Positions 1 through 64,000 of a stretch of 64,000 nucleotides of DNA are shown one piece after another. The notes below the pieces were generated by a model. It saw nothing but the letters and a program-made list of their open reading frames with translations. It searched no databases and was not told where the DNA came from. Position 1 is the stretch's first letter. Every line of letters begins with the position of its first letter. This DNA comes from Mesorhizobium sp. B2-1-8 (GTDB lineage: Bacteria > Pseudomonadota > Alphaproteobacteria > Rhizobiales > Rhizobiaceae), in assembly GCF_006442545.2 (NCBI RefSeq), contig NZ_CP083952.1:1853501-1917500 (forward strand), written 5' to 3'. A program made the translations under genes and the position numbers.

Positions 1-1
1 G

Positions 2-319
2 ATCCGCGTCCAGGGATGGACCGACAATGGGTCCGTCGTCGTGCAGATGATGGACGAGGGGCCGGGCATTCCGGCGCAGGACCTGGACCGTGTGTTCGAC
101 ACCTTCTACCGCGTCCGCAAGGGCGATCAGGTGCGCGCCGGCACCGGGCTCGGCCTGTCGATCTGCCGTGGCTTCGTCGAGGCGATGGGCGGCACGATCG
201 CGGCCGCCAACCGGACCGACCGTCCCGGTGCCGCTTTCACCATCAGGATGCCGGTGCCGGTGCAAGCGCGCGATGTCGACAACCGCGGCGACGGGCCCGG
301 CGTGGACCAGCCCCGATGA
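2..319 (+). CDS. kdpD: KdpD sensor histidine kinase, C-terminal fragment
   Basis: The reading frame enters from before the window and ends at a TGA at 317-319. The visible 105 residues are the end of a histidine-kinase ATPase domain: the G1 box DEGPGIP, an F-box-like FDTFYR and the G2 box GTGLGLSIC are all readable. KdpD is the membrane-bound potassium/turgor sensor that phosphorylates KdpE. The specific name rests on the coupled downstream gene, which resembles KdpE closely, and on the KdpD-like wording FYRV..GD....GTGLGLSI. The sensor, transmembrane and phosphoacceptor-His parts lie outside the window. The stop codon overlaps the kdpE start as ATGA, so the two are translationally coupled. 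Another sensor kinase cannot be fully excluded from this fragment alone. Confidence 0.85.
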   Translation: MRVQGWTDNGSVVVQMMDEGPGIPAQDLDRVFDTFYRVRKGDQVRAGTGLGLSICRGFVEAMGGTIAAANRTDRPGAAFTIRMPVPVQARDVDNRGDGPGVDQPR

Positions 320-1005
320 CCAATTCGAATGTCAGGATACTGGTTGTCGATGACGAGCCGCCGATCCGCAAGCTGCTTCGGGTCGGCCTCGCCAGCCAGG
401 GCTACACGGTCAGCGAGGCGCCGAACGCCAAGGTGGCTATCGAGCTGATGGAACAGGAAAAGCCGGATCTGGTGTTGCTCGATCTCGGTCTGCCCGGCAT
501 GGGGGGCCATGAGCTCCTGCGCAAATGGCGTGACGACGGCGTCGACATTCCCGCCGTCATCCTCTCCAGCCGCACCGACGAGGCCGGCATCGTCAGCGCG
601 CTCGAACTCGGCGCCGACGATTATGTCACCAAGCCGTTCGGCATGAACGAACTGGTGGCGCGCATCCGCGTGGCGCTGCGCCACAAGTTCCAGCAACAGG
701 GCGAGAAGCCGGTTTTCCAGAGCGGCGACCTGAGCGTCGATCTGGTCAAGCGCATCGTCAAGGTCGAGGACAGGGAGGTGAAGCTCTCGCCGAAGGAGTA
801 CGACATACTGCGCATCCTGGTGCAGCATGCCGGCAAGGTACTGACCCACCACTACATCCTGAAGCAGATCTGGGACGATTCGACCGACGTACAGTATCTC
901 AGGGTCTATGTGCGCCAACTCAGGCAGAAGATCGAAAAAACCCCCGACCAGCCGCGCTACATCACCACCGAAACCGGCGTCGGCTACCGCCTGCGCGTCG
1001 AGTGA
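316..1005 (+). CDS. kdpE: KdpE response regulator (OmpR/PhoB class)
   Basis: A 229-residue two-domain response regulator. Residues 6-120 form the receiver: acidic pocket DDE at 12-14, phosphoacceptor Asp at about 56 in LLDLGLPG, and the conserved Lys in TKPFG near 106. Residues 130-228 form an OmpR-type winged helix (LSPKEYDILRIL, RVYVRQLRQKIE, ETGVGYRLR). The family activates kdpFABC, the high-affinity potassium ATPase, under potassium limitation. The ATG at 316 overlaps the kdpD stop (ATGA), which fixes the start; a longer open frame upstream is only the shadow of kdpD. The kdpFABC genes are not visible here and probably lie upstream of the window. The next gene converges from the opposite strand after 25 nt. 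Confidence 0.92.
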   Translation: MTNSNVRILVVDDEPPIRKLLRVGLASQGYTVSEAPNAKVAIELMEQEKPDLVLLDLGLPGMGGHELLRKWRDDGVDIPAVILSSRTDEAGIVSALELGADDYVTKPFGMNELVARIRVALRHKFQQQGEKPVFQSGDLSVDLVKRIVKVEDREVKLSPKEYDILRILVQHAGKVLTHHYILKQIWDDSTDVQYLRVYVRQLRQKIEKTPDQPRYITTETGVGYRLRVE

Positions 1006-1030
1006 AATAACCCGCCCGATAGAACCCGCG

Positions 1031-2467
1031 TCAGCCGATGACTGCGAGCGGCCGATTTGCCGCCGCCGATGTCCGCAAGGCGGCGAGACAGCCGAGAATG
1101 CCGAGCGGCACGAAGGCAAGGAACAGCCAGCTCGCGACACCAGCGGCCGCGTCATGGTTCAGCCCTTGCGAAAAACCGCTGGCATTGGCAACGATGCCGG
1201 CAAGGGCGGCACCCACGGCATAGCCGATGCGCTGCATGGTCGGCACCGCGGCCGAAGCGATGGTCTGCTCGTCGTCCGGCGCGGAGGCGACGATGACGCG
1301 GGTCAGGAACGGCCAGGCAATGCCGAAACCGCCGCCCTGCAGCAGGGCACAGACCAGGATCAGCGGGATAGAGCCCAGCGGTATGGTGTAGGCGAAGCCG
1401 GCGATGCCCGTCGCGATCATCAGTGCGCCGCAGACGATGATCATACGTTCACGCCGTGGCGGCGCGTTGGCGACGAGGATCGACAGGATCGACCAGGCGA
1501 TCGATTCGGCGGCGATGATATAGCCGGTGGTCAGCAGCGGAATGTCGTGCAGGCTGGTCAGCAGCAGCGGCCCGTAGACGCCGAAGGAGCAGGTCGCGAT
1601 GGAAAAGGCGGCGACCATGGTCATGCCGGCGCCGACCGGCGTGCGCCATGAGAACAGCCGCGCCGGGAACAGCCGGGAACGCGGTTTTAGCGCGTCGATG
1701 TAGAAGAACAGCGCCAGGCTTGCCAGGCCCAGCACGATCAGCAGCGAGGAACGCAGCAGGGCGATGTCAACGCCGGCCGAGGCAATCAGCACCACGGCAA
1801 TGGCTAGGCAGCCAAGCGCCGTGAACGGGAAGGGCGGCGCCTTGCCATTGCTCGCGCTGGGTCTTGTCGCTTCCGGCGTGTCGAGTACGAGGAAGCTTGC
1901 CAGCGCCATGGCGGTGCCGCCGAGGGTGAAGACGCCGAAGGCCCAGCGCCAGGACAGCAATTCGGTAGTGATCGCGCCGAGTAGCGGACCGCTGAAGGCA
2001 GCGACGCCCCAGATCGCCGACATGATGCCGAAAAGCTGCGGCCAGATGGCACGCGAGAACAGCCGTTCGACCGAGACGAAGGCCAGCGACACCAGCGCGC
2101 CGCCGCCAAGACCCTCGATCAGCCGGCCGGCCAGGAACAATTGCATGGACGGCGAGGTGGCGCAGATCAGCGCCCCGGCCGCGTAGAGCAGGGCCGCGAC
2201 CACCATGTTGGTGCGCAGCGCCACATAGCTCACCAGCCGTCCGGCCGCGGCACCGGCGACGATGGCGCCGAGTTCGTAGATCGCCAGCGACCAGCCGACG
2301 AGCTGCACGCCGGCCAGTTCGCCGACCATGGCCGGCATGACGGTGGCCACCATAGTCTCATTGGTGGCGTGCAGCAGGATGCCGAGGCTGATGAAGCAGA
2401 AGCGCGCCAGGTCGCCGCTCGCCCACAATGCGCGCCAATCAACCCTGTTTGTGCTGATTTCAGTCAT
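1031..2467 (-). CDS. MFS transporter, DHA2-like drug/metabolite exporter
   Basis: A 478-residue integral membrane protein with roughly 14 hydrophobic segments, starting TEISTNRVDWRALW. Features of proton-driven MFS exporters are visible: an acidic residue in an early helix (LHATNETMVATVMPAM), a helix-5-like stretch (GIMSAIWGVAAFSGPLLGA) and repeated glycine-rich helices. The open frame extends to 2596, but the ATG at 2467 follows an AGGGGA Shine-Dalgarno, and the extension would overlap the operator-like dyad at 2591-2608, so 2467 is preferred. The gene is single, convergent with kdpE. The dyad suggests ligand-induced expression by a MerR-family activator, although no such regulator gene is in the window. 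The substrate cannot be told. Confidence 0.85.
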   Translation of the reverse strand: MTEISTNRVDWRALWASGDLARFCFISLGILLHATNETMVATVMPAMVGELAGVQLVGWSLAIYELGAIVAGAAAGRLVSYVALRTNMVVAALLYAAGALICATSPSMQLFLAGRLIEGLGGGALVSLAFVSVERLFSRAIWPQLFGIMSAIWGVAAFSGPLLGAITTELLSWRWAFGVFTLGGTAMALASFLVLDTPEATRPSASNGKAPPFPFTALGCLAIAVVLIASAGVDIALLRSSLLIVLGLASLALFFYIDALKPRSRLFPARLFSWRTPVGAGMTMVAAFSIATCSFGVYGPLLLTSLHDIPLLTTGYIIAAESIAWSILSILVANAPPRRERMIIVCGALMIATGIAGFAYTIPLGSIPLILVCALLQGGGFGIAWPFLTRVIVASAPDDEQTIASAAVPTMQRIGYAVGAALAGIVANASGFSQGLNHDAAAGVASWLFLAFVPLGILGCLAALRTSAAANRPLAVIG

Positions 2468-2590
2468 GTCCATCCCCTGCATTTGCATATCGCGATGCAG
2501 CCGCACGGCGCCAGGAGCCAGCGCGAGGCTTCCGGCAGGACCATGCGCGCGGCGTCGAGACGCGGCCTTGCTCGGGGCGGGTTTGTAGAA

Positions 2591-2608
2591 CCTCAACCTC
2601 GGTTGAGC
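2591..2608 (-). promoter_or_regulatory. MerR/SoxR-type operator dyad in the MFS gene promoter
   Basis: An 18-bp near-perfect dyad, CCTCAACC-TC-GGTTGAGC, has inner arms 2592-2598 and 2601-2607. Its outline (CCTCAA ... TTGAG) resembles SoxR and other MerR-family operators. On the minus strand it sits between a TTGAGC -35 candidate and a TACAAA -10 candidate separated by 19 bp, the overlong spacing typical of MerR-activated promoters. It lies 124 bp upstream of the MFS start. Identity of the regulator is inference. Confidence 0.55.
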
Positions 2609-2707
2609 TCAAGGGATTTTTCAAGATATGTTTGAGCCAGCGTCGACCTGGATGGACTGCTTGCCGGCAGGTTGCAGTGATGGCAGCGGCTATGGCTGTC
2701 CTCGTCC

Positions 2708-2752
2708 GCCAAAAATCAAACGGCGCGGAACCATCTGTCCGGTTCCGCGCCG
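2708..2752 (-). terminator. Rho-independent terminator of the DUF992 gene
   Basis: A perfect 12-bp GC-rich stem (2721-2732 with 2741-2752) and 8-nt loop is followed on the minus strand by TTTGATTTTT. It lies 37 nt beyond the stop of the minus-strand gene at 2789-3265. Confidence 0.85.
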
Positions 2753-2788
2753 CAGAGTGAAGGGCCTGGAGCCGAGGCTCCAAACCAC

Positions 2789-3265
2789 TTATTTGAGCGA
2801 GTGGATCAGCTCCAGCGAAGTCACCGCCACGGCGAGATTGACGCCGGTCTGCGCCTGGACGCTGAGCGGCTCCAGCATGAAGGCGCTGTCGAAGCCACCG
2901 ACCAGCAGGTTGGCGCCGCCGCCGGTCACGACGCTCGCCTCGGCGTTGACGCCGTAGTAGCTGCCGGCAAGGTCGCCCGCGTCACGGTCGCGGGTCGCGG
3001 CAAAAACCGCCCAGATGAGCTGGCCCTGATGCGTCTTGCCGACATCGACGCCGAGCTTGGAGATGACGCCGGTATAAATTTCCGACGGCCCGTGATGATG
3101 GGGCCGGAAGACGCAGGACACGCCCTTGTTGGAGGTCACGATATAGCCGGTGCCGCCATCGATGGTGCAGTCGAGCGTGCCGAGTTGCAACCTGCCGGCG
3201 CTGGCCGGGGCGGCAGCGAAAACGGTCGTTGCAAGGGCGGCGGCGCAGGCGAGTTTCTTGATCAT
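2789..3265 (-). CDS. DUF992 family secreted protein
   Basis: A 158-residue protein with a clear Sec signal peptide: MIKK, a hydrophobic stretch, then a cleavage-like APASA about residue 23. The mature part has the DUF992 pattern seen widely in Rhizobiales: an early LGTLDCTIDGG, then VSCVF, a His-rich HHHGP, and a glycine-rich C-terminal half with a long hydrophobic beta-like stretch. Two cysteines (about C33 and C51) could form a disulfide in the periplasm. Function is unknown for the family. The gene is monocistronic: it has its own terminator downstream, and an AGGGTCC ribosome-binding region is readable before the ATG. Confidence 0.8.
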   Translation of the reverse strand: MIKKLACAAALATTVFAAAPASAGRLQLGTLDCTIDGGTGYIVTSNKGVSCVFRPHHHGPSEIYTGVISKLGVDVGKTHQGQLIWAVFAATRDRDAGDLAGSYYGVNAEASVVTGGGANLLVGGFDSAFMLEPLSVQAQTGVNLAVAVTSLELIHSLK

Positions 3266-3413
3266 GGGGAGGGTCCTTTCGCAAATCGCTTCGTGATAAC
3301 GGCTTGAATGGTCAGACCGTTCCGCCGAAAACTTGGCGCGAACAAGGCGAGGGTTAACGGCTTGTCGTGGGGGTTAACACAGGGTTGCCGGATTGGCGGC
3401 GATCTTCGGCGCC

Positions 3414-3433
3414 GCGTGTCCTTTCGGACACGC
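3414..3433. repeat. Short palindrome with GAAA-type loop, probable rhizobial intergenic repeat
   Basis: Perfect 8-bp arms GCGTGTCC/GGACACGC flank a 4-nt loop. On the minus strand, downstream of the TPR lipoprotein stop at 3480, it reads as a GAAA-tetraloop hairpin without a T tract. It resembles short hairpins I associate with rhizobial intergenic DNA; only one copy is present here. It may stabilise or end the TPR transcript. Confidence 0.45.
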
Positions 3434-3479
3434 ACACGATGCAGTGGGGCGCTTTGGCGCGGGCCTGACGAAGCCGATG

Positions 3480-4322
3480 TCAGCTGACGCGGGCGAGGCC
3501 GTCCTTGGCCGGCTGGTAGCTGGGGTTGAGGCGCACGGCCTCGCGATAGGCCTTCGCCGCCTTTGCCTTGTCGCCGCGCCGTTCGTAGATCAGCGCCTGG
3601 TTGGCCCAGGCCTCGGCGTTCTGGCCGTCGAGCTTGATGGCCATGTTGAAGTCAGAGAAGGCATTGTCCTCGTCGCCCGTCGCCAGATAGGAGAGGCCAC
3701 GGCCGTTGTAGGGCTCGGCGGCGTCAGGCGCCAGCGAGATGGCGGTCGAGAAATCCTCGATGGCGAATTTGTGCTGGCCCTGGCTCTGATAGATCAGGCC
3801 GCGATTGTGGTAGGCGCGGGCGTCCGTGGTATCGAGCTGGATCGCTTTCTGGAAGTCGTTGAAGGCATCCTGGGTGCGGCCGGCCTTGCGGTAGAGATTG
3901 CCGCGGCCGATATAGGCGGCGTCATAATTGCCGTTGATCTGGATCGAGCGGTTATAGTCGGCGAGTGCGGCTTCCTGGTTGCCGAGGAAGCGCTGGATGA
4001 GGGCCCGATTCGAATAAGCCTGGTAGAAATTCGGGTTGAGCTGGATGGCCTGGTTGAAATCCTTGAGCGCCTGCTGGTACTGGCCGCCGCGGCCATAGGC
4101 CGAACCGCGCACATTGTAGCCTTCGGGATCCTGGGGATTGCGCTGGATGACCGCCGACAGCGAGGAGATGTTCTCGCTCGAGCCTTGCGCCTTGTCGATG
4201 TTGTTGAATTCGCCGGCCGGGCCCGATGTCTGGCAGCCCGCAAGCACCAGTCCGGAAAGCAGGGCCGCTGTCAGGGCGAAACCACGCAATGCGGTTCCGC
4301 GCTCCACGCTTGTTGCGTTCAT
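3480..4322 (-). CDS. TPR-repeat lipoprotein
   Basis: A 280-residue protein starting with a lipoprotein signal; the lipobox LVLAGC places the acylated Cys at residue 30. From about residue 65 to 275 it consists of about six consecutive tetratricopeptide repeats, recognisable by recurring patterns such as AYSNRALIQRFLGNQEAAL and AYHNRGLIYQSQGQ, each ending in DFxxAIxLxP. TPR lipoproteins of this kind act as envelope scaffolds; an NlpI-like role is possible but not shown. The gene stands alone between the DUF992 gene and rpsU, all on the minus strand, with about 140 nt to rpsU containing the rpsU terminator. Confidence 0.85.
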   Translation of the reverse strand: MNATSVERGTALRGFALTAALLSGLVLAGCQTSGPAGEFNNIDKAQGSSENISSLSAVIQRNPQDPEGYNVRGSAYGRGGQYQQALKDFNQAIQLNPNFYQAYSNRALIQRFLGNQEAALADYNRSIQINGNYDAAYIGRGNLYRKAGRTQDAFNDFQKAIQLDTTDARAYHNRGLIYQSQGQHKFAIEDFSTAISLAPDAAEPYNGRGLSYLATGDEDNAFSDFNMAIKLDGQNAEAWANQALIYERRGDKAKAAKAYREAVRLNPSYQPAKDGLARVS

Positions 4323-4382
4323 GTCTGCCCTGTCCTCACTTGCGCCGTCGTTCAGGTCCGGTTCCCCCTCCGGGCCGGGTCA

Positions 4383-4427
4383 CAATCAAAATAAAAGGGT
4401 GGCGGCGATTCCGCATCGCGCCACCCT
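4383..4427 (-). terminator. Rho-independent terminator of rpsU
   Basis: A 9-bp stem (4396-4404 with 4419-4427) is followed on the minus strand by TTTTATTTTGATT, 36 nt past the rpsU stop. Confidence 0.85.
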
Positions 4428-4462
4428 GGTATCCTTCGAAAAGGACGAAATATTGGCAATAA

Positions 4463-4735
4463 TCAGCGCGGCGGACGCGCTGCACCGGCGGCACCGCCAG
4501 CAGCGACCGGACGCGGGGTCATCGGCAGCAGGCCTTCGCGCTGTGCGCGCTTGCGGGCCAGCTTGCGGGCGCGGCGAACGGCTTCGGCCTTTTCACGGGC
4601 GCGCTTCTCGGAAGGCTTCTCGTAGTGGCCGCGCATCTTCATTTCGCGGAAAATGCCTTCGCGCTGCATCTTCTTCTTCAGCGCGCGAAGCGCCTGATCA
4701 ACGTTATTGTCGCGGACGAGTACCTGCACGGGCAA
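4463..4735 (-). CDS. rpsU: 30S ribosomal protein S21
   Basis: A 90-residue basic protein. The start ([20 protein letters not shown]) and the following [13 protein letters not shown] are diagnostic for S21, a small-subunit protein that assists mRNA base pairing at the 3' end of 16S rRNA. The S21 core ends near residue 70. A 15-20 residue Ala/Gly/Pro/Arg-rich tail follows, making it longer than the roughly 70-residue enterobacterial protein, as is usual in Rhizobiales. It is transcribed alone with its own terminator. There is no dnaG-rpoD neighbourhood as in enterics. Confidence 0.95.
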
Positions 4736-4910
4736 TCCTGTCTTTCGGGTTTGATATCAACAGGCAAGCAGCCATAGCCACAAGCCTCCGCGGCGCTCGA
4801 CACCACGAATTGTGGCGGCTGATAGCAGAATCAAGCCTCGCTGTCCACAGTCGAAATGACGGACGACAGCCAAATGCCACGCTCGCCTGGAGACTGGAGA
4901 TAGGTCCCAG

Positions 4911-5297
4911 TTACGCCGTGGCCAGGTGTAGCCGCTCGAAATCCTCGAAGAACTCGCCGTAATCGCAGGTGATCTCCTCGCCGACGGCGATATCCCGGGT
5001 CGCGATGGCGCCGCCATATTGCGAAAAATCGGTGTTCGGGGTCGCCGAATGGTTCATGAAGCGGCCATTGTCGACCTCATAGACCATGAACCCGGGCTTG
5101 TCCGGGCTCGGATAGGCATAACGGTCGAGCAATTCCTTCAGGGGCTGCGGCGCCGTCTCGTATTTGTCCATCGGGATCAGCCGATCGAAATCCGGCTCCA
5201 GGCGCCAGATCGAGGCGCCCTTGCGGATGGGCTCGGCGGCGAACATGCCGACGCCTTCGATTGCGCTCTGGGCGACATAGGTTCGGATCAGCATCAT
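4911..5297 (-). CDS. SET-domain protein (putative lysine methyltransferase)
   Basis: A 128-residue stand-alone SET domain. It begins MMLIRTYVAQSAIEGVGMFA, the usual N-terminal SET strand with a GxG, and contains the two C-terminal SET signatures NHSATPN and GEEITCDYGEFF that form the S-adenosylmethionine pocket and catalytic Tyr. Short bacterial SET proteins are common in Mesorhizobium and Bradyrhizobium; their substrates are mostly unknown. The frame remains open to 5501, but the upstream part has no SET homology and runs into the SDR remnant, so the ATG pair at 5294/5297 is taken as start. The Shine-Dalgarno is weak, so the exact start is uncertain. It is a monocistronic gene. Confidence 0.8.
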   Translation of the reverse strand: MMLIRTYVAQSAIEGVGMFAAEPIRKGASIWRLEPDFDRLIPMDKYETAPQPLKELLDRYAYPSPDKPGFMVYEVDNGRFMNHSATPNTDFSQYGGAIATRDIAVGEEITCDYGEFFEDFERLHLATA

Positions 5298-5424
5298 GGT
5301 TCCAGGACCCGTCTTGGCAAGAAGACCCGTTTCGACAGAAACGGAATCGCCAAATCGCGCCGAAAAAGCAAGACCGGCGGCCTGCGTCACAACGACGAAC
5401 AGGCCTGATCCCCGTAAAAATCCT

Positions 5425-5560
5425 TCACGTCCGGTTGATCGACACGCCGCCATCTGCAAACAGCGCGGTTCCCGTGGTGAAGCTCGAGGCGTCGGAGGCA
5501 AGGTAGAGCGCGGAGCGGGCGATCTCTTGCGGCTGGGCCATCCGCTTCAGGAGCAGCCAC
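5425..5560 (-). pseudogene. Remnant of a short-chain dehydrogenase/reductase (C-terminal end only)
   Basis: Reading the minus strand in the frame that ends with TGA at 5425-5427 gives about 42 residues of a classical SDR C-terminus: [20 protein letters not shown], then [18 protein letters not shown], then INRT-stop. This matches the family's P.EIA..v.fLaSd.as..tG....DGG pattern. The homology stops abruptly near 5560, no start codon or Rossmann region precedes it, and only about 26 nt separate it from the next gene. It is therefore a decayed fragment and not a gene. A deletion joining this tail to the YrdB-like gene is the simplest history. Confidence 0.75.
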
Positions 5561-5586
5561 CCGATACCTGCAGAGGTTCGCACCAA

Positions 5587-5958
5587 CTATTGCCGCAGCA
5601 GCCATGCCAGACGGTCTAGCGAGAACGCGTAGGTGATGACGATCAGCACGGCCATGATGATGCCCATAGCGGTATGGCCTGCCACATGGAAACCCGCGGC
5701 ACCGCCGAACAGGACGACGAATTCCAGCGCCAGCCTGACAGCTCCAGGCACCGGCACCGGAGCCCGGCCTGACCGGCTCGGATCATTGAGGACCGCGAAG
5801 GTACCCCATGCCGCGGCTGAGGCGAGCGGCAACGCGATGGCGAGGACCCAACGCCACGCTCCGTCCGAGAGGCTCCAGCCTGCCATGCCGAGGCCAAGCA
5901 AGGCGGCAAGCTCCAGCAGGAAGCGCAATGTAAGATTCCACCAGGCGTTGCCCACCAT
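5587..5958 (-). CDS. YrdB-like small membrane protein (DUF2568)
   Basis: A 123-residue protein with four hydrophobic segments: about residues 8-28, 35-55, 72-92 and 97-117. It begins WWNLTLRFLLELAALLGLG, typical of the YrdB/DUF2568 family, and has the middle WGTFAVLNDPSRSG stretch that family members share (W....PddP.R). Function is unknown. It lies beside the SDR remnant, suggesting it sits at the edge of a deleted region. The ATG at 5956-5958 is the only reasonable start. Confidence 0.7.
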   Translation of the reverse strand: MVGNAWWNLTLRFLLELAALLGLGMAGWSLSDGAWRWVLAIALPLASAAAWGTFAVLNDPSRSGRAPVPVPGAVRLALEFVVLFGGAAGFHVAGHTAMGIIMAVLIVITYAFSLDRLAWLLRQ

Positions 5959-6062
5959 CGTCCTCCGAATCCCCGACGCCGAGGAGTGTGACTGAAGGCA
6001 ATCATCGGGGCCAGACCGGATACCTCTTTTTCAACGCGGCGCAAAACGGCAAGCGCCGTCGC

Positions 6063-6090
6063 AAACAGCGCAAGGATGGCAGCGCTGTTT
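6063..6090. promoter_or_regulatory. Hairpin in the leader region of the sarcosine oxidase operon
   Basis: Perfect 9-bp arms (6063-6071, 6082-6090; AAACAGCGC/GCGCTGTTT) flank a 10-nt loop 70 nt upstream of soxB. Only three T follow, so it is not a convincing terminator. It could be an operator or a leader hairpin. Nothing else is evident in the 5959-6159 intergenic stretch; no glycine-riboswitch-like structure was recognised by eye. Confidence 0.35.
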
Positions 6091-6159
6091 CGCTAGTGAT
6101 ACACCTCGCGCGCCGGGGCTTGATGATGAACGCCCGGCTGCCATTTGCGAGGCTGGACC

Positions 6160-7413
6160 GTGAAGAAATACTCTGTATTCGCCATCGCCCGCGAGGCCAT
6201 GCGCGGCCACAAGGGCTGGGAGGAACAATGGTCCTCGCCGGAGCCGAAGAAGGAGTACGATGTCATCATCGTCGGCGCCGGCGGCCACGGCCTGGCGACG
6301 GCCTATTATCTGGCCACCGTGCACGGCATCACCAATGTCGCGGTCCTGGAAAAGGGCTGGCTGGGTGGCGGAAACACCGGCCGCAACACCACCATCATCC
6401 GCTCCAACTATCTCTATGACGAGAGCGCCGGCATCTACGACCACGCTTTGAAACTGTGGGACGGGCTGAGCCAGGAACTCAACTACAACGTCATGTATTC
6501 GGCTCGCGGCGTCATGATGCTGGCGCACAATGTGCACGACATCCAGGTGCTGAAGCGCCATGTCCACGCCAACCGGCTGAACGGCATCGACAATGAATGG
6601 CTGACGCCGGAACAGGCCAAGGAATTCTGCCCGCCGCTCAACACCTCGAAAGACGCGCGCTATCCGGTCGTCGGGGCTGCCTTGCAGCGCCGCGGCGGCA
6701 CGGCGCGCCATGACGCGGTCGCCTGGGGTTATGCGCGCGGGGCTTCGGCGCGCGGCGTCCACATCATCCAGAACTGCGAGGTCACTGGCGTCAAGCGGGC
6801 TGCCAACGGCGCGGTGACCGGCGTCGACACGACGCGCGGCTTCATCGGCGCCAAGAAGGTCGGCGTCGTCGCCGCCGGACACTCCTCCGTCATCATGAAC
6901 ATGGCAGGCGTGCGCATGCCGCTGGAGAGCTATCCGCTGCAGGCGCTGGTGTCGGAGCCGGTCAAGCCGGTCGTGCCCTGCGTTGTGATGTCGAACACGG
7001 TCCACGCCTATATCTCGCAGTCCGACAAGGGCGAACTGGTGATCGGCGCCGGCACCGACCAGTATGTTTCCTATTCGCAGACCGGCGGGCTTCACATCTT
7101 GCAGCATACGCTGGACGCCATCTGCGAGATGTTCCCGGTCTTCACGCGCATGAAGATGCTGCGCTCGTGGGGCGGCATCGTCGACGTGACGCCCGACCGC
7201 TCGCCGATCCTGGCCAAGACGCCGGTGCCAGGCCTCTATGTCAATTGCGGCTGGGGCACGGGCGGCTTCAAGGCCACGCCTGGCTCGGGCCATGTCTTTG
7301 CACACACCATCGCCAAGGACGATCCGCATCCGATCAACGCGCCCTTCACCATCGAACGCTTCCGCACCGGCCGCCTCATCGACGAGGCTGCTGCGGCGGC
7401 GGTGGCGCACTGA
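6160..7413 (+). CDS. soxB: Sarcosine oxidase beta subunit
   Basis: A 417-residue FAD enzyme subunit of heterotetrameric sarcosine oxidase, which converts sarcosine, O2 and tetrahydrofolate to glycine, methylene-THF and H2O2. The FAD-binding dinucleotide fold is visible as [19 protein letters not shown], followed by [20 protein letters not shown], a region characteristic of SoxB that carries the covalent-flavin histidine in characterised enzymes; that His is not evident in this exact segment. The C-terminal [14 protein letters not shown] is also typical. The start is a GTG at 6160 with GAGG 7 nt upstream and the usual [12 protein letters not shown] opening; a TTG at 6145 is less likely. It heads the soxBDAG set. 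The 129-nt gap to soxD is unusually large for this operon. Confidence 0.93.
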
Positions 7414-7542
7414 TGATGACCGAGATGGCTGTGGCGATGCCGCTGATGCTGGCGGGGCTCCATTGATGACCATGGGCCAGAAGCTTTGCGATCAACCCGC
7501 CGGCGCGCGCGTCGGCCACGGCGAATTGTAGGAACAAACAGA

Positions 7543-7854
7543 ATGCTTCTCATCCGCTGCCCCTATTGCGAGGAAGAGCGCCCGGAACTCGAATTCCGCA
7601 ACGCCGGCGAGGCGCATATAGCGCGCTCGGCCAACATGGCCGGCGAGAGCGACGACGATTTCGAGAAGTTCTTCTTCATCCGCTCCAATCCCAAGGGCAT
7701 CATCTATGAACGCTGGCGGCACATGCATGGCTGCGCGCGCTTCTTCAACGCGGTGCGCGACACCGTCACCGACAAGTTCGTCATGACCTACAAGGCCGGC
7801 GAGCCGAAACCTTCCAAGCTGCCCAATAACTCCAACGAAGGGCTTGCCAAATGA
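7543..7854 (+). CDS. soxD: Sarcosine oxidase delta subunit
   Basis: A 103-residue zinc-binding small subunit. The N-terminal CPYCEEERPELEF and the downstream HMHGCARFF supply Cys/His ligands for the zinc in SoxD proteins, and the centre FFIRSNPKGIIYERW is conserved in the family. In the heterotetramer the delta subunit contacts alpha. The ATG at 7543 is preceded by TAGGA; the longer open frame from 7486 has an Arg-rich shadow start. Its stop overlaps the soxA start (ATGA at 7851), indicating translational coupling. The preceding gap (7414-7542) contains only a 17-codon reading frame beginning [10 protein letters not shown], probably not a gene. Confidence 0.92.
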   Translation: MLLIRCPYCEEERPELEFRNAGEAHIARSANMAGESDDDFEKFFFIRSNPKGIIYERWRHMHGCARFFNAVRDTVTDKFVMTYKAGEPKPSKLPNNSNEGLAK

Positions 7855-10836
7855 GCGGCGCGTTGCGTATTCCGGGCGCCGGACGCCTCAGCCAGGCCAA
7901 GGCCGCCCGCTTCAGCTTCGACGGCCAGGCCTATGCCGGCATCGAGGGCGACACATTGGCCTCGGCGCTGCTTGCCAATGGCGTGCATCTGGTCGGCCGT
8001 TCGTTCAAGTACCACCGCCCGCGCGGCATCCTGTCGGCCGGCGCGGAAGAGCCCAACGCTCTGGTGCAGATCGTGCGTGATGACGCGCGCAAGACGCCGA
8101 ACGTGCGCGCGACGGTGCAGGAACTCTATGACGGGCTCGCCGCCAATTCGCAGAACCGCTGGCCGTCGCTGTCCTTCGATGTCGGTGCGGTCAACGATTT
8201 GGCATCGCCGCTGTTTTCGGCCGGTTTCTACTACAAGACCTTCATGTGGCCGAAGGCGGCCTGGAAGAGCCTCTACGAACCGAAGATCCGCGAAGCCGCC
8301 GGCCTTGGCGTCTCTCCCGACAGGCCGGATCCAGACCATTATTCCTCGCGCTACGCCCATTGCGACGTTCTGGTGCTGGGCGGTGGTGCCGCCGGCATCG
8401 CGGCGGCACTTGCCGCGGCAGAGACCGGCGTGCGCGTCATCCTCGCGGACGAGCAGGCCGAGTTCGGCGGCAGCCTGCGCTTCGAGTCTGGTGCGAAAAT
8501 CGACGGCCAGGGCGGCTTTGCCTGGGCGCAAGCGGCGATCGCCAGGCTGAGTGCGATGGACAATGTCCGCGTGCTGCCGCGCACCACGGCGTTCGGCTAT
8601 TACGCGCAGAATTTCGTCGGCCTGGTCGAGCGCGTCAGCGATCACCTGAAGGCTCCCGGTCACGACCTGCCGCGCGAGCGGCTCTGGCAGGTCCGCGCCA
8701 AGCGCGTGGTGCTGGCCTCCGGCGCCATCGAGCGCCACATGGTGTTCGCCAACAACGACCGGCCAGGCGTCATGCTGGCCGGCGCGGCGCGCACCTTCCT
8801 CAATCACTATGGTGTCGCGGTCGGAAAAAATGTCGGTGTCTACACCGCCAATGACTCGGCCTACGGCGCCGCGATCGACCTGAAGAAGGCCGGCGTCAAC
8901 GTGGCGGCGATCGTCGATCTGCGTGACAACCCGACCGGCCCGGTGATCGACGAGGCGAGGGCGCTCGGCATCGAGATCAATTTCGGCCGTGCTGTGATCC
9001 GCGCCGGCGGCAAGCTGCGCGTGTCGTCGATGACGGTGCAGCCGAAGAATGGCGGCGGCGAACGCACCATCGCGGTCGATGCGATCCTGATGTCGGCCGG
9101 CTGGACGCCGTCGGTGCATCTGTTCTCGCAGTCGCGCGGCAAGGTCGCCTTCAACGACGAGACCAAGCGCTTCGTGCCGGGCACCTATGCGCAGGACTGC
9201 GTCTCGGTCGGCGCCTGCAACGGCACTGACGGCCTGTCGGCAACGGTTGACGAAGCCTATGCGGCGGGCGCCAAGGCGGCCAAGGATGCTGGCGCGAAAG
9301 CCGCCAAAGGTGTGAAGCCGAAGGTGGACGCCTCGGAGAGCTGGTCGCGCGGCATGCTGGGTGCGGCACCCGGCGCCGGGCCGGACACGACGGTGAAAGC
9401 CTTCGTCGATTTCCAGAACGACGTCACCGCCAAGGATATCCGCCAGGCGGTGCATGAAGGCATGCGCTCGATCGAGCATGTCAAGCGCTTCACCACCAAC
9501 GGCATGGCGACCGACCAGGGCAAGACGTCCAACATGCACGGGCTGGCGATTGCCGCCGAGACGCTGGGCAAGCCGATCCCCGAGGTCGGCCTGACCACGT
9601 TCCGCGCGCCGTACACGCCGGTCACCTTCGGCGCGATCGTCAGCCACGCGCGTGGGCCGCTGTTCGACCCGACCCGCAAGACGGCAATCCATCCCTGGGC
9701 CGAGGCGCAAGGCGCGGTGTTCGAGGATGTCGGCCAATGGAAGCGCGCCTGGTATTTCCCGAAAGCCGGCGAGGACATGCATGCGGCGGTCGACCGCGAA
9801 TGCGTCGCCGTCCGCAACCAGGCCGGCCTGTTCGATGCCTCGACGCTGGGCAAGATAGAAGTGGTCGGGCCGGATGCGGCCAAATTCATGGAACTGCTCT
9901 ACACCAACCCGTGGGAGAAGCTGGAGCCAGGCCGCTGCCGCTATGGCATCATGCTGCGCGAGGACGGCTTCATCTATGATGACGGTGTCGTCGGCAGGCT
10001 GGCGCCGGACCGTTTCCATGTCACCACGACGACGGGCGGCGCGCCGCGCGTCATGAACCACATGGAGGATTACCTCCAGACCGAGTTCCCGCATCTCAAT
10101 GTCTGGCTGACCTCGATCACCGAGCAGTGGGCGGTCATCGCCGTGCAGGGTCCGAAATCCCGCGACATCATCGCGCCGCTGGTCGAAGGCATCGACATGT
10201 CCGATGAAGCGCTGCCGCATATGTCGGTGCGCGAGGGCAAGATCTGCGGCGTGCCGACACGGCTGTTTCGCATGTCGTTCACCGGCGAGCGCGGTTTCGA
10301 GGTCAATGTGCCGGCCGACCATGGCCAGGCGGTCTGGGAAGCGCTGTGGGCCGAGGGCCAGAAGCATGGCGCCACCGCGTACGGCACCGAGGCGATGCAC
10401 GTGTTGCGCGCCGAGAAGGGCTATATCATCGTCGGCCAGGATACGGACGGCACGGTGACGCCCAACGATGCCGGTCTCGACTGGGCGGTCGGCAAGAAGA
10501 AGGCCGACTTCGTCGGCATTCGCGGCCTGACGCGGCCTGACCTCGTGGCCAAAGGCCGCAAGCAACTGGTCGGCCTCAAAACCAAGGACCCCAAGGTGGT
10601 GCTGGAAGAAGGCGCGCAGATCGTCGAGGATCCGAAGCAGGCGATTCCGATGAAGATGATCGGCCATGTCACATCGAGTTATTGGTCGCAAAATTGCGGC
10701 CGTTCGATCGCGCTGGCGCTGGTCGCCGGCGGGCGTGACCGGATGGGCGATACGCTCTACGTGCCGATGCCGAACGGGGTGATCGAAGTGGAGGTTACCG
10801 GCATGGTGTTCTTCGACGAGACGGGAGGGCGCCTCA

Positions 10837-10844
<8 letters not shown>
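7851..10844 (+). CDS. soxA: Sarcosine oxidase alpha subunit
   Basis: A 997-residue protein, normal for SoxA. Order of parts: an N-terminal ferredoxin-like 2Fe-2S-fold remnant around residues 10-100 (YAGIEGDTLASALLANG, SFKYHRPRGILSAG); an NAD/FAD dinucleotide fold starting LVLGGGAAGIAAALAA near residue 173; and from about residue 610 a GcvT/aminomethyltransferase-like domain (CVAVRNQAGLFDASTLGKIE, RCRYGIMLREDGFIYDDGV, GERGFEVNVPA) that binds tetrahydrofolate. It forms the tetramer core and transfers the methyl carbon of sarcosine to folate. It overlaps soxD at the start and soxG at the end (8 nt). A very long open frame on the opposite strand is a composition artefact. Confidence 0.95.
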
Positions 10845-11701
<857 letters not shown>

Positions 11702-11771
11702 AATTTTTGGCTGAAGGCGTCTTCCCAATGCTTCGGTGGATGCGGTATTCAAAGCGCTTTGGAGAGGAAAA

Positions 11772-12557
11772 ATGCCAATAGAAGCCGTTGTCTGGGGCGA
11801 GAACGTCCATGAACAGACCAATGCCGCCGTGCGCGACCTCTATCCGCTGGGCATGCACGGCACCATTGCCGCCGCGCTCAACCAGGACAAGCGCATTGAG
11901 GCGACCACCGCCACCTTGCAGGAACCCGAACACGGCCTGAGCGAGACGCGCCTGGCGGCCACCGACGTGCTTCTATGGTGGGGCCATGCCGCCCATGGCG
12001 AGGTCAAGGACGAGATCGTCGAGCGCGTGCAGAAGCGGGTCTGGGAAGGCATGGGGCTGATCGTGCTTCATTCCGGCCATTACTCGAAAATATTCAAGCG
12101 GCTTATGGGCACGCCTTGTTCGCTGAAATGGCGCGAGGCGGGCGAGCGCGAGCGGGTCTGGGCGATCAACCGCGGCCACCCGATCGCCCAAGGCATCGGC
12201 GAATGCCTGGAGATCGGCGAGACGGAAATGTATGGCGAGCCGTTCGCGGTGCCGGAGCCGCTGGAGACGGTGTTTATCTCCTGGTACGAGGGCGGCGAGG
12301 TGTTCCGATCGGGGCTGACCTACCAGCGCGGCGCGGGAAAAATCTTCTACTTCTCGCCCGGCCACGAGACCTATCCGATCTATCACAATGAAGGCGTTCA
12401 GCAGGTGCTGCGCAACGCCGTGCATTGGGCACACAACCCGGCCCCGGCCTGGGCCGGCATCACCAATGCGCCGAATGTACCGACGGACAAGGCCAAGGAG
12501 AAGATTGTCCAGAAAGGCCTGCGCCTGCATGCCGACGGTGATAAGGGGTTGAGCTGA
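11772..12557 (+). CDS. ThuA-like protein (trehalose-utilisation family)
   Basis: A 261-residue protein of the ThuA family, which has a class-I glutamine-amidotransferase-like fold without the amidotransferase function. Recognisable stretches are [10 protein letters not shown] at the start, [29 protein letters not shown] in the centre and [15 protein letters not shown] near the end, with repeated His residues that may bind a metal or sugar. In Sinorhizobium ThuA works with ThuB on 3-keto derivatives of trehalose and related sugars. Here, too, it is followed directly by a Gfo/Idh oxidoreductase with a TGATG overlap. The ATG at 11772 has GAGAGG upstream. The trehalose ABC-transporter genes thuEFGK are absent. 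Confidence 0.85.
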
Positions 12558-13606
12558 TGCATCGCTTGCTTTTGCTCGGCACCGGCTGGATCGCGGCGCA
12601 TCATATCGAGGAGTTCGGTCAGGTTCCGGGCTGCAGCATCGTCGCCTGCGTCGATTCTCTGCCGGGCCGCGCGGCGGCGTTCGCTGCCGCCAACAAGATA
12701 GGCAATTTCTTCGAAAGCCTCGAAGCGGCGATCGCCTGGGGTGAGTTCGATGCCGCCATCAACGCGACGCCGGACGGCGTCCACAAGGCGACGACGCTCT
12801 CCCTGCTTGCCGCCGGGAAACATGTGTTCTGCGAAAAGCCGCTGGCGCCCAACCATGCCGATGCGCTTGCGATGAGCGAAGCCGCCGAGGCGGCCGGGCT
12901 CGTCAACATGGTCAACCTGACCTATCGCAACTCACCCGTGATCCACGAGGCCCGACGCATGGTGCAGGCCGGCGAGATCGGCGAGCTGCGCCATGTCGAG
13001 GCGGGCTACAGGCAAAGCTGGCTGGTCAGCAAGTTTTGGGGCGACTGGCGGATCGACGACAAATGGCTGTGGCGCCTGTCGAGCCGACACGGTTCGACAG
13101 GTGTTCTGGGTGATGTCGGCATCCACATCCTGGATTTCGCCAGCTATGGCGCGGCCCAGGATATCGTCGGTCTGCATGCCGACCTGGTGACGTTTCCGAA
13201 AGCGGAGGGCGATCGCATCGGCGACTATGTGCTCGACGCCAATGACAGCGTGGCGATGACGGCGCGGCTCAAATCCGGGGCGCTGGCCACGATCATGGCC
13301 AGCCGCTACACGACAGGTCACGGCAACGATTTGTCGCTGGCCTTGCATGGCACCAAGGGCGCGATCAAGGTCGAGACCGACGGCAAGGTTTCGCACCTGT
13401 CCGCCTGCCTTGGCGAGGATGTCGACCACCAGCGCTGGCGGACGCTGATGCCGCCCGAAGTCAAGCGCAACGCCCGGCGCTTTGCCGATGCGCTCGATAC
13501 CGGACAGAACGGCGATCCGTCGTTCCGGCGGGCCGCAGACATGCAGAAGCTGATCGACGCGGCCTTCGAAAGTTCAGCGACCAAGCTGCCGGTCTCGGTC
13601 GCCTGA
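12557..13606 (+). CDS. Gfo/Idh/MocA-family oxidoreductase, ThuB-like position
   Basis: A 349-residue NAD(P)-dependent dehydrogenase. The N-terminal Rossmann motif is LLLGTGWIAAHHIEEF; VFCEKPLAPN is the conserved E-K-P catalytic-lysine motif of the family, at about residue 93-96. The C-terminal alpha/beta domain runs from about residue 125, with GDVGIHILDFASYG carrying the usual Asp/His pair. It probably oxidises or reduces a sugar or keto-sugar handled by the preceding ThuA-like protein, with which it is translationally coupled. The substrate is not known. A short hairpin at 13615-13637 ends the unit. Confidence 0.87.
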   Translation: MHRLLLLGTGWIAAHHIEEFGQVPGCSIVACVDSLPGRAAAFAAANKIGNFFESLEAAIAWGEFDAAINATPDGVHKATTLSLLAAGKHVFCEKPLAPNHADALAMSEAAEAAGLVNMVNLTYRNSPVIHEARRMVQAGEIGELRHVEAGYRQSWLVSKFWGDWRIDDKWLWRLSSRHGSTGVLGDVGIHILDFASYGAAQDIVGLHADLVTFPKAEGDRIGDYVLDANDSVAMTARLKSGALATIMASRYTTGHGNDLSLALHGTKGAIKVETDGKVSHLSACLGEDVDHQRWRTLMPPEVKRNARRFADALDTGQNGDPSFRRAADMQKLIDAAFESSATKLPVSVA

Positions 13607-13614
13607 AATCACCA

Positions 13615-13637
13615 TCTGGCCGGTTGAGCCGGCCAGA
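13615..13637. terminator. Hairpin between convergent genes
   Basis: Perfect 9-bp arms TCTGGCCGG/CCGGCCAGA with a 5-nt loop lie between the ends of the ThuB-like gene and the small secreted protein gene. No strong T tract is present on either strand, so termination is likely but weak. Confidence 0.5.
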
Positions 13638-13655
13638 ACCGACTTTCCGAAAATC

Positions 13656-13904
13656 TCAGTAGGCGCTCGGCATGATCCACGGGTTCACCGTGATTCCGAG
13701 CCGCGGACCCTTGCCGTCGGTCGTGGCTTGCTTGGAAGCCTTCTTATCGACCGAGCCGGTCGAAGCGCAATCGAGCTTCACATTGGTCCTGATGTCGACG
13801 CAGGTCGCTGCAGTCGGGTGCTTGACCGGGTGAGCGGAGCCGGCGGCAAAAGCCGAGCCCGAAAGTGCCAGCACGGCGGCGAGGGTGAGAAGTGTCTTTT
13901 TCAT
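13656..13904 (-). CDS. Small secreted protein of unknown function
   Basis: An 82-residue protein with a textbook Sec signal peptide (MKKTLLTLAAVLALSGSAFA, cleavage near residue 21). The mature part of about 60 residues has two cysteines (C35 in ATCVDIRTN and C46 in LDCASTG) that could form a disulfide, and ends GITVNPWIMPSAY. I do not recognise a family. It is monocistronic with an AGACCG-type weak ribosome-binding region. The stretch upstream (13939-14009) carries three copies of a CGTAC-based palindrome, so the gene may be controlled by a TetR-type repressor, possibly the one at 14198-14842. Confidence 0.6.
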   Translation of the reverse strand: MKKTLLTLAAVLALSGSAFAAGSAHPVKHPTAATCVDIRTNVKLDCASTGSVDKKASKQATTDGKGPRLGITVNPWIMPSAY

Positions 13905-13938
13905 GGTCGGTCTCCGTTTTCGACGGTGAATTTGTTTC

Positions 13939-14009
13939 CGTACACGTACGTTGTTTCGTACAAATACGTCCGACGATCGGGGAGTTCAAGGGAGAATCGT
14001 ACGCGTACG
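13939..14009. promoter_or_regulatory. Cluster of three CGTAC palindromes (putative TetR operators)
   Basis: Three 12-bp elements: CGTACACGTACG (13939-13950), CGTACAAATACG (13957-13968) and the perfect palindrome CGTACGCGTACG (13998-14009). They lie 35-105 bp upstream of the small secreted protein gene on the minus strand. A related TACGCTGTACG sits in front of the TetR gene (about 14884-14894). Small even palindromes of this type are typical TetR-family operators. The assignment to the neighbouring regulator is inference. Confidence 0.5.
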
Positions 14010-14093
14010 GTAAACTTTTGTTAACCAAGAAATTCGCCTACAGCGTGTCGCGGCGAATAAGATTCGCCCGACCTGCTGTAAGCTTCTGATTTT

Positions 14094-14141
14094 ATGCATG
14101 TCGTTATCCCGGAACCGAGGACACTTCCGGGCGACATGCAT
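14094..14141. repeat. 48-bp imperfect palindromic repeat, copy 1
   Basis: Outer arms ATGCATGTCG (14094-14103) and CGACATGCAT (14132-14141) are perfect; inner arms CCCGGAA/TTCCGGG (14108-14114, 14125-14131) extend the hairpin. The same 48-nt layout recurs at 47893-47940. It is an intergenic hairpin family of rhizobial type. Confidence 0.8.
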
Positions 14142-14197
14142 TAGCTAGACTTGGCTGCGAGGGCGGTGAGGAAACGGGAAGACGAAAGGGCTGGCGC

Positions 14198-14842
14198 TCA
14201 GCAGTTGACCGGTGTCTCGGTCAACGGCGGCACATCTTGCGTGCTGAGCGTGGCAAGGGTGAAATCGCACATGCGTTTGACGAAAGCCTGCGGGTCGCCG
14301 AACGGATAAAAGGGGAAGGTGATCAACAGCGAGATCGTGCCATGGCCGACCGCCCACAGCATGGTGGCAATGGCGCGCGGATCGCCATGCAATTTGCCGG
14401 CGGCGACACAGGCCTCGACCCTGCTGATCAGCGCCTTCATCGCCGGGTTGCCTTCCTCCATGTCCTCGTAACTCCTGCCTTCCGGCAGCTTGGTCTTTTC
14501 GGTCATGAAGACGGTGCGGTATTCGTTGGGATTGCCGAGCCCGAAGGCGGCATATTCGGTCATGACCGCCTGCAAGGCCTCGATCGGATCGTCCGATGGG
14601 TGCTCCTCGATGCGACGGGCGAGCGTTTCGAACGCGTCCTCGGCCAGCGCGAACAGGATGTCCTGCTTGTCGGCGAAGTAGGAATAGACCGACATAGGCG
14701 CATACCCGACCCGCTTGGCCAGCTTGCGGATGGTCAGGCCTTCGTAGCCTTCTTCCTGGACGAGCTTGTGCGCGGCCGCGACAAGCTCCGAGCGCAGTTC
14801 GGCCTTTTGTTTCTCGCGGCGTTTCTGGACGCTCAGCGGCAA
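14198..14842 (-). CDS. TetR-family transcriptional regulator with WHG-type C-terminal domain
   Basis: A 214-residue repressor-like protein. Residues 10-60 form the TetR helix-turn-helix (LVAAAHKLVQEEGYEGLTI, then RKLAKRVGYAPMSVYSYFAD). The ligand domain contains LWAVGHGTISLLI near residue 168, matching the WHG subclass of TetR C-terminal domains. Translation appears to start at a TTG (14842) with AAGGG 8 nt upstream; no ATG or GTG is available. It is downstream of, and co-directional with, the APH/MaoC/SDR genes, so it may regulate that acyl-CoA cluster. CGTAC-type half-sites occur in its own promoter region and near 13939-14009. Confidence 0.88.
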   Translation of the reverse strand: MPLSVQKRREKQKAELRSELVAAAHKLVQEEGYEGLTIRKLAKRVGYAPMSVYSYFADKQDILFALAEDAFETLARRIEEHPSDDPIEALQAVMTEYAAFGLGNPNEYRTVFMTEKTKLPEGRSYEDMEEGNPAMKALISRVEACVAAGKLHGDPRAIATMLWAVGHGTISLLITFPFYPFGDPQAFVKRMCDFTLATLSTQDVPPLTETPVNC

Positions 14843-14960
14843 GTCTGTTGCCCTTTTCTGGTCGGTGCCTGGCTAAATTATATACGCTGTACGGAAACGA
14901 ACAAGGGTGCCGCGGGTTCCCAAGCGGCAGGCGTCAGAAGCTACCCATGACGTTTCCCCC

Positions 14961-15995
14961 TTAGGTCTGCTCGTCGATCAGTTTGGCGGCGAGGTGCGAG
15001 AGCAATTTGACCGCCTCGCCATAGGTTTTGGCCTTCTCCGGGTTGGAAGCGTTGCCGTCGAGCGCCCGCTTGTAGACACCCTGGCAGATTGCCGCCAACC
15101 GAAAGAAGGAGAAGGCGAGGAAGAACGTCCAGTTGTCGATGCCGGCGAGCCCACGCCGCTGGCAATAGGCGGTGACATAATCTTCTTCGCCGGGCAGGCC
15201 AAGTGCCGAGCGATCGACGCCGCCCAGGCCGCGAAAGCCGGAATCATGCGGCAGGCGCCATTGCATGCACTGATAGGCGATGTCGGCGAAGGAGTGGCCA
15301 AGCGTCGACAATTCCCAGTCGAGCACCGCCAGTACCCTCGGCTGGTCCGGCGCGAAGATCAGATTGTCCAGCCGGTAGTCGCCATGCACCAGCGACACCC
15401 TGATATCATCGGCCGGCATATGGGTTTCCAGCCAGGCAATCAGGTGATCCATGTCAGCAATGGTGCCGGTCTCGGAGGCACGGTACTGGCTGGTCCAGCG
15501 TGCCAGCTGCCGCTCGAAGTAACTGCCGGGGCGGCCGAAATCGCCGAGACCCACGGCCTCGACATCGACATCGCGCAGGGCGGCGAGCGTCGCGTTCATG
15601 GCGTCGTAGATCGCGGCGCGCTCACCGTTGTCGCGGGCGTCAGGCAGCGCCGGATCCCAGAAGATGCGGCCATCGAGGAAATCCATGACGTAGAACATGC
15701 GGCCGATCGGCGAATCCTCGGCCGACAGATGCAGCATTTCTGGGACAGGCACGGCGGTGCCCAAAAGCGCCTTCATCACCCGGAATTCGCGGTCGACCTG
15801 GTGCGCCGATTTCAGGAGTTGGCCTGGCGGCTTGGCGCGCAGCACGTAACGGCCGCTTGCCGCCGTCAGGAGATAGGTCGGGTTGGATTGGCCGGATTTG
15901 AATTTTTCGATTGCCGTGAGCCCGGAAAAGCCCGGGATGTGCGCCTCGAGGTAAGGCGCAAGCGCCGCCTGGTCAAGCGCGTTCGGGTCGCTCAT
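14961..15995 (-). CDS. APH-family phosphotransferase, ACAD10/11-N-terminal/LvaA-like
   Basis: A 344-residue kinase-fold protein. The catalytic Brenner-type motif HGDYRLDN is at residues 204-211 and the metal-binding DWELSTLGH at 226-234; the nucleotide-binding N-lobe includes SGQSNPTYLL. Proteins of this subclass are fused to, or encoded beside, acyl-CoA dehydrogenases. Established relatives (LvaA of Pseudomonas, the N-terminal part of ACAD10/11) phosphorylate the 4-hydroxyl of 4-hydroxyacyl-CoA. Here the ACAD partner is the divergent gene at 17456. Its start overlaps the MaoC stop by ATGA. Aminoglycoside resistance is unlikely given this context. Confidence 0.85.
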   Translation of the reverse strand: MSDPNALDQAALAPYLEAHIPGFSGLTAIEKFKSGQSNPTYLLTAASGRYVLRAKPPGQLLKSAHQVDREFRVMKALLGTAVPVPEMLHLSAEDSPIGRMFYVMDFLDGRIFWDPALPDARDNGERAAIYDAMNATLAALRDVDVEAVGLGDFGRPGSYFERQLARWTSQYRASETGTIADMDHLIAWLETHMPADDIRVSLVHGDYRLDNLIFAPDQPRVLAVLDWELSTLGHSFADIAYQCMQWRLPHDSGFRGLGGVDRSALGLPGEEDYVTAYCQRRGLAGIDNWTFFLAFSFFRLAAICQGVYKRALDGNASNPEKAKTYGEAVKLLSHLAAKLIDEQT

Positions 15996-16477
15996 GCAGT
16001 CTCGGGCTGACGTTCAATCAAGGTCAGCGTCAGCCAGCGGGCGGTCAGCGCCGGTTTCTTCGAACCTTCGATCTCGATGGTCACGTCGTGCGCCGTCTGC
16101 ACCCAGCCCGATGGCCTGACCTTGACGTCGGCCAGCACGAAACGGGTGCGGATGCGCGCGCCGGTCTTCACCGGCGCCAGGAAGCGCAGCGAATCGAAGC
16201 CATGGTTGACGCCCATCTTGCCGTTTTCCAGCGGTGGCATGGTCTCGAACGTCATCGCCGATAGCAGCGACAGCGACAGGAAACCATGCGCGATGGTGCC
16301 GCCGAACGGCGTTTCGCGCTTGGCCCGCTCTGGATCGCAGTGGATGAACTGGTGGTCGTCGGTGGCGTCGGCGAACTGGTCGATCATGCGCTGCGTAACC
16401 ACACGCCAGGGCGAAACGCCGACCTCCTTGCCGACGCTGGCCAGAAGCACATCGAGACTTATCGGTTCCACGCTCAT
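15992..16477 (-). CDS. MaoC-family (R)-specific enoyl-CoA hydratase-like protein
   Basis: A 161-residue single hot-dog domain. The hydratase signature is readable: QFADATDDHQFIHCDPERA with the catalytic Asp and His, followed by PFGGTIAHGFLSLSLL. Such proteins hydrate trans-2-enoyl-CoA, usually giving the (R)-3-hydroxyacyl-CoA. The preferred ATG at 16477 has AGGAGG just upstream; a GTG at 16492 would add five residues. It sits between the SDR and the APH-like kinase in a minus-strand operon and overlaps the kinase gene. Together these suggest oxidation of a CoA-bound hydroxy or branched acid. Confidence 0.88.
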   Translation of the reverse strand: MSVEPISLDVLLASVGKEVGVSPWRVVTQRMIDQFADATDDHQFIHCDPERAKRETPFGGTIAHGFLSLSLLSAMTFETMPPLENGKMGVNHGFDSLRFLAPVKTGARIRTRFVLADVKVRPSGWVQTAHDVTIEIEGSKKPALTARWLTLTLIERQPETA

Positions 16478-16517
16478 GTCCTCCTGTTTCACCCCCGGCT
16501 TCTGCGGCCGGAAAATG

Positions 16518-17333
16518 TCATTCCTTGAACAAGGTCAACCCATGCTGCACCGACTGCCCGCCGTCGATCGGCAGGATGGCGCCGGTGACATAGCTGCCTG
16601 CACGGCTGCACAAATAGAGCGTTGCGCCGGCAATGTCATCCGGTGTGCCGATGCGGCCGATCGGGACATGGCTGCCGACATGCCTGGCCTGTTCGTCCGT
16701 GCCGGTGGCGAATGCGGTCATGCGGCTCTGGAACGGGCCTAGGGCGAAGGCGTTGACGGTGATGCGGCGGCCAGCGAATTCGATCGCCAGCGTGCGTGTC
16801 AGGTGGTGCACCGCGGCCTTTGAGGCAGTGTAGGAGTAGGCGTCATCGGCCAGCGGCTGCGTGCCCATCACCGAGCCCAGATTGATCACCCGGGCCGGAT
16901 CGGCGTCGCTTGCAGCAGCATCGAGCAGCGGCAGCAATTCGCGTGTCAGATGGAAGACCGCGGTGACATTGACGCCGAACACCTTGGCCCATGCCGAATA
17001 AGGGAAGCTCTCCAGCGGCGCGCCCCAGGACACGCCGGCATTGTTGACCAGAATATGCAGTCTTTCGGTCCGCGCCTTGACTTCGCCGGCCAGAGCGGCA
17101 ATGCCAGCCTCACTGGAGACATCGCCGGCAAAGCCTTCCGCCCGGCCCGGGGCGCCAAGTCCGTTCAATTCGCCGGCGACCTTGATGCAGTCCTCGCCTT
17201 TGCGCGAGGCGATCATCACGCTGGCACCGGCCTTGACCAGCGCGGTTGCCGCCATACGGCCGATGCCGGTCGCCGCTCCCGTCACCAGCGCGGTCTTGCC
17301 GGCAACCGAAAACAGCTCATCCAGATAGCTCAT
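16518..17333 (-). CDS. Short-chain dehydrogenase/reductase
   Basis: A 271-residue classical SDR. The cofactor motif TGAATGIG lies near residue 20, NNAG is at about residue 97, and the catalytic YSYTASK is near residue 171 after the Ser in NLGSVMG. The C-terminus ends with TGAILPIDGGQSVQHG, typical of the family. It probably interconverts a hydroxyacyl and ketoacyl intermediate for the CoA pathway encoded around it. The chosen ATG at 17333 has GGAG upstream; the frame is open to 17507, but that extension runs across the divergent promoter. It is the first gene of the SDR-MaoC-APH operon, divergent from the acyl-CoA dehydrogenase gene. Confidence 0.87.
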   Translation of the reverse strand: MSYLDELFSVAGKTALVTGAATGIGRMAATALVKAGASVMIASRKGEDCIKVAGELNGLGAPGRAEGFAGDVSSEAGIAALAGEVKARTERLHILVNNAGVSWGAPLESFPYSAWAKVFGVNVTAVFHLTRELLPLLDAAASDADPARVINLGSVMGTQPLADDAYSYTASKAAVHHLTRTLAIEFAGRRITVNAFALGPFQSRMTAFATGTDEQARHVGSHVPIGRIGTPDDIAGATLYLCSRAGSYVTGAILPIDGGQSVQHGLTLFKE

Positions 17334-17455
17334 CCAAATTCTCCGCGCCTTTGCCTCGCCTGCCGGCAAAACAGTTCGCGTTGACAAGGCTATCCGAAGT
17401 ACGGTCATCCTTGCCACGGATAAAATGCCCGGCCTGCATGAAGGGTTAGCGACCG

Positions 17456-18697
17456 ATGACGCAGATGAATCTCGGCATGACCGAGCGGCTGAAGCCGATC
17501 CACGCACGCGTCGCGGCCATGGTGCGCGACGAGATCATGCCGCTCGACAAGGAATTTCTGGGCGAAGTCGGCAAGGCCGGCGACCGCTGGGTCTACAGCA
17601 AGCGACAGAGCGAGATCCTCGAAGGGCTGAAGAAGACCGCCTGGGAACGAGGGCTGTGGAACTTCTGGCTGACCGGCTCGGAACGCGGCTACGGCCTGTC
17701 CACCGTCGAATACGCCTATCTGGCAGAGGAGATGGGCAAGGCCCATCTCGGCGCCGAAACCTTCAACTGCTCCGCGCCCGACACCGGCAACATGGAGGTT
17801 CTGGAACGCTACGGCTCGGCCGAGCATAAGCGGGAATGGCTCGAGCCGCTGTTGGACGGAAAAATCCGCTCGGCCTATCTGATGACGGAGCCGGATGTCG
17901 CTTCCTCCGACGCCACTAACATTTCCATGCGCTGCGAGCGGCAGGGCGGCGACTATGTGCTCAATGGCGAGAAATGGTGGGCGTCGGGCGCCGGCGATCC
18001 GCGCTGCGCCATCTACATCGTCATGGTGCGAACCGGCGGCGATGACGAGCCACGGCATCGCCGTCATTCGATGATCCTGGTTCCCTCGGACACGAAAGGC
18101 GTGACCAAGGTTCGCGCCATGCAGGTCTATGGCGACGATGATGCGCCGCACGGCCACATGCATCTTCGCTTCGACAATGTGCTGATATCAGCCTCGAACC
18201 TGATCCTCGGCGAGGGCAGGGGTTTCGAGATCGCGCAGGGCCGTCTCGGCCCCGGCCGCATCCACCACTGCATGCGCGCCATCGGCCAGGCCGAGATGGC
18301 GCTGGAGATGCTGTGCCAGCGTTCCATGCGCCGCGAGGCCTTCGGCCAGAAGCTGGCGAAGCTAGGCGCCAATTTCGACATCATCGCCGAATGCCGCATG
18401 GAGATCGAGATGGCCCGGCTGCTCTGCCTCAAGGCGGCGTGGATGATCGACCAGGGCGACGCGCGTGCCGCGGCCCCCTGGATCAGCCAGATCAAAGTCA
18501 TCGCACCGCGTGTCGCGCTGAAGGTCACAGACGAGGCGGTGCAGATGTTCGGCGCGCAAGGCATCAGCCAGGACACGCCGCTGGCGCGCTCGTGGACGCA
18601 CCTCAGGACGCTGCGCCTCGCCGACGGGCCGGATGCCGTGCATCGGCGGCAGGTGGCGCGGACGGAACTGAAGAAATACACGCAGGAGAAGGTCTGA
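17456..18697 (+). CDS. Acyl-CoA dehydrogenase, ACAD10/11-like
   Basis: A 413-residue flavoprotein with the three-part acyl-CoA dehydrogenase layout: an N-terminal helical domain, a middle beta domain (YLMTEPDVASSDATNI, GEKWWASGAGDPRC) and a C-terminal helical domain (RREAFGQKLAKLGANF). The end, GAQGISQDTPLAR followed by RTLRLADGPDAVH, closely follows the ACAD10/11 pattern. It may act with the APH-like kinase to eliminate phosphate from, or dehydrogenate, a 4-phospho-acyl-CoA, as proposed for LvaC and ACAD11; this is inference. The ATG at 17456 follows AAGGG. The quinone-oxidoreductase-like gene follows 44 nt later on the same strand. Confidence 0.88.
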   Translation: MTQMNLGMTERLKPIHARVAAMVRDEIMPLDKEFLGEVGKAGDRWVYSKRQSEILEGLKKTAWERGLWNFWLTGSERGYGLSTVEYAYLAEEMGKAHLGAETFNCSAPDTGNMEVLERYGSAEHKREWLEPLLDGKIRSAYLMTEPDVASSDATNISMRCERQGGDYVLNGEKWWASGAGDPRCAIYIVMVRTGGDDEPRHRRHSMILVPSDTKGVTKVRAMQVYGDDDAPHGHMHLRFDNVLISASNLILGEGRGFEIAQGRLGPGRIHHCMRAIGQAEMALEMLCQRSMRREAFGQKLAKLGANFDIIAECRMEIEMARLLCLKAAWMIDQGDARAAAPWISQIKVIAPRVALKVTDEAVQMFGAQGISQDTPLARSWTHLRTLRLADGPDAVHRRQVARTELKKYTQEKV

Positions 18698-18741
18698 GCG
18701 CTGCCGGCCGCCTTGCCGCCGACAAACAAGGAATACCACCA

Positions 18742-19779
18742 ATGACGATCCCCTCCGAAATGAAGGCGCTGCTCTTGGTCGGTGACGGCTATACCAAGAC
18801 GCCGAGCGGCAGTGCGCTCGAGGCGATGGAGCCGTATCTCGAACCAGGCAGCATCGCCGTACCTGTGCCCGGACCGGGCCAGGTGCTGATCAAGGTCAGC
18901 CTGGCTTCGATCAATCCATCGGATGTCGCCTTCATCAAGGGCCAGTATGGCCAGCCGCGCGCCAAGGGCCAGCCGGCCGGCTTCGAGGGCGTCGGCACGG
19001 TCGTCGCGGGTGGCGGGGAGCCCTATCCCAAGAGCCTCGTCGGCAAGCGTGTCGCCTTCGCCACCGGCCTTAGCAATTGGGGCTCGTGGGCTGAATATGC
19101 CATCGCCGAGGCGGCAGCCTGCATTCAACTGCTCGATACGGTGCGCGACGAGGATGGCGCGGCGATGATCGTCAATCCGCTGACCGCGATCGCCATGTTC
19201 GACATCGTCAAACAGGAAGGCGAAAAGGCCTTCGTCATGACCGCCGGCGCCAGCCAGCTCTGCAAGCTGATCATCGGCCTGGCCAGGGAGGAAGGGTTTC
19301 GGCCTGTCGTCACCGTGCGTCGCGACGAGCAGATCGCGTTGCTGAAAGAGCTTGGCGCGGCGCATGTCCTCAACGAGAAGGCACCGGATTTCGAGGCCAC
19401 GCTGCGCGAGGTGATGAGGGCCGAACAGCCGCGCATCTTCCTCGATGCGGTCACCGGCCCGCTGGCGTCAGCCATCTTCAATGCGATGCCGAAACGGGCG
19501 CGCTGGATCATCTACGGCCGGCTCGATCCCGAGGCCACCATCATCCGCGAGCCCGGCCAGCTGATCTTCCAGCACAAGCGCATAGAGGGCTTCTGGCTGA
19601 GCGAATGGATGCGGCAATCTAGGGATCGGCGTGGTCCGGCGATCCTCGAGGCGCAGAAGCGGTTTTCCGACGGGCGCTGGTCGACAGACGTGACGGCGGT
19701 CATTCCGCTGGCCGAGGCAATGGCGCGCGTGCCGGGGGAACTGGCCAAGCCCAACGGCAAGGTATTGATCCGGCCTTAA
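18742..19779 (+). CDS. Medium-chain dehydrogenase/reductase, quinone-oxidoreductase-like
   Basis: A 345-residue MDR-superfamily protein. The GroES-like half shows GPGQVLIKVSLASINPSDV and AGFEGVGTVVAGG; the Rossmann half begins near AFVMTAGASQLCKLI and includes a NADPH-type ARG-rich segment. The zinc ligands of classical alcohol dehydrogenases are missing (no GHE motif), which places it with zinc-free quinone or enoyl reductases. It ends NGKVLIRP, the usual MDR terminus. The ATG at 18742 has AAGGAAT upstream. It is probably co-transcribed with the acyl-CoA dehydrogenase gene and could reduce an enoyl or quinone intermediate. Confidence 0.82.
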   Translation: MTIPSEMKALLLVGDGYTKTPSGSALEAMEPYLEPGSIAVPVPGPGQVLIKVSLASINPSDVAFIKGQYGQPRAKGQPAGFEGVGTVVAGGGEPYPKSLVGKRVAFATGLSNWGSWAEYAIAEAAACIQLLDTVRDEDGAAMIVNPLTAIAMFDIVKQEGEKAFVMTAGASQLCKLIIGLAREEGFRPVVTVRRDEQIALLKELGAAHVLNEKAPDFEATLREVMRAEQPRIFLDAVTGPLASAIFNAMPKRARWIIYGRLDPEATIIREPGQLIFQHKRIEGFWLSEWMRQSRDRRGPAILEAQKRFSDGRWSTDVTAVIPLAEAMARVPGELAKPNGKVLIRP

Positions 19780-19964
19780 GCGGTGACCTTGCTCTCGACG
19801 CTCGACACAATCACGTGTCCAGCTGCCATCGGAACGGCGGGATCGCCGCTTACGCCATTGAGCCCCCTATGCCTCGTCGCTTTGTCCGTGATATGTCGCC
19901 GCCATCGAATGCCGGGAAGGCGCTAGGCTGAGGCGTCTTCCGCGATGGCGTGCGGGGTGTATTG

Positions 19965-21131
19965 ATGACGATTTCCAAGCCGGTTTTCGACCGTTTGGGG
20001 CTGGGTATGTGGGTCGGGGCATTCCTGGTCGTTCTCGGCCTGGTGTTATGGTCGCCCTACACGCGCACGGTGATGCAGGCCTACGGATATGGCAGCGAGG
20101 CATTCCTCAGCGGCCAGCCACTGTACAATCTCCAGTCGGAGATGGGCTATCTCTACGCGCCGGCCTTCGCCGCGCTCTACATTCCGGTGCTGAAGCTTGG
20201 ACCGTATCTGGGCGGCGTGGTGTGGCATGCGGTGGGCTTCGCGGCGCTCACCTTCGCGGCGATGCGGCAGGTGCGCAAGCTCGGCGGTGAAGAATTGCCG
20301 TGGCTGCTTTCCTTCGGGCTCTTCCTTGCCTTGCCGATGGCGCTGGGTGCCGTCCGCAACGGCCAGGCGACGATCCTCCTGACCGGTGCCTGCTGGCTCC
20401 TGACCCTGTCTGCGCTCGAAGGGCGGCGCGCCGAGACCTTCTTCTGGGCTTCGGTCGCCATCATCGCCAAACCAACCGCGATCATCATGCTGTTGCTGGT
20501 GGGGGCCTTGCGCCTGCGGCTGATACCCGTGCTCGCGCTGGCGGTGTTGTTCGTGCTCGCCATACCATATGCCTTCGCACCTGCAGGCTACGTCAACGAG
20601 CAGTACGGTGATTTCGCCCGCATGCTGACTTCTATGGCCGTCGACAAGTCCGGCCGCTTCGTCCCCAGCGACTTCACGGCGCCTTTCACCTCGGTGGGAG
20701 TGCCCATGCCTGAATTCGCCGCCACGATCGTGCGCGTCGTCGTGGCACTGCTCACGCTATCGATCGTCCTCTGGTTCGACCGCAAGCTGCGGCCTGGAAT
20801 GGCCGGACTGGCGATCTTCCTGACGGCCGCCTTCTACATGTGCGTCTTCAATCCGCGCGTCGAGCCAAATACCTATGCCATGATCGCCGTGCCTGCCGGT
20901 CTCGCCATCGCCATACTGTGGCGGGAGGAGCGTGGCGGTGTCCTGGCTTCGGTGCTGTCGACGGTATTGTTCCTCACAGGTTTGACCGGCGTCGAGCGCC
21001 ACATGCATGATTTCTTCTACCCCTGGTTCCGGCCGCTCGCGGTCACCTTCATCGCCTGTTCGCTGATCTGGTGGTTCTGGGCCAAGGCGCGCCAAAAGAC
21101 ACTGAATGTCGGACCCGTTGCACATGGCTGA
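19965..21131 (+). CDS. GT87/DUF2029-like polyprenol-phosphate-sugar glycosyltransferase
   Basis: A 388-residue integral membrane protein with about 10 transmembrane helices. The first periplasmic loop carries the sequence GYGSEAFLSGQPLY, with acidic and aromatic residues as in GT-C-fold enzymes, followed by MGYLYAPAF and later ALGAVRNGQATILLTG, wording typical of the DUF2029/GT87 family. GT87 members (for example PimE) transfer sugars from polyprenyl phosphate outside the membrane. The chosen ATG at 19965 follows GGGG; a GTG lies five codons upstream. It overlaps the GtrB-like gene, which fits it being the final transferase of the cassette. The acceptor is unknown. Confidence 0.78.
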   Translation: MTISKPVFDRLGLGMWVGAFLVVLGLVLWSPYTRTVMQAYGYGSEAFLSGQPLYNLQSEMGYLYAPAFAALYIPVLKLGPYLGGVVWHAVGFAALTFAAMRQVRKLGGEELPWLLSFGLFLALPMALGAVRNGQATILLTGACWLLTLSALEGRRAETFFWASVAIIAKPTAIIMLLLVGALRLRLIPVLALAVLFVLAIPYAFAPAGYVNEQYGDFARMLTSMAVDKSGRFVPSDFTAPFTSVGVPMPEFAATIVRVVVALLTLSIVLWFDRKLRPGMAGLAIFLTAAFYMCVFNPRVEPNTYAMIAVPAGLAIAILWREERGGVLASVLSTVLFLTGLTGVERHMHDFFYPWFRPLAVTFIACSLIWWFWAKARQKTLNVGPVAHG

Positions 21132-22107
21132 GTTGCGTCAGAAACTCGATATCGTGGCGCCCTTCTTCAACGAGGCGCAATCGGCGTCGGCCTTTGCCGC
21201 GCTGCTCGAGAGACTCGAGGAGGCGGTATCAAGCCGTTTCGGCATGGCCGTCCACAAGATCCTGGTCGACGACGGCAGCCGCGACGATGGCGCTGGGCGA
21301 TTTTCGCAGGCCCTGTCGGGATCGTGGGAGATCGTCCGCCTCAGCCGCAATTTCGGCAAGGAGGTCGCGGTGCTTGCCGGCCTCGACCACTCGCGCGGCG
21401 ACATGGTGCTGATCATGGATTCAGACCTGCAGCATTCCATGGACATCAGCCTGCAGATGATTGCCGAGTTGGTGGAGCACCCCGATATAGACGTCGTCTA
21501 CGCCCAGAACGACCGGCGCGAGGCCAGCTGGCGGCGCAGCCAGTTGGCGAAGCTGTTTTATAGCCTGATCAACAGCAGCCAGCGTTTCGACATCCCCGAG
21601 AACGCGGGAGACTTTCGTGTCATGCGCGGTGCCGTCGCGCGCGCGCTGACCAGCCTGCGCGACAAGCGGCGCTTCAACAAGGGCCTGTTCGCCTGGGCAG
21701 GCTTCCGCCAGAAAGCCATACCCTATTCGCCGGAAAACCGCGCCATCGGCACATCGAAATGGAGCCGGCTCAACCTGATCGCCTTTTCGCTGGAAGGCTT
21801 TACGTCATTTTCGGTCATCCCTCTGCGCATCATCAGCCTGAGCGGGATGCTGGCGGCGCTGGCGGGAGGCGTTTACGGCGCCAAGGTGTTCTTCGAAGTG
21901 ATGTTCTACGGGATCGCCGTGCCTGGCTATCCCAGCCTGATGGTCGCCGTCGTCCTGCTCGGTGGCCTCAACCTCACCTTGCTCGGCCTGATCGGCGAAT
22001 ATGTCTGGGTTACACTCTCGGAAAGCAAGGACCGGCCAGTCTATCTCGTGCGCGATGTCCTGCGCAGCGACGTGTCGGACAGGCCGGCAGGCGCGTCCCG
22101 GACATGA
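21106..22107 (+). CDS. GtrB/ArnC-like undecaprenyl-phosphate glycosyltransferase
   Basis: A 333-residue GT2-family enzyme. The N-terminal catalytic domain has the nucleotide-sugar motif PFFNE, the metal-binding region DDGSRDD, RNFGKEVAVLAGLDH and MDSDLQHS. Two C-terminal transmembrane helices (about residues 230-255 and 270-300) end in GEYVWVTLSESKDRPVYLV, as in GtrB/YfdH and ArnC. Such enzymes load a sugar from a nucleotide donor onto undecaprenyl phosphate on the cytoplasmic face. Two in-frame ATGs (21106 and 21124) both overlap the preceding gene; neither has a strong Shine-Dalgarno. The stop overlaps the deacetylase start (ATGA). Confidence 0.88.
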   Translation: MSDPLHMAELRQKLDIVAPFFNEAQSASAFAALLERLEEAVSSRFGMAVHKILVDDGSRDDGAGRFSQALSGSWEIVRLSRNFGKEVAVLAGLDHSRGDMVLIMDSDLQHSMDISLQMIAELVEHPDIDVVYAQNDRREASWRRSQLAKLFYSLINSSQRFDIPENAGDFRVMRGAVARALTSLRDKRRFNKGLFAWAGFRQKAIPYSPENRAIGTSKWSRLNLIAFSLEGFTSFSVIPLRIISLSGMLAALAGGVYGAKVFFEVMFYGIAVPGYPSLMVAVVLLGGLNLTLLGLIGEYVWVTLSESKDRPVYLVRDVLRSDVSDRPAGASRT

Positions 22108-22922
22108 CGCGGCGTATTCGCCTGATCGCCGACGACTACGGCCTGGCGCCAGGGGTTTGCGCCGGGATTCTAGACCTGCTCGACCGGCGACGCCTTACCG
22201 GCACCAGTTGCATGACCGGTTTTCCGGAATGGACCGAGGCGGCAGCGCGCATAAAGCCACTGTGCGGCCGCGCGGCGATCGGGCTGCACCTGACCCTCAC
22301 GGACCAGCCAGCCGTCACGGGCAAATCGAGCCTGGCGCCTGATGGCCGGCTGCCGCCGCTTCGTTCTCTGGCCCTGCCGGTCCTGCGCGGCCGGATCGAC
22401 AAACGCGACGTCCATGCCGAACTCGACGCGCAGTACAGTCGTTTCGTCGAGGCGCTGGGCCGTAAGCCCGACTTCATCGACGGTCATCAGCACGTGCATT
22501 TCCTGCCCGTCGTGCGCGGATGGCTGCGGGCGCATTTTCGCGAAGCTGCCGGCAGGCCGGTGTTGCGCGGCGCTCCGGCGCTCAGCGATGCCGCCGCCGC
22601 ACCGAAGATCGCCGCGATCGCTGCCGTGGCCGCCGGCTTCAACCAATCGATGCAGCGCGCCGGCTTTGCCGTTTGGAAGCCGCTCGCAGGCATCTATGAC
22701 TGGCGGCAGCCCGAAAAGTTTGCCCCATTGCTGGAGGCTGCGGTCGAAGCGTTGCCGGATCGTGGGTTGTTCATGTGCCACCCCGGCCATGTCGACGACA
22801 CGCTGCGCGCGCGCGACCCGATGCAAGGCGTGCGCGAAGTGGAGTTCGGGGTACTGGCCTCGGATGCGTTCGGCGCACGCCTGGCCCGCGCCGGTGTCGA
22901 GATCATGGACGGCAAGGGATGA
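22104..22922 (+). CDS. YdjC/ChbG/NaxD-type carbohydrate deacetylase
   Basis: A 272-residue enzyme of the YdjC superfamily. Metal-binding and catalytic residues are visible: Asp10-Asp11 in ADDYGLAPG, His62 in GLHLTLT and the His cluster at 128-132 in DGHQHVHFLP. The C-terminal FMCHPGHVDD is also typical. Members remove N-acetyl groups from amino sugars; NaxD of Francisella acts on undecaprenyl-phosphate-GalNAc before the sugar is attached to lipid A. The position here, sandwiched by ATGA overlaps between GtrB- and GtrA-like genes, argues for a lipid-linked amino-sugar substrate. HpnK of hopanoid pathways is related, but no hopanoid genes are nearby. Confidence 0.83.
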   Translation: MTRRIRLIADDYGLAPGVCAGILDLLDRRRLTGTSCMTGFPEWTEAAARIKPLCGRAAIGLHLTLTDQPAVTGKSSLAPDGRLPPLRSLALPVLRGRIDKRDVHAELDAQYSRFVEALGRKPDFIDGHQHVHFLPVVRGWLRAHFREAAGRPVLRGAPALSDAAAAPKIAAIAAVAAGFNQSMQRAGFAVWKPLAGIYDWRQPEKFAPLLEAAVEALPDRGLFMCHPGHVDDTLRARDPMQGVREVEFGVLASDAFGARLARAGVEIMDGKG

Positions 22923-23329
22923 GCGGCGCCGAACAGCCCCGGCGTTCGACCGGCAGCAAGATCGTCCGTTTTGCGCTTGTCGGACTGGCGAATACGGCCA
23001 TCGATCTTGCCGGCTTTTCCCTGCTGCTCAAGCTGCATGTCCCGCCGCTATCCGCCAATGTCGTCTCGTGGTCGATCGCCGTGATCTTCTCTTTCGTGGC
23101 GAATGGCTTCTGGTCGTTCGAGCGCAATCACGCCATCCGGCTGCATGACGCCTTCCTGCGGTTCGTCTCGCTCGGAGCGCTGATTTCGCTCGGCGTCTCC
23201 AGCCTGTCGATCGCACTCTTCGCCGGTATCGCGGGCGTGTGGCCGGCAAAGATCGGCGGCGTCATCGTGGCGGCTGTGCTGAACTTTATTGCCGCGCGCT
23301 GGTCGATCGAAGGCCGGCTGCTGAAATAG
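22919..23329 (+). CDS. GtrA-family membrane protein (putative lipid-linked sugar flippase)
   Basis: A 136-residue protein with four transmembrane helices. The first reads VRFALVGLANTAIDLAGF, the hallmark GtrA opening, and the middle NVVSWSIAVIFSFVANGFWS contains the conserved N..W.F. pattern. GtrA proteins are thought to help flip undecaprenyl-phosphate-linked sugars across the inner membrane. It is the fourth gene of the coupled cassette (ATGA overlap with the deacetylase) and ends 7 nt from the convergent RND pump gene. Confidence 0.87.
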   Translation: MSGAEQPRRSTGSKIVRFALVGLANTAIDLAGFSLLLKLHVPPLSANVVSWSIAVIFSFVANGFWSFERNHAIRLHDAFLRFVSLGALISLGVSSLSIALFAGIAGVWPAKIGGVIVAAVLNFIAARWSIEGRLLK

Positions 23330-23335
23330 CTATCT

Positions 23336-26300
23336 CTATTGCGCCGGTTCCACATTGGTGTAGGCGGCTTCCTCGAGTTCGTGCTTCAGCCGTGCTTGCT
23401 CATGGATCTTCGGCGTGACGAAACGGCCAAGCAGGAGATAGGCGACCGGTGTCAGGAACAGCGTCGAGACGGTGGCCAGGCCAAGCCCGCCGACGATGAC
23501 CCAGCCGAGCGCCACGCGTGCCTCGGCGCCCGCGCCGGCGGCCAGCACGAGCGGCACACCGCCGAGGATTGTGCAGATCATCGTCATCATCACCGGCCGC
23601 AGGCGGATGGTGGAGGCCTGCTCGATCGCTTCGCGCACGCCGAGGCCGTGGTCGCGCAATTGGTTGGCGAATTCGACGATCAGGATGCCGTTCTTGGCCA
23701 TGACGCCGACCAGAAGCACCAGGCCGATCTGGCTGTAGGCATTGAGGCTGGTGCCGGACAACAGCAGCGCGAAAATGGCGCAAGCAAGGCCGAGCGGCAC
23801 CGTCGCCATGATGATGACGGCACTGACGAAACTCTCGAACTGGGCGGCCAGCACCAAGAGGATGATGACCAGCGCGAAGCCGAAGATGGTGATCATGGCG
23901 CTGTTGGTCTCGCCCAAAGTCGCGGCCTCGGCCAGCGGCAGGATGCGGCTGCCGGGCGGCAGAAGCGGCGTGGCGATTTCCTGCGCGCGCGCCAGCGCAT
24001 CGCCGAGCGCGAAATTGCCCGAGAGGTTCGAGGTGATCGCCACCGAAGGCTGCTGCTGCTCGCGCGACAGCGACGGCGGCACGGCGCGTTCGGTCAGCGT
24101 GGCGATGGTCGACATCGGCACGAAGCGGCCATCCGCCGTCTTGAGGAAGACATTTTCCAGATCGGTCGGGTCGTTGATCGGATTGGTGGTCGAGACCAGC
24201 TTCACGCCGTAGCTGCGGTCGGCGATGTAGACATCGACGACGTCATTGCCGTCGAGCATGGCTTGCATGGTGTTGGCAAGCCCTGATATGTCGATGCCGA
24301 GATCGGAAGCGCGCTCCCGGTCGATGGCGACGGAGAGCTGCGGCTGGGTCGGGTCGATCGACAGGCGTGGCGTCTGGAAGCGCGGATCCTTCTGCATCTC
24401 GGCGATGATCTTGACCGCGGCATCGCCAAGCGCCTTGCGGTCGTTGCCGACCAGCGCGAACTGCAGGCCGTTGCCGGCGCCGCGGATGCCGAGGCTGTTG
24501 GGTTGGACCGGGAAGATGCGCACGTTGGGCACCTCCTTGGTCAACTGTCTGATCTCGGCCATGATCTGCTGCTGGCTGCGGCTGCGCTCGTCCCACGGCG
24601 CCAGCGTCATCACCATGAAGCCTGAGTTGTAGGCGCCATTCCTGCCGGCGCTCTCGAAGGTGCTGATGATCTCACCGGAATCGCGCAGCGGCTGGATCAG
24701 CCGCTCGATCTTCTGCATCTGCTGCGTCGTGTAGTCGAGGCTGACGCCTTGCGGGGCACTGATGCGCAACAGCACGGCGGCGCGGTCCTCGGTCGGCGTC
24801 AGCTCCTGGCGGATGGTGCCGAACAGCGTGAAGGCGACGCCGGCAAACAGCACCGCGACAAGAACCACGATCCACGGCGCGTCGAGACATGCATGGAGCG
24901 CGCGCTTGTAGCCGGCATTCAGGACACCGCCGATGCGCGCGCCGATGCCGTGGCCGCCTTCGTGGTGGAGCGACGCGCTGGTTAGCATGCGCGAGGCGAG
25001 CATCGGACAAAGCGTCAGTGCCACCACGCAGGACAGAAGCACCGACATCGCAAGCACGAAGCCGAATTCGCGGAACAGGCCGCCGGTCTGGCCGGGCAGG
25101 AACGAGATCGGCACGAAGACGGCGACCAGCGTCAGCGTCGTGGCGACGACGGCGAAGAACACTTCCTGTGCGCCGAGCACGGCGGCTGCGCGCGGGCCCA
25201 TGCCTTCGTTGCGCCGTCGCACGATGTTTTCCAGCGCCACGATGGCGTCATCGACGACAAGGCCGGTGGCCAGAACCAGGGCAAGCAGCGTCAGGATGTT
25301 GACGGAGAAGCCGGCCAGATAGATGGCGGCGATGGTGCCGATCATGGCGACCGGCATCGACAGGCCGGGGATGAGCGTGGCGCGCCAGTCGAGCAGGAAG
25401 ACATAGATGACGATCAGCACCATGGTGACCGACAGGCCGAGCGCGATCTCGACCTCGTGCACCGCGCCCTTTACGAAGACCGCGTCGTCGCTGGTGATCT
25501 TGATCGCCATGCCCTTGGGCAGGTTCTCCTGCAGCTTGGCGACGGCGGCCTGGACGCCGGTCGAAATGTCCAGCGTGTTTGATTCCGCCTGGCGGATGAT
25601 GCCGATGCCAATGCCGGTCTTGCCGTCCGAACGCAGCGTTGTCTGGCCGACATCGGGGCCGAGCGTGACGGTCGCGACATCGCGGATGCGCGTCGTGCCG
25701 CCGATGATGATGCTTTCGAATTCCTCGGGCGTCGTCACGTCGGCCGTGGTGCGCACGATCAGATCCTGGTTGGTCGTGGTGATCGACCCGGCCGGGGAAT
25801 CGAAGGCGACGGAGGCGAGCGCCGCCCGGAGATCGGCGACCGTGAAGCCAAGGCTGGCGAGCTTGTTCTGGTCGACATCGATGCGGAAGATCTTGTCGCG
25901 ATCGCCATAGACCTGGACGTCGGCGACGCCGGGCACGGCTGCCAGCTCGTCCTCGATCTGGTCCTGGACCACGACCGTCATGTCCTGGATCGACATGCTG
26001 TCGGAGGTCACCGCCAGCCGCATCACCGCGTCGGAATTGGCGTCGGCCTTGACGATGCGTGGCGGATCGGCCGTGTCCGGCATCTGGTTGGCGACGCGGC
26101 CAACGGCATCACGGACATCCGAGGCGGCGACGTTGAGATCGACACCGTCGTTGAACTCGATGGTGACGCGGCTCGAGCCGAAGGAAGAGGAAGACGAGAT
26201 CGACTTGACGCCGGAGACGCGGGCTACCGCGCCCTCGATCGTGTCGGTCAATTCGCGGTCGACGGTTTCGGCCGCGGCCCCTTCGAAAGTGGTGGAGACC

Positions 26301-26467
26301 GTGACGACGGCGCGGTCGACGTCGGGCAGTTCGCGGACCTCGACACCGTAGAAGGCAGCGAGGCCGGCAACGGCAATGAGGGTGTTCAGCACGAAGGCCA
26401 TGACCGGCCGGCGGATGAACAGCGCGGTGAAGCCTGTATCGCTGGCGGCGTTGACGGTGCCGGTCAT
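23336..26467 (-). CDS. RND efflux transporter permease (HAE family)
   Basis: A 1043-residue inner-membrane pump, the usual length. It starts FIRRPVMAFVLNTLIAVAG and shows two repeats of six helices around large periplasmic loops. The proton-relay pair in TM4 is present (LATGLVVDDAIVALENIVRR), as are the helix-connecting GVMAKNGILIVEFAN and RLRPVMMTMI in the second half. It exports hydrophobic or amphiphilic compounds, drawing on the proton gradient, with the adaptor encoded just upstream (ATGA overlap). No outer-membrane TolC-type gene is in the window, so an unlinked channel must be used. Substrate range is unknown. Confidence 0.93.
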   Translation of the reverse strand: MTGTVNAASDTGFTALFIRRPVMAFVLNTLIAVAGLAAFYGVEVRELPDVDRAVVTVSTTFEGAAAETVDRELTDTIEGAVARVSGVKSISSSSSFGSSRVTIEFNDGVDLNVAASDVRDAVGRVANQMPDTADPPRIVKADANSDAVMRLAVTSDSMSIQDMTVVVQDQIEDELAAVPGVADVQVYGDRDKIFRIDVDQNKLASLGFTVADLRAALASVAFDSPAGSITTTNQDLIVRTTADVTTPEEFESIIIGGTTRIRDVATVTLGPDVGQTTLRSDGKTGIGIGIIRQAESNTLDISTGVQAAVAKLQENLPKGMAIKITSDDAVFVKGAVHEVEIALGLSVTMVLIVIYVFLLDWRATLIPGLSMPVAMIGTIAAIYLAGFSVNILTLLALVLATGLVVDDAIVALENIVRRRNEGMGPRAAAVLGAQEVFFAVVATTLTLVAVFVPISFLPGQTGGLFREFGFVLAMSVLLSCVVALTLCPMLASRMLTSASLHHEGGHGIGARIGGVLNAGYKRALHACLDAPWIVVLVAVLFAGVAFTLFGTIRQELTPTEDRAAVLLRISAPQGVSLDYTTQQMQKIERLIQPLRDSGEIISTFESAGRNGAYNSGFMVMTLAPWDERSRSQQQIMAEIRQLTKEVPNVRIFPVQPNSLGIRGAGNGLQFALVGNDRKALGDAAVKIIAEMQKDPRFQTPRLSIDPTQPQLSVAIDRERASDLGIDISGLANTMQAMLDGNDVVDVYIADRSYGVKLVSTTNPINDPTDLENVFLKTADGRFVPMSTIATLTERAVPPSLSREQQQPSVAITSNLSGNFALGDALARAQEIATPLLPPGSRILPLAEAATLGETNSAMITIFGFALVIILLVLAAQFESFVSAVIIMATVPLGLACAIFALLLSGTSLNAYSQIGLVLLVGVMAKNGILIVEFANQLRDHGLGVREAIEQASTIRLRPVMMTMICTILGGVPLVLAAGAGAEARVALGWVIVGGLGLATVSTLFLTPVAYLLLGRFVTPKIHEQARLKHELEEAAYTNVEPAQ

Positions 26468-27612
26468 GAGCCTTCCGCGGCGTCGACGGCGCGTTGCTCC
26501 TGGCCAGCGATGCGAACCTCGCCGCCTTCGCTGACACTTTGGGTGCCTTCGGTGACCACCATGTCGCCGCTGCCGATCTCCGCGTCGATCAGCACGGTTT
26601 CGGTGTTGCGCTGGATGATGCGAACCGGCAACCGCCTGGCCTTGCCGTCCTCAATCCGCCAGACATAGGCGCCGTCCGATCCCCACAGGATCGCCAGCGG
26701 GCTGACGGCGGGATAGGTCTCGCCGGGGAACTTCACGGTGATTCCGAACGACATGCCGGCGCGCAGCGAATCGGCCGGGTTGGCGATCTTGGCCTTGACC
26801 AGCAGGGTGCGGCTCTTTTCGTCGATGTGGTTGTCGATGGCGGAAACCGTGCCGGTATAGGCGTTGCTCGGATTGGCAATCGGCGTCGCCGTCAATTGCG
26901 CGCCGACCTTGACGGCGGCGGCGAAGCGCTCGGGCACCTGGAAATCGACCAGGATGGAGGACCGGTCATCAAGCGTGGCGATCGCCGACTGGTTGGTCAC
27001 GTAGTTGCCGGCCGAGATCGGCAGGATGCCGACGGTGCCGGCGATCGGCGCCAGGATCGAGCGGCGCCGCAGCGCAAGCTCGGCATCCTGAAGCGCCAGC
27101 TTGGCTCCGGCCAGCACCACTTCGGCATCGGCCACCGCGACCGGCGTGGCGGCGTTGGAGGCGCGCAGCGACTTGACGCGGTCGAGCTTGGCTTGCGCGT
27201 CCTGCAAGGCGAGCTTGGCCCGGTTCTGGGCGATGATCTCCGTCTCGGAATCGAGCGTCGCGATGATCTGCCCCTTGTCGACACGGCTGCCGGATTCGAC
27301 CAGCAACTCGGCAAGGCGGCCGGAACTGTAGGGATTGACGGTCACCGAGGCGTTCGCACGGCCGGTGCCGATCGCCTGCAGGCGATCGTTGATGGTGGCC
27401 ATGCTGGCTGGCGACGCGACGATCGTGGCAATCCGAGTGCGCCCCACCTGCCGGGCGCCAACCGCCGCGGTTTCCTTCGCTGGAGGCGTCGCGCCATACG
27501 CCCAGTCCCAGCGTGCCAGCACTTCAGGAGCGCCGGGGTAGAAACGCGCCCACGCAGCCACGGCGGCGACCACGATCACAAATGCAAGAACAATCTGTTT
27601 CCAGCTCGACAT
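26464..27612 (-). CDS. RND efflux periplasmic adaptor (membrane fusion protein)
   Basis: A 382-residue protein anchored by one N-terminal helix (IVLAFVIVVAAVAAWARF). It then has the split lipoyl domain (VNPYSSGRLAELLVESGSRV and later RRSILAPIAGTVGILPIS), a helical hairpin between them (residues about 130-190) and beta-barrel and membrane-proximal domains ending GEVRIAGQEQRAVDA. It bridges the pump to an outer-membrane channel. It is the first gene of the two-gene operon. The 200 nt upstream hold a divergent-looking AT-rich stretch but no regulator gene of a familiar efflux type; the RpiR gene that follows is unlikely to be connected. Confidence 0.9.
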   Translation of the reverse strand: MSSWKQIVLAFVIVVAAVAAWARFYPGAPEVLARWDWAYGATPPAKETAAVGARQVGRTRIATIVASPASMATINDRLQAIGTGRANASVTVNPYSSGRLAELLVESGSRVDKGQIIATLDSETEIIAQNRAKLALQDAQAKLDRVKSLRASNAATPVAVADAEVVLAGAKLALQDAELALRRRSILAPIAGTVGILPISAGNYVTNQSAIATLDDRSSILVDFQVPERFAAAVKVGAQLTATPIANPSNAYTGTVSAIDNHIDEKSRTLLVKAKIANPADSLRAGMSFGITVKFPGETYPAVSPLAILWGSDGAYVWRIEDGKARRLPVRIIQRNTETVLIDAEIGSGDMVVTEGTQSVSEGGEVRIAGQEQRAVDAAEGS

Positions 27613-27810
27613 CGATACCCCAGCGGCAACAATCGTCCGCTGGGTTCCAGGTGGAAGCGGATGCAGCGACGATGCGGGCTGGCGGCAACAACCGGCCGCG
27701 CCCGATTATCATCGGTTTATGGCAATTATCACGCAATCGTGCACATTAAATCTCGGTAACGTGAATTCGGGACGCTGTAGCGGAACTGATGCGATGGCCG
27801 GGGAATCTGC

Positions 27811-28638
27811 TTATCGCAGGCCTTCCATCTCGCGGATGCGCCGGGCGCCGTCGGCCTCGAGTTGTCTTGTGACGGCGCCGATCAGCGTTTCGGCGACGAC
27901 GAAAAGCGCCGCCGAAGAATCCCATGCGGAGGGCACGGCGGTTCGTCCGGCGATGACATGGCGGGCAAAGCGGGCGATCGGCGACAGCCACTGGTCGGTG
28001 AAGAGCACGATCTGAACGCCGCGCTGATGCGCCTTCTCGGCGAAGCGGACTAGGCTATCCTGGTAGCGCCTGATGTCGAAGATCACCAGCACGTCGCGCT
28101 TGCCCATGTCGATCAGCCTGTCGCGCCACATGCTCTCTTGGCCGGCGAGGTGAAAGACATCGGGCTGGATGACGGCCAGGTGGGCGGCCATGTAGCGCGC
28201 CAGCGGATCGGTGAAGCGGCCGCCGATGAGGAATGTCTTGCCGCGCCGCTCGGCCAGCCTGGTGGCAATGTCGGCAAGCTGCTTGTCGGACAGATGGCGG
28301 AAGGTCTCTCGCATATTGTCGAGCGTCGCCTCCAGCATCGGAGACGCCATACCGCCGCTGGGCGAAGGCGGGTTGAGTGTTCGTATCGCCGGAGACTGCA
28401 GTTGCGCCGCCAGTTCGTCCTGCAGGCTCGACTGGAACTCCGGGTAGTTCTGGAAGCCGAGCCGGGCGACAAAACGCAGGATCGTCGGCGAGGAGACGCC
28501 GGCCGCGGCCGAGAATTCGGCGACCGTCTTCAGGCCGATCATGGGATAGCTCGCGATCAGAGTCTGCGCCGCGCGTCGTTCACCAGCAGGCATCGCGCCG
28601 ATACGGTCGGCGATCAATTCGGCAATGTTGGAAATCAT
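27811..28638 (-). CDS. MurR/RpiR-family transcriptional regulator
   Basis: A 275-residue regulator: N-terminal HTH_6 domain (MISNIAELIADRIG, TVAEFSAAAGVSSPTILRFV, ARLGFQNYPEFQ) and a C-terminal SIS domain from about residue 120 to 260 (KTFLIGGRFTDPLARYMA, DVLVIFDIRRYQ). The SIS domain normally senses a phosphosugar, but in this subclass the effector is often a non-sugar. The ATG at 28638 has GGGGAAAA upstream; the frame is open to 28716. It is divergent from the hydrolase/permease genes and probably controls that catabolic cluster through the inverted repeat at 28703-28759. Confidence 0.88.
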   Translation of the reverse strand: MISNIAELIADRIGAMPAGERRAAQTLIASYPMIGLKTVAEFSAAAGVSSPTILRFVARLGFQNYPEFQSSLQDELAAQLQSPAIRTLNPPSPSGGMASPMLEATLDNMRETFRHLSDKQLADIATRLAERRGKTFLIGGRFTDPLARYMAAHLAVIQPDVFHLAGQESMWRDRLIDMGKRDVLVIFDIRRYQDSLVRFAEKAHQRGVQIVLFTDQWLSPIARFARHVIAGRTAVPSAWDSSAALFVVAETLIGAVTRQLEADGARRIREMEGLR

Positions 28639-28702
28639 CTTTTCCCCACCTTGGCCCGCAGACGGTCTTTTCCTCAGATCGCATTTGACAAAGCCAAGCA
28701 AA

Positions 28703-28759
28703 CTGTATGAAATCATCCATAGGGACGCAATGAGGCAAAATACGTAACATTCGATACAG
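28703..28759. promoter_or_regulatory. Inverted repeat in the divergent RpiR/catabolic promoter
   Basis: CTGTATGAAAT (28703-28713) and ATTCGATACAG (28749-28759) form inverted arms matching at 9 of 11 positions. The left arm overlaps the -10 region of a plus-strand promoter candidate with TTGACA at 28685-28690. The repeat is a likely RpiR binding site. Confidence 0.45.
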
Positions 28760-28781
28760 CGCTCCCCGGGGACTGCAGACT

Positions 28782-29600
28782 ATGGAGAAAGCACGGCCCG
28801 CCAGCCTTGCATCGTCTGATACCGTGCGGGTGACGAACCCCGGCGGATCGTGCCCTTTCGTATTGACCTGCGACCACGCTTCCAATTTCCTGCCGGCCGA
28901 ATTCGGCAGGCTCGGCCTTGCCGCCGAGGACCTGTCGCGTCACATCGCCTGGGATCCCGGCGCGCTGCCGGTGGCGCTGCGCATGGCGCAGGCGCTCGAT
29001 GCGACGCTGGTCGAAACTCGCATTTCGCGGCTGGTCATCGACTGCAATCGGCCGCTCGACGCGCCGGATCTGGTGCCGCCGGTCAGCGAAAGCACGGCAA
29101 TACCGGGCAATACCGGCCTGTCCGAAAAGCAGCGCGCGGCGCGGGTCGCTCTGTCATGGCAGCCATTTCACAGCACCATCGAGCGCATCGTCGAGGAACG
29201 GTTGGCGCGCGGGCAAGAGACCCGGCTGGTTTCTGTGCATTCCTTCACGCCGGTCTACAAGGGCCGCAACCGGCCGTGGCATATCGGCATCATCCATGAC
29301 GAGGATCGCCGCCTGGCGGCGCCGCTGATCGGCGCGCTGCAGCGGTTGGCCGGGGTTGCGGTCGGGGTCAACGAACCCTATTCGCCTGCCGACCGCGTCT
29401 ATTTCACGCTGGAACGGCATGCGCGTTCGCGTGGCTTGCCCTGTGCGATGATCGAAATCCGCAACGATGAAATCTCCGGTGAAACCGGGCAGCGGAAATG
29501 GGCGGATCTGCTTACGGGCATTTTTTTGAATCTGGAGCCAGAGGAGGCCAAGGGCTCTCGACGAAGCGCAGTCGGAAAGTCAGTTCAATCGGCCAGCTAA
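28782..29600 (+). CDS. N-formylglutamate amidohydrolase-family hydrolase
   Basis: A 272-residue FGase-family enzyme. The family motifs FVLTCDHASNFLP, LVIDCNRPLDAPD, VSVHSFTPVYKG and MIEIRNDEI are in the right order and include the presumed metal-binding His residues. Members hydrolyse N-formylglutamate in histidine degradation, but there are no hut genes here. It is followed directly by an amino acid permease and a glutamine-synthetase-like ligase, so the substrate is more likely another N-acyl or gamma-glutamyl compound. It is the first plus-strand gene opposite the RpiR regulator. The last 20 residues are low-complexity. Confidence 0.85.
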   Translation: MEKARPASLASSDTVRVTNPGGSCPFVLTCDHASNFLPAEFGRLGLAAEDLSRHIAWDPGALPVALRMAQALDATLVETRISRLVIDCNRPLDAPDLVPPVSESTAIPGNTGLSEKQRAARVALSWQPFHSTIERIVEERLARGQETRLVSVHSFTPVYKGRNRPWHIGIIHDEDRRLAAPLIGALQRLAGVAVGVNEPYSPADRVYFTLERHARSRGLPCAMIEIRNDEISGETGQRKWADLLTGIFLNLEPEEAKGSRRSAVGKSVQSAS

Positions 29601-29622
29601 GAACCAACAGGGGAATTCTGAC

Positions 29623-31164
29623 ATGACAACACCTGATCACTCCGACAAGTCGGAGGACACAAAAATCCTTCACAGTATGGGCTACGCCCAGGAATTGGCT
29701 CGCCGCATGAGCGGCTTCTCCAACTTCGCCATTTCCTTCTCGATTATCTGCATTCTGGCGGGCGGCATTACGTCTTTCCCGCTGGCGATGGCCACCGGCA
29801 GTGGTTTCGAGGCGACCATCGGCTGGGTCATCGGGGGCGTCTTCGCCCTTGTCGTTGCTGCTTCGTTGGGCCAGATCGGCTCGGCCTATCCTACCGCCGG
29901 CGGCCTCTATCACTGGTCGTCGATCCTGGGCGGACGCGGTTGGGGCTGGGCCACGGCCTGGATCAACCTGCTCGGCCTGATCTTCGTGGTCGCCTCGGTG
30001 AATGTCGGCGTCTACCTGCTTTTTCAAGGGCTCGTCGCGGGCCCGATCTTCGGCTGGGACACATCGACCTGGGGCTTCTGGCAGCAGACGGTGGCTGTCG
30101 TGATCATTACCGTCACCCAAGGTCTGTTCAATCATCTCGGCATCAAGACGACAACGAGATTGACCGACTTTTCCGGCTACCTCATCCTCGTCGTTGCGGT
30201 CGTGCTGACGCTGACTTTCCTGATCTGGGGCGCGCATGGTTTCGACCTTTCGCGACTGACGACCTTCGTCAACACGACCGGCGATCTCGGTGGTGGCTAT
30301 GTTCCGACGGCCCGCACTGCACTCGTGGCCTTCCTGATCGGCCTTCTCTACCCGCTTTACACGATCACCGGTTTCGACGCCTCGGCGCATACCGCCGAGG
30401 AAACGCACAATGCCCGCGTTGCGGTGCCCAGAGGTATGATCCACGCGGTTCTCTGGTCTCTCGTCTTCGGTTTCGTGATGGCGGTCTCCTTCGTCCTCGC
30501 GAGCCCCGATCTCGTGGCGACCGCCAAGGACGGCGGCAATGCCTGGTTCAATCTCTTCAACAACCTGCCGGCGCCGACCTGGCTCAAGGATCTGCTCGGC
30601 ATCTGCATCGTGCTGTCGAACTATCTGTGCGCGCTGGCCGGCCTTACTTCGACCTCGCGCATGATCTTCGCCTTTTCACGTGACGGAGGTCTGCCGGGAT
30701 CGTCCTTGTGGAAGCAGGTTTCGCCGACCTGGCGCACGCCGGTCCCGGCTATCTGGCTAGGTGTCGTGCTGTCGATCGCCGCCACGCTCTATTCGCCGGC
30801 TTTCGCGGCGCTTGCAGCCGGCTGCGCTCTCTTCCTCTACGTCTCCTATGCCATGCCGATAGCGGCCGGACTTTTTGCGGAAGGAAAGACCTGGACCGAA
30901 TTCGGACCGTTCCGGCTCGGCATCTGGTCAAAGCCGTTCGCCATCATCACCGTGATTGGTGTCATGGTGCTGATGTATGCCGGCATCCAACCGCCCTTCG
31001 ACATCCTGATCAATTATGCGATCGGATTGATCATTCTGCTCGTCGTTTTGTGGTTCGCCGTTGAAAATCGCCGCTTCCAGGGGCCGCCTATCGGCGAGGC
31101 GGCAATCGCCAAGCGCAGGGCGATCATCGCAGCGGCCGAAAAGGCCGTCGGCGAATCCGCCTGA
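29623..31164 (+). CDS. APC-superfamily amino acid/amine permease
   Basis: A 513-residue permease with about 12 transmembrane helices. The N-terminal MSGFSNFAISFSIICILAGG, with the downstream PTAGGLYHWSSILGGRGWGW, marks the amino acid/choline (ACT) branch of APC transporters, related to GABA, choline and ethanolamine permeases. It imports its substrate by ion symport across the inner membrane. Its start follows AGGGGAATT, 22 nt after the hydrolase gene. A strong terminator follows at 31175, so the ligase gene downstream may have separate expression. The co-located ligase, aldehyde dehydrogenase and alcohol dehydrogenase suggest an amino-alcohol or amine substrate. Confidence 0.88.
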   Translation: MTTPDHSDKSEDTKILHSMGYAQELARRMSGFSNFAISFSIICILAGGITSFPLAMATGSGFEATIGWVIGGVFALVVAASLGQIGSAYPTAGGLYHWSSILGGRGWGWATAWINLLGLIFVVASVNVGVYLLFQGLVAGPIFGWDTSTWGFWQQTVAVVIITVTQGLFNHLGIKTTTRLTDFSGYLILVVAVVLTLTFLIWGAHGFDLSRLTTFVNTTGDLGGGYVPTARTALVAFLIGLLYPLYTITGFDASAHTAEETHNARVAVPRGMIHAVLWSLVFGFVMAVSFVLASPDLVATAKDGGNAWFNLFNNLPAPTWLKDLLGICIVLSNYLCALAGLTSTSRMIFAFSRDGGLPGSSLWKQVSPTWRTPVPAIWLGVVLSIAATLYSPAFAALAAGCALFLYVSYAMPIAAGLFAEGKTWTEFGPFRLGIWSKPFAIITVIGVMVLMYAGIQPPFDILINYAIGLIILLVVLWFAVENRRFQGPPIGEAAIAKRRAIIAAAEKAVGESA

Positions 31165-31174
31165 ACAGCCAATC

Positions 31175-31208
31175 AAACCGTGGCGGGTTCGCTCGCCACG
31201 GTTTTCTA
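31175..31208 (+). terminator. Rho-independent terminator after the permease gene
   Basis: A perfect 11-bp stem (31175-31185 with 31194-31204) with an 8-nt loop is followed by T residues (TTTTC), 11 nt past the permease stop. Confidence 0.88.
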
Positions 31209-31260
31209 GTTCCGTCAACATGACAAGCCCGAAACGACCAAGCACTGGAGTGCCAAAGGA

Positions 31261-32631
31261 ATGGCCGGAAATTTCTCGTTCGATCAGTTGAAGAAAGCGG
31301 TCTCCAATGGCGAGATCGACACGGTGCTGGCATGCATTGTCGACATGCAGGGCCGGCTGGCGGGAAAACGGTTCCTGGCGCAGTACTTCGTCGATTCCGC
31401 GCATGACGAAACGCATGGCTGCAACTACCTGCTCGCGGCCGACATCGATATGGAACCGGTGCCGGGCTACAAGGCGGCAAGCTGGTCGAAGGGCTATGGC
31501 GATTTCGTCATGAAGCCGGACCTCGCGACGCTGCGGCGCATTCCCTGGCTGGAAAAGACCGCGCTGGTGATCTGCGACGTGCTCGACCACCACACCCATG
31601 ACGACCTGCCGCACTCACCGCGCGCCATCCTGAAGAAGCAGGTCAAGCGGCTGACGGAGCGTGGCTACATCGGGTATTTCGCTTCCGAGCTCGAATTCTA
31701 TCTTTTCAACGAGACCTACGATTCCGCCCGCAAGAAGCACTGGCAAGGTCTCGACACCGCATCGCCTTATATCGGCGACTACCAGATCGGCATCACCACC
31801 AAGGAAGAAGGCGTCATGCGCCGGCTTCGCAACGAGATGGAAGCGGCCGGCATTCCGATCGAGAATTCCAAGGGCGAGTGGGGTCCGGGCCAGGAGGAGA
31901 TCAATGTGCGCTATGCCGAAGCGCTCGACATGGCCGACCGCCATGTCATCCTGAAGAACGGCGCCAAGGAGATCGCCGAGTCCGAAGGCAAGGCGATTTC
32001 CTTCATGTCCAAATACAATTACGGGCTCGCCGGCAATTCCAGCCACATCCACAATTCGCTGTGGAGCGCCGACGGCAAGACGCCGCTGTTCTTCGACAAA
32101 AAGGCCGACTGGACCTTGTCGACACTCGGTCAGCAATGGGCGGCCGGGCAGTTGAAATACGCCAAGGAATTCACCTGGTTCCTGGCGCCCTACATCAACT
32201 CCTACAAGCGCTTCCAGGCCGGCACCTTCGCGCCGACCAAGATCATGTGGAGCGAGGACAACCGTACTGCCGGCTTCCGCCTGTGCGGTGAGGGCACCAA
32301 GGGCATCCGCATGGAATGCCGCATCGGCGGCGCCGACCTCAATCCCTATCTGGCTTTTGCCGCGCTGATCGCCGCCGGCCTTGCCGGCATCGATGAAAAG
32401 CTCGAGTTGCAGAAACCCTTCGTCGGCGATGCCTATCAGGCATCTCGTTTGCCGGAGATTCCAAAGACGCTGCGCGATGCCACCGAGACGCTGGCCAAGT
32501 CGAAGATGCTGAAGCAGGCGCTCGGCGAGGATGTGCTCGAACACTATGTCCACACGGCGAAGTGGGAACAGTTCGAATACGACCGCCGGATCACGGATTG
32601 GGAACTGCACAGAGGGTTCGAGCGATATTAA
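31261..32631 (+). CDS. Glutamine-synthetase-like gamma-glutamyl-amine ligase
   Basis: A 456-residue enzyme of the glutamine synthetase superfamily. The beta-grasp N-terminus (VLACIVDMQGRLAGKRF) is followed by the catalytic GYFASELEFYLF, GEWGPGQEEINVRY, SHIHNSLWSADGKTPLF and ECRIGGADLNPYLAFAA regions. It lacks the adenylylation-site Tyr loop of GlnA and resembles PuuA/GlnA4/IpuC-type ligases that join glutamate to an amine. Reaction inferred: ATP, glutamate and an amine (possibly ethanolamine) give a gamma-glutamyl amide. The start follows AAAGGA. Aldehyde dehydrogenase and alcohol dehydrogenase genes follow within 90 nt each. Confidence 0.87.
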   Translation: MAGNFSFDQLKKAVSNGEIDTVLACIVDMQGRLAGKRFLAQYFVDSAHDETHGCNYLLAADIDMEPVPGYKAASWSKGYGDFVMKPDLATLRRIPWLEKTALVICDVLDHHTHDDLPHSPRAILKKQVKRLTERGYIGYFASELEFYLFNETYDSARKKHWQGLDTASPYIGDYQIGITTKEEGVMRRLRNEMEAAGIPIENSKGEWGPGQEEINVRYAEALDMADRHVILKNGAKEIAESEGKAISFMSKYNYGLAGNSSHIHNSLWSADGKTPLFFDKKADWTLSTLGQQWAAGQLKYAKEFTWFLAPYINSYKRFQAGTFAPTKIMWSEDNRTAGFRLCGEGTKGIRMECRIGGADLNPYLAFAALIAAGLAGIDEKLELQKPFVGDAYQASRLPEIPKTLRDATETLAKSKMLKQALGEDVLEHYVHTAKWEQFEYDRRITDWELHRGFERY

Positions 32632-32712
32632 ACCAAGCCACCGCTGCCCTCCGGCCATCGCTCGAAGGCGGCGGCGCCAATCAAGATTTCATGAAGTGCG
32701 AGGACTGAACGA

Positions 32713-34101
32713 ATGACCGAAACGGTCAAGTTAAAATCTCCGATCGACGGCTCGATCTACGCCGAGCGTCCGATCGCCACGGACCAGGCGATCAACGCCG
32801 CGGTCGAACGCGCCAAGGCGGCGCAGGAGAGGTGGGCGCAGGTGTCGATCGTCGAGCGCGGCAAGTACATGCTGGCGATGCTCGAAGCGCTGGTCGCGAT
32901 GACCGACGAGATCGTGCCGGAGATTGCCTGGCAGATGGGGCGGCCGGTTCGCTATGGCGGCGAGTTCGGCGGCGTCAAGGAACGTACCAACTATATGGTC
33001 GAGATCGCCGAGCAGGCGCTCAAGCCCGTGCCGGCCTCGAATCCCAAGGATGGGTTCCGCCGCTATGTGAAGAAAGATCCGCTCGGCGTGGTCATGGTGA
33101 TCGCCCCTTGGAACTATCCTTATCTCACTGCCGTCAACACAATCGTGCCGGCGCTGATGGCCGGCAATGCCGTCATCCTGAAACACGCCGCGCAGACACT
33201 GCTGGTCGGCGAGCGCTTCAGCCAAGCCTTCGACAAGGCCGGCCTGCCCAAGGGCGTGTTCCAGAATGTGGTTCTCAACCACGCCCAGACCGAAAAACTG
33301 CTGGGTTCCGGCAAGATCGATCATGTCAATTTCACCGGATCGGTCGGCGGCGGCCGTGCCATCGAAAAGGCGGCGGCCGGCACCTTCATGACGCTTGGCC
33401 TCGAACTCGGCGGCAAGGACCCGGCCTACGTGCTGTCCGACGCAAAGATGGATCACGCGGTCGCCAACCTCGTCGACGGCGCCTTCTTCAATTCCGGCCA
33501 GTGCTGCTGCGGCATCGAACGCATCTATGTGCACGAGAAGGTCTATGACGAGTTCGTCGAAGGCTTCATCGCCGAGACCAGAAACTATGTCGTTGGCAAT
33601 CCACTGGAGCAGGCGACGACAATGGGGCCGATGGCGCAGGCGCGTTTCGCCGACCTGATCCGCGAGCAGAAGGCCGAGGCGTTGCGCAAGGGTGCGGTGG
33701 CGCACATCAATATGAAGGTGGCTAACGACAAGGCCGGCTCCCCCTATCTGGCGCCGGAGGTGTTGACGGGAGTCGACCACCAGATGAGTGTCATGCGCGA
33801 GGAAAGTTTTGGCCCGATCGTCGGCATCATGAAGGTGCGCAACGACGAGGAAGCGATCGCGCTGATGAACGACAGCCCCTACGGACTGACAGCCTCGATC
33901 TGGACGCGCGACACCGAGCATGCGGTGGCGATCGGCGACCGGGTCGAGACCGGCACGGTGTTCATGAACCGCTGCGACTATCTCGATCCGGCGCTGGTCT
34001 GGACCGGCGTCAAGGACACCGGCAAGGGCGTTGCCCTGTCGGCGCTCGGCTACGACAATCTGACCCGGCCGAAATCCTTCCATCTGCGTGAAGCCATCTA
34101 A
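32713..34101 (+). CDS. NAD(P)-dependent aldehyde dehydrogenase
   Basis: A 462-residue ALDH. The active-site motif FFNSGQCCCGIERIYV supplies the nucleophilic Cys; LELGGKDPAYVLSD carries the general-base Glu; VMVIAPWNYPYLTAVNTI binds the cofactor. In a gamma-glutamyl route it would oxidise gamma-glutamyl-aminoaldehyde to the acid, as PuuC does. It is flanked by the ligase and the iron alcohol dehydrogenase in one transcription direction, only 17 nt from the latter. The aldehyde specificity cannot be read from sequence. Confidence 0.92.
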   Translation: MTETVKLKSPIDGSIYAERPIATDQAINAAVERAKAAQERWAQVSIVERGKYMLAMLEALVAMTDEIVPEIAWQMGRPVRYGGEFGGVKERTNYMVEIAEQALKPVPASNPKDGFRRYVKKDPLGVVMVIAPWNYPYLTAVNTIVPALMAGNAVILKHAAQTLLVGERFSQAFDKAGLPKGVFQNVVLNHAQTEKLLGSGKIDHVNFTGSVGGGRAIEKAAAGTFMTLGLELGGKDPAYVLSDAKMDHAVANLVDGAFFNSGQCCCGIERIYVHEKVYDEFVEGFIAETRNYVVGNPLEQATTMGPMAQARFADLIREQKAEALRKGAVAHINMKVANDKAGSPYLAPEVLTGVDHQMSVMREESFGPIVGIMKVRNDEEAIALMNDSPYGLTASIWTRDTEHAVAIGDRVETGTVFMNRCDYLDPALVWTGVKDTGKGVALSALGYDNLTRPKSFHLREAI

Positions 34102-34118
34102 TTTTCGAAAGACAAGCA

Positions 34119-35291
34119 ATGTCCAAGCTCATCTCCAAATGGAACTATCCCACCACCGTCCGCTTCGGCGCCGGGCGCATCAAGGAATTGCCGGAGGTGC
34201 TCGCGGCCACCGGCATCAAGCGGCCGCTTTTCGTGACCGATCCGGGATTGGCGAAACTGCCGGTGGTCGCCTCGACGCTGAAGATCCTGGATGAGGCGAA
34301 GGTGCCCTATGGCGTGTTCTCCGAGGTGAAGCCGAACCCGGTGGACTCCAATCTCACCGCCGGCATCGCGGTGTTCAAGAAGGGCAAACATGACGGCGTC
34401 ATCGCTTTCGGCGGCGGCTCGGCGCTCGACCTCGGCAAGCTGATCGCCTTCCAGGCCGGCCAGACGCGGCCGGTGTGGGATTTCGAGGATGTCGGCGACT
34501 GGTGGACGCGCGCCGACTCCGACGCCATTGCCCCGATCATCGCCGTGCCGACCACGGCCGGCACCGGCTCGGAGGTCGGTCGCGCCGGTGTCATCACCAA
34601 TGAGGCAACGCACACCAAGAAGGTGATCTTTCACCCGAAACTTTTGCCGGCGATCGTCATTGCCGATCCGGAACTGTCGGTCGGCATGCCGGGCTTCATC
34701 ACCGCCGGTACCGGCATGGACGCGCTCGCCCATTGCCTCGAAGCCTATTGTGCACCAGGGTACCATCCGATGGCCGACGGCATTGCCGTGGAAGGCGTGC
34801 GCCTGGTGTTCGAGAACCTGCCGAAGGCTTATGCCAACGGCAAGGACCTTGTCGCCCGCGCCCATATGATGAGCGCGGCCGCCATGGGCGCTGCCGCCTT
34901 CCAGAAGGGACTGGGGGCCATCCACTCGCTGTCGCATCCTATCGGCGCGCTCTACGACACCCATCACGGCATGACCAATGCGGTGTTCATGCCCTATGTG
35001 CTGGCCTTCAACCGGGACTCCATCGAGGAGCGTATTGCCAGGCTCGCCGCTTATTGCGGCATCAAGGGCGGGTTCGACGGCTTCGCCAAGGCGATCATCA
35101 AATTGCGCAAGGAATTGAAGGTGCCGCACGCGCTGCCGGGCCTGATCAAGGGGCTCGACATGGACAAGAAGCGCAAGGCGCTGATCGCCGACATGGCGGT
35201 GGTCGATCCGACGGCCGGCGGCAATCCGGTCAAGCTGACCAAGAAGGCCGCGCTGACGCTGCTCGAAAACGCTATCGCCGGGACGGTCTAA
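34119..35291 (+). CDS. Iron-containing alcohol dehydrogenase
   Basis: A 390-residue group III (iron-activated) alcohol dehydrogenase. NAD-binding GGGSALDLGKLIAF and GTGSEVGRAGVI are present. Metal ligands are in DALAHCLEAY and the His-rich IHSLSHPIGALYDTHHGMT, the usual set of one Asp and three His. It would oxidise the hydroxyl of an alcohol, such as a gamma-glutamyl-amino alcohol, to the aldehyde used by the preceding ALDH; this is inference from neighbours. It is the last gene of the cluster. The next 242 nt lead into the PHO-box promoter. Confidence 0.92.
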   Translation: MSKLISKWNYPTTVRFGAGRIKELPEVLAATGIKRPLFVTDPGLAKLPVVASTLKILDEAKVPYGVFSEVKPNPVDSNLTAGIAVFKKGKHDGVIAFGGGSALDLGKLIAFQAGQTRPVWDFEDVGDWWTRADSDAIAPIIAVPTTAGTGSEVGRAGVITNEATHTKKVIFHPKLLPAIVIADPELSVGMPGFITAGTGMDALAHCLEAYCAPGYHPMADGIAVEGVRLVFENLPKAYANGKDLVARAHMMSAAAMGAAAFQKGLGAIHSLSHPIGALYDTHHGMTNAVFMPYVLAFNRDSIEERIARLAAYCGIKGGFDGFAKAIIKLRKELKVPHALPGLIKGLDMDKKRKALIADMAVVDPTAGGNPVKLTKKAALTLLENAIAGTV

Positions 35292-35370
35292 GGCCGGTTC
35301 CGGGGTGCGGAAGTTGATTGGGAAACGAAGGGAAAGGAAAGGGGAAGGGGCAATATAGGACGGATTAATG

Positions 35371-35399
35371 ATTAGCCGGAAAATAAAGTGATGGCTAAT
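35371..35399. promoter_or_regulatory. Inverted repeat ATTAGCC/GGCTAAT
   Basis: Perfect 7-bp arms (35371-35377 and 35393-35399) with a 15-nt spacer lie in the intergenic region upstream of the ABC importer. A purine-rich tract (35325-35350) precedes it. There is no T tract, so a terminator for the alcohol dehydrogenase gene is doubtful; an operator is possible. Confidence 0.35.
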
Positions 35400-35447
35400 T
35401 GCTACAGCCCGTTAAAAAGAGTTAACTTTTCACGCTGCGAGGCGCCG

Positions 35448-35480
35448 GTTTCACAAAGCTTTCATCTGGCTGTCACACGG
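35448..35480 (+). promoter_or_regulatory. Tandem PHO-box-like repeats (three 11-mers) before the ABC importer
   Basis: Three contiguous 11-bp direct repeats, GTTTCACAAAG, CTTTCATCTGG and CTGTCACACGG, match the PhoB half-site pattern C-T-G/T-T-C-A-T/C at exact 11-bp spacing. They end 53 nt before the substrate-binding-protein ATG. PhoB activates such promoters under phosphate starvation. Confidence 0.65.
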
Positions 35481-35533
35481 AAACGATACCGCATCGCAGA
35501 CGTCCAACGGCGTCAGTTTAATGGAGAGAACAC

Positions 35534-36640
35534 ATGTTCAAACTCACGGGGAAAGTGCTTTCCCTTTCGGCCGCGACCCTCATGGTGTCGTCGGTGATTT
35601 CGTCCGCCGCTTCGATGGACGATCTCATCAAGGCCGCGAAGGCCGAAGGCCAGCTCACCACGATCGCCTTGCCGCATGACTGGTGTGGTTACGGCGAGGT
35701 CATCGCCGGCTTCAAGGCGAAATATCCGGAAATCACCGTCAATGAACTCAACCCCGACGCCGGTTCCGGCGACGAAGTCGAGGCGATCAAGGCCAACAAG
35801 GACAACAAGGGCCCGCAGGCTCCTGATGTCATCGACGTCGGCCTCTCGTTCGGCCCGACCGCCAAGGCCGATGGCCTGTTGATGCCCTACAAGGTGTCGA
35901 CCTGGGACTCGATCCCGGACAGCGCCAAGGATGCCGACGGCGCCTGGTACGGCGACTATTACGGCGTGCTCGCCTTCGAAGTGAACAAGGATCTGGTCAA
36001 GGAAGCTCCGACCGACTGGGCCGACCTGCTGAAGCCGGAATTCGCAAACTCGGTCGCCCTTGCCGGTGATCCACGCGCTTCGAACCAGGCCATCCAGGCC
36101 GTCTACGCCGCGGGCCTTTCCGGTGGCGCGGCAGCTGGTGAAGCCGCCGGCACCGCTGGCCTCGACTTCTTCAAGAAGCTCAACGCCGCCGGCAATTTCG
36201 TCCCGGTCATCGGCAAGACGGCGACGCTCGCACAGGGCCAGACGCCGATCCTCGTCACCTGGGACTACAACGCGCTTTCGGGCCGCGACACGCTGAAGGG
36301 CAACCCGCCCGTCGACGTCATCGTGCCGAAGACCGGCGTCGTCGCCGGTGTCTACGTGCAGGCGATCAGCGCTTTCGCGCCGCATCCGAATGCAGCCAAG
36401 CTGTGGATGGAATACCTCTATTCCGACGAAGGCCAGATCGGCTGGCTGAAGGGCTATTGCCACCCGATCCGCTTCAACGATCTTGCCAAGAACGGCAAGG
36501 TCCCGGCTGATGTGCTGGCCAAGCTGCCGCCGGCGGAATCCTATGCCGCCGCCGCGTTCCCGACGCTCGACGAACAGGGCAAGGCCAAGGAAGCCATCAC
36601 CAAGAACTGGGACGCTGTCGTCGGCGCCAACGTCAAGTAA
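35534..36640 (+). CDS. ABC transporter substrate-binding protein (PotD/AfuA-like class)
   Basis: A 368-residue periplasmic binding protein. It has a Sec signal peptide (LTGKVLSLSAATLMVSSVIS, cleavage near residue 26). The mature start DDLIKAAKAEGQLTTIALPH is the usual opening of iron/phosphonate/polyamine-type binding proteins, and LAFEVNKDLVKEAPTDWADL follows later. It delivers a solute to the two permeases and ATPase encoded downstream. The PHO-box-like repeats suggest a phosphorus-containing ligand such as a phosphonate or phosphodiester; a metal or polyamine remains possible. A hairpin after the stop probably keeps this gene expressed above the membrane genes. Confidence 0.87.
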   Translation: MFKLTGKVLSLSAATLMVSSVISSAASMDDLIKAAKAEGQLTTIALPHDWCGYGEVIAGFKAKYPEITVNELNPDAGSGDEVEAIKANKDNKGPQAPDVIDVGLSFGPTAKADGLLMPYKVSTWDSIPDSAKDADGAWYGDYYGVLAFEVNKDLVKEAPTDWADLLKPEFANSVALAGDPRASNQAIQAVYAAGLSGGAAAGEAAGTAGLDFFKKLNAAGNFVPVIGKTATLAQGQTPILVTWDYNALSGRDTLKGNPPVDVIVPKTGVVAGVYVQAISAFAPHPNAAKLWMEYLYSDEGQIGWLKGYCHPIRFNDLAKNGKVPADVLAKLPPAESYAAAAFPTLDEQGKAKEAITKNWDAVVGANVK

Positions 36641-36653
36641 AAACTTGAAATCC

Positions 36654-36684
36654 ACCGGGCGGCCACGTGTCCGCCCGGTCTTTC
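36654..36684 (+). terminator. Attenuating hairpin between binding-protein and permease genes
   Basis: A perfect 9-bp GC-rich stem (36654-36662 with 36671-36679), 8-nt loop, is followed by CTTTCC, 13 nt after the binding-protein stop. Partial termination or 3' protection is likely. Confidence 0.6.
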
Positions 36685-36705
36685 CTCGAAGACGGTAGCC
36701 GGCGC

Positions 36706-37620
36706 ATGACCGATCTTACGCTTTCCAGTCAGGCCATTGCGGGAAAGACCGCGCCCCCAGGAGAAGCGCGCGCCTTGCGGTTTCCGACGCAGTGGCTCGG
36801 CGTGACGCCGTTCTTCATCTTCGCCATCATGTTCCTGATTTTGCCGACGCTCTATCTGATGCTTGGCGCATTTCAGAACGATGCCGGCGAATTCACGCTG
36901 GAAAACATCTTCGCGCTATCGCAGGCGAACATCGTTGCCGCCTATTGGATATCGATCAAGGTAAGCCTGGCCTCGTCGCTGATCGGCGCCTTTGCAGGCC
37001 TTGCCATCGCGATTGCCATCGTGCGCGGCGGTCTGCCGAACTGGATACGGTCGACAACGCTGACCTTTTCCGGGGTGGCTTCCAATTTCGCCGGCGTGCC
37101 TCTTGCCTTCGCCTTCATCGCTACGCTTGGCCGCCTTGGACTGGTTACCGTTCTGCTCAATACGCTGGTTGGGCTGAATATCTATGCGCATGGTTTCAAC
37201 CTGCTGTCGTTCTGGGGGCTGACGCTCACCTATATCTACTTCCAGATCCCGCTCATGGTGGTCATCATCGTGCCGGCGATCGACGGGCTGAAGAAAGAAT
37301 GGGGAGAGGCCGCGGCGACGCTCGGCGCGACACAGTCGCAGTACTGGCGGATGGTTGTGATACCCGTGCTATGGCCGAGTTTCCTGGGCACCGTGATCTT
37401 GCTTTTCGCCAATGCCTTCGGCGCCATCGCCACCGCCTACGCGCTAACGGGCTCTTCGCTCAACATCGTGCCCATCCTGCTCTACGCACAAATACGCGGC
37501 GACGTGCTGCACAATGCCCACCTCGGCTATGCGATTGCGTTCGGCATGATCTTCATCACCGGGCTGGCCAACATCTTCTACATCTGGTTCCGGACCCGTT
37601 CCGAGAGGTGGCTCAAATGA
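36706..37620 (+). CDS. ABC transporter permease 1
   Basis: A 304-residue membrane protein with six helices and the permease EAA loop (KKEWGEAAATLGATQSQYWR), which docks on the ATPase. It starts FPTQWLGVTPFFIFAIMFLI after a short cytoplasmic tail. The ATG at 36706 is preferred because an earlier GTG (36667) lies inside the upstream hairpin. It pairs with permease 2, with which it overlaps by ATGA. Confidence 0.88.
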   Translation: MTDLTLSSQAIAGKTAPPGEARALRFPTQWLGVTPFFIFAIMFLILPTLYLMLGAFQNDAGEFTLENIFALSQANIVAAYWISIKVSLASSLIGAFAGLAIAIAIVRGGLPNWIRSTTLTFSGVASNFAGVPLAFAFIATLGRLGLVTVLLNTLVGLNIYAHGFNLLSFWGLTLTYIYFQIPLMVVIIVPAIDGLKKEWGEAAATLGATQSQYWRMVVIPVLWPSFLGTVILLFANAFGAIATAYALTGSSLNIVPILLYAQIRGDVLHNAHLGYAIAFGMIFITGLANIFYIWFRTRSERWLK

Positions 37621-38408
37621 AGGCTGGCAGATTCTGGGCCTGGGTCGTCTTCATCCTCGGCGCGGCCTATTTCTTCATACCGCTCATCGCGACGATCGAG
37701 TTTTCGCTGCGCATGCGCCGCGGCGTCTATTCCTTCGACGCCTACAAGGTCGTGCTCGGCGATAGCCAGTTCCAGACAACTTTCATGTATTCGGTGATCG
37801 TGGCGGTCTTCACCATCCTTCTTGGTGTTCTGATCGTTGTGCCCACGGCCTATTGGATCCGGCTGCGTCTGCCTCAGCTTCGCCCGGTGGTCGAGTTCAT
37901 CACCTTGTTGCCGCTGGTCATCCCGGCCATCGTCATCGTCTTCGGCTATATCAGGATGTATGGCTCGAATTCGCCCCTGCCGTTCCTGTCAAACAATTTG
38001 GCCACAAATGCTCTGCTGGTCATCGGCTACGCGGCGCTGGCGCTGCCCTATATGTACAGGGCAGTCGACACCGGACTTCGGACCATCGACGTGCGGACGC
38101 TGACGGAAGCGGCTCAGATACTCGGTGCCGGCTGGGGTACGATCGTCACCCGCGTGATCCTTCCCAACGTGTTGATCGCCGTGCTCTCCGGTGCCTTCCT
38201 GACGTTCGCGATCGTCATCGGCGAGTTCACCATGGCAAGCCTGCTCAATCGGCCCGCTTTCGGTCCATATTTGCAGAACCTGGTTGCCAACCGGGCCTAT
38301 GAACCGGCGGCGCTGTCCATTATCGCCTTCGTAATCACCTGGGGGTGCATGTCGCTGATCCAGGTCCTGTCGCGGTTTGCGCCGAAGTCCGCCAACCGTC
38401 CGAATTGA
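37617..38408 (+). CDS. ABC transporter permease 2
   Basis: A 263-residue membrane protein with six helices and an EAA loop (LTEAAQILGAGWGTIVTRVI). The ATG overlaps the stop of permease 1, so the two are translationally coupled. It forms the heterodimeric channel of the PHO-box-linked importer. The layout (binding protein, two permeases, ATPase) is that of PotABCD/AfuABC-type systems. Confidence 0.9.
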   Translation: MKAGRFWAWVVFILGAAYFFIPLIATIEFSLRMRRGVYSFDAYKVVLGDSQFQTTFMYSVIVAVFTILLGVLIVVPTAYWIRLRLPQLRPVVEFITLLPLVIPAIVIVFGYIRMYGSNSPLPFLSNNLATNALLVIGYAALALPYMYRAVDTGLRTIDVRTLTEAAQILGAGWGTIVTRVILPNVLIAVLSGAFLTFAIVIGEFTMASLLNRPAFGPYLQNLVANRAYEPAALSIIAFVITWGCMSLIQVLSRFAPKSANRPN

Positions 38409-38423
38409 TCGAAAGAAAGAACC

Positions 38424-39488
38424 ATGGCCGAGCCATTCCTCTCCATCCAGCACGTCCGAAAATCCTTCGGCGCCACCACGGTCGTGGAGGATTTCAATCT
38501 CGACGTCGAGCCGGGTGAATTCGTCTCGTTTCTTGGGCCGTCCGGCTGTGGCAAAACCACTGTGCTGCGCATGGTCGCCGGCTTCGAGGAGCCATCAGCC
38601 GGCAAGATCGTCGTAGCCGGCAAGGACATCACCCGGTTGAAGCCCAACCAGCGCAATGTCGGCATGGTGTTCCAGGCCTATGCGCTATTCCCGAACCTAA
38701 CGGTGGCGCAGAACATCGGCTTCGGCCTGAAGGTCGCCGGCATGCCCAGGGCTGATATCGATGCCCGCGTCGCCGAGATGCTCGACATGATCAAGCTGCC
38801 GCAGATGGCCGACCGCTATCCCTACCAACTCTCCGGGGGCCAGCAGCAGCGCATCGCGCTGGGGCGCGCCATCGCGCCAAAGCCCAAGCTGTTGCTCCTG
38901 GACGAGCCGCTGTCGGCGCTCGACGCCAAGGTGCGCGTGTCGCTGCGCGAGGAAATCCGCTCAATCCAGAAGAAACTCGGCATCACCACCATCTTCGTCA
39001 CGCATGACCAGGAAGAGGCGCTGTCGATCTCCGACCGCATCGCCGTCATGTATGGCGGCAAGGCCGAGCAGGTCGGCACACCGTTCGAGATCTACAACCG
39101 GCCGGCGACCAAATTCGTCGCCAATTTCGTCGGTACGCTGAACGTGCTCGAAGGCAAGGTTACCGACGCCGCGTCCGGCACGGTGCAGGTCGACACGCAG
39201 GAAGTCTCGCTCAAGGGCAAGCTCAACGGCTCGAAGTCCGGCGACATGCTGTCGCTGGCGCTGCGGCCCGAGGCAATTTCGCTCGGCCGCCAGCCCGGCC
39301 GTGATTCCAGCCTTTCGGGCGAGATTTCCGAAGTGCACTTCCTCGGCTCGGTGATCCGTGTTCGCGTGGGCATCGGCGGCAACACGGTGTCGCTCGACAC
39401 GTTCAACAGCCCGGCGACGCCACCACCCGCGGTCGGTGAAAAGGCCGAGATTTCGTTCTCGTCGAGCGATATGCTGGTGCTGCATTAG
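38424..39488 (+). CDS. ABC transporter ATP-binding protein (PotA/FbpC class)
   Basis: A 354-residue ATPase. Walker A GPSGCGKTT is at about residues 38-46, the Q-loop FQAYALFP follows, then signature LSGGQQQRIALGRAIA, Walker B LLLLDEPLSALD and the H-loop FVTHDQEEAL. A C-terminal TOBE-like domain (about 240-350) is present, typical for the polyamine/iron/phosphonate group. It energises the importer and closes the four-gene operon, 15 nt behind permease 2. Confidence 0.93.
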   Translation: MAEPFLSIQHVRKSFGATTVVEDFNLDVEPGEFVSFLGPSGCGKTTVLRMVAGFEEPSAGKIVVAGKDITRLKPNQRNVGMVFQAYALFPNLTVAQNIGFGLKVAGMPRADIDARVAEMLDMIKLPQMADRYPYQLSGGQQQRIALGRAIAPKPKLLLLDEPLSALDAKVRVSLREEIRSIQKKLGITTIFVTHDQEEALSISDRIAVMYGGKAEQVGTPFEIYNRPATKFVANFVGTLNVLEGKVTDAASGTVQVDTQEVSLKGKLNGSKSGDMLSLALRPEAISLGRQPGRDSSLSGEISEVHFLGSVIRVRVGIGGNTVSLDTFNSPATPPPAVGEKAEISFSSSDMLVLH

Positions 39489-39643
39489 GTAGTCCACCGT
39501 CGGTTGGCGCTCCCAACGGGTGCTCCAGCGTTCCGGATTCCTCGTGCCGGCGGCGACACAACCCGTGCCAGAGGTGTTATCCTGTTGTTTCACGCCATGA
39601 CTTTGGCACTGCCCATCGTTTCATTCGGCCGCTACGATAGCGC

Positions 39644-41194
39644 ATGGCTCTTTTCGAACTGACGCTTGTCCTGCTTTTGGCCGCCGTCGCGCTGACGGCG
39701 CTGTCGCGGCGGCTGGAGATTCCCTATCCTTCCCTTCTGGCCCTGGCGGGCGTCGCGATTGCCTTCGTACCCGGTGCGCCGGTGATCGAGATCGATCCGG
39801 AACTGGCTCTTGCCCTGTTCATCGCGCCGGTGCTTCTCGATGCGGCCTATGACATGTCGCTGCGTGACCTGAAGCGTTACAGGCTGTCGCTGGTGCTGCT
39901 GGCGCTCGGCGCCGTGGTCTTCACCACCGTGGTCGTTGCCTTCGTCGGCTGGAAAATGGCCGGGCTGCCGGTCGCAGCGGCGGTCGCGCTTGGCGCCATC
40001 GTCGCACCGCCTGATGCGGTGGCGGCGAGCGCCGTGCTCGGCCAGTTCAGGGTGCCGTACCGCCTCACCGCCATCCTGCAGGGCGAGAGCCTGCTCAACG
40101 ATGCCACCGCGCTGCTGATCTACCGGCTGGCGGTTTCGGCCGCGCTCGGTTCGATCATGCTGAGCAACGCCATTCCGGTGATCTTGCTGTCCACGATCGG
40201 CAGTTTGGTCGCGGGTTATGTGCTTGGCCGCGTCTCGCTGCTGACGCTTACCCGGATCGACGACGCCGCAAGCAGCACCGTGGTGCAGTTCGCCGGGACA
40301 TTCGGGGTGTGGATCCTGGCCGACAGGCTCGGTCTTTCCGCCATCATCACCATCGTCGTCTATGCCATCACCATTGCGCGCAGCGCGCCGCGCCGCATGT
40401 CGGCGAGACGCCGCGTCAGCACCTATTCGGTCTGGGAGTCGGCGGTGTTCGTGCTCAATGTGCTGGCTTTCGTGCTGATGGGCCTTCAGGCCCGGTCGAT
40501 CGTCGGCCGGCTCTCCGGCGACGGGCAGGGCGGAGTCTTTGTCTTTGCCGCGACCGTGCTGGTCGTCGTCATTCTGGCACGCCTCGTCTGGGTGGCGAGT
40601 TACGTTGCGATCATACGATGGTTCGCCCGCGACGGCGAAGGCCAACAGGGAGACGCGCCGACATTTCGCGGCGCCGTGCTGGTCGGCTGGTGCGGCATGC
40701 GGGGGCTGGTGACGCTGGTGGTCGCCATTGCGCTGCCGGCGGGCTTCCCCGGCCGCGATCCGATCGTGCTTGCCGCCTTTGCGGTGGTTCTGGGCACACT
40801 GGTGTTGCAAGGCATGACCTTGAAGCCCTTGCTGCGGATACTCAACTTCGAACGGGACACGAGTATCGATCGCGAAGTGGCTCAGGCGCGCGTTGCAGTC
40901 ATGCAGGCCGCCCTTGACGTGTTGAGCCGTAAGACCTCGGGCGCGGCGGCCGTCGTGCGCGAGCAGTACGAGGCTCAGCGGCAGATCGCGGAAAACCCGG
41001 AGGATGCGCAGGCGGCGACCGAATACGACCGGCTGCGGCTCTACGCCATCAACCGCCAGCGCGACACGCTGGAGGAACTTCGCAGCAACGGCACGATCGG
41101 CGATGAAGCCTATCACCGGCTGGAGGAAGAAATCGACTGGGCGGAATTGGCGGCGTCGCCCGCCGGCCGGTTCCAACCGCTGACCACCGACTAG
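39644..41194 (+). CDS. CPA1-family sodium/proton antiporter
   Basis: A 516-residue protein with about 12 transmembrane helices and a C-terminal cytoplasmic tail of around 120 residues. The CPA1 active-site region reads IVAPPDAVAASAVL and GESLLNDATALLIYRLAV, with the Asp that binds the cation. VGWCGMRGLVTLVVAIALP is the late conserved helix. It exchanges Na+ or K+ for protons in pH and salt homeostasis. It stands alone, without mnh/mrp partners. The function of the tail (QRDTLEELRSNGTIGDEAYH) is unknown; it appears in other bacterial NhaP-like proteins. Confidence 0.9.
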   Translation: MALFELTLVLLLAAVALTALSRRLEIPYPSLLALAGVAIAFVPGAPVIEIDPELALALFIAPVLLDAAYDMSLRDLKRYRLSLVLLALGAVVFTTVVVAFVGWKMAGLPVAAAVALGAIVAPPDAVAASAVLGQFRVPYRLTAILQGESLLNDATALLIYRLAVSAALGSIMLSNAIPVILLSTIGSLVAGYVLGRVSLLTLTRIDDAASSTVVQFAGTFGVWILADRLGLSAIITIVVYAITIARSAPRRMSARRRVSTYSVWESAVFVLNVLAFVLMGLQARSIVGRLSGDGQGGVFVFAATVLVVVILARLVWVASYVAIIRWFARDGEGQQGDAPTFRGAVLVGWCGMRGLVTLVVAIALPAGFPGRDPIVLAAFAVVLGTLVLQGMTLKPLLRILNFERDTSIDREVAQARVAVMQAALDVLSRKTSGAAAVVREQYEAQRQIAENPEDAQAATEYDRLRLYAINRQRDTLEELRSNGTIGDEAYHRLEEEIDWAELAASPAGRFQPLTTD

Positions 41195-41310
41195 CAGATA
41201 CCGCGTCTCGACCTCTGCCCTGCTGGCCCAAGCCCCGTCCGTCTTCCTGCACATTGCAAGCGATCGACCGAACCGTTACTGCCAATGCCGAGAAGTGAGC
41301 CGGATAAGCA

Positions 41311-42219
41311 ATGAAGCTGGTCAGCTACAACATCCAGTACGGCTTCGGCGGCGACGGGCGCTACGATCTTTCGCGCGCGGCGCGCCTCGTCGCGGGCGCC
41401 GACATCATCGCCCTGCAGGAGGTCGAGCGGCACTGGCAGCGCAGCAATTTCGACGACCAGCCGGAACTGCTTTCACGCCTTTTGCCTGGTTATCACTGGG
41501 TATATGGCCCCGCCTTCGACATGGACGCCAGCGAGTGGCGGGACGGCCATCTGGTCAACCGGCGCCGGCAATTCGGCACCATGGTCCTGTCGAGGCTGCC
41601 GATCGTCTGGTCGCGGCTGCACGTGCTGCCGATGCGCCGCACGTTGCGTCCGCTCAACACCCGCAATGCCGCGCTCGAATGCATGATCCGCACACCGGCC
41701 GGGCCGGTCAGGGTGCTTTCGCTGCATCTCGCGCACATCGCGGCTGAAGAGCGGTTGGAGCAGATCGACTATCTCTTGGCCGCGCATCGCCGGGCGCCGC
41801 GGGAAGGGGGACCATGGAGCGGCGTGGATGACGAACCTTCGCGTAACTGGACACATGGGGAAGCCGAGCCGGAAAACCCGCTGGCTGCGATCTGGCTGGG
41901 CGATTTCAACATGGAACCCGGCAGCGCCGAATATCGGCGCATCGTCGGTAGCACGCCTTATCATCGTGGGGCGGCCTATCTCGACGGCTTCGTCGATGCC
42001 GCCGCCATGGCGGTTGAACCGGCTGGTGATTTTCACACGCATGAGAAGATCATAGACGGCAGACTGGCAAAGCGCCGGCTTGACCATTGCTTTGTCGGCG
42101 GCATGTTCGCCGGACGTGTGCGCTCGGTCACCGCCGACATCGGCGAGCTTGCGTCCGATCACTTCCCCGTCCGGGTCGACATCGATCTTGAAACGCCCTT
42201 CGGCTGGGGAGGTCGATGA
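41311..42219 (+). CDS. Endonuclease/exonuclease/phosphatase-family protein
   Basis: A 302-residue EEP-fold enzyme. The catalytic set is visible in order: SYNIQYG (Asn), LQEVERH (Glu), LGDFNMEPGS (Asp-Asn) and SDHFPVRVD (the C-terminal Asp-His). There is no signal peptide, so it acts in the cytoplasm. The family covers Mg-dependent nucleases, sphingomyelinases and inositol phosphatases; the substrate here cannot be chosen. It is followed after 7 nt by the EamA transporter gene. Confidence 0.87.
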   Translation: MKLVSYNIQYGFGGDGRYDLSRAARLVAGADIIALQEVERHWQRSNFDDQPELLSRLLPGYHWVYGPAFDMDASEWRDGHLVNRRRQFGTMVLSRLPIVWSRLHVLPMRRTLRPLNTRNAALECMIRTPAGPVRVLSLHLAHIAAEERLEQIDYLLAAHRRAPREGGPWSGVDDEPSRNWTHGEAEPENPLAAIWLGDFNMEPGSAEYRRIVGSTPYHRGAAYLDGFVDAAAMAVEPAGDFHTHEKIIDGRLAKRRLDHCFVGGMFAGRVRSVTADIGELASDHFPVRVDIDLETPFGWGGR

Positions 42220-42226
42220 GCTCCAT

Positions 42227-43072
42227 ATGACGCTTTTCGTTTTCTTCGCGGTGCTTGCCGCCGCCGCCATGCATGCGATCTGGAACGCGTTGGTCAAGGT
42301 GCATCTCGACCGCTTCCTGTCGATCACTTTGATGACGTTCGGCATGGGGGTCGCTGGCCTCGTGGTGCTGCCTTTCGTCGAGGTGCCCAAGGCGGAAGTC
42401 TGGCCCTACATCACCGCTTCGGTGATCTTCCACATGGGCTACCGCACTTTTCTGATCGGCGCCTACCAGGCCGGCGATTTCGCCCAGACCTATCCGTTGG
42501 CGCGCGGTACGGCACCTCTGCTGGCCGCGCTTGGCGGCATGTTCGTGGTCGCCGAGGTGCCGGCGCCGCTCGCCATTGTCGGCATCCTGCTGTTGTCGGC
42601 TGGAACGCTGGTGATGTCGTTTCGCGGCGGGGCGCATCTGGAGAAGCTGAACCTGCGCGCGGTCGCATTTGCGTTGGGCACGTCGATCTTCATTGCCAGC
42701 TACACGCTGTCCGACGGCAGCGGCGCGCGGCTGGCGGCAACCGCGCAAAGCTATGCCGCCTGGCTGTTCATCTGCGATGCGCTCGGAGCGCTGGTGCTGT
42801 GCCTCGTTTTCCGAGGGCCCAAGGCGCTGCCGGTGTTGGCGCGCGACTGGAAGACCGGGCTGTTCACCGGCGTGCTTTCCGGCGCCGCCTACTGGATCGT
42901 GATGTGGGCGATGACCAAGGCGCCGATCGCCTCGGTGGCGTCACTGCGCGAGACCTCGATCCTGTTCGCCATGATGATCTCGGTCTACGCGCTCGGCGAG
43001 AAGATGACGGGCTGGCGCGGTGCCGCCGCGCTCAGCATCGTCGCGGGCGTCATCGCGCTGAGGATGGCTTGA
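42227..43072 (+). CDS. EamA/DMT-family transporter
   Basis: A 281-residue protein with ten predicted helices in two EamA repeats (FAVLAAAAMHAIWNALVKV, the DMT opening, and a second repeat starting about residue 145). DMT proteins export metabolites such as amino acids, or act as importers in some cases. The ATG at 42227 is taken as start because the longer open frame covers the preceding gene. It is probably co-transcribed with the EEP-family gene. The substrate is unknown. Confidence 0.85.
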   Translation: MTLFVFFAVLAAAAMHAIWNALVKVHLDRFLSITLMTFGMGVAGLVVLPFVEVPKAEVWPYITASVIFHMGYRTFLIGAYQAGDFAQTYPLARGTAPLLAALGGMFVVAEVPAPLAIVGILLLSAGTLVMSFRGGAHLEKLNLRAVAFALGTSIFIASYTLSDGSGARLAATAQSYAAWLFICDALGALVLCLVFRGPKALPVLARDWKTGLFTGVLSGAAYWIVMWAMTKAPIASVASLRETSILFAMMISVYALGEKMTGWRGAAALSIVAGVIALRMA

Positions 43073-43093
43073 TCTCTCAGCCCAGCACGGTCA

Positions 43094-43290
43094 TCACCTG
43101 GCCACGCCGCTCCGGACTGAAGCGATGATGCAGACGGCGACCACGCCGGCAAAAAGCGCCAGCGCGTAGCCATAGCTCCCTCCGGGTGCTTCGGCGATCC
43201 CGCCTGATACGGACCGCCATAGGACGCGGCGAGATTGCCGGCCTGGTAGATGACGCCGGGCAAGGTCGCGCGCATGAAGCGGGTCGCCAA
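43094..43290 (-). pseudogene. Frameshifted C-terminal remnant of an MFS transporter
   Basis: On the minus strand, LTLATRFMRATLPGVIYQAG, NLAASYGGPYQA, then after a one-base slip GIAEAPGGSYGYALALFAG and VVAVCIIASVRSGVAR-stop read as the last two helices and tail of an MFS carrier of the acid/sugar symporter type. The slip is near 43195 and no start or upstream helices exist, so the gene is dead. Within 43073-43381 nothing else is recognised. Confidence 0.7.
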
Positions 43291-43357
43291 AGTCAGGAAC
43301 GGTGCTTCGAGACAGCGGAGACTGTGTCGGCCCGCCGGTAAAGGAGAACAGCGGTCA

Positions 43358-43378
43358 GCCGGCTTTCGAAAGGCCGGC
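43358..43378. terminator. Weak hairpin after the Dabb gene
   Basis: GCCGGC arms (43358-43363 and 43373-43378) enclose TTTCGAAAG, partly self-paired. It lies just past the minus-strand Dabb stop; there is no T tract. Termination is possible only. Confidence 0.3.
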
Positions 43379-43381
43379 GGT

Positions 43382-43699
43382 TCACGTTTTCGTAAGGTCG
43401 AGATCGAAGACCATCAGCCCGTCCGTGCCGCCTTCGACGGCCGCGACAAGCCGGGCGCCGGCACGCTGATGCGCCTCATGCACGAGATAGGCGTCGCGTG
43501 CCGCGGCATCGCGGAAGTCGATGGTGAAGCCATGGCTGAACCCGCGCGCGAACGGCTCCGGACTGACATTGACGCTGAAATGAACCGTCTCCATGCCTTC
43601 GATCACCTGTCGCAACGCCTCGAGGTCGGCGTGGATGGCCGTGCGCTCGGTCGGGGATACATCGCTACGAAATCTAGCGAAAACACAGTGCCTGATCAT
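43382..43699 (-). CDS. Dabb-family (stress-responsive alpha/beta barrel) protein
   Basis: A 105-residue dimeric alpha/beta-barrel domain. It starts MIRHCVFARFRSDVS, typical of Dabb proteins, and contains FTIDFRDAAARDAYLVHEAH, the family's second landmark (dF.....l..Y..hp.H). Members are enzymes or stress proteins in many pathways and the family alone does not give a function. It is the last gene on the minus strand after the GMC oxidoreductase (10 nt gap), so it may be the distal gene of the LacI operon. Confidence 0.82.
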   Translation of the reverse strand: MIRHCVFARFRSDVSPTERTAIHADLEALRQVIEGMETVHFSVNVSPEPFARGFSHGFTIDFRDAAARDAYLVHEAHQRAGARLVAAVEGGTDGLMVFDLDLTKT

Positions 43700-43709
43700 T
43701 TTTCACTCC

Positions 43710-45338
43710 CTAAGCAGCGCGATTGCCGGAAAATACCGCCGGCGCCAGCGGCTCGCGGCCAAGGATCAGATCCGCGCCCTTTTCGCCAACCATGATTGTT
43801 GGCGCGTTGGTGTTGGAAGAAGGCACACGCGGCATCACCGAGGCGTCGCAGACGCGCAGGCCTTCTATCCCGCGCAGCCTGAGGTCCGGCGTCACCACCG
43901 CCATCTCGTCATGGCCCATGCGGCAGGTGCCGACCGGGTGGTGGTCGGTCTTGGACGTGCGGCAGGCATAGTCGATCAACTCGTCGTCGCTGGCGAGCGA
44001 CGGACCCGGCAGCACCTCGCGCAGCACGTAGGGGACAAGTGCCTTCTGCCGCATGATCTCTCGCGCTAGCCGCAGCCCCTTCAGCGACATGGCGCGGTCA
44101 TAGGGATCGGACCAGTAGTTCGGGTCGATCAGCGGATGGTCGGCGGGATCAGCGCTTTTCAGGCGTACCGTGCCGCGGGAGCGCGGGCGCAGGAAGGCCG
44201 AGTTCAAGGTGACCCCCGGGTTTTTCAGCTTCTCGACGCCGGCCTCGATGCCGGAGCCGAGACCCAGATGGAACTGAATGTCGGGCGAGGCGGCGGTCGG
44301 ATCGGCGTACCAGAAGCCGCCGGTCTCGAACAAGCTGGAGGCGACCGGTCCGTTCTTCAAGAGCAGATATTGCAGGCCGGCCCAGGCGGTGCGGTGCAGC
44401 TTGGCATAATTGTCGTAGGTGTGATCGCCGGTGCATTCGGCGATGACGAACAGGTCGAGATGGTCCTGCATGTTGGAGCCGACGCCGGGCAGGTCGCGGA
44501 CGGGCGTGACTCCAACCGACTTTAGATGGTCGGCCGGGCCGATGCCGGACTGCATCAGCAGCTTCGGCGAGCCGATGGCGCCGGACGAGACGATCACCTC
44601 GCGGTCGGCGCGCAGGATTGTTGTCTGGCCGCCCGGCTTGTCGACGATCTCGACGCCGATGGCACGGCCCTTCTCGACGACGATGCGGGTGACCAGCACA
44701 TCGGTCCTGACGGTCAGGTTCTTGCGATCGCGGATCGGCTTCAAATAGGCGACCGAAGCGGAGGAGCGCCGGGCGTCTTTCTGGGTCAGCTGGTAGTAGC
44801 CGACGCCTTCCTGGCTGGCGCCGTTGAAATCAGGGTTGAAGGGAATGCCCATCTCCTGGCCGGCGCGGAAATAGGCTTCGCAGATCGGCAGCGGCGCAAT
44901 CGGGTTGGAGACGCCGAGCGGGCCCTGGTCGCCGTGAAAATCGTTGGCATAGCGCTGGTTGTTCTCGGCGCGCTTGAAATAGGGCAGGACGTCGCGGTAG
45001 CTCCACCCGGTCAGCCCTTCCTCCTTCTCCCAGGCGTCGTAGTCGCGCGCATTGCCGCGCGTGTAGATCTGCGCGTTGATCGACGAACCGCCGCCGACGA
45101 CCTTGGCCTGCGTGTACCAGAAGACGCGATCCTTCATGTGCTTCTGCGGCACGGTCGACCAGCCCCAGGAGGCGATGCCCTTGGTCATCTTGGCGAAGCC
45201 CGCCGGCATGTGGATCAGTGGGTGCCAGTCCTTGCCGCCTGCTTCCAGCAGCAGCACGGAATTGGAGGGATCCTCGCTCAGCCGGTTGGCCAGCACGCAG
45301 CCGGCCGGGCCGGCGCCCACGATGATGTAGTCGGTCAT
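43710..45338 (-). CDS. GMC oxidoreductase, choline-dehydrogenase-like
   Basis: A 542-residue flavoprotein. N-terminal FAD motif YIIVGAGPAGCVLANRLS; GMC signature VVGGGSSINAQIYTRGNARD; a second GMC signature at GAIGSPKLLMQSGIGP; and the C-terminal catalytic His in DHHPVGTCRMG, followed by SNTNAPTIMVGEKGAD. Members oxidise primary alcohols (choline, glycols, aliphatic alcohols) to aldehydes, passing electrons to the respiratory chain. BetA is close in sequence, but no betaine genes are next to it and it sits in a sugar/CoA operon. It probably oxidises an alcohol intermediate for the aldehyde dehydrogenase encoded upstream. 12 nt separate it from the SDR gene. Confidence 0.9.
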   Translation of the reverse strand: MTDYIIVGAGPAGCVLANRLSEDPSNSVLLLEAGGKDWHPLIHMPAGFAKMTKGIASWGWSTVPQKHMKDRVFWYTQAKVVGGGSSINAQIYTRGNARDYDAWEKEEGLTGWSYRDVLPYFKRAENNQRYANDFHGDQGPLGVSNPIAPLPICEAYFRAGQEMGIPFNPDFNGASQEGVGYYQLTQKDARRSSASVAYLKPIRDRKNLTVRTDVLVTRIVVEKGRAIGVEIVDKPGGQTTILRADREVIVSSGAIGSPKLLMQSGIGPADHLKSVGVTPVRDLPGVGSNMQDHLDLFVIAECTGDHTYDNYAKLHRTAWAGLQYLLLKNGPVASSLFETGGFWYADPTAASPDIQFHLGLGSGIEAGVEKLKNPGVTLNSAFLRPRSRGTVRLKSADPADHPLIDPNYWSDPYDRAMSLKGLRLAREIMRQKALVPYVLREVLPGPSLASDDELIDYACRTSKTDHHPVGTCRMGHDEMAVVTPDLRLRGIEGLRVCDASVMPRVPSSNTNAPTIMVGEKGADLILGREPLAPAVFSGNRAA

Positions 45339-45350
45339 TGTCTCATCCGT

Positions 45351-46112
45351 TCACAGCCGGGGCACGGAAAGCGCGCCGTCGACATTGATGATCGAGCCGG
45401 TCGAAAAGCCCAGTCTGCCGGCAGCAAGTGCGGCCACCATGGCGCCGATGTCGGAGGCTTCGCCCCAGCGTTTCGCCGGTACCAGGCCGCTGTCTATCAA
45501 AGCGTCATATTTGGCGCTGACGCCTGCCGTCATCTCGGTGCGGATGATGCCCGGCCGCAGTTCGAACACGCCGATATCTTCCGGGGCGAGCCTGAGCGCC
45601 AGGTTCTTCACCCACATGGAAAGCCCGGCTTTCGACATGCAATATTCGGAACGCTCCGGAGAGGCCATCTCGGCGCTGACCGAGGTGATGGTGATGATCG
45701 ATCTTGCATGATCGCTGGGCTGGCGGAGCATCGCCCTGGCGACGGCCTGGCTGAGGAAGACGGTGCCGCGCAGGTTGACGCCGAGGGCGCGGTCGAAATT
45801 GTCGGGTTTGAGGTCCAGCAGGTCGCCGCGCTCCGCAGCGCCGACGCCGGCATTGTTGACCAGGCAATCGATGCGGCCGAACGCGCGCAGGGTAGCGTCG
45901 ACAAGTGTGGTGTGAGCGGAAAGATCAGCGATGTCGCAGGGATGGTAAGCGAAGGCCGCGCCACGCTCTATAATATTTTCTGTTAGCCCTTTGACGGGGC
46001 TATCGGCAAGATCGGCGACCAGGATGTCGAAGCCGGCATCGGCCAGCGCCTCGGCGCAGGCAAGCCCAATGCCGCGCGCGCCGCCGGTGACGATGGCTGC
46101 GGGACGGGTCAT
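45351..46112 (-). CDS. Short-chain dehydrogenase/reductase (3-ketoacyl reductase-like)
   Basis: A 253-residue classical SDR with the cofactor motif TGGARGIG (about residues 9-16), a NNAG at residues 86-89, the catalytic EYCMSKAG at about residues 155-162 and a C-terminal STGSIINVDGALSVPRL. It probably oxidises a hydroxyl on the operon's substrate. A mosaic inverted-repeat element occupies the 205 nt between this gene and the upstream GMC gene, so the three distal genes might have been separated or re-promoted. Confidence 0.88.
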   Translation of the reverse strand: MTRPAAIVTGGARGIGLACAEALADAGFDILVADLADSPVKGLTENIIERGAAFAYHPCDIADLSAHTTLVDATLRAFGRIDCLVNNAGVGAAERGDLLDLKPDNFDRALGVNLRGTVFLSQAVARAMLRQPSDHARSIITITSVSAEMASPERSEYCMSKAGLSMWVKNLALRLAPEDIGVFELRPGIIRTEMTAGVSAKYDALIDSGLVPAKRWGEASDIGAMVAALAAGRLGFSTGSIINVDGALSVPRL

Positions 46113-46133
46113 TGGATACCTATCCGTATGCTA

Positions 46134-46310
46134 GCGCCGCCCCTCATCGCCCTGCCGGGCACTTCTCCCCGTATAGTGACGGGGAGAAGGAGGCCGTCGC
46201 GGCCGCTTTCGCTAATCGCCAGCGTGGCAAGAAGAGCGCCGGGGTTGCGGCGAGCTGTCTTCTCCCCGCTTACGGGGAGAAGGTGCCGGCAGGCGGATGA
46301 GGGGCGGCGC
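46134..46310. repeat. 177-bp MITE-like inverted-repeat element
   Basis: The left end GCGCCGCCCCTCATC with following CTGCCGG, CAC and TTCTCCCCGT is matched by the reverse complement of the right end over about 40 positions. Each arm itself holds a CTTCTCCCCGT-type hairpin (46161-46189 and 46258-46283). No coding capacity. It is a small non-autonomous palindromic repeat lying between the SDR and GMC genes. Confidence 0.8.
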
Positions 46311-46317
46311 GAACCTA

Positions 46318-47832
46318 TCATTGAAATTCGCTCTTACGGATGTGGTCCGCTACCCGCAGCGCCTGGGCGGCGATCGACAGCGCCGGGTTCACGGCGGCTG
46401 AGTTCGGCAGGAAACTGGCGTCGACGACGAAGAGGTTCCGGTGATCGAAGGCGCGGCAGAACGGATCGAGCGGCGACGTCGCCGGATCGTCGCCCATTTT
46501 CACCGTGCCGCACTGGTGCGAGGGCGTGCGCTTGTCGAAAGGGCGCGACAGCACGAGGGGATAACCGCAGGCGCGGAAATTCTCGCGCATCACCTTGGTC
46601 AGGCCTTCCAGCGACTGCATGTTGGAGCGTCGCCATTGCATGACGATGTCCTTGCCGTCGACCATGATGCGGCTTTCGGGATCTGGCAGGTCCTCGCACA
46701 TCAGGTACCAGTCGACGGCATGGCCGGCCATGAAGTCGAGCGCGAATTTCGGCACCCGCTTCACATTGGCCTTGAGCATGTTGCCGTCGATCTTGCCGAG
46801 AAGCTGGACATTGCCGAGCGGTTTGCCGCCCTTGCCGTCCGAGAGATAGTAGTCGTTCAGCATCAGCGTCTTCTGGTAGACGGCATCGTTCCTGCGGCGC
46901 GGATCGATCGCCAGCATGGCGCTCGAATTGTGGTTCATGAAGTTGCGGCCGACCTGGTCGGAGCGGTTGGCCAAGCCCTTGCCGCCTCCCTTGCCATTAC
47001 CGGGTGAGGGCGAGCGCAGCAGGATGACCGCTGAATTGACCGCGCCGGCCGACAGGATCACCAGCTTCGGCGCGACCTTCCTCGGCTCGCCGTTCTGGCG
47101 ATAGTGAACGGCCGAGATGGTTTTGCCGTCCGGGGCTGTCTCGAGACATTCGACATAGGCGCCGGTTTCGAGCTTGATGTTCTCGTCCTTGAGCGCCGCC
47201 GCCAGCGGTGCCGTCTGGGCGTCCATCTTTCCCTGACCAGTGTTGGGGAAGGCGTCCCAGCCGGTCCTGCCCTCCTTCTGCCATGTCTCTATGTCGACGC
47301 CGAGCGGCAGTGAGGCTGGATGCAGGCCCAGCCCCTTGAGTTCGGCACGGGCGCGCGCGATCGGCGCTTCGTCAGGCACCGGCTTGAAGGCATAGGGAAT
47401 GGAGTGGAACGGCTCGGTCGGGTCCTCGCCAAGCGTGCCGCGCACCCGGAAAAGCTGTTCTGCCCTGGAATACCAAGGCTCGAATTCGTCATAGGAGAAC
47501 GGCCATGCGGGCGAGACGCCGCCAAAGTGTTCCATGTCGGAAAAATCTTCCTTGCGGTAACGGATCAGCACCGCGCCGAAGAATTTCGAGTTGCCGCCGA
47601 CGTAATAATAGTTGCCTGGGTTGAAGGACGCACCGCCAGCCTCGCGCCACATTTCCTTCGGCCGGTAATGGCCGTCAACGAAGATGGCGCGCGTGTCGCG
47701 CGCGTGCGGCGTCGACGGCAACGGCTCGCCGCGCTCCAGCATCAGGATGGAAGCGCCGCTGCCGGCCAGACCGGAGGCAATCGTGGCGCCGCCGATCCCG
47801 GAACCGATGATGACGATATCGGGCTTTGCCAT
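46318..47832 (-). CDS. GMC-family oxidoreductase, sugar-dehydrogenase-like
   Basis: A 504-residue flavoprotein. FAD motif VIIGSGIGGATIASGL; substrate region YYYVGGNSKFFGAVLIRYR; C-terminal HQCGTVKMGDDP with the catalytic His, and NPALSIAAQALRVADHI. This layout belongs to the sugar/gluconate/glucoside-dehydrogenase branch of GMC enzymes and differs from the choline-type GMC gene downstream. It may produce a keto-sugar from the sugar taken up by the GtsABC-like importer; no small hitch-hiker subunit is encoded. No signal peptide is present, so it is cytoplasmic or carried by a partner. Confidence 0.85.
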   Translation of the reverse strand: MAKPDIVIIGSGIGGATIASGLAGSGASILMLERGEPLPSTPHARDTRAIFVDGHYRPKEMWREAGGASFNPGNYYYVGGNSKFFGAVLIRYRKEDFSDMEHFGGVSPAWPFSYDEFEPWYSRAEQLFRVRGTLGEDPTEPFHSIPYAFKPVPDEAPIARARAELKGLGLHPASLPLGVDIETWQKEGRTGWDAFPNTGQGKMDAQTAPLAAALKDENIKLETGAYVECLETAPDGKTISAVHYRQNGEPRKVAPKLVILSAGAVNSAVILLRSPSPGNGKGGGKGLANRSDQVGRNFMNHNSSAMLAIDPRRRNDAVYQKTLMLNDYYLSDGKGGKPLGNVQLLGKIDGNMLKANVKRVPKFALDFMAGHAVDWYLMCEDLPDPESRIMVDGKDIVMQWRRSNMQSLEGLTKVMRENFRACGYPLVLSRPFDKRTPSHQCGTVKMGDDPATSPLDPFCRAFDHRNLFVVDASFLPNSAAVNPALSIAAQALRVADHIRKSEFQ

Positions 47833-47892
47833 CGCCTAAAGCGCGCCGCGTTTGAATTGACACATGCCGCCCGCTTTAGTTCTTTTGTTTCG

Positions 47893-47939
47893 ATGCATGT
47901 CGTTGCCCCAAAACCGGATCCACTTTTGGACGACACGCA

Positions 47940-47940
<1 letters not shown>
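47893..47940. repeat. 48-bp imperfect palindromic repeat, copy 2
   Basis: It has the same 48-nt outline as 14094-14141: ATGCATGTCG at the left and CGACACGCAT at the right (one mismatch), with a central CCAAAACCGG and ACTTTTGG. The right end touches the stop codon of the ABC ATPase gene, so it may be the transcript end hairpin for that gene. Confidence 0.8.
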
Positions 47941-49055
<1,115 letters not shown>

Positions 49056-49059
49056 TGGG

Positions 49060-50004
49060 TTATCCTTTGACCGCGCCGGCCATCAGACCGCGCACGAAAT
49101 AGCGGCCGGCGAGCACATAGACGAGAAGGGTGGGCAGCGCGGCGATCATCGCCGCCGCCATGTTGACGTTGTATTCGACGACGCCGGTCGAGGTGTTGAC
49201 GACGTTGTTGAGGGCCACCGTCATCGGCATCGCGTCACCGGTGCCGGCATAGGCGGAGGCGAACAGGAAGTCGTTCCAGATGTTGGTGAACTGGTAGATG
49301 ACGGTGACGACGAAGATCGGCATCGAGTTCGGCAGCATGATGCGCCGGAAGATCTGAAAGAAGGAAGCGCCGTCCACTTGCGCGGCCTTGACCAGTTCGC
49401 TCGGGAACGCCTCGTAATAGTTGCGGAAGAACAGCGTGGTGAAACCGATGCCGTAGACGACATGAACGAAGACCAGGTTGACCGTCGAATTGCCGAGGCC
49501 GAAGCTGGTTCCGATCGTGTTCTGCAGCGTCACACCGAACCGTCCGAGGCTGCCGAGGATCGTCGCCATCGGCAGCAGCACCGACTGAAACGGAATGAAG
49601 CAGGCAAACAGCATCAGCCCGAACACCAGGGTTGCGCCGCGAAAACGCCATTTGGTCAGCACGTAGCCATTGAGCGCGCCGAGCATGGTCGAGATCAGCA
49701 CGGCCGGGACCACCATCTTGATGGAATTCCAGAAATAACCCTTGATGCCGGCGCAGGTGAGGCCGACGCAGGTCTCGCCCCAGGCCTTCAGCCAGGGCTC
49801 GAAGGTCGGCGCCGTGGGCAGGGCCAGCATGTTGCCATTCTGGATCTCGTCCATGGTCTTGAACGAGGTCACCAGCATGACGAATAGCGGCATCAGATAG
49901 AACAGCGCAAACAGCGCCAGAAGCCCGTAGATGACGATGCGGTTGACGATCTTGACGTTGACGCCACGGCTGGCCTGGCGGGCGGGAGCGGTGACGGCGC
50001 TCAT
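49060..50004 (-). CDS. Sugar ABC transporter permease (GtsC-like)
   Basis: A 314-residue membrane protein with six helices. The EAA loop (FPSELVKAAQVDGASFFQIF) marks a CUT1 MalG-type permease. The N-terminus has MPLFVMLVTSFKTMDEI. It overlaps the other permease gene by ATGA and partners with it. Confidence 0.9.
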   Translation of the reverse strand: MSAVTAPARQASRGVNVKIVNRIVIYGLLALFALFYLMPLFVMLVTSFKTMDEIQNGNMLALPTAPTFEPWLKAWGETCVGLTCAGIKGYFWNSIKMVVPAVLISTMLGALNGYVLTKWRFRGATLVFGLMLFACFIPFQSVLLPMATILGSLGRFGVTLQNTIGTSFGLGNSTVNLVFVHVVYGIGFTTLFFRNYYEAFPSELVKAAQVDGASFFQIFRRIMLPNSMPIFVVTVIYQFTNIWNDFLFASAYAGTGDAMPMTVALNNVVNTSTGVVEYNVNMAAAMIAALPTLLVYVLAGRYFVRGLMAGAVKG

Positions 50005-50957
50005 CGCGACTTCTCCCTAAGTTCCGAATAGAGGTAGGGCACGATGATGGCGACGATGGTCATCAACATGATCACCGCACTTGCCGAACCGACGGCCATT
50101 TCGTTGCGCTTGAAGGTGTATTCATACATGAAGTTGGACGGCAGCCAGGCCGAGCCGCCGGGACCGCCGCTGGTCAGAGCCACCACCAGATCGTAGGATT
50201 TGATGGCAAGGTGCGCGAGCACGATGAAGGCCGACAGGAAGATCGGCCGCAAGAGCGGAATGACGATGCGGCGATAGAGCTGGAAGGTGGTGGCGCCGTC
50301 GATCTGCGCCGCTTTCATGATCTCGCCGTCGATGCCGCGCAGGCCGGCCAGGAACATCGCCATGATGAAGCCGGAAGCCTGCCAGACGCCGGCGATGACC
50401 ACCGTGTAGATGACGAAATCCTTGTTCTTGATCCAGTCGAAATGGAAGCTCGTCCAGCCCCATTGATGCAGCGTCTGCTCAAGACCGAGGCCGGGGTCGA
50501 GGAACCATTTCCAGGCGACGCCGGTGACGATGAAGGAGAGCGCCATCGGGTAGAGATAGATGGGACGCAAAACGCCTTCGCCGCGGATCTTCTGGTCGAG
50601 CAGGATGGCCAGGAACAGGCCGAGCGCCAGGCAGATCAAGATGTAGAGAAAACCGAAAATGCCCATATTTGTGATCGACGTGTACCAGCTCGATGGCGGG
50701 TCGGTGTCGAAGGTCCAGCCCCACAGTCGCTGATAGGCGCGCCCGCCCGTTATGGCGTAGGACGGGAAGGTCTTGGAGTTGGTGAAGGACAGATAGATCG
50801 TCCACAGGATGAAGCCGTAGACGAAAACGATGGTGATGGCGAAGCTCGGCGCCAGCACGATTTTCGGCAAGGCATCCTGCAGGCGCGAGCGCACGGAGGC
50901 GCGCGGGCGGGCATGCTCCGGCGTCAGCTTGATCTGGGTTGTCGCGACTGTGCTCAT
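50001..50957 (-). CDS. Sugar ABC transporter permease (GtsB-like)
   Basis: A 318-residue membrane protein with six helices. The EAA loop is DGEIMKAAQIDGATTFQLYR; the N-terminal extension (about 30 residues) is cytoplasmic. It is a MalF-type CUT1 permease and, with its partner, forms the channel. Confidence 0.9.
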   Translation of the reverse strand: MSTVATTQIKLTPEHARPRASVRSRLQDALPKIVLAPSFAITIVFVYGFILWTIYLSFTNSKTFPSYAITGGRAYQRLWGWTFDTDPPSSWYTSITNMGIFGFLYILICLALGLFLAILLDQKIRGEGVLRPIYLYPMALSFIVTGVAWKWFLDPGLGLEQTLHQWGWTSFHFDWIKNKDFVIYTVVIAGVWQASGFIMAMFLAGLRGIDGEIMKAAQIDGATTFQLYRRIVIPLLRPIFLSAFIVLAHLAIKSYDLVVALTSGGPGGSAWLPSNFMYEYTFKRNEMAVGSASAVIMLMTIVAIIVPYLYSELREKSR

Positions 50958-51005
50958 GGGTTCCTCCCGTCGGCGTCCGGCCGACCGGCCTCACGGACCG
51001 GGGAC

Positions 51006-51029
51006 CCTTCCCCGCCGGAGCGGGGAAGG
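51006..51029. terminator. Intercistronic hairpin between sugar-binding protein and permease genes
   Basis: Perfect 9-bp arms (51006-51014 with 51021-51029; CCTTCCCCG/CGGGGAAGG). It lies 19 nt past the binding-protein stop on the minus strand, without a T tract on that strand. The position fits a 3' stabilising hairpin that raises binding-protein yield. Confidence 0.55.
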
Positions 51030-51047
51030 TGTTTTCGTGCGTAGCAC

Positions 51048-52301
51048 TTACTTGGCGTCGTCGATCGCCTTGACCAGTTCGGTCACCGCCTCGTCCGAGG
51101 TCTTGATCTGACCGTGGACGAATTTGGAGACGACGTCCTTGTAGGCATTGGCGACCGCCGGAGGCGCGCCATAGCCCTGGGCGAGCGAGCCGAACAGCGT
51201 GCCGCCTTCGTTGGCCTTCTTCAGGTCGGCGATACCCTTCTTGCCGCAAGCGTCGAAGTCGGTGTCTGGCACGTCGGTCCGGGCCGGAACCGAACCCTTG
51301 ACGACGTTGAAGGCCGACTGGAAGCTCTTCGACAAAGTGGCGGTGGCCAGAGCGATCTGGGCGGCCTTGCGGTCCTCCGGAACGTTGAACATGCCGAACA
51401 TGTCGGAGTTGTAGATCACCGAGCCGTCGGTGCCCGGGAAGCGGTAGCAGAGGAAGTCGGTGCCCGGGGTCTTTTTGGCGGCGTGGAACTCGCCCTTGGC
51501 CCAGTCGCCCATGACCTGCACCAGCGCATCGCCCTTGATGACCATGGCGGTGGCGAGGTTCCAGTCGCGGCCCGAGAAGTTCGGGTCGACATAGGTGACG
51601 AGCTTGGCGAGATTGTCGAACGACTTCTTCATCGTGTCGGACTTAAGCGACGCGTCGTCGAGGTCGTTCATCGCCTTCTTGTAGAATTCCGGCCCGCCGG
51701 TCGACAACACGACGGAATCGAACATGGTGGCTTCCTGCCAGTTCTGGCCGCCAAGCGCGAGCGGAGTGACACCGGCCGCCTTGGCCTTGTCGAGCAATGC
51801 CACGAAGTCGTCGAAGGTCTTCGGCTCGGTGCCGCCGATCTTGTCCATCACCGCCTTGTTGATCCACAGCCAGTTGACGGAGTGGACGTTGACCGGAGCG
51901 GCGACCCACTTGCCGTCATAGACGGCGAATTTCTGCAGGGCGGTCGGAACCGATTTGTCCCAACCTTCCTTCTTGGCCGTCTCGGTGAGGTCGCCCATGA
52001 CGCCGGCCGCGGCATAGTCGAGCACGGTGTAGCCGAGCATCTGCGAGGCGGTCGGATAGTTGCCGGCCGCGACCATCGCCTTCAGCGCGGTCATGGCGGC
52101 ATCGCCGCCGCCGCCGGCCACCGGCACGTCCTTCCAGGCATAGCCTTCCTTGGCCAGATCCTGCTTGAGCACGTTGAGGGCCGCCGCTTCGCCGCCCGAC
52201 GTCCACCAATGCAGCATCTGCACTTCCTTGACGTCCGCGGCGTGGGCCGAGAACACAAAGCTTGTCGCAAGAGCCGTTCCGATAAGCAGTTTGCGCAACA
52301 T
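51048..52301 (-). CDS. Sugar ABC transporter substrate-binding protein (GtsA-like)
   Basis: A 417-residue periplasmic binding protein. It begins with a signal peptide ([20 protein letters not shown], cleavage after AHA) and the mature part reads [20 protein letters not shown], then [19 protein letters not shown], wording characteristic of GtsA-type glucose/aldose binding proteins. It delivers a monosaccharide or small glycoside to the neighbouring permeases. The ATG at 52301 is chosen for its GGGAGGAAG; the open frame runs to 52358. Glucose itself is an inference from GtsA resemblance and could be another aldose. Confidence 0.88.
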
Positions 52302-52359
52302 GTACTTCCTCCCTTGTTGCATTACACGACCGGTGGCAGGCCACCGGGTTCTTCCCAAC

Positions 52360-53871
52360 TCAGCCGACCCACCAACCGGTGCGCTGGCCGCGATGAAACT
52401 GGATTGTCTTTTCCTCGGTATAGTCCTCGACGGCGCGCTTGCCGAGTTCGCGGCCCAAGCCCGATTGCTTATAGCCGCCGAACGGCAGTTCTGGATAACC
52501 TTCCATGAACGTGTTCACCCAGACCGTCCCCGAACGCACGCCCCGCGCCACCGACATGCAGGTGTCGATGCTGGCGCTCCACACACCCGCCGACAGACCA
52601 TAGGGCGTGTTGTTGGCGATGTGCAACGCCTTCTCAATCGATTCAAAGGTCAGCACCGAGAGCACCGGCCCGAACACTTCCTCGCGGGCGACGGCCATGT
52701 TTTCGGTGACGTCGCGCAAGATCGTCGGATCGAGATATTGGCCGGCATTGGAGGGGAGCTGCCGACCGCCGCTGAAGATGCTGCCGCCGTCACTCGCGGC
52801 CGCCGCCACGTAATCGGTCACCTTGGCAAGATGGTCGGACGAAATCATCGCGCCGACCTTGGTCCTGTCATCGAGCGGATCGCCCACCGTTACCTTGGCG
52901 GTCAATGCCTTCACAGCGGCCAGGAAATCATCGGCGATCGCCTCGTGCACGATCAGCCGGCTGCCGGCATTGCAGCATTCGCCGGCATTGAAGAAGCCGC
53001 CGAACACCGCCGCGTCGGCGGCCGCCTCGAGATCGGCATCGGGGAACACGATCTGGCCGTTCTTGCCGCCGAGCTCCATCGAGACCTTCTTCAGGGAATT
53101 CGAGGCCGCCGCCATGGTCATCTTGCCGACGCGGGTGGAACCGGTGAACGAAACCATCTCGACCAGGGGATGGCTGACCATCGGCGCGCCGACATCGGCG
53201 CCGAGGCCGGCGAGGATGTTGACGACGCCCGCGGGAACGCCGGCTTCGAGCAGGATGTCGCCAAGCAGGAAGGTCGAGGCCGAGGTCATCTCGCTCGGCT
53301 TGACCACCGCCGTGCAGCCGGCTGCGAGCGCGAAAGGCAATTTCTGGCTGACGATGAGGAACGGGAAGTTCCACGGCGTGATGATCGAGACGACACCGAT
53401 CGGCTCGCGCAGCACGACGCCCAGCATGGCGTCGCCGAGATTGGCGTAGCTTTCGCCGTGCAACGTTCGGGCGAGCGAAGCTGCATAGCGCCAGATGTCG
53501 ACGGCGCCGCCGATCTCGCCGCGCGCTTGGGCGATCGGCTTGCCGGATTCCAGTGCATCGAGCCGCGCTATGTCTTCCAGCCGGGCCTCGATCAGGTCGG
53601 CCGTCTTGAGCAGGATCGCGGCACGCTCGGCCGCCTTCATGCGCGGCCAGGGACCGGTCTCGAACGCCCTGTGCGCCGCCTGCATCGCGGCTTCCACTTC
53701 GGCGGCACCTGCCTGCGCATAGTGTGAAACGGTGAAGCCGTGACCGGGGCTCTTGCGTTTCAGCATGCGGCCATCGCGGGCATCGACGTGCTTGCCGTCG
53801 ATCAGCAGCTTGTATGCCTTGGGGGCCGCGGAGGCCTCGGCAGGCATGGAAATCTTGAGAGGTGCATTCAT
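52360..53871 (-). CDS. Aldehyde dehydrogenase (BetB-like class)
   Basis: A 503-residue ALDH. Cofactor motif [20 protein letters not shown], general base [17 protein letters not shown], catalytic Cys in [18 protein letters not shown] and the C-terminal [17 protein letters not shown]. The NAGECC motif is close to betaine-aldehyde and other short-chain aldehyde dehydrogenases. It would oxidise an aldehyde made by one of the GMC enzymes to a carboxylic acid, which the CoA transferase could then activate. It lies between the binding-protein gene and the enoyl-CoA hydratase gene. Confidence 0.92.
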
Positions 53872-53888
53872 GTGATTTCCACTCTGTC

Positions 53889-54657
53889 CTAGGAACGCGA
53901 AAACACGGGCTTCTGCTTGGTCTTGAAGGAGCCGACACCGGCCTTGAGATCGCTGGTTAGCGCTATGAAGCCGCTGGCCAAGGCTTCCGTTGCAGCTGCA
54001 CTTTCCTCGCCTTCCGCCACCGCGATCATCAGCTTGGCGGCTTCGGTCGCCAGCGGTCCGCGTTCGGCGATTTTTTCAGCCCATGTCTTGGCTTCATCCG
54101 ACGCTTTGCCGGTTTCGACGACGCGATCGACGATACCCAGCGCAAGTGCTTCCGCCGCCAGAAAAATCTCGCCGCCAAGCGCCATGCGACGCACCGTCTG
54201 GGCGCCGAAGCGACGCACGGCGCGCTGCGTGCCGGACCAGCCGGGGACAACGCCGATCGAGGTTTCGGGGAAGCCGAGCTTCACCTGCGTTTCCGCGACG
54301 CGAAAATCACAAGCGACAGCCAGTTCCAGCCCGCCGCCGAGCGCATGGCCCGACAGCACGGCGATGGTCGGCTGCCGGAGCCTGGCCAGCCGGTCGAAGA
54401 CACGGTGGCCGTAGCGCACCCATTGCACCTGGAAATCGGCGGCGTTCATGCCGCCCCAGGCCTCGACATCGCCGCCGGCGCAAAAACCCTTGCCTTCGCC
54501 GCGTATGAGCACGACGCGCACATCCTCGGCGCTTTCCGCCTCATCGAGCGCCGCTTCCAGCGCGCGCAGCATCGGAATGTCGAGCGCGTTGAACTTTTCG
54601 GGCCGGCGCAAGGTGACGATGCCGATCGCGCCATCCTGCTCGAAGGTGACGAGGCGC

Positions 54658-54665
<8 letters not shown>
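53889..54665 (-). CDS. Enoyl-CoA hydratase/isomerase family protein
   Basis: A 258-residue crotonase-fold protein. The oxyanion-hole segments GEGKGFCAGGDVEAW and AVLSGHALGGGLELAVACDF are present, with PETSIGVVPGWSGTQR following. The Glu corresponding to the catalytic hydratase pair appears as E in SIGVVPGWSGTQ only in part, so hydratase versus isomerase activity is not settled. It starts at 54665, overlapping the CoA-transferase stop, hence coupled translation. It acts on an acyl-CoA formed by that transferase. Confidence 0.85.
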
Positions 54666-58327
<3,662 letters not shown>

Positions 58328-58361
58328 CCAGATATCCTCCCCGGCTTTCTCAATCGAATTT

Positions 58362-58377
58362 ATTGGAACGTTCTAAT
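58362..58377. promoter_or_regulatory. LacI operator O1, at the minus-strand operon promoter
   Basis: ATTGGAACGTTCTAAT is a near-palindrome (one mismatched pair) with an axis between 58369 and 58370. It overlaps a minus-strand -10 candidate (TTAGAA) 17 bp after TTGACT. It shares ATTTATTGGAACGTTC with O2. Confidence 0.8.
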
Positions 58378-58517
58378 CTCTGCTCCATGGATGAGTCAAT
58401 CGGGATTTTTCCTCAATCAGACGACGCGGTCATACGTGGTCCAACAGTTTGCCATCCAAGGGGTCTTGTGTTGCAACGCAGCATTGGTTGGGGGGTCACT
58501 TCGAATCCTAAAGGTTC

Positions 58518-58546
58518 TTGATTTATTGGAACGTTCCATTTAATAA
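58518..58546 (+). promoter_or_regulatory. Promoter of the DUF993 gene with LacI operator O2 in the spacer
   Basis: The -35 candidate TTGATT (58518-58523) and the -10 candidate TAATAA (58541-58546) are 17 bp apart. The operator ATTGGAACGTTCCATT (58525-58540), with a perfect TGGAACGTTCCA core, fills the spacer, which would block RNA polymerase. Its axis is 163 bp from that of O1. Confidence 0.75.
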
Positions 58547-58568
58547 GCGCTGCGATAGGGAGAGATCG

Positions 58569-59720
58569 ATGGACATTGCCTTGCCGGGTGAGGGTGCCCG
58601 CAGCACCCGTTACGCGCTTGTCGGAAAGCCCGTCCAACCGGTAATCGGCGCACGGTTTTCGCGGATCGCCTATGCCGCCGCGCATGTCGTCGCCGACCCC
58701 CTAAATATGACCGATCCATGGTCGCGGCCGGTTGTCGACTGGGACAGGACGATGGCGTTTCGTCATCATCTATGGCGGCTCGGCTTCCGCATCGCCGAGG
58801 CGATGGACACGTCGCAGCGCGGCATGGGCTTCGATTGGGCGAGCGCCAGGGAATTGATCCGCCGTTCCATCGCGGAGGCGCGGACCGTCGCTGGCGATCT
58901 CGCCTCGGGCGCCGGAACCGACCACCTCGCGCCGGCGTCGGCCAGGACACTCGACGATGTGATCGCCGCCTATGAGGAGCAGTTCGCTTTCATCGAAGGA
59001 CAGGGCGGCAAGGCGATCATGATGGCCAGCCGCGCGCTGGCGGCCGTGGCGAAGGGGCCGGACGACTACGCCTTGGTTTACGACCGCATATTGGGCCAGG
59101 CCTCCGGCAAGGTCATCCTGCACTGGCTGGGCGATATGTTCGACCCGGCCTTGAAGGGCTATTGGGGCAGCGACGACTTCGAGGCAGCGCTCGATACGGT
59201 GGTCGCCATCATCGAGCGCCATGCCGGCAAGGTCGAAGGCATCAAGATATCGCTGCTCGACGCCGGCAGGGAGGTGGCGCTCAGGAACCGGCTGCCGGAC
59301 GGTGTGTTGATGTTCACCGGCGACGACTTCAATTATCCCGAACTGATTGCCGGAGACGGCAAGCGGCACTCGCACGCACTGCTCGGCATTTTCGACGCGA
59401 TCGCGCCGGTTGCCAATGCCGCGCTGGCGAAGCTGGCTGATGGCGATCGTGCCGGCTATGACGCGCTGATGGCGCCGACCGTGCCTCTGTCACGAAAAAT
59501 CTTCGAGGCGCCGACCGAACATTACAAGGCCGGCATTGTCTTCATGGCCTGGCTCAACGGCCATCAGGACCATTTCGCGATGGTCGGCGGCATGCAGTCG
59601 GCGCGCGGCATCCGCCATTATGCCGAAGTCTTTCGCCTCGCCGACCAGGCCGGATTGCTGGCTGATCCCGACCTTGCCATGTCGCGGATGAAAAGCCTGT
59701 GTGCCGTCGCGGGCGTCTAA
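58569..59720 (+). CDS. DUF993 family protein (dihydrodipicolinate-synthase-like TIM barrel)
   Basis: A 383-residue protein of the DUF993 family, related to the DapA/NAL aldolase barrel. Recognisable stretches are DPWSRPVVDWDRTMAFRHHL and VEGIKISLLD, where the Lys stands in the position expected for a Schiff-base lysine. The middle ALVYDRILGQASGKVILHWL is also characteristic. Activity has not been assigned to the family in my knowledge; an aldol cleavage of a keto-acid sugar is plausible. It is controlled by the LacI operator in its own promoter and is divergent from the sugar operon. GGGAGAG precedes the ATG at 58569. Confidence 0.82.
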   Translation: MDIALPGEGARSTRYALVGKPVQPVIGARFSRIAYAAAHVVADPLNMTDPWSRPVVDWDRTMAFRHHLWRLGFRIAEAMDTSQRGMGFDWASARELIRRSIAEARTVAGDLASGAGTDHLAPASARTLDDVIAAYEEQFAFIEGQGGKAIMMASRALAAVAKGPDDYALVYDRILGQASGKVILHWLGDMFDPALKGYWGSDDFEAALDTVVAIIERHAGKVEGIKISLLDAGREVALRNRLPDGVLMFTGDDFNYPELIAGDGKRHSHALLGIFDAIAPVANAALAKLADGDRAGYDALMAPTVPLSRKIFEAPTEHYKAGIVFMAWLNGHQDHFAMVGGMQSARGIRHYAEVFRLADQAGLLADPDLAMSRMKSLCAVAGV

Positions 59721-59810
59721 ACGAGTTTCGCGATCGAATCTGCCGTCGTCCATTCCGGTGAGCGCCAAGACGGGAGCGCCGTGATGCAAGGGCCGAATGT
59801 CTGGGTTGGA

Positions 59811-59885
59811 TGGTGGGCGTGACAGGGATTGAACCTGTGACCCCTGCAATGTCAATGCAGTGCTCTCCCGCTGAGCTACACGCCC
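59811..59885 (-). tRNA. tRNA-Val (anticodon GAC)
   Basis: On the minus strand the 75-nt cloverleaf has acceptor arms GGGCGTG/CACGCCC, D-arm AGCTCAGCGGGAGAGC, anticodon stem CTGCA with loop TTGACAT and TGCAG (anticodon GAC), and T-arm with GGTTCAATC. The 3' CCA is encoded (59811-59813). No integrase gene or partial duplicate is seen next to it. Confidence 0.95.
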
Positions 59886-60001
59886 ATCCGAAGCCGCGCA
59901 TACACCATTTTTGGTCCGGCGCGTCAATAGCAGGAAAAGAGGAAAAACACGTCGTCTCGCCGCGGCTGTGGAACTGACGCCGGCGGCTTGCGGAAGGTGG
60001 C

Positions 60002-60364
60002 TCAGGCCGCCTGCAGCATCTTCTCGACCTCGTTGACGAGATCGCGCAGGTGGAAGGGCTTGGACAGAACCTTGGCGTCTTTCGGCGCCTTGGAATCCGG
60101 GTTCAGCGCGACGGCGGCGAAACCGGTGATGAACATGACCTTGAGGTCGGGGTCGATCTCGGTGGCGCGGCGTGCCAATTCGATGCCGTCCATCTCCGGC
60201 ATGACGATGTCGGTCAGAAGCAGCGAGAACGGTTCCTCGCGCAGCCGCTCATAGGCGCTGGCGCCGTTGTCGAAATCGCTGACCTGGTAGCCGGCGCGCT
60301 CCAGCGCCTTGACGAGGAACCGACGCATATCGTCATCGTCTTCCGCCAGAAGAATGCGTGCCAT
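60002..60364 (-). CDS. cpdR: CpdR response regulator
   Basis: A 120-residue single receiver domain without an output domain. The acidic pocket is EDDDD at residues 8-12, the phosphoacceptor Asp52 lies in LLTDIVMPEMDG, and SKPFHLRDLV carries the conserved Lys. In alphaproteobacteria CpdR, when unphosphorylated, recruits ClpXP to the pole to degrade CtrA and other substrates. The gene is followed on the opposite strand by the N-formylglutamate amidohydrolase gene, an arrangement conserved in Rhizobiales. The promoter region contains TTAACCAT, a CtrA-like half-site, which is not conclusive. Confidence 0.92.
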   Translation of the reverse strand: MARILLAEDDDDMRRFLVKALERAGYQVSDFDNGASAYERLREEPFSLLLTDIVMPEMDGIELARRATEIDPDLKVMFITGFAAVALNPDSKAPKDAKVLSKPFHLRDLVNEVEKMLQAA

Positions 60365-60526
60365 GATATCCTGTCCGAATCACCCGCCAGAGACTGCCGT
60401 GGGGCAGTCCCGTTAACCATCCTGTATATGAGGAGGTGAGAGTAAACATCAAGTGAACGCGGACGCGCTTGGCCCACATTTGCCCAGCGGCACGACCGCT
60501 GAAATGCTGGACATGCGGCCGGCAAG

Positions 60527-61468
60527 GTGGCAGTTTCGTGTCATGATGCACTGGTGTTTTCGGGTTCGTTCAAATTGAAGACGGCAGCCGAGGATTTTTC
60601 GGTCTTTCCCCCCTTCGAAATCCGTTCGGGCGCCGAGCAGCGCGTCCCCTTCCTCTTCAATTCACCGCATAGCGGCCGCTACTATCCCGAACGCTTCCTT
60701 GCCATGGCAAGGCTCGATCGCAATGCCATCCGCCGCTCGGAGGATTGCTATGTCGACGAGTTGTTCGGCGGCGCCGTGGCGCTGGGCGCGCCGATGCTGG
60801 CGGCGAATTTCCCGCGTGCCTATCTCGACGTCAACCGCGAGCCTTGGGAACTCGACCCGCGCATGTTCGCCGAGCCGGTGCCGTCCTTCTGCAACATCCG
60901 CTCCGCGCGTGTCGCCGGCGGGCTCGGTACCGTGCCTAAGCTGGTGGGCGAGGGGCTCGACATCTATGCGGGCCGCTTGCCGCTCGCCGAGGCGGTTGCC
61001 CGCATCGAGGCCGTCTACAAGCCCTATCACGAAACGCTGAAGCGGCTTTTGACCAGGACCCACGCCCGTTTCGGCTTTGCCGTGCTGATCGATTGCCATT
61101 CGATGCCGGCGAGCATCCGCGTCGGCGACAACGGGCTGCGGCCGGATTTCATCATCGGCGACCGTTTCGGCATCTCGGCCACCTCGGCCTTGACCGAAAC
61201 CGCGATCGGGCTGCTGACCGCGATGGGCTATACCGTTGCTCACAACAAGCCTTATGCCGGCGGTTTCATCACGGAACATTATGGCCGCCCGGCGCGTCAC
61301 CTGCATGCGCTGCAGATTGAGGTCAATCGCGGGCTCTACATGAATGAGCGAACATTCGAGAAGGCCGCCGGCTTCGACGCGCTGGCCGACGATCTGACGC
61401 GGTTTTCAGCCGACCTGATGGCGATGCCGGACCATCATTTCATCGACCTGCCGCTGGCCGCGGAGTGA
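60527..61468 (+). CDS. N-formylglutamate amidohydrolase
   Basis: A 313-residue FGase-family enzyme. Family motifs: FLFNSPHSGRYYPE with metal-binding His, VDELFGGAVALGAPMLAANF, RAYLDVNREPWELDPRMF, VLIDCHSMPAS and ALQIEVNRGLYMNE. It hydrolyses N-formyl-L-glutamate to formate and glutamate in histidine breakdown, although the rest of the hut pathway is not here. It belongs to a different subgroup from the hydrolase at 28782. The GTG start at 60527 is weak; a later GTG near 60554 could be used. It is divergent from cpdR. Confidence 0.88.
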   Translation: MAVSCHDALVFSGSFKLKTAAEDFSVFPPFEIRSGAEQRVPFLFNSPHSGRYYPERFLAMARLDRNAIRRSEDCYVDELFGGAVALGAPMLAANFPRAYLDVNREPWELDPRMFAEPVPSFCNIRSARVAGGLGTVPKLVGEGLDIYAGRLPLAEAVARIEAVYKPYHETLKRLLTRTHARFGFAVLIDCHSMPASIRVGDNGLRPDFIIGDRFGISATSALTETAIGLLTAMGYTVAHNKPYAGGFITEHYGRPARHLHALQIEVNRGLYMNERTFEKAAGFDALADDLTRFSADLMAMPDHHFIDLPLAAE

Positions 61469-61538
61469 AGATCACGCCTTGTCTCATGCGTGCCCAAGAC
61501 ACTTTGCCGTTTTTTGGGCGGCAGGCTCCGGAGCGGTG

Positions 61539-61571
61539 AAAAAAAGACCGCATCGTTTGCACGATACGGTC
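61539..61571 (-). terminator. Rho-independent terminator of the mmgR-type sRNA
   Basis: A stem of about 11 bp with one G-U/mismatch and a 4-nt GCAA loop is followed on the minus strand by TTTTTTT (61545-61539). Confidence 0.85.
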
Positions 61572-61624
61572 GAAGTCTAGGGAGGAAACGCCCAAGGAGG
61601 GCATGGACAGGAAACCCTGTCCGA
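61539..61624 (-). ncRNA. mmgR/suhB-family small RNA (alpha-r8 type)
   Basis: On the minus strand: a 5' hairpin GGACAGG-GTTT-CCTGTCC, a second short stem GCCC-TCCTT-GGGC, then the single-stranded UUUCCUCCCU decamer, and a terminator hairpin (GACCG...CGGTC) with seven T. The decamer and layout are those of the suhB RNA motif (Rfam RF00519, mmgR in Sinorhizobium, family alpha-r8, about 77 nt). The TSS is estimated from the promoter at 61629-61657. The sRNA lies opposite and upstream of a hisN/suhB-like phosphatase gene, as in the motif's first description. Confidence 0.85.
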
Positions 61625-61628
61625 GGAT

Positions 61629-61657
61629 GAGGGTATTGTGCAGCGCACAAATGTCAA
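61629..61657 (-). promoter_or_regulatory. Sigma-70-type promoter of the sRNA
   Basis: On the minus strand TTGACA (61657-61652) and TACCCT (61635-61630) are 16 bp apart, placing the start near 61622-61624. The -10 is imperfect. Confidence 0.6.
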
Positions 61658-61804
61658 GGGACGTTCAGGCTTTTTTAATTCACAGTGATGTGGAAATTGC
61701 CTCCCGATGGCGTTGGAGTGACATTCCGGCAACAGCTATCGCGGCGATAAATCGATAAACATGCTTGTTTTGACGGGCGGCAGAGCCGGTTCGGGCATGC
61801 TGCA

Positions 61805-62593
61805 ATGCGGGAGAATCAGTTGGACATCAGCATCGATTTCATGCGCCGCATTGCGCAAGCGGCAGCGGCGGAGACCTTGCCGCGCTTTCGCGCCCAAGGC
61901 GCGGTCGCCAACAAAGAGAAGGGCAGTTTCGACCCGGTCACCGAGGCCGACCGCGAGGCCGAGCGCGCCATCCGGGCGCTGATATCGGCCGAGTATCCCG
62001 ACCATGGCATCCTGGGCGAAGAGCACGGCAGCGAGAACATCTCCAGCCGGCATGTCTGGGTGATCGATCCGATCGACGGCACGCGCGCCTTCATCTCCGG
62101 CCTGCCGGTATGGGGGACATTGGTCGGGCTGACGGTCGATGGCGATGCGGTCGCTGGCATGATGGCGCAGCCCTTCACCGGCGAGCTGTTCTACGCCAAC
62201 GAGTCCGGCTCGCATTACGAGGGACCGGGGGGGCCGCGAAAACTGTCGACCCGCAAGACGACAAAACTCGATGAGGCGACGCTGTTCACCACCACGCCGG
62301 CGCTGTTCAAGGGCGAGGCACGCACGCGCTACGACGCATTCGAGAAGCAGATACAGCTCGCCCGTTATGGCGCCGATTGCTATGCCTTCGCCATGATCGC
62401 CTCGGGGAGCGTTGACATCGTCGCCGATCCTGGATTGAAGCCCTACGACATCGTGGCGCTGATCCCGATCATCGAGAAAGCCGGCGGGGTCGTCACCACT
62501 TTCGATGGCGGGCCGGCGGAGAATGGCGGCGATGTTCTTGCGGCGGCGACACCGGAGCTTCATGCCGCCGCGATGGCCGCCCTGCGCGGCTGA
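61805..62593 (+). CDS. Inositol-monophosphatase-family phosphatase, HisN/SuhB-like
   Basis: A 262-residue Mg-dependent phosphatase. Motifs in order: GSFDPVTEADREAE, GEEHGSE, VIDPIDGTRAFISG (the DPIDGT metal-binding loop) and a C-terminal PYDIVALIPIIEKAGG with the fourth Asp. The extended FISGLPVWGTLVGL and DGT signature fit histidinol-phosphatase HisN of alphaproteobacteria, but SuhB-like inositol phosphatase is a close alternative. The ATG at 61805 has a weak ribosome site; a TTG at 61820 with GGGAG 6 nt upstream is a strong rival start. The mmgR-type sRNA is transcribed from the opposite strand upstream. Confidence 0.87.
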   Translation: MRENQLDISIDFMRRIAQAAAAETLPRFRAQGAVANKEKGSFDPVTEADREAERAIRALISAEYPDHGILGEEHGSENISSRHVWVIDPIDGTRAFISGLPVWGTLVGLTVDGDAVAGMMAQPFTGELFYANESGSHYEGPGGPRKLSTRKTTKLDEATLFTTTPALFKGEARTRYDAFEKQIQLARYGADCYAFAMIASGSVDIVADPGLKPYDIVALIPIIEKAGGVVTTFDGGPAENGGDVLAAATPELHAAAMAALRG

Positions 62594-62612
62594 TAGGCTT
62601 CTTTGTTGACGC

Positions 62613-62740
62613 TAGAGCGGTTCAGCGTTTGATAGAATCGCCAAACCGCTCTAACTCTTTGTTTTCACGCAATTCCCTGGGGAAAGCGCTACGCGCTTTT
62701 CCCGGGAAAACCGCTACACACTTTTCCTGGAATTGCTCTA
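62613..62740. repeat. Mosaic palindromic intergenic repeat (rhizobial type)
   Basis: Outer arms TAGAGCGGTT (62613-62622) and AACCGCTCTA (62644-62653) form one hairpin. A second inverted pair, GCAATTCC (62669-62676) and GGAATTGC (62729-62736), encloses a stem-loop with GGGGAAAGCGC and GCGCTTTTCCC halves. The composite of CGGTTCAGCGTTTGATAGAA, CCGCTCTAACTCTTTG and AATTGCTCTAG blocks is a familiar Mesorhizobium intergenic repeat. It lies between convergent genes. Confidence 0.75.
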
Positions 62741-62769
62741 GCCTTGCCCTGGAAGGGCCGCGGTGCCCG

Positions 62770-63747
62770 TCAGGCCGTCGGGTCGTCGGAACCGGGGACG
62801 AAGGCGTCGAAGGCAGCGAGGAATTGTTCGCGGTAGAGGTCGACTTCCTGCAGGATTTCGTGTTTGGCGCCGTCGATCATCAACAGCGAACCGAGTCGCA
62901 GGTTTCTCGCATATTTTTCCACCGCCTTGGTCGAGACGACCTGGTCGGCGCCGGCGGCGATGATCAGCAGCGGCACCTGAATGCGGGCCATGAAGTCGGG
63001 GTCGCTGATGGCTTCCGACGCCTTCGCCGCCGCCTGCAGCCAGCGGACCGTCGGGCCGCCAAGCGCCAGTTGCGGATATTCTTCATAGATGCGCGTGTTG
63101 CGGCGATAGCGCTGCGGATCTGATGTCACCTTGTTGACCTCGAAGGGCAGCGTGTGTCTCGGCCGTGGACCCCAGGCGGCGTAGAGCCGGCCGAGCCCCA
63201 GGGCGCAGAAAATCGAACAGGCCCGGCGGACCGTCCCTATCGAGACCGGCAGGTCGGGCAATGTCAGGAATGGCGCGATCAGCACCATGCGCCGCACGCG
63301 GTTCACCATCGATGGCGCGGCAAGCAGCGTGATTACCGCCCCGGCGGAATGAGCGAGGATGTAATAGGGTCCACGGCAGTCCGGCAGCACGATCTCCTCG
63401 AAGAACTGCTCCAGATCGGCCGTATAGTCGCGGAACGACCTGACATAGCCGCGCTGGCGATCGCGGATCAGCCGGTCGGAATCGCCCTGGCCGCGCCAGT
63501 CGAAGGTGGCGACGCCGAAGCCCCGCGCGGCAAGATCGCGGATGGTCTCGAAATATTTCTCGATGCACTCGTTGCGGCCGCCGAGCAGCACCACGGTGCC
63601 GCGGATTGGACGCGCCACCGCTGCGAACAGGCCATAACGTATCTTCTTGCCGTCGCGCGTGGTGAAAAAGCCACCCGTGGCGTTTTCCGGTCGCGGATTG
63701 CCCTCAACTTCGTGAAAAAGGGGTGTGTCGTGGAGGAGATCCGTCAT
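62770..63747 (-). CDS. Alpha/beta-hydrolase, lysophospholipase-like
   Basis: A 325-residue serine hydrolase. FDWRGQGDSDR is the oxyanion turn, ILAHSAGAVITLLA holds the nucleophile Ser in A-H-S-A-G, and the C-terminal AGADQVVSTKA (Asp) and DGAKHEILQE (His) complete the triad. The overall layout is that of PldB-like monoacylglycerol or lysophospholipid hydrolases. No signal peptide. The start at ATG 63747 is chosen because the open frame upstream is composition-driven. It is convergent with the HisN/SuhB-like gene. Confidence 0.85.
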   Translation of the reverse strand: MTDLLHDTPLFHEVEGNPRPENATGGFFTTRDGKKIRYGLFAAVARPIRGTVVLLGGRNECIEKYFETIRDLAARGFGVATFDWRGQGDSDRLIRDRQRGYVRSFRDYTADLEQFFEEIVLPDCRGPYYILAHSAGAVITLLAAPSMVNRVRRMVLIAPFLTLPDLPVSIGTVRRACSIFCALGLGRLYAAWGPRPRHTLPFEVNKVTSDPQRYRRNTRIYEEYPQLALGGPTVRWLQAAAKASEAISDPDFMARIQVPLLIIAAGADQVVSTKAVEKYARNLRLGSLLMIDGAKHEILQEVDLYREQFLAAFDAFVPGSDDPTA

Positions 63748-63864
63748 TCGGCGCTTTGTGCTCGGCGTCTTGGCGCGCCAGCCCTTCGCGGCTGGCCTCA
63801 AGGTGATAGACGCCCACACATCAAAAGCAAAGCAAATCCGGGTTATGGAGGCCTGCAGCGGGGA

Positions 63865-63898
63865 GGGCCGGAAGCGGCTTTGAGCGCGCTTCCGGCCC
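63865..63898. other. Hairpin in the 3' end of the window
   Basis: Perfect 12-bp arms GGGCCGGAAGCG/CGCTTCCGGCCC (63865-63876, 63887-63898) flank a 10-nt loop. No T tract follows on the plus or minus strand, so its role is open. It lies in a stretch from 63748 to 64000 where I find no convincing gene. Confidence 0.5.
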
Positions 63899-64000
63899 CT
63901 GTCGATCCGGGAGGAAGGGACGTTAACACCCGGTTCGGCCTCGATGCGGCACCTCTGCAAATCCGGCGCCGCCAATCCTTGATCTTGAAAGTCACTTTAG

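Follow-up and report, generated by a model that had tools for sequence, protein, structure and literature searches.

A conserved GT87, GtrB, YdjC and GtrA gene cassette of Mesorhizobium is a candidate module for transfer of amino sugars to the cell envelope

The window analyzed, i.e. a whole stretch of 64,000 nucleotides from Mesorhizobium sp. B2-1-8, contains a block of four plus-strand genes, each overlapping the next, at the place and on the strand where the original prediction had put a four-gene cassette:

19965..21131, plus strand: GT87 GT-C-fold membrane transferase (start codon ATG at 19965; 388 residues; Pfam GT87, 36.2 bits, E 7e-9)
21106..22107, plus strand: GtrB/ArnC-type polyprenyl-phosphate glycosyltransferase (333 residues; PF00535 Glycos_transf_2, 77.7 bits)
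22104..22922, plus strand: predicted YdjC-family metal-dependent deacetylase (272 residues; PF04794, 164 bits)
22919..23329, plus strand: GtrA-type small membrane protein (136 residues; PF04138, 67.7 bits)

All four proteins score above the curated Pfam cut-offs (25 bits for GT87, 23.3 for Glycos_transf_2, 29.7 for PF04794 and 26.1 for PF04138), so that the family assignments first made from the sequence alone are borne out by profile search; none of the four proteins scores above the cut-off of any NCBIfam model. Successive genes overlap by 26, 4 and 4 nucleotides, the last two overlaps being ATGA, and were the GtrB gene to begin at its next ATG (21124), an 8-nucleotide overlap with the GT87 gene would remain. 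Promoter and terminator scans of the cassette gave nothing above chance (one promoter-like site, with 0.8 expected).

The four genes are a conserved accessory module in Mesorhizobium. Of 62 named loci, which were collected by exact peptide patterns that may leave out records and which form, with six unnamed ones, a wider set of 68, 61 carry the four genes together and in the same order. The exception, L106, combines GtrB and GtrA with a pair of GT87 genes, and no YdjC gene was recognized in its 12.9 kb of sequence. The GtrB alignment contains an internal stop in four of the 62, at query residue 2 in two and at residues 327-329 of 333 in the other two; these loci were counted as intact. Among 37 genomes of the genus, GT87 and YdjC are jointly present in 23 and jointly absent in 14, a concordance of 37/37. 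In genome G557, on the other hand, GtrB is found neither on the 4.8 kb contig carrying YdjC nor on that carrying GT87. The proposed coupling of the genes thus withstood the synteny comparison, and the conserved order and the co-occurrence lead us to reject a chance operon. With respect to the empty sites, qor is close by in eight of the 14 cassette-free genomes, followed directly by RND (5) or rpiR (3), and six have no close qor. Comparison with six named relatives gives dN/dS values of 0.07-0.24 for the cassette genes, i.e. purifying selection, which argues against decaying genes; the flanking qor, RND and acd genes are under stronger constraint (0.03-0.13, same relatives).

The first protein belongs to GT87 both by its Pfam score and by its modelled structure, which has the fold of PimE, a polyprenyl-phosphate-mannose enzyme that is nearest to the predicted model at 14-16% identity. 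The model also matches PIG-U, which is non-catalytic. A PDB profile search with a close GT87 alignment returned only designed repeat proteins, clearly chance matches; a wider profile retrieved PimE (E 4e-6), but designed repeats scored slightly better (3e-6), so the suggested link to PimE rests on the predicted fold. Three residues, Y64, Q134 and K169, are invariant in all 64 cassette rows (one genome being present twice) and align, respectively, with Y92, Q163 and K195 of PimE, which are donor-phosphate residues according to the available part of PMC12041525. Also invariant is E300, in an NPRxE motif. Mycobacterial PimE, which has other partner genes, carries its catalytic D58, the proposed base, where the first juxtamembrane helix has its tip; judged by position, the first loop of the cassette GT87 has nothing acidic to match it. 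In the source-genome protein the stretch separating D9 from E45 is free of D and E (modelled loop 30-36, helix 37-48); among the 64 rows, 34 have D or E at position 32, and E45 is variable. A GT87 protein without a PimE-like base could work in another way or, like PIG-U, be non-catalytic. One row with a scrambled end (P0161) was left out of the GT87 tree. The final transferase of the cassette is not ArnT-like (GT83, Pfam PMT_2), since PMT_2 does not match it at E <= 1; the source genome does have three PMT_2 genes, but at other places on contig C1, outside the cassette.

The best solved relative of the second protein in profile searches is the glycosyltransferase sll0501 (E 2e-68), which we take to be GtrB-type, and ArnC-named chains are also matched (E 5e-30 and weaker). 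Together with the Pfam score, these matches make it a GtrB/ArnC-type enzyme, as in Lgm and Flm-NaxD-type systems; its D105 and D107 are invariant in an alignment of seven rows. The YdjC protein leaves no room for a signal peptide. Its motifs DD, GLHL, DGHQHVH and CHPG, presumably the active site, are intact, as in the same systems, being invariant in seven rows and aligned with the chitooligosaccharide deacetylase 7vi8. The same holds for D10, D11, H62, H128 and H226, which align with identical letters of 7vi8, H226 only in a weak second stretch. Substrate specificity of a YdjC protein cannot be read from its sequence. The source genome also encodes a second YdjC protein besides the cassette copy.

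Linkage of YdjC to GtrB is general: of 40 YdjC loci from other lineages, 35 have GtrB no more than 3.5 kb away, and in one of these it shares a single reading frame with a PMT_2-like part. Within the same distance the recognized GT-C neighbour is PMT_2-type in 15 of the 40 loci and GT87 in none, neither type being recognized in 25. GT87 therefore stands where ArnT/FlmK-type enzymes stand elsewhere, as the original prediction held, and is a real difference. A YdjC tree groups the cassette proteins with those of GtrB and PMT_2 loci, apart from E. coli ChbG and from six HpnK rows, which form a separate clade (support 100/99). Of the seven HpnK proteins over the cut-off, the tree takes in six, L260 being omitted for its stop; a weak partial match (L203) was left out, and the long ChbG and HpnK branches meet, which makes their mutual placement unsure.

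These data bear on two readings in which the deacetylase serves another pathway. It might lie in the operon by chance and act on a soluble or chitin-derived sugar, with GT87, GtrB and GtrA moving an unmodified sugar. This we regard as improbable: the solved relatives found are the chitooligosaccharide deacetylase and two unassigned YdjC proteins, and the NCBIfam chitin disaccharide deacetylase model (PRK02134) matches at 86.9 bits, but that score is far below the cut-off of 227, leading us to reject ChbG membership, and both the exceptionless pairing with GT87 in the genus and the proximity of GtrB in other lineages speak against it. An HpnI/HpnK-like role in hopanoid head-group or other lipid glycosylation is very improbable; HpnK is a YdjC relative and its model (TIGR03473) matches at 50.2 bits, but this is far short of the cut-off of 232.6 and the HpnK clade is separate, so HpnK membership was likewise rejected.

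The reading we prefer, with a probability of roughly 0.6, is that the cassette is a module for amino-sugar transfer at the periplasmic face, working by loading, deacetylation, flipping and transfer, a logic already outlined in the original prediction and supported here. GtrB would load an N-acetylated hexose, probably a HexNAc from UDP-HexNAc, onto polyprenyl phosphate at the cytoplasmic face, and YdjC would deacetylate the lipid-linked sugar in the cytoplasm, exposing a free amine on what is now polyprenyl-phosphate-hexosamine. GtrA would flip this product, or help to flip it, and GT87 would then move the hexosamine from polyprenyl phosphate to an envelope acceptor at the periplasmic face. 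We infer the identity of the sugar, the order of deacetylation before flipping and the flippase role of GtrA.

Comparison with known systems narrows what is new. Of the Bordetella Lgm proteins, we take LgmA to be ArnC-like, LgmC YdjC/NaxD-like and LgmD GtrA-like. Both the Bordetella lgmA-D and the Mesorhizobium clusters have four genes, a likeness drawn from descriptions of the former, and the last enzyme is ArnT-like in Bordetella and GT87 in Mesorhizobium. As far as the available parts of the papers go, lgmA, lgmB and lgmC are required for lipid A glucosamine whereas lgmD is not essential (PMC4993483), and the enzyme LgmB, located in the inner membrane, attaches glucosamine to phosphates (PMC11401268). 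Because this four-gene hexosamine cluster was already described (PMC4993483, PMC11895810, in the parts available), the novelty claimed for the combination holds for the GT87 swap but not for the cassette idea. Many Mesorhizobium, which are soil and root-nodule bacteria, thus carry what is probably a variant of a system of whooping-cough bacteria with a different final enzyme. For Francisella, FlmF2, NaxD and FlmK are presumably a polyprenyl-phosphate sugar synthase, a YdjC-family deacetylase and a GT-C transferase of GT83 type; on this comparison the same three activities are predicted in the cassette, with GT87 in place of the GT83-type enzyme. The available text of PMC8149597, which cites the NaxD paper, describes galactosamine on Francisella lipid A and FlmF2 as arnC-like. 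Among the papers listed from the open-licence literature, covered by word counts, titles and abstract openings, none was found to describe a GT87/YdjC/GtrA gene combination.

With regard to the acceptor, our guess gives LPS (lipid A 4'-phosphate, core or O-chain) somewhat over half, the remainder going to another envelope glycan or lipid. In one narrower form of the preferred reading, GT87 adds hexosamine to the 4'-phosphate of Mesorhizobium lipid A, either only in some growth conditions or with loss of the phosphate-linked sugar in the acid step of preparing lipid A; we consider this possible but less likely than not. It is favored by the position of the cassette YdjC in the tree and by a phosphate acceptor that, being already ionized, would fit the missing GT87 base. 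We found no report of galactosamine on Mesorhizobium lipid A. A genome record named M. huakuii NBRC 15243 (L062) has the cassette, and we assume this to be IFO 15243T, the IFO collection presumably having become NBRC; M. loti MAFF303099 is absent from the 62 named loci, a set that may omit records. The lipid A of both M. loti MAFF303099 (PMC4103559) and M. huakuii IFO 15243T (PMC5644692) has GalA and phosphate, with no added hexosamine reported in the available parts of these papers, which thus do not bear out for these strains the amino-sugar lipid A to which comparison with Francisella had pointed. On the other side, the M. loti preparation involved weak acid hydrolysis (PMC4103559, part available), and the Bordetella genes lgmA-C do bring about such an addition of hexosamine to lipid A phosphates (PMC4993483, PMC11895810, as above).

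In another narrower form of the preferred reading, the cassette might decorate the core or O-antigen in a Gtr-like manner, attaching to LPS polysaccharide a side-branch hexosamine to which the deacetylase gives a positive charge; we hold this to be rather unlikely. GtrA, GtrB and a third GT-C enzyme are common to both, and the patchy presence and absence across the genus resembles serotype variation; but Gtr systems have a serotype-specific Gtr enzyme where the cassette has GT87, they are described without a deacetylase (PMC11127046, in the part available), which the cassette has built in, and the recognized GT-C neighbour of related YdjC genes is PMT_2-type.

Free-amine sugars make the outer membrane less negatively charged and can thereby alter how well a cell resists cationic peptides, among them the nodule peptides of some legumes. 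On the preferred reading, Mesorhizobium would own an accessory charge-lowering route absent from the lipid A structures reported in the available parts of PMC4103559 and PMC5644692. A further case of the pairing comes from genus g80, probably Kaistia, in which GtrB, YdjC and GT87 lie together in all five genomes having the GT87 (its Pfam match was checked in one), with GtrA recognized in three; the YdjC tree points to more than one origin of the GT87-YdjC pairing (AU p 0.003). Tentatively, and on balance doubtfully, GT87 may have replaced an ArnT-type enzyme more than once, in Mesorhizobium and in the Kaistia-like genus, yielding a GT-C subfamily whose members take a free-amine sugar off polyprenyl phosphate although the customary catalytic aspartate is missing. 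An already ionized phosphate acceptor might make that residue dispensable, or the invariant E300 might stand in for it, and the acceptor may be an envelope molecule that differs from the lipid A described so far. In this regard the cassette offers a natural experiment on two points, the use of an amino-sugar donor by GT87 and its activity in the absence of the GT-C aspartate. GT87 paralogues without cassette neighbours are present in three cassette-bearing genomes (L039; L043 and L044; L204 and L205), so GT87 of the cassette type need not act with YdjC.

The four genes of the cassette overlap one another, and each product falls into a recognised Pfam family.

19965-23329, plus strand: four-gene cassette, successive overlaps of 26, 4 and 4 bases
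First gene, GT87: Pfam GT87, 36.2 bits (cut-off 25)
Second gene, GtrB: Pfam Glycos_transf_2, 77.7 bits
Third gene, YdjC: Pfam YdjC, 164 bits
Fourth gene, GtrA: Pfam GtrA_DPMS_TM, 67.7 bits

No NCBIfam model matched any of the four proteins at its cut-off. A seven-row GtrB profile matched the solved glycosyltransferase sll0501 (E 2e-68) and ArnC-named chains (E 5e-30 and weaker). In the cassette YdjC, residues D10, D11, H62, H128 and H226 are invariant in all seven rows and align with the chitooligosaccharide deacetylase 7vi8, weakly so in the H226 stretch. Because the ADD motif starts at residue 9, there is no room for a signal peptide, from which we infer that the enzyme should act in the cytoplasm.

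The cassette, originally predicted to be a possible new envelope amino-sugar modification system, would work like the Lgm system of Bordetella and the Flm-NaxD system of Francisella, which attach hexosamine to lipid A. LgmC resembles NaxD, LgmD resembles GtrA, and LgmB and FlmK are GT83 enzymes. Given the precedent of the Bordetella lgm cluster, the design is already known and GT87 is the new part. The final enzyme of the Lgm and Flm-NaxD systems is of ArnT type; no such enzyme was found when the cassette was tested for it, so the cassette is not classed as a member of that type. According to an excerpt of PMC4993483, glucosamine modification of B. pertussis lipid A needs lgmA, lgmB and lgmC, lgmD of the same cluster being dispensable; deletion of the lgm locus abolishes the +161 peaks (PMC11895810, in excerpt).

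The window (contig C1, 1853501-1917500) comes from Mesorhizobium or a close relative, since most named loci with proteins closest to those of the cassette lie in that genus. Among 61 genomes (its own, 36 of the same genus and 24 of the same order), GT87 orthologues occur in 23, all within the genus, and the YdjC profile matched 25, i.e. the same 23 and, more weakly, two outside the genus; the 37 genus genomes thus divide into 23 with both genes and 14 with neither. In a wider genus set, 82 of 146 genomes gave a GT87 match at E <= 1e-100, a gene count irrespective of neighbours. The four genes stand in order at 61 of 62 named loci, which include M. huakuii, M. ciceri, M. loti, Corticibacterium and Oryzicola. 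At 59 of 64 loci with the block (61 named, three unnamed), acyl-CoA dehydrogenase (acd) and quinone oxidoreductase (qor) genes lie upstream, and an RND pump gene and/or an rpiR-type regulator gene lies downstream in most. A close qor (83-87% identity) is present in eight of the 14 block-less genus genomes, followed directly by the RND gene in five and by rpiR in three, and is absent from the other six. Against six named relatives, dN/dS is 0.07-0.24 for the cassette genes and 0.03-0.13 for the flanking qor, RND and acd genes; the block is therefore constrained, yet less so than its flanks.

With the YdjC profile, matches came from 46 of the 385 class genomes searched (this genome included) and from 91 of the 398 phylum genomes (this genome and eight other genus members included). 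At 40 sampled extra-genus loci, mainly stronger matches and some stopping at contig ends, local profiles placed GtrB within 3.5 kb of YdjC at 35, a PMT_2-type GT-C transferase near it at 15, GT87 at none, and recognised no GT-C of either type at 25. PMT_2 matches, which we take to mean ArnT-like GT83 enzymes, rest on a profile built from 10 of these loci, with Pfam PMT_2 or PMT over cut-off in nine and just below it in L217. At one of the 35 loci with GtrB (L226 3189-6005, minus strand) a 939-residue open frame adjoining YdjC matches both the GtrB and PMT_2 profiles, a possible natural fusion of loading and transferring enzymes. At another (L236 2484-4712, minus strand), with YdjC adjoining, a YfhO-family membrane protein (PF09586) lies between GtrA and GtrB and may represent a third type of final enzyme in the transfer. 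A YdjC protein with 66% identity to that of the cassette (P0112) is recorded as Mycolicibacterium aubagnense on a 6.5 Mb contig, which may reflect mislabelling or transfer. The window's own genome has a second, distant YdjC-family gene on contig C2 (L248 1501-2250, minus strand; 17.7 bits to the cassette YdjC profile), with no recognised GtrB beside it.

Outside Mesorhizobium and its near kin, GT87 is paired with YdjC in genus g80 (probably Kaistia), where all five genomes with GT87 have GtrB and YdjC together and a convergent GT87 alongside, with GtrA recognised in three; the Pfam GT87 assignment was verified in one of the five. A Kaistia-type GT87 search of the 385 class genomes returned three: the window's genome, G557 (245.6 bits) and, weakly, G583 (21.3 bits). 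G557, also the best extra-genus YdjC match (220 bits), carries its YdjC and GT87 genes on two separate contigs of ~4.8 kb each, GtrB being on neither. GT87 paralogues standing apart from GtrB, YdjC and GtrA occur in three genus genomes, all also cassette-bearing (L039 8001-9164, L043 4001-5116, L044 3995-5098, L204 ~6962-8170, L205 ~1448-2632). At L106 1141-5700 an adjoining GT87 gene pair accompanies GtrA and GtrB; no YdjC was recognised within the available stretch, and the locus is perhaps a version without deacetylation.

In a 61-row YdjC tree, ChbG and six HpnK rows, which drew a long-branch warning, fall outside; the seven Mesorhizobium-type rows (support 100/100) lie apart from the five Kaistia-type rows, which adjoin L235, a PMT_2-bearing locus. 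A single group of the 12 GT87-linked rows was rejected (AU p 0.0032, a test that groups rows by partner gene and was not blind, a quick tree having been seen beforehand). This test suggests that GT87 was acquired more than once, the alternative being repeated replacement of the partner rather than repeated GT87 uptake. A 38-row GT87 tree places the Mesorhizobium and Kaistia-type sets as deeply split sister clades, a pairing that is weakly supported (84/61); the solo paralogues at L039, L043 and L044 fall within the Mesorhizobium clade.

M. huakuii NBRC 15243 (L062) has all four cassette genes, without stops in the aligned parts. In excerpts of PMC4103559 the lipid A of M. loti MAFF303099 is made up of two diaminoglucose units, phosphate and GalA, and that of M. 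huakuii (strain printed IFO1254) is called almost identical; an excerpt of PMC5644692 gives M. huakuii IFO 15243T the same backbone. Either the decoration was absent in those growths, or it was lost in acid isolation, or it is placed elsewhere. In the window's own genome (L256 5657-8192, minus strand), a small protein with four predicted membrane spans (273 aa) adjoins a PMT_2 enzyme (563 aa), a pair resembling in size the M. loti lpxE (271 aa) and GalA-transferase (549 aa) genes (PMC5644692, in excerpt).
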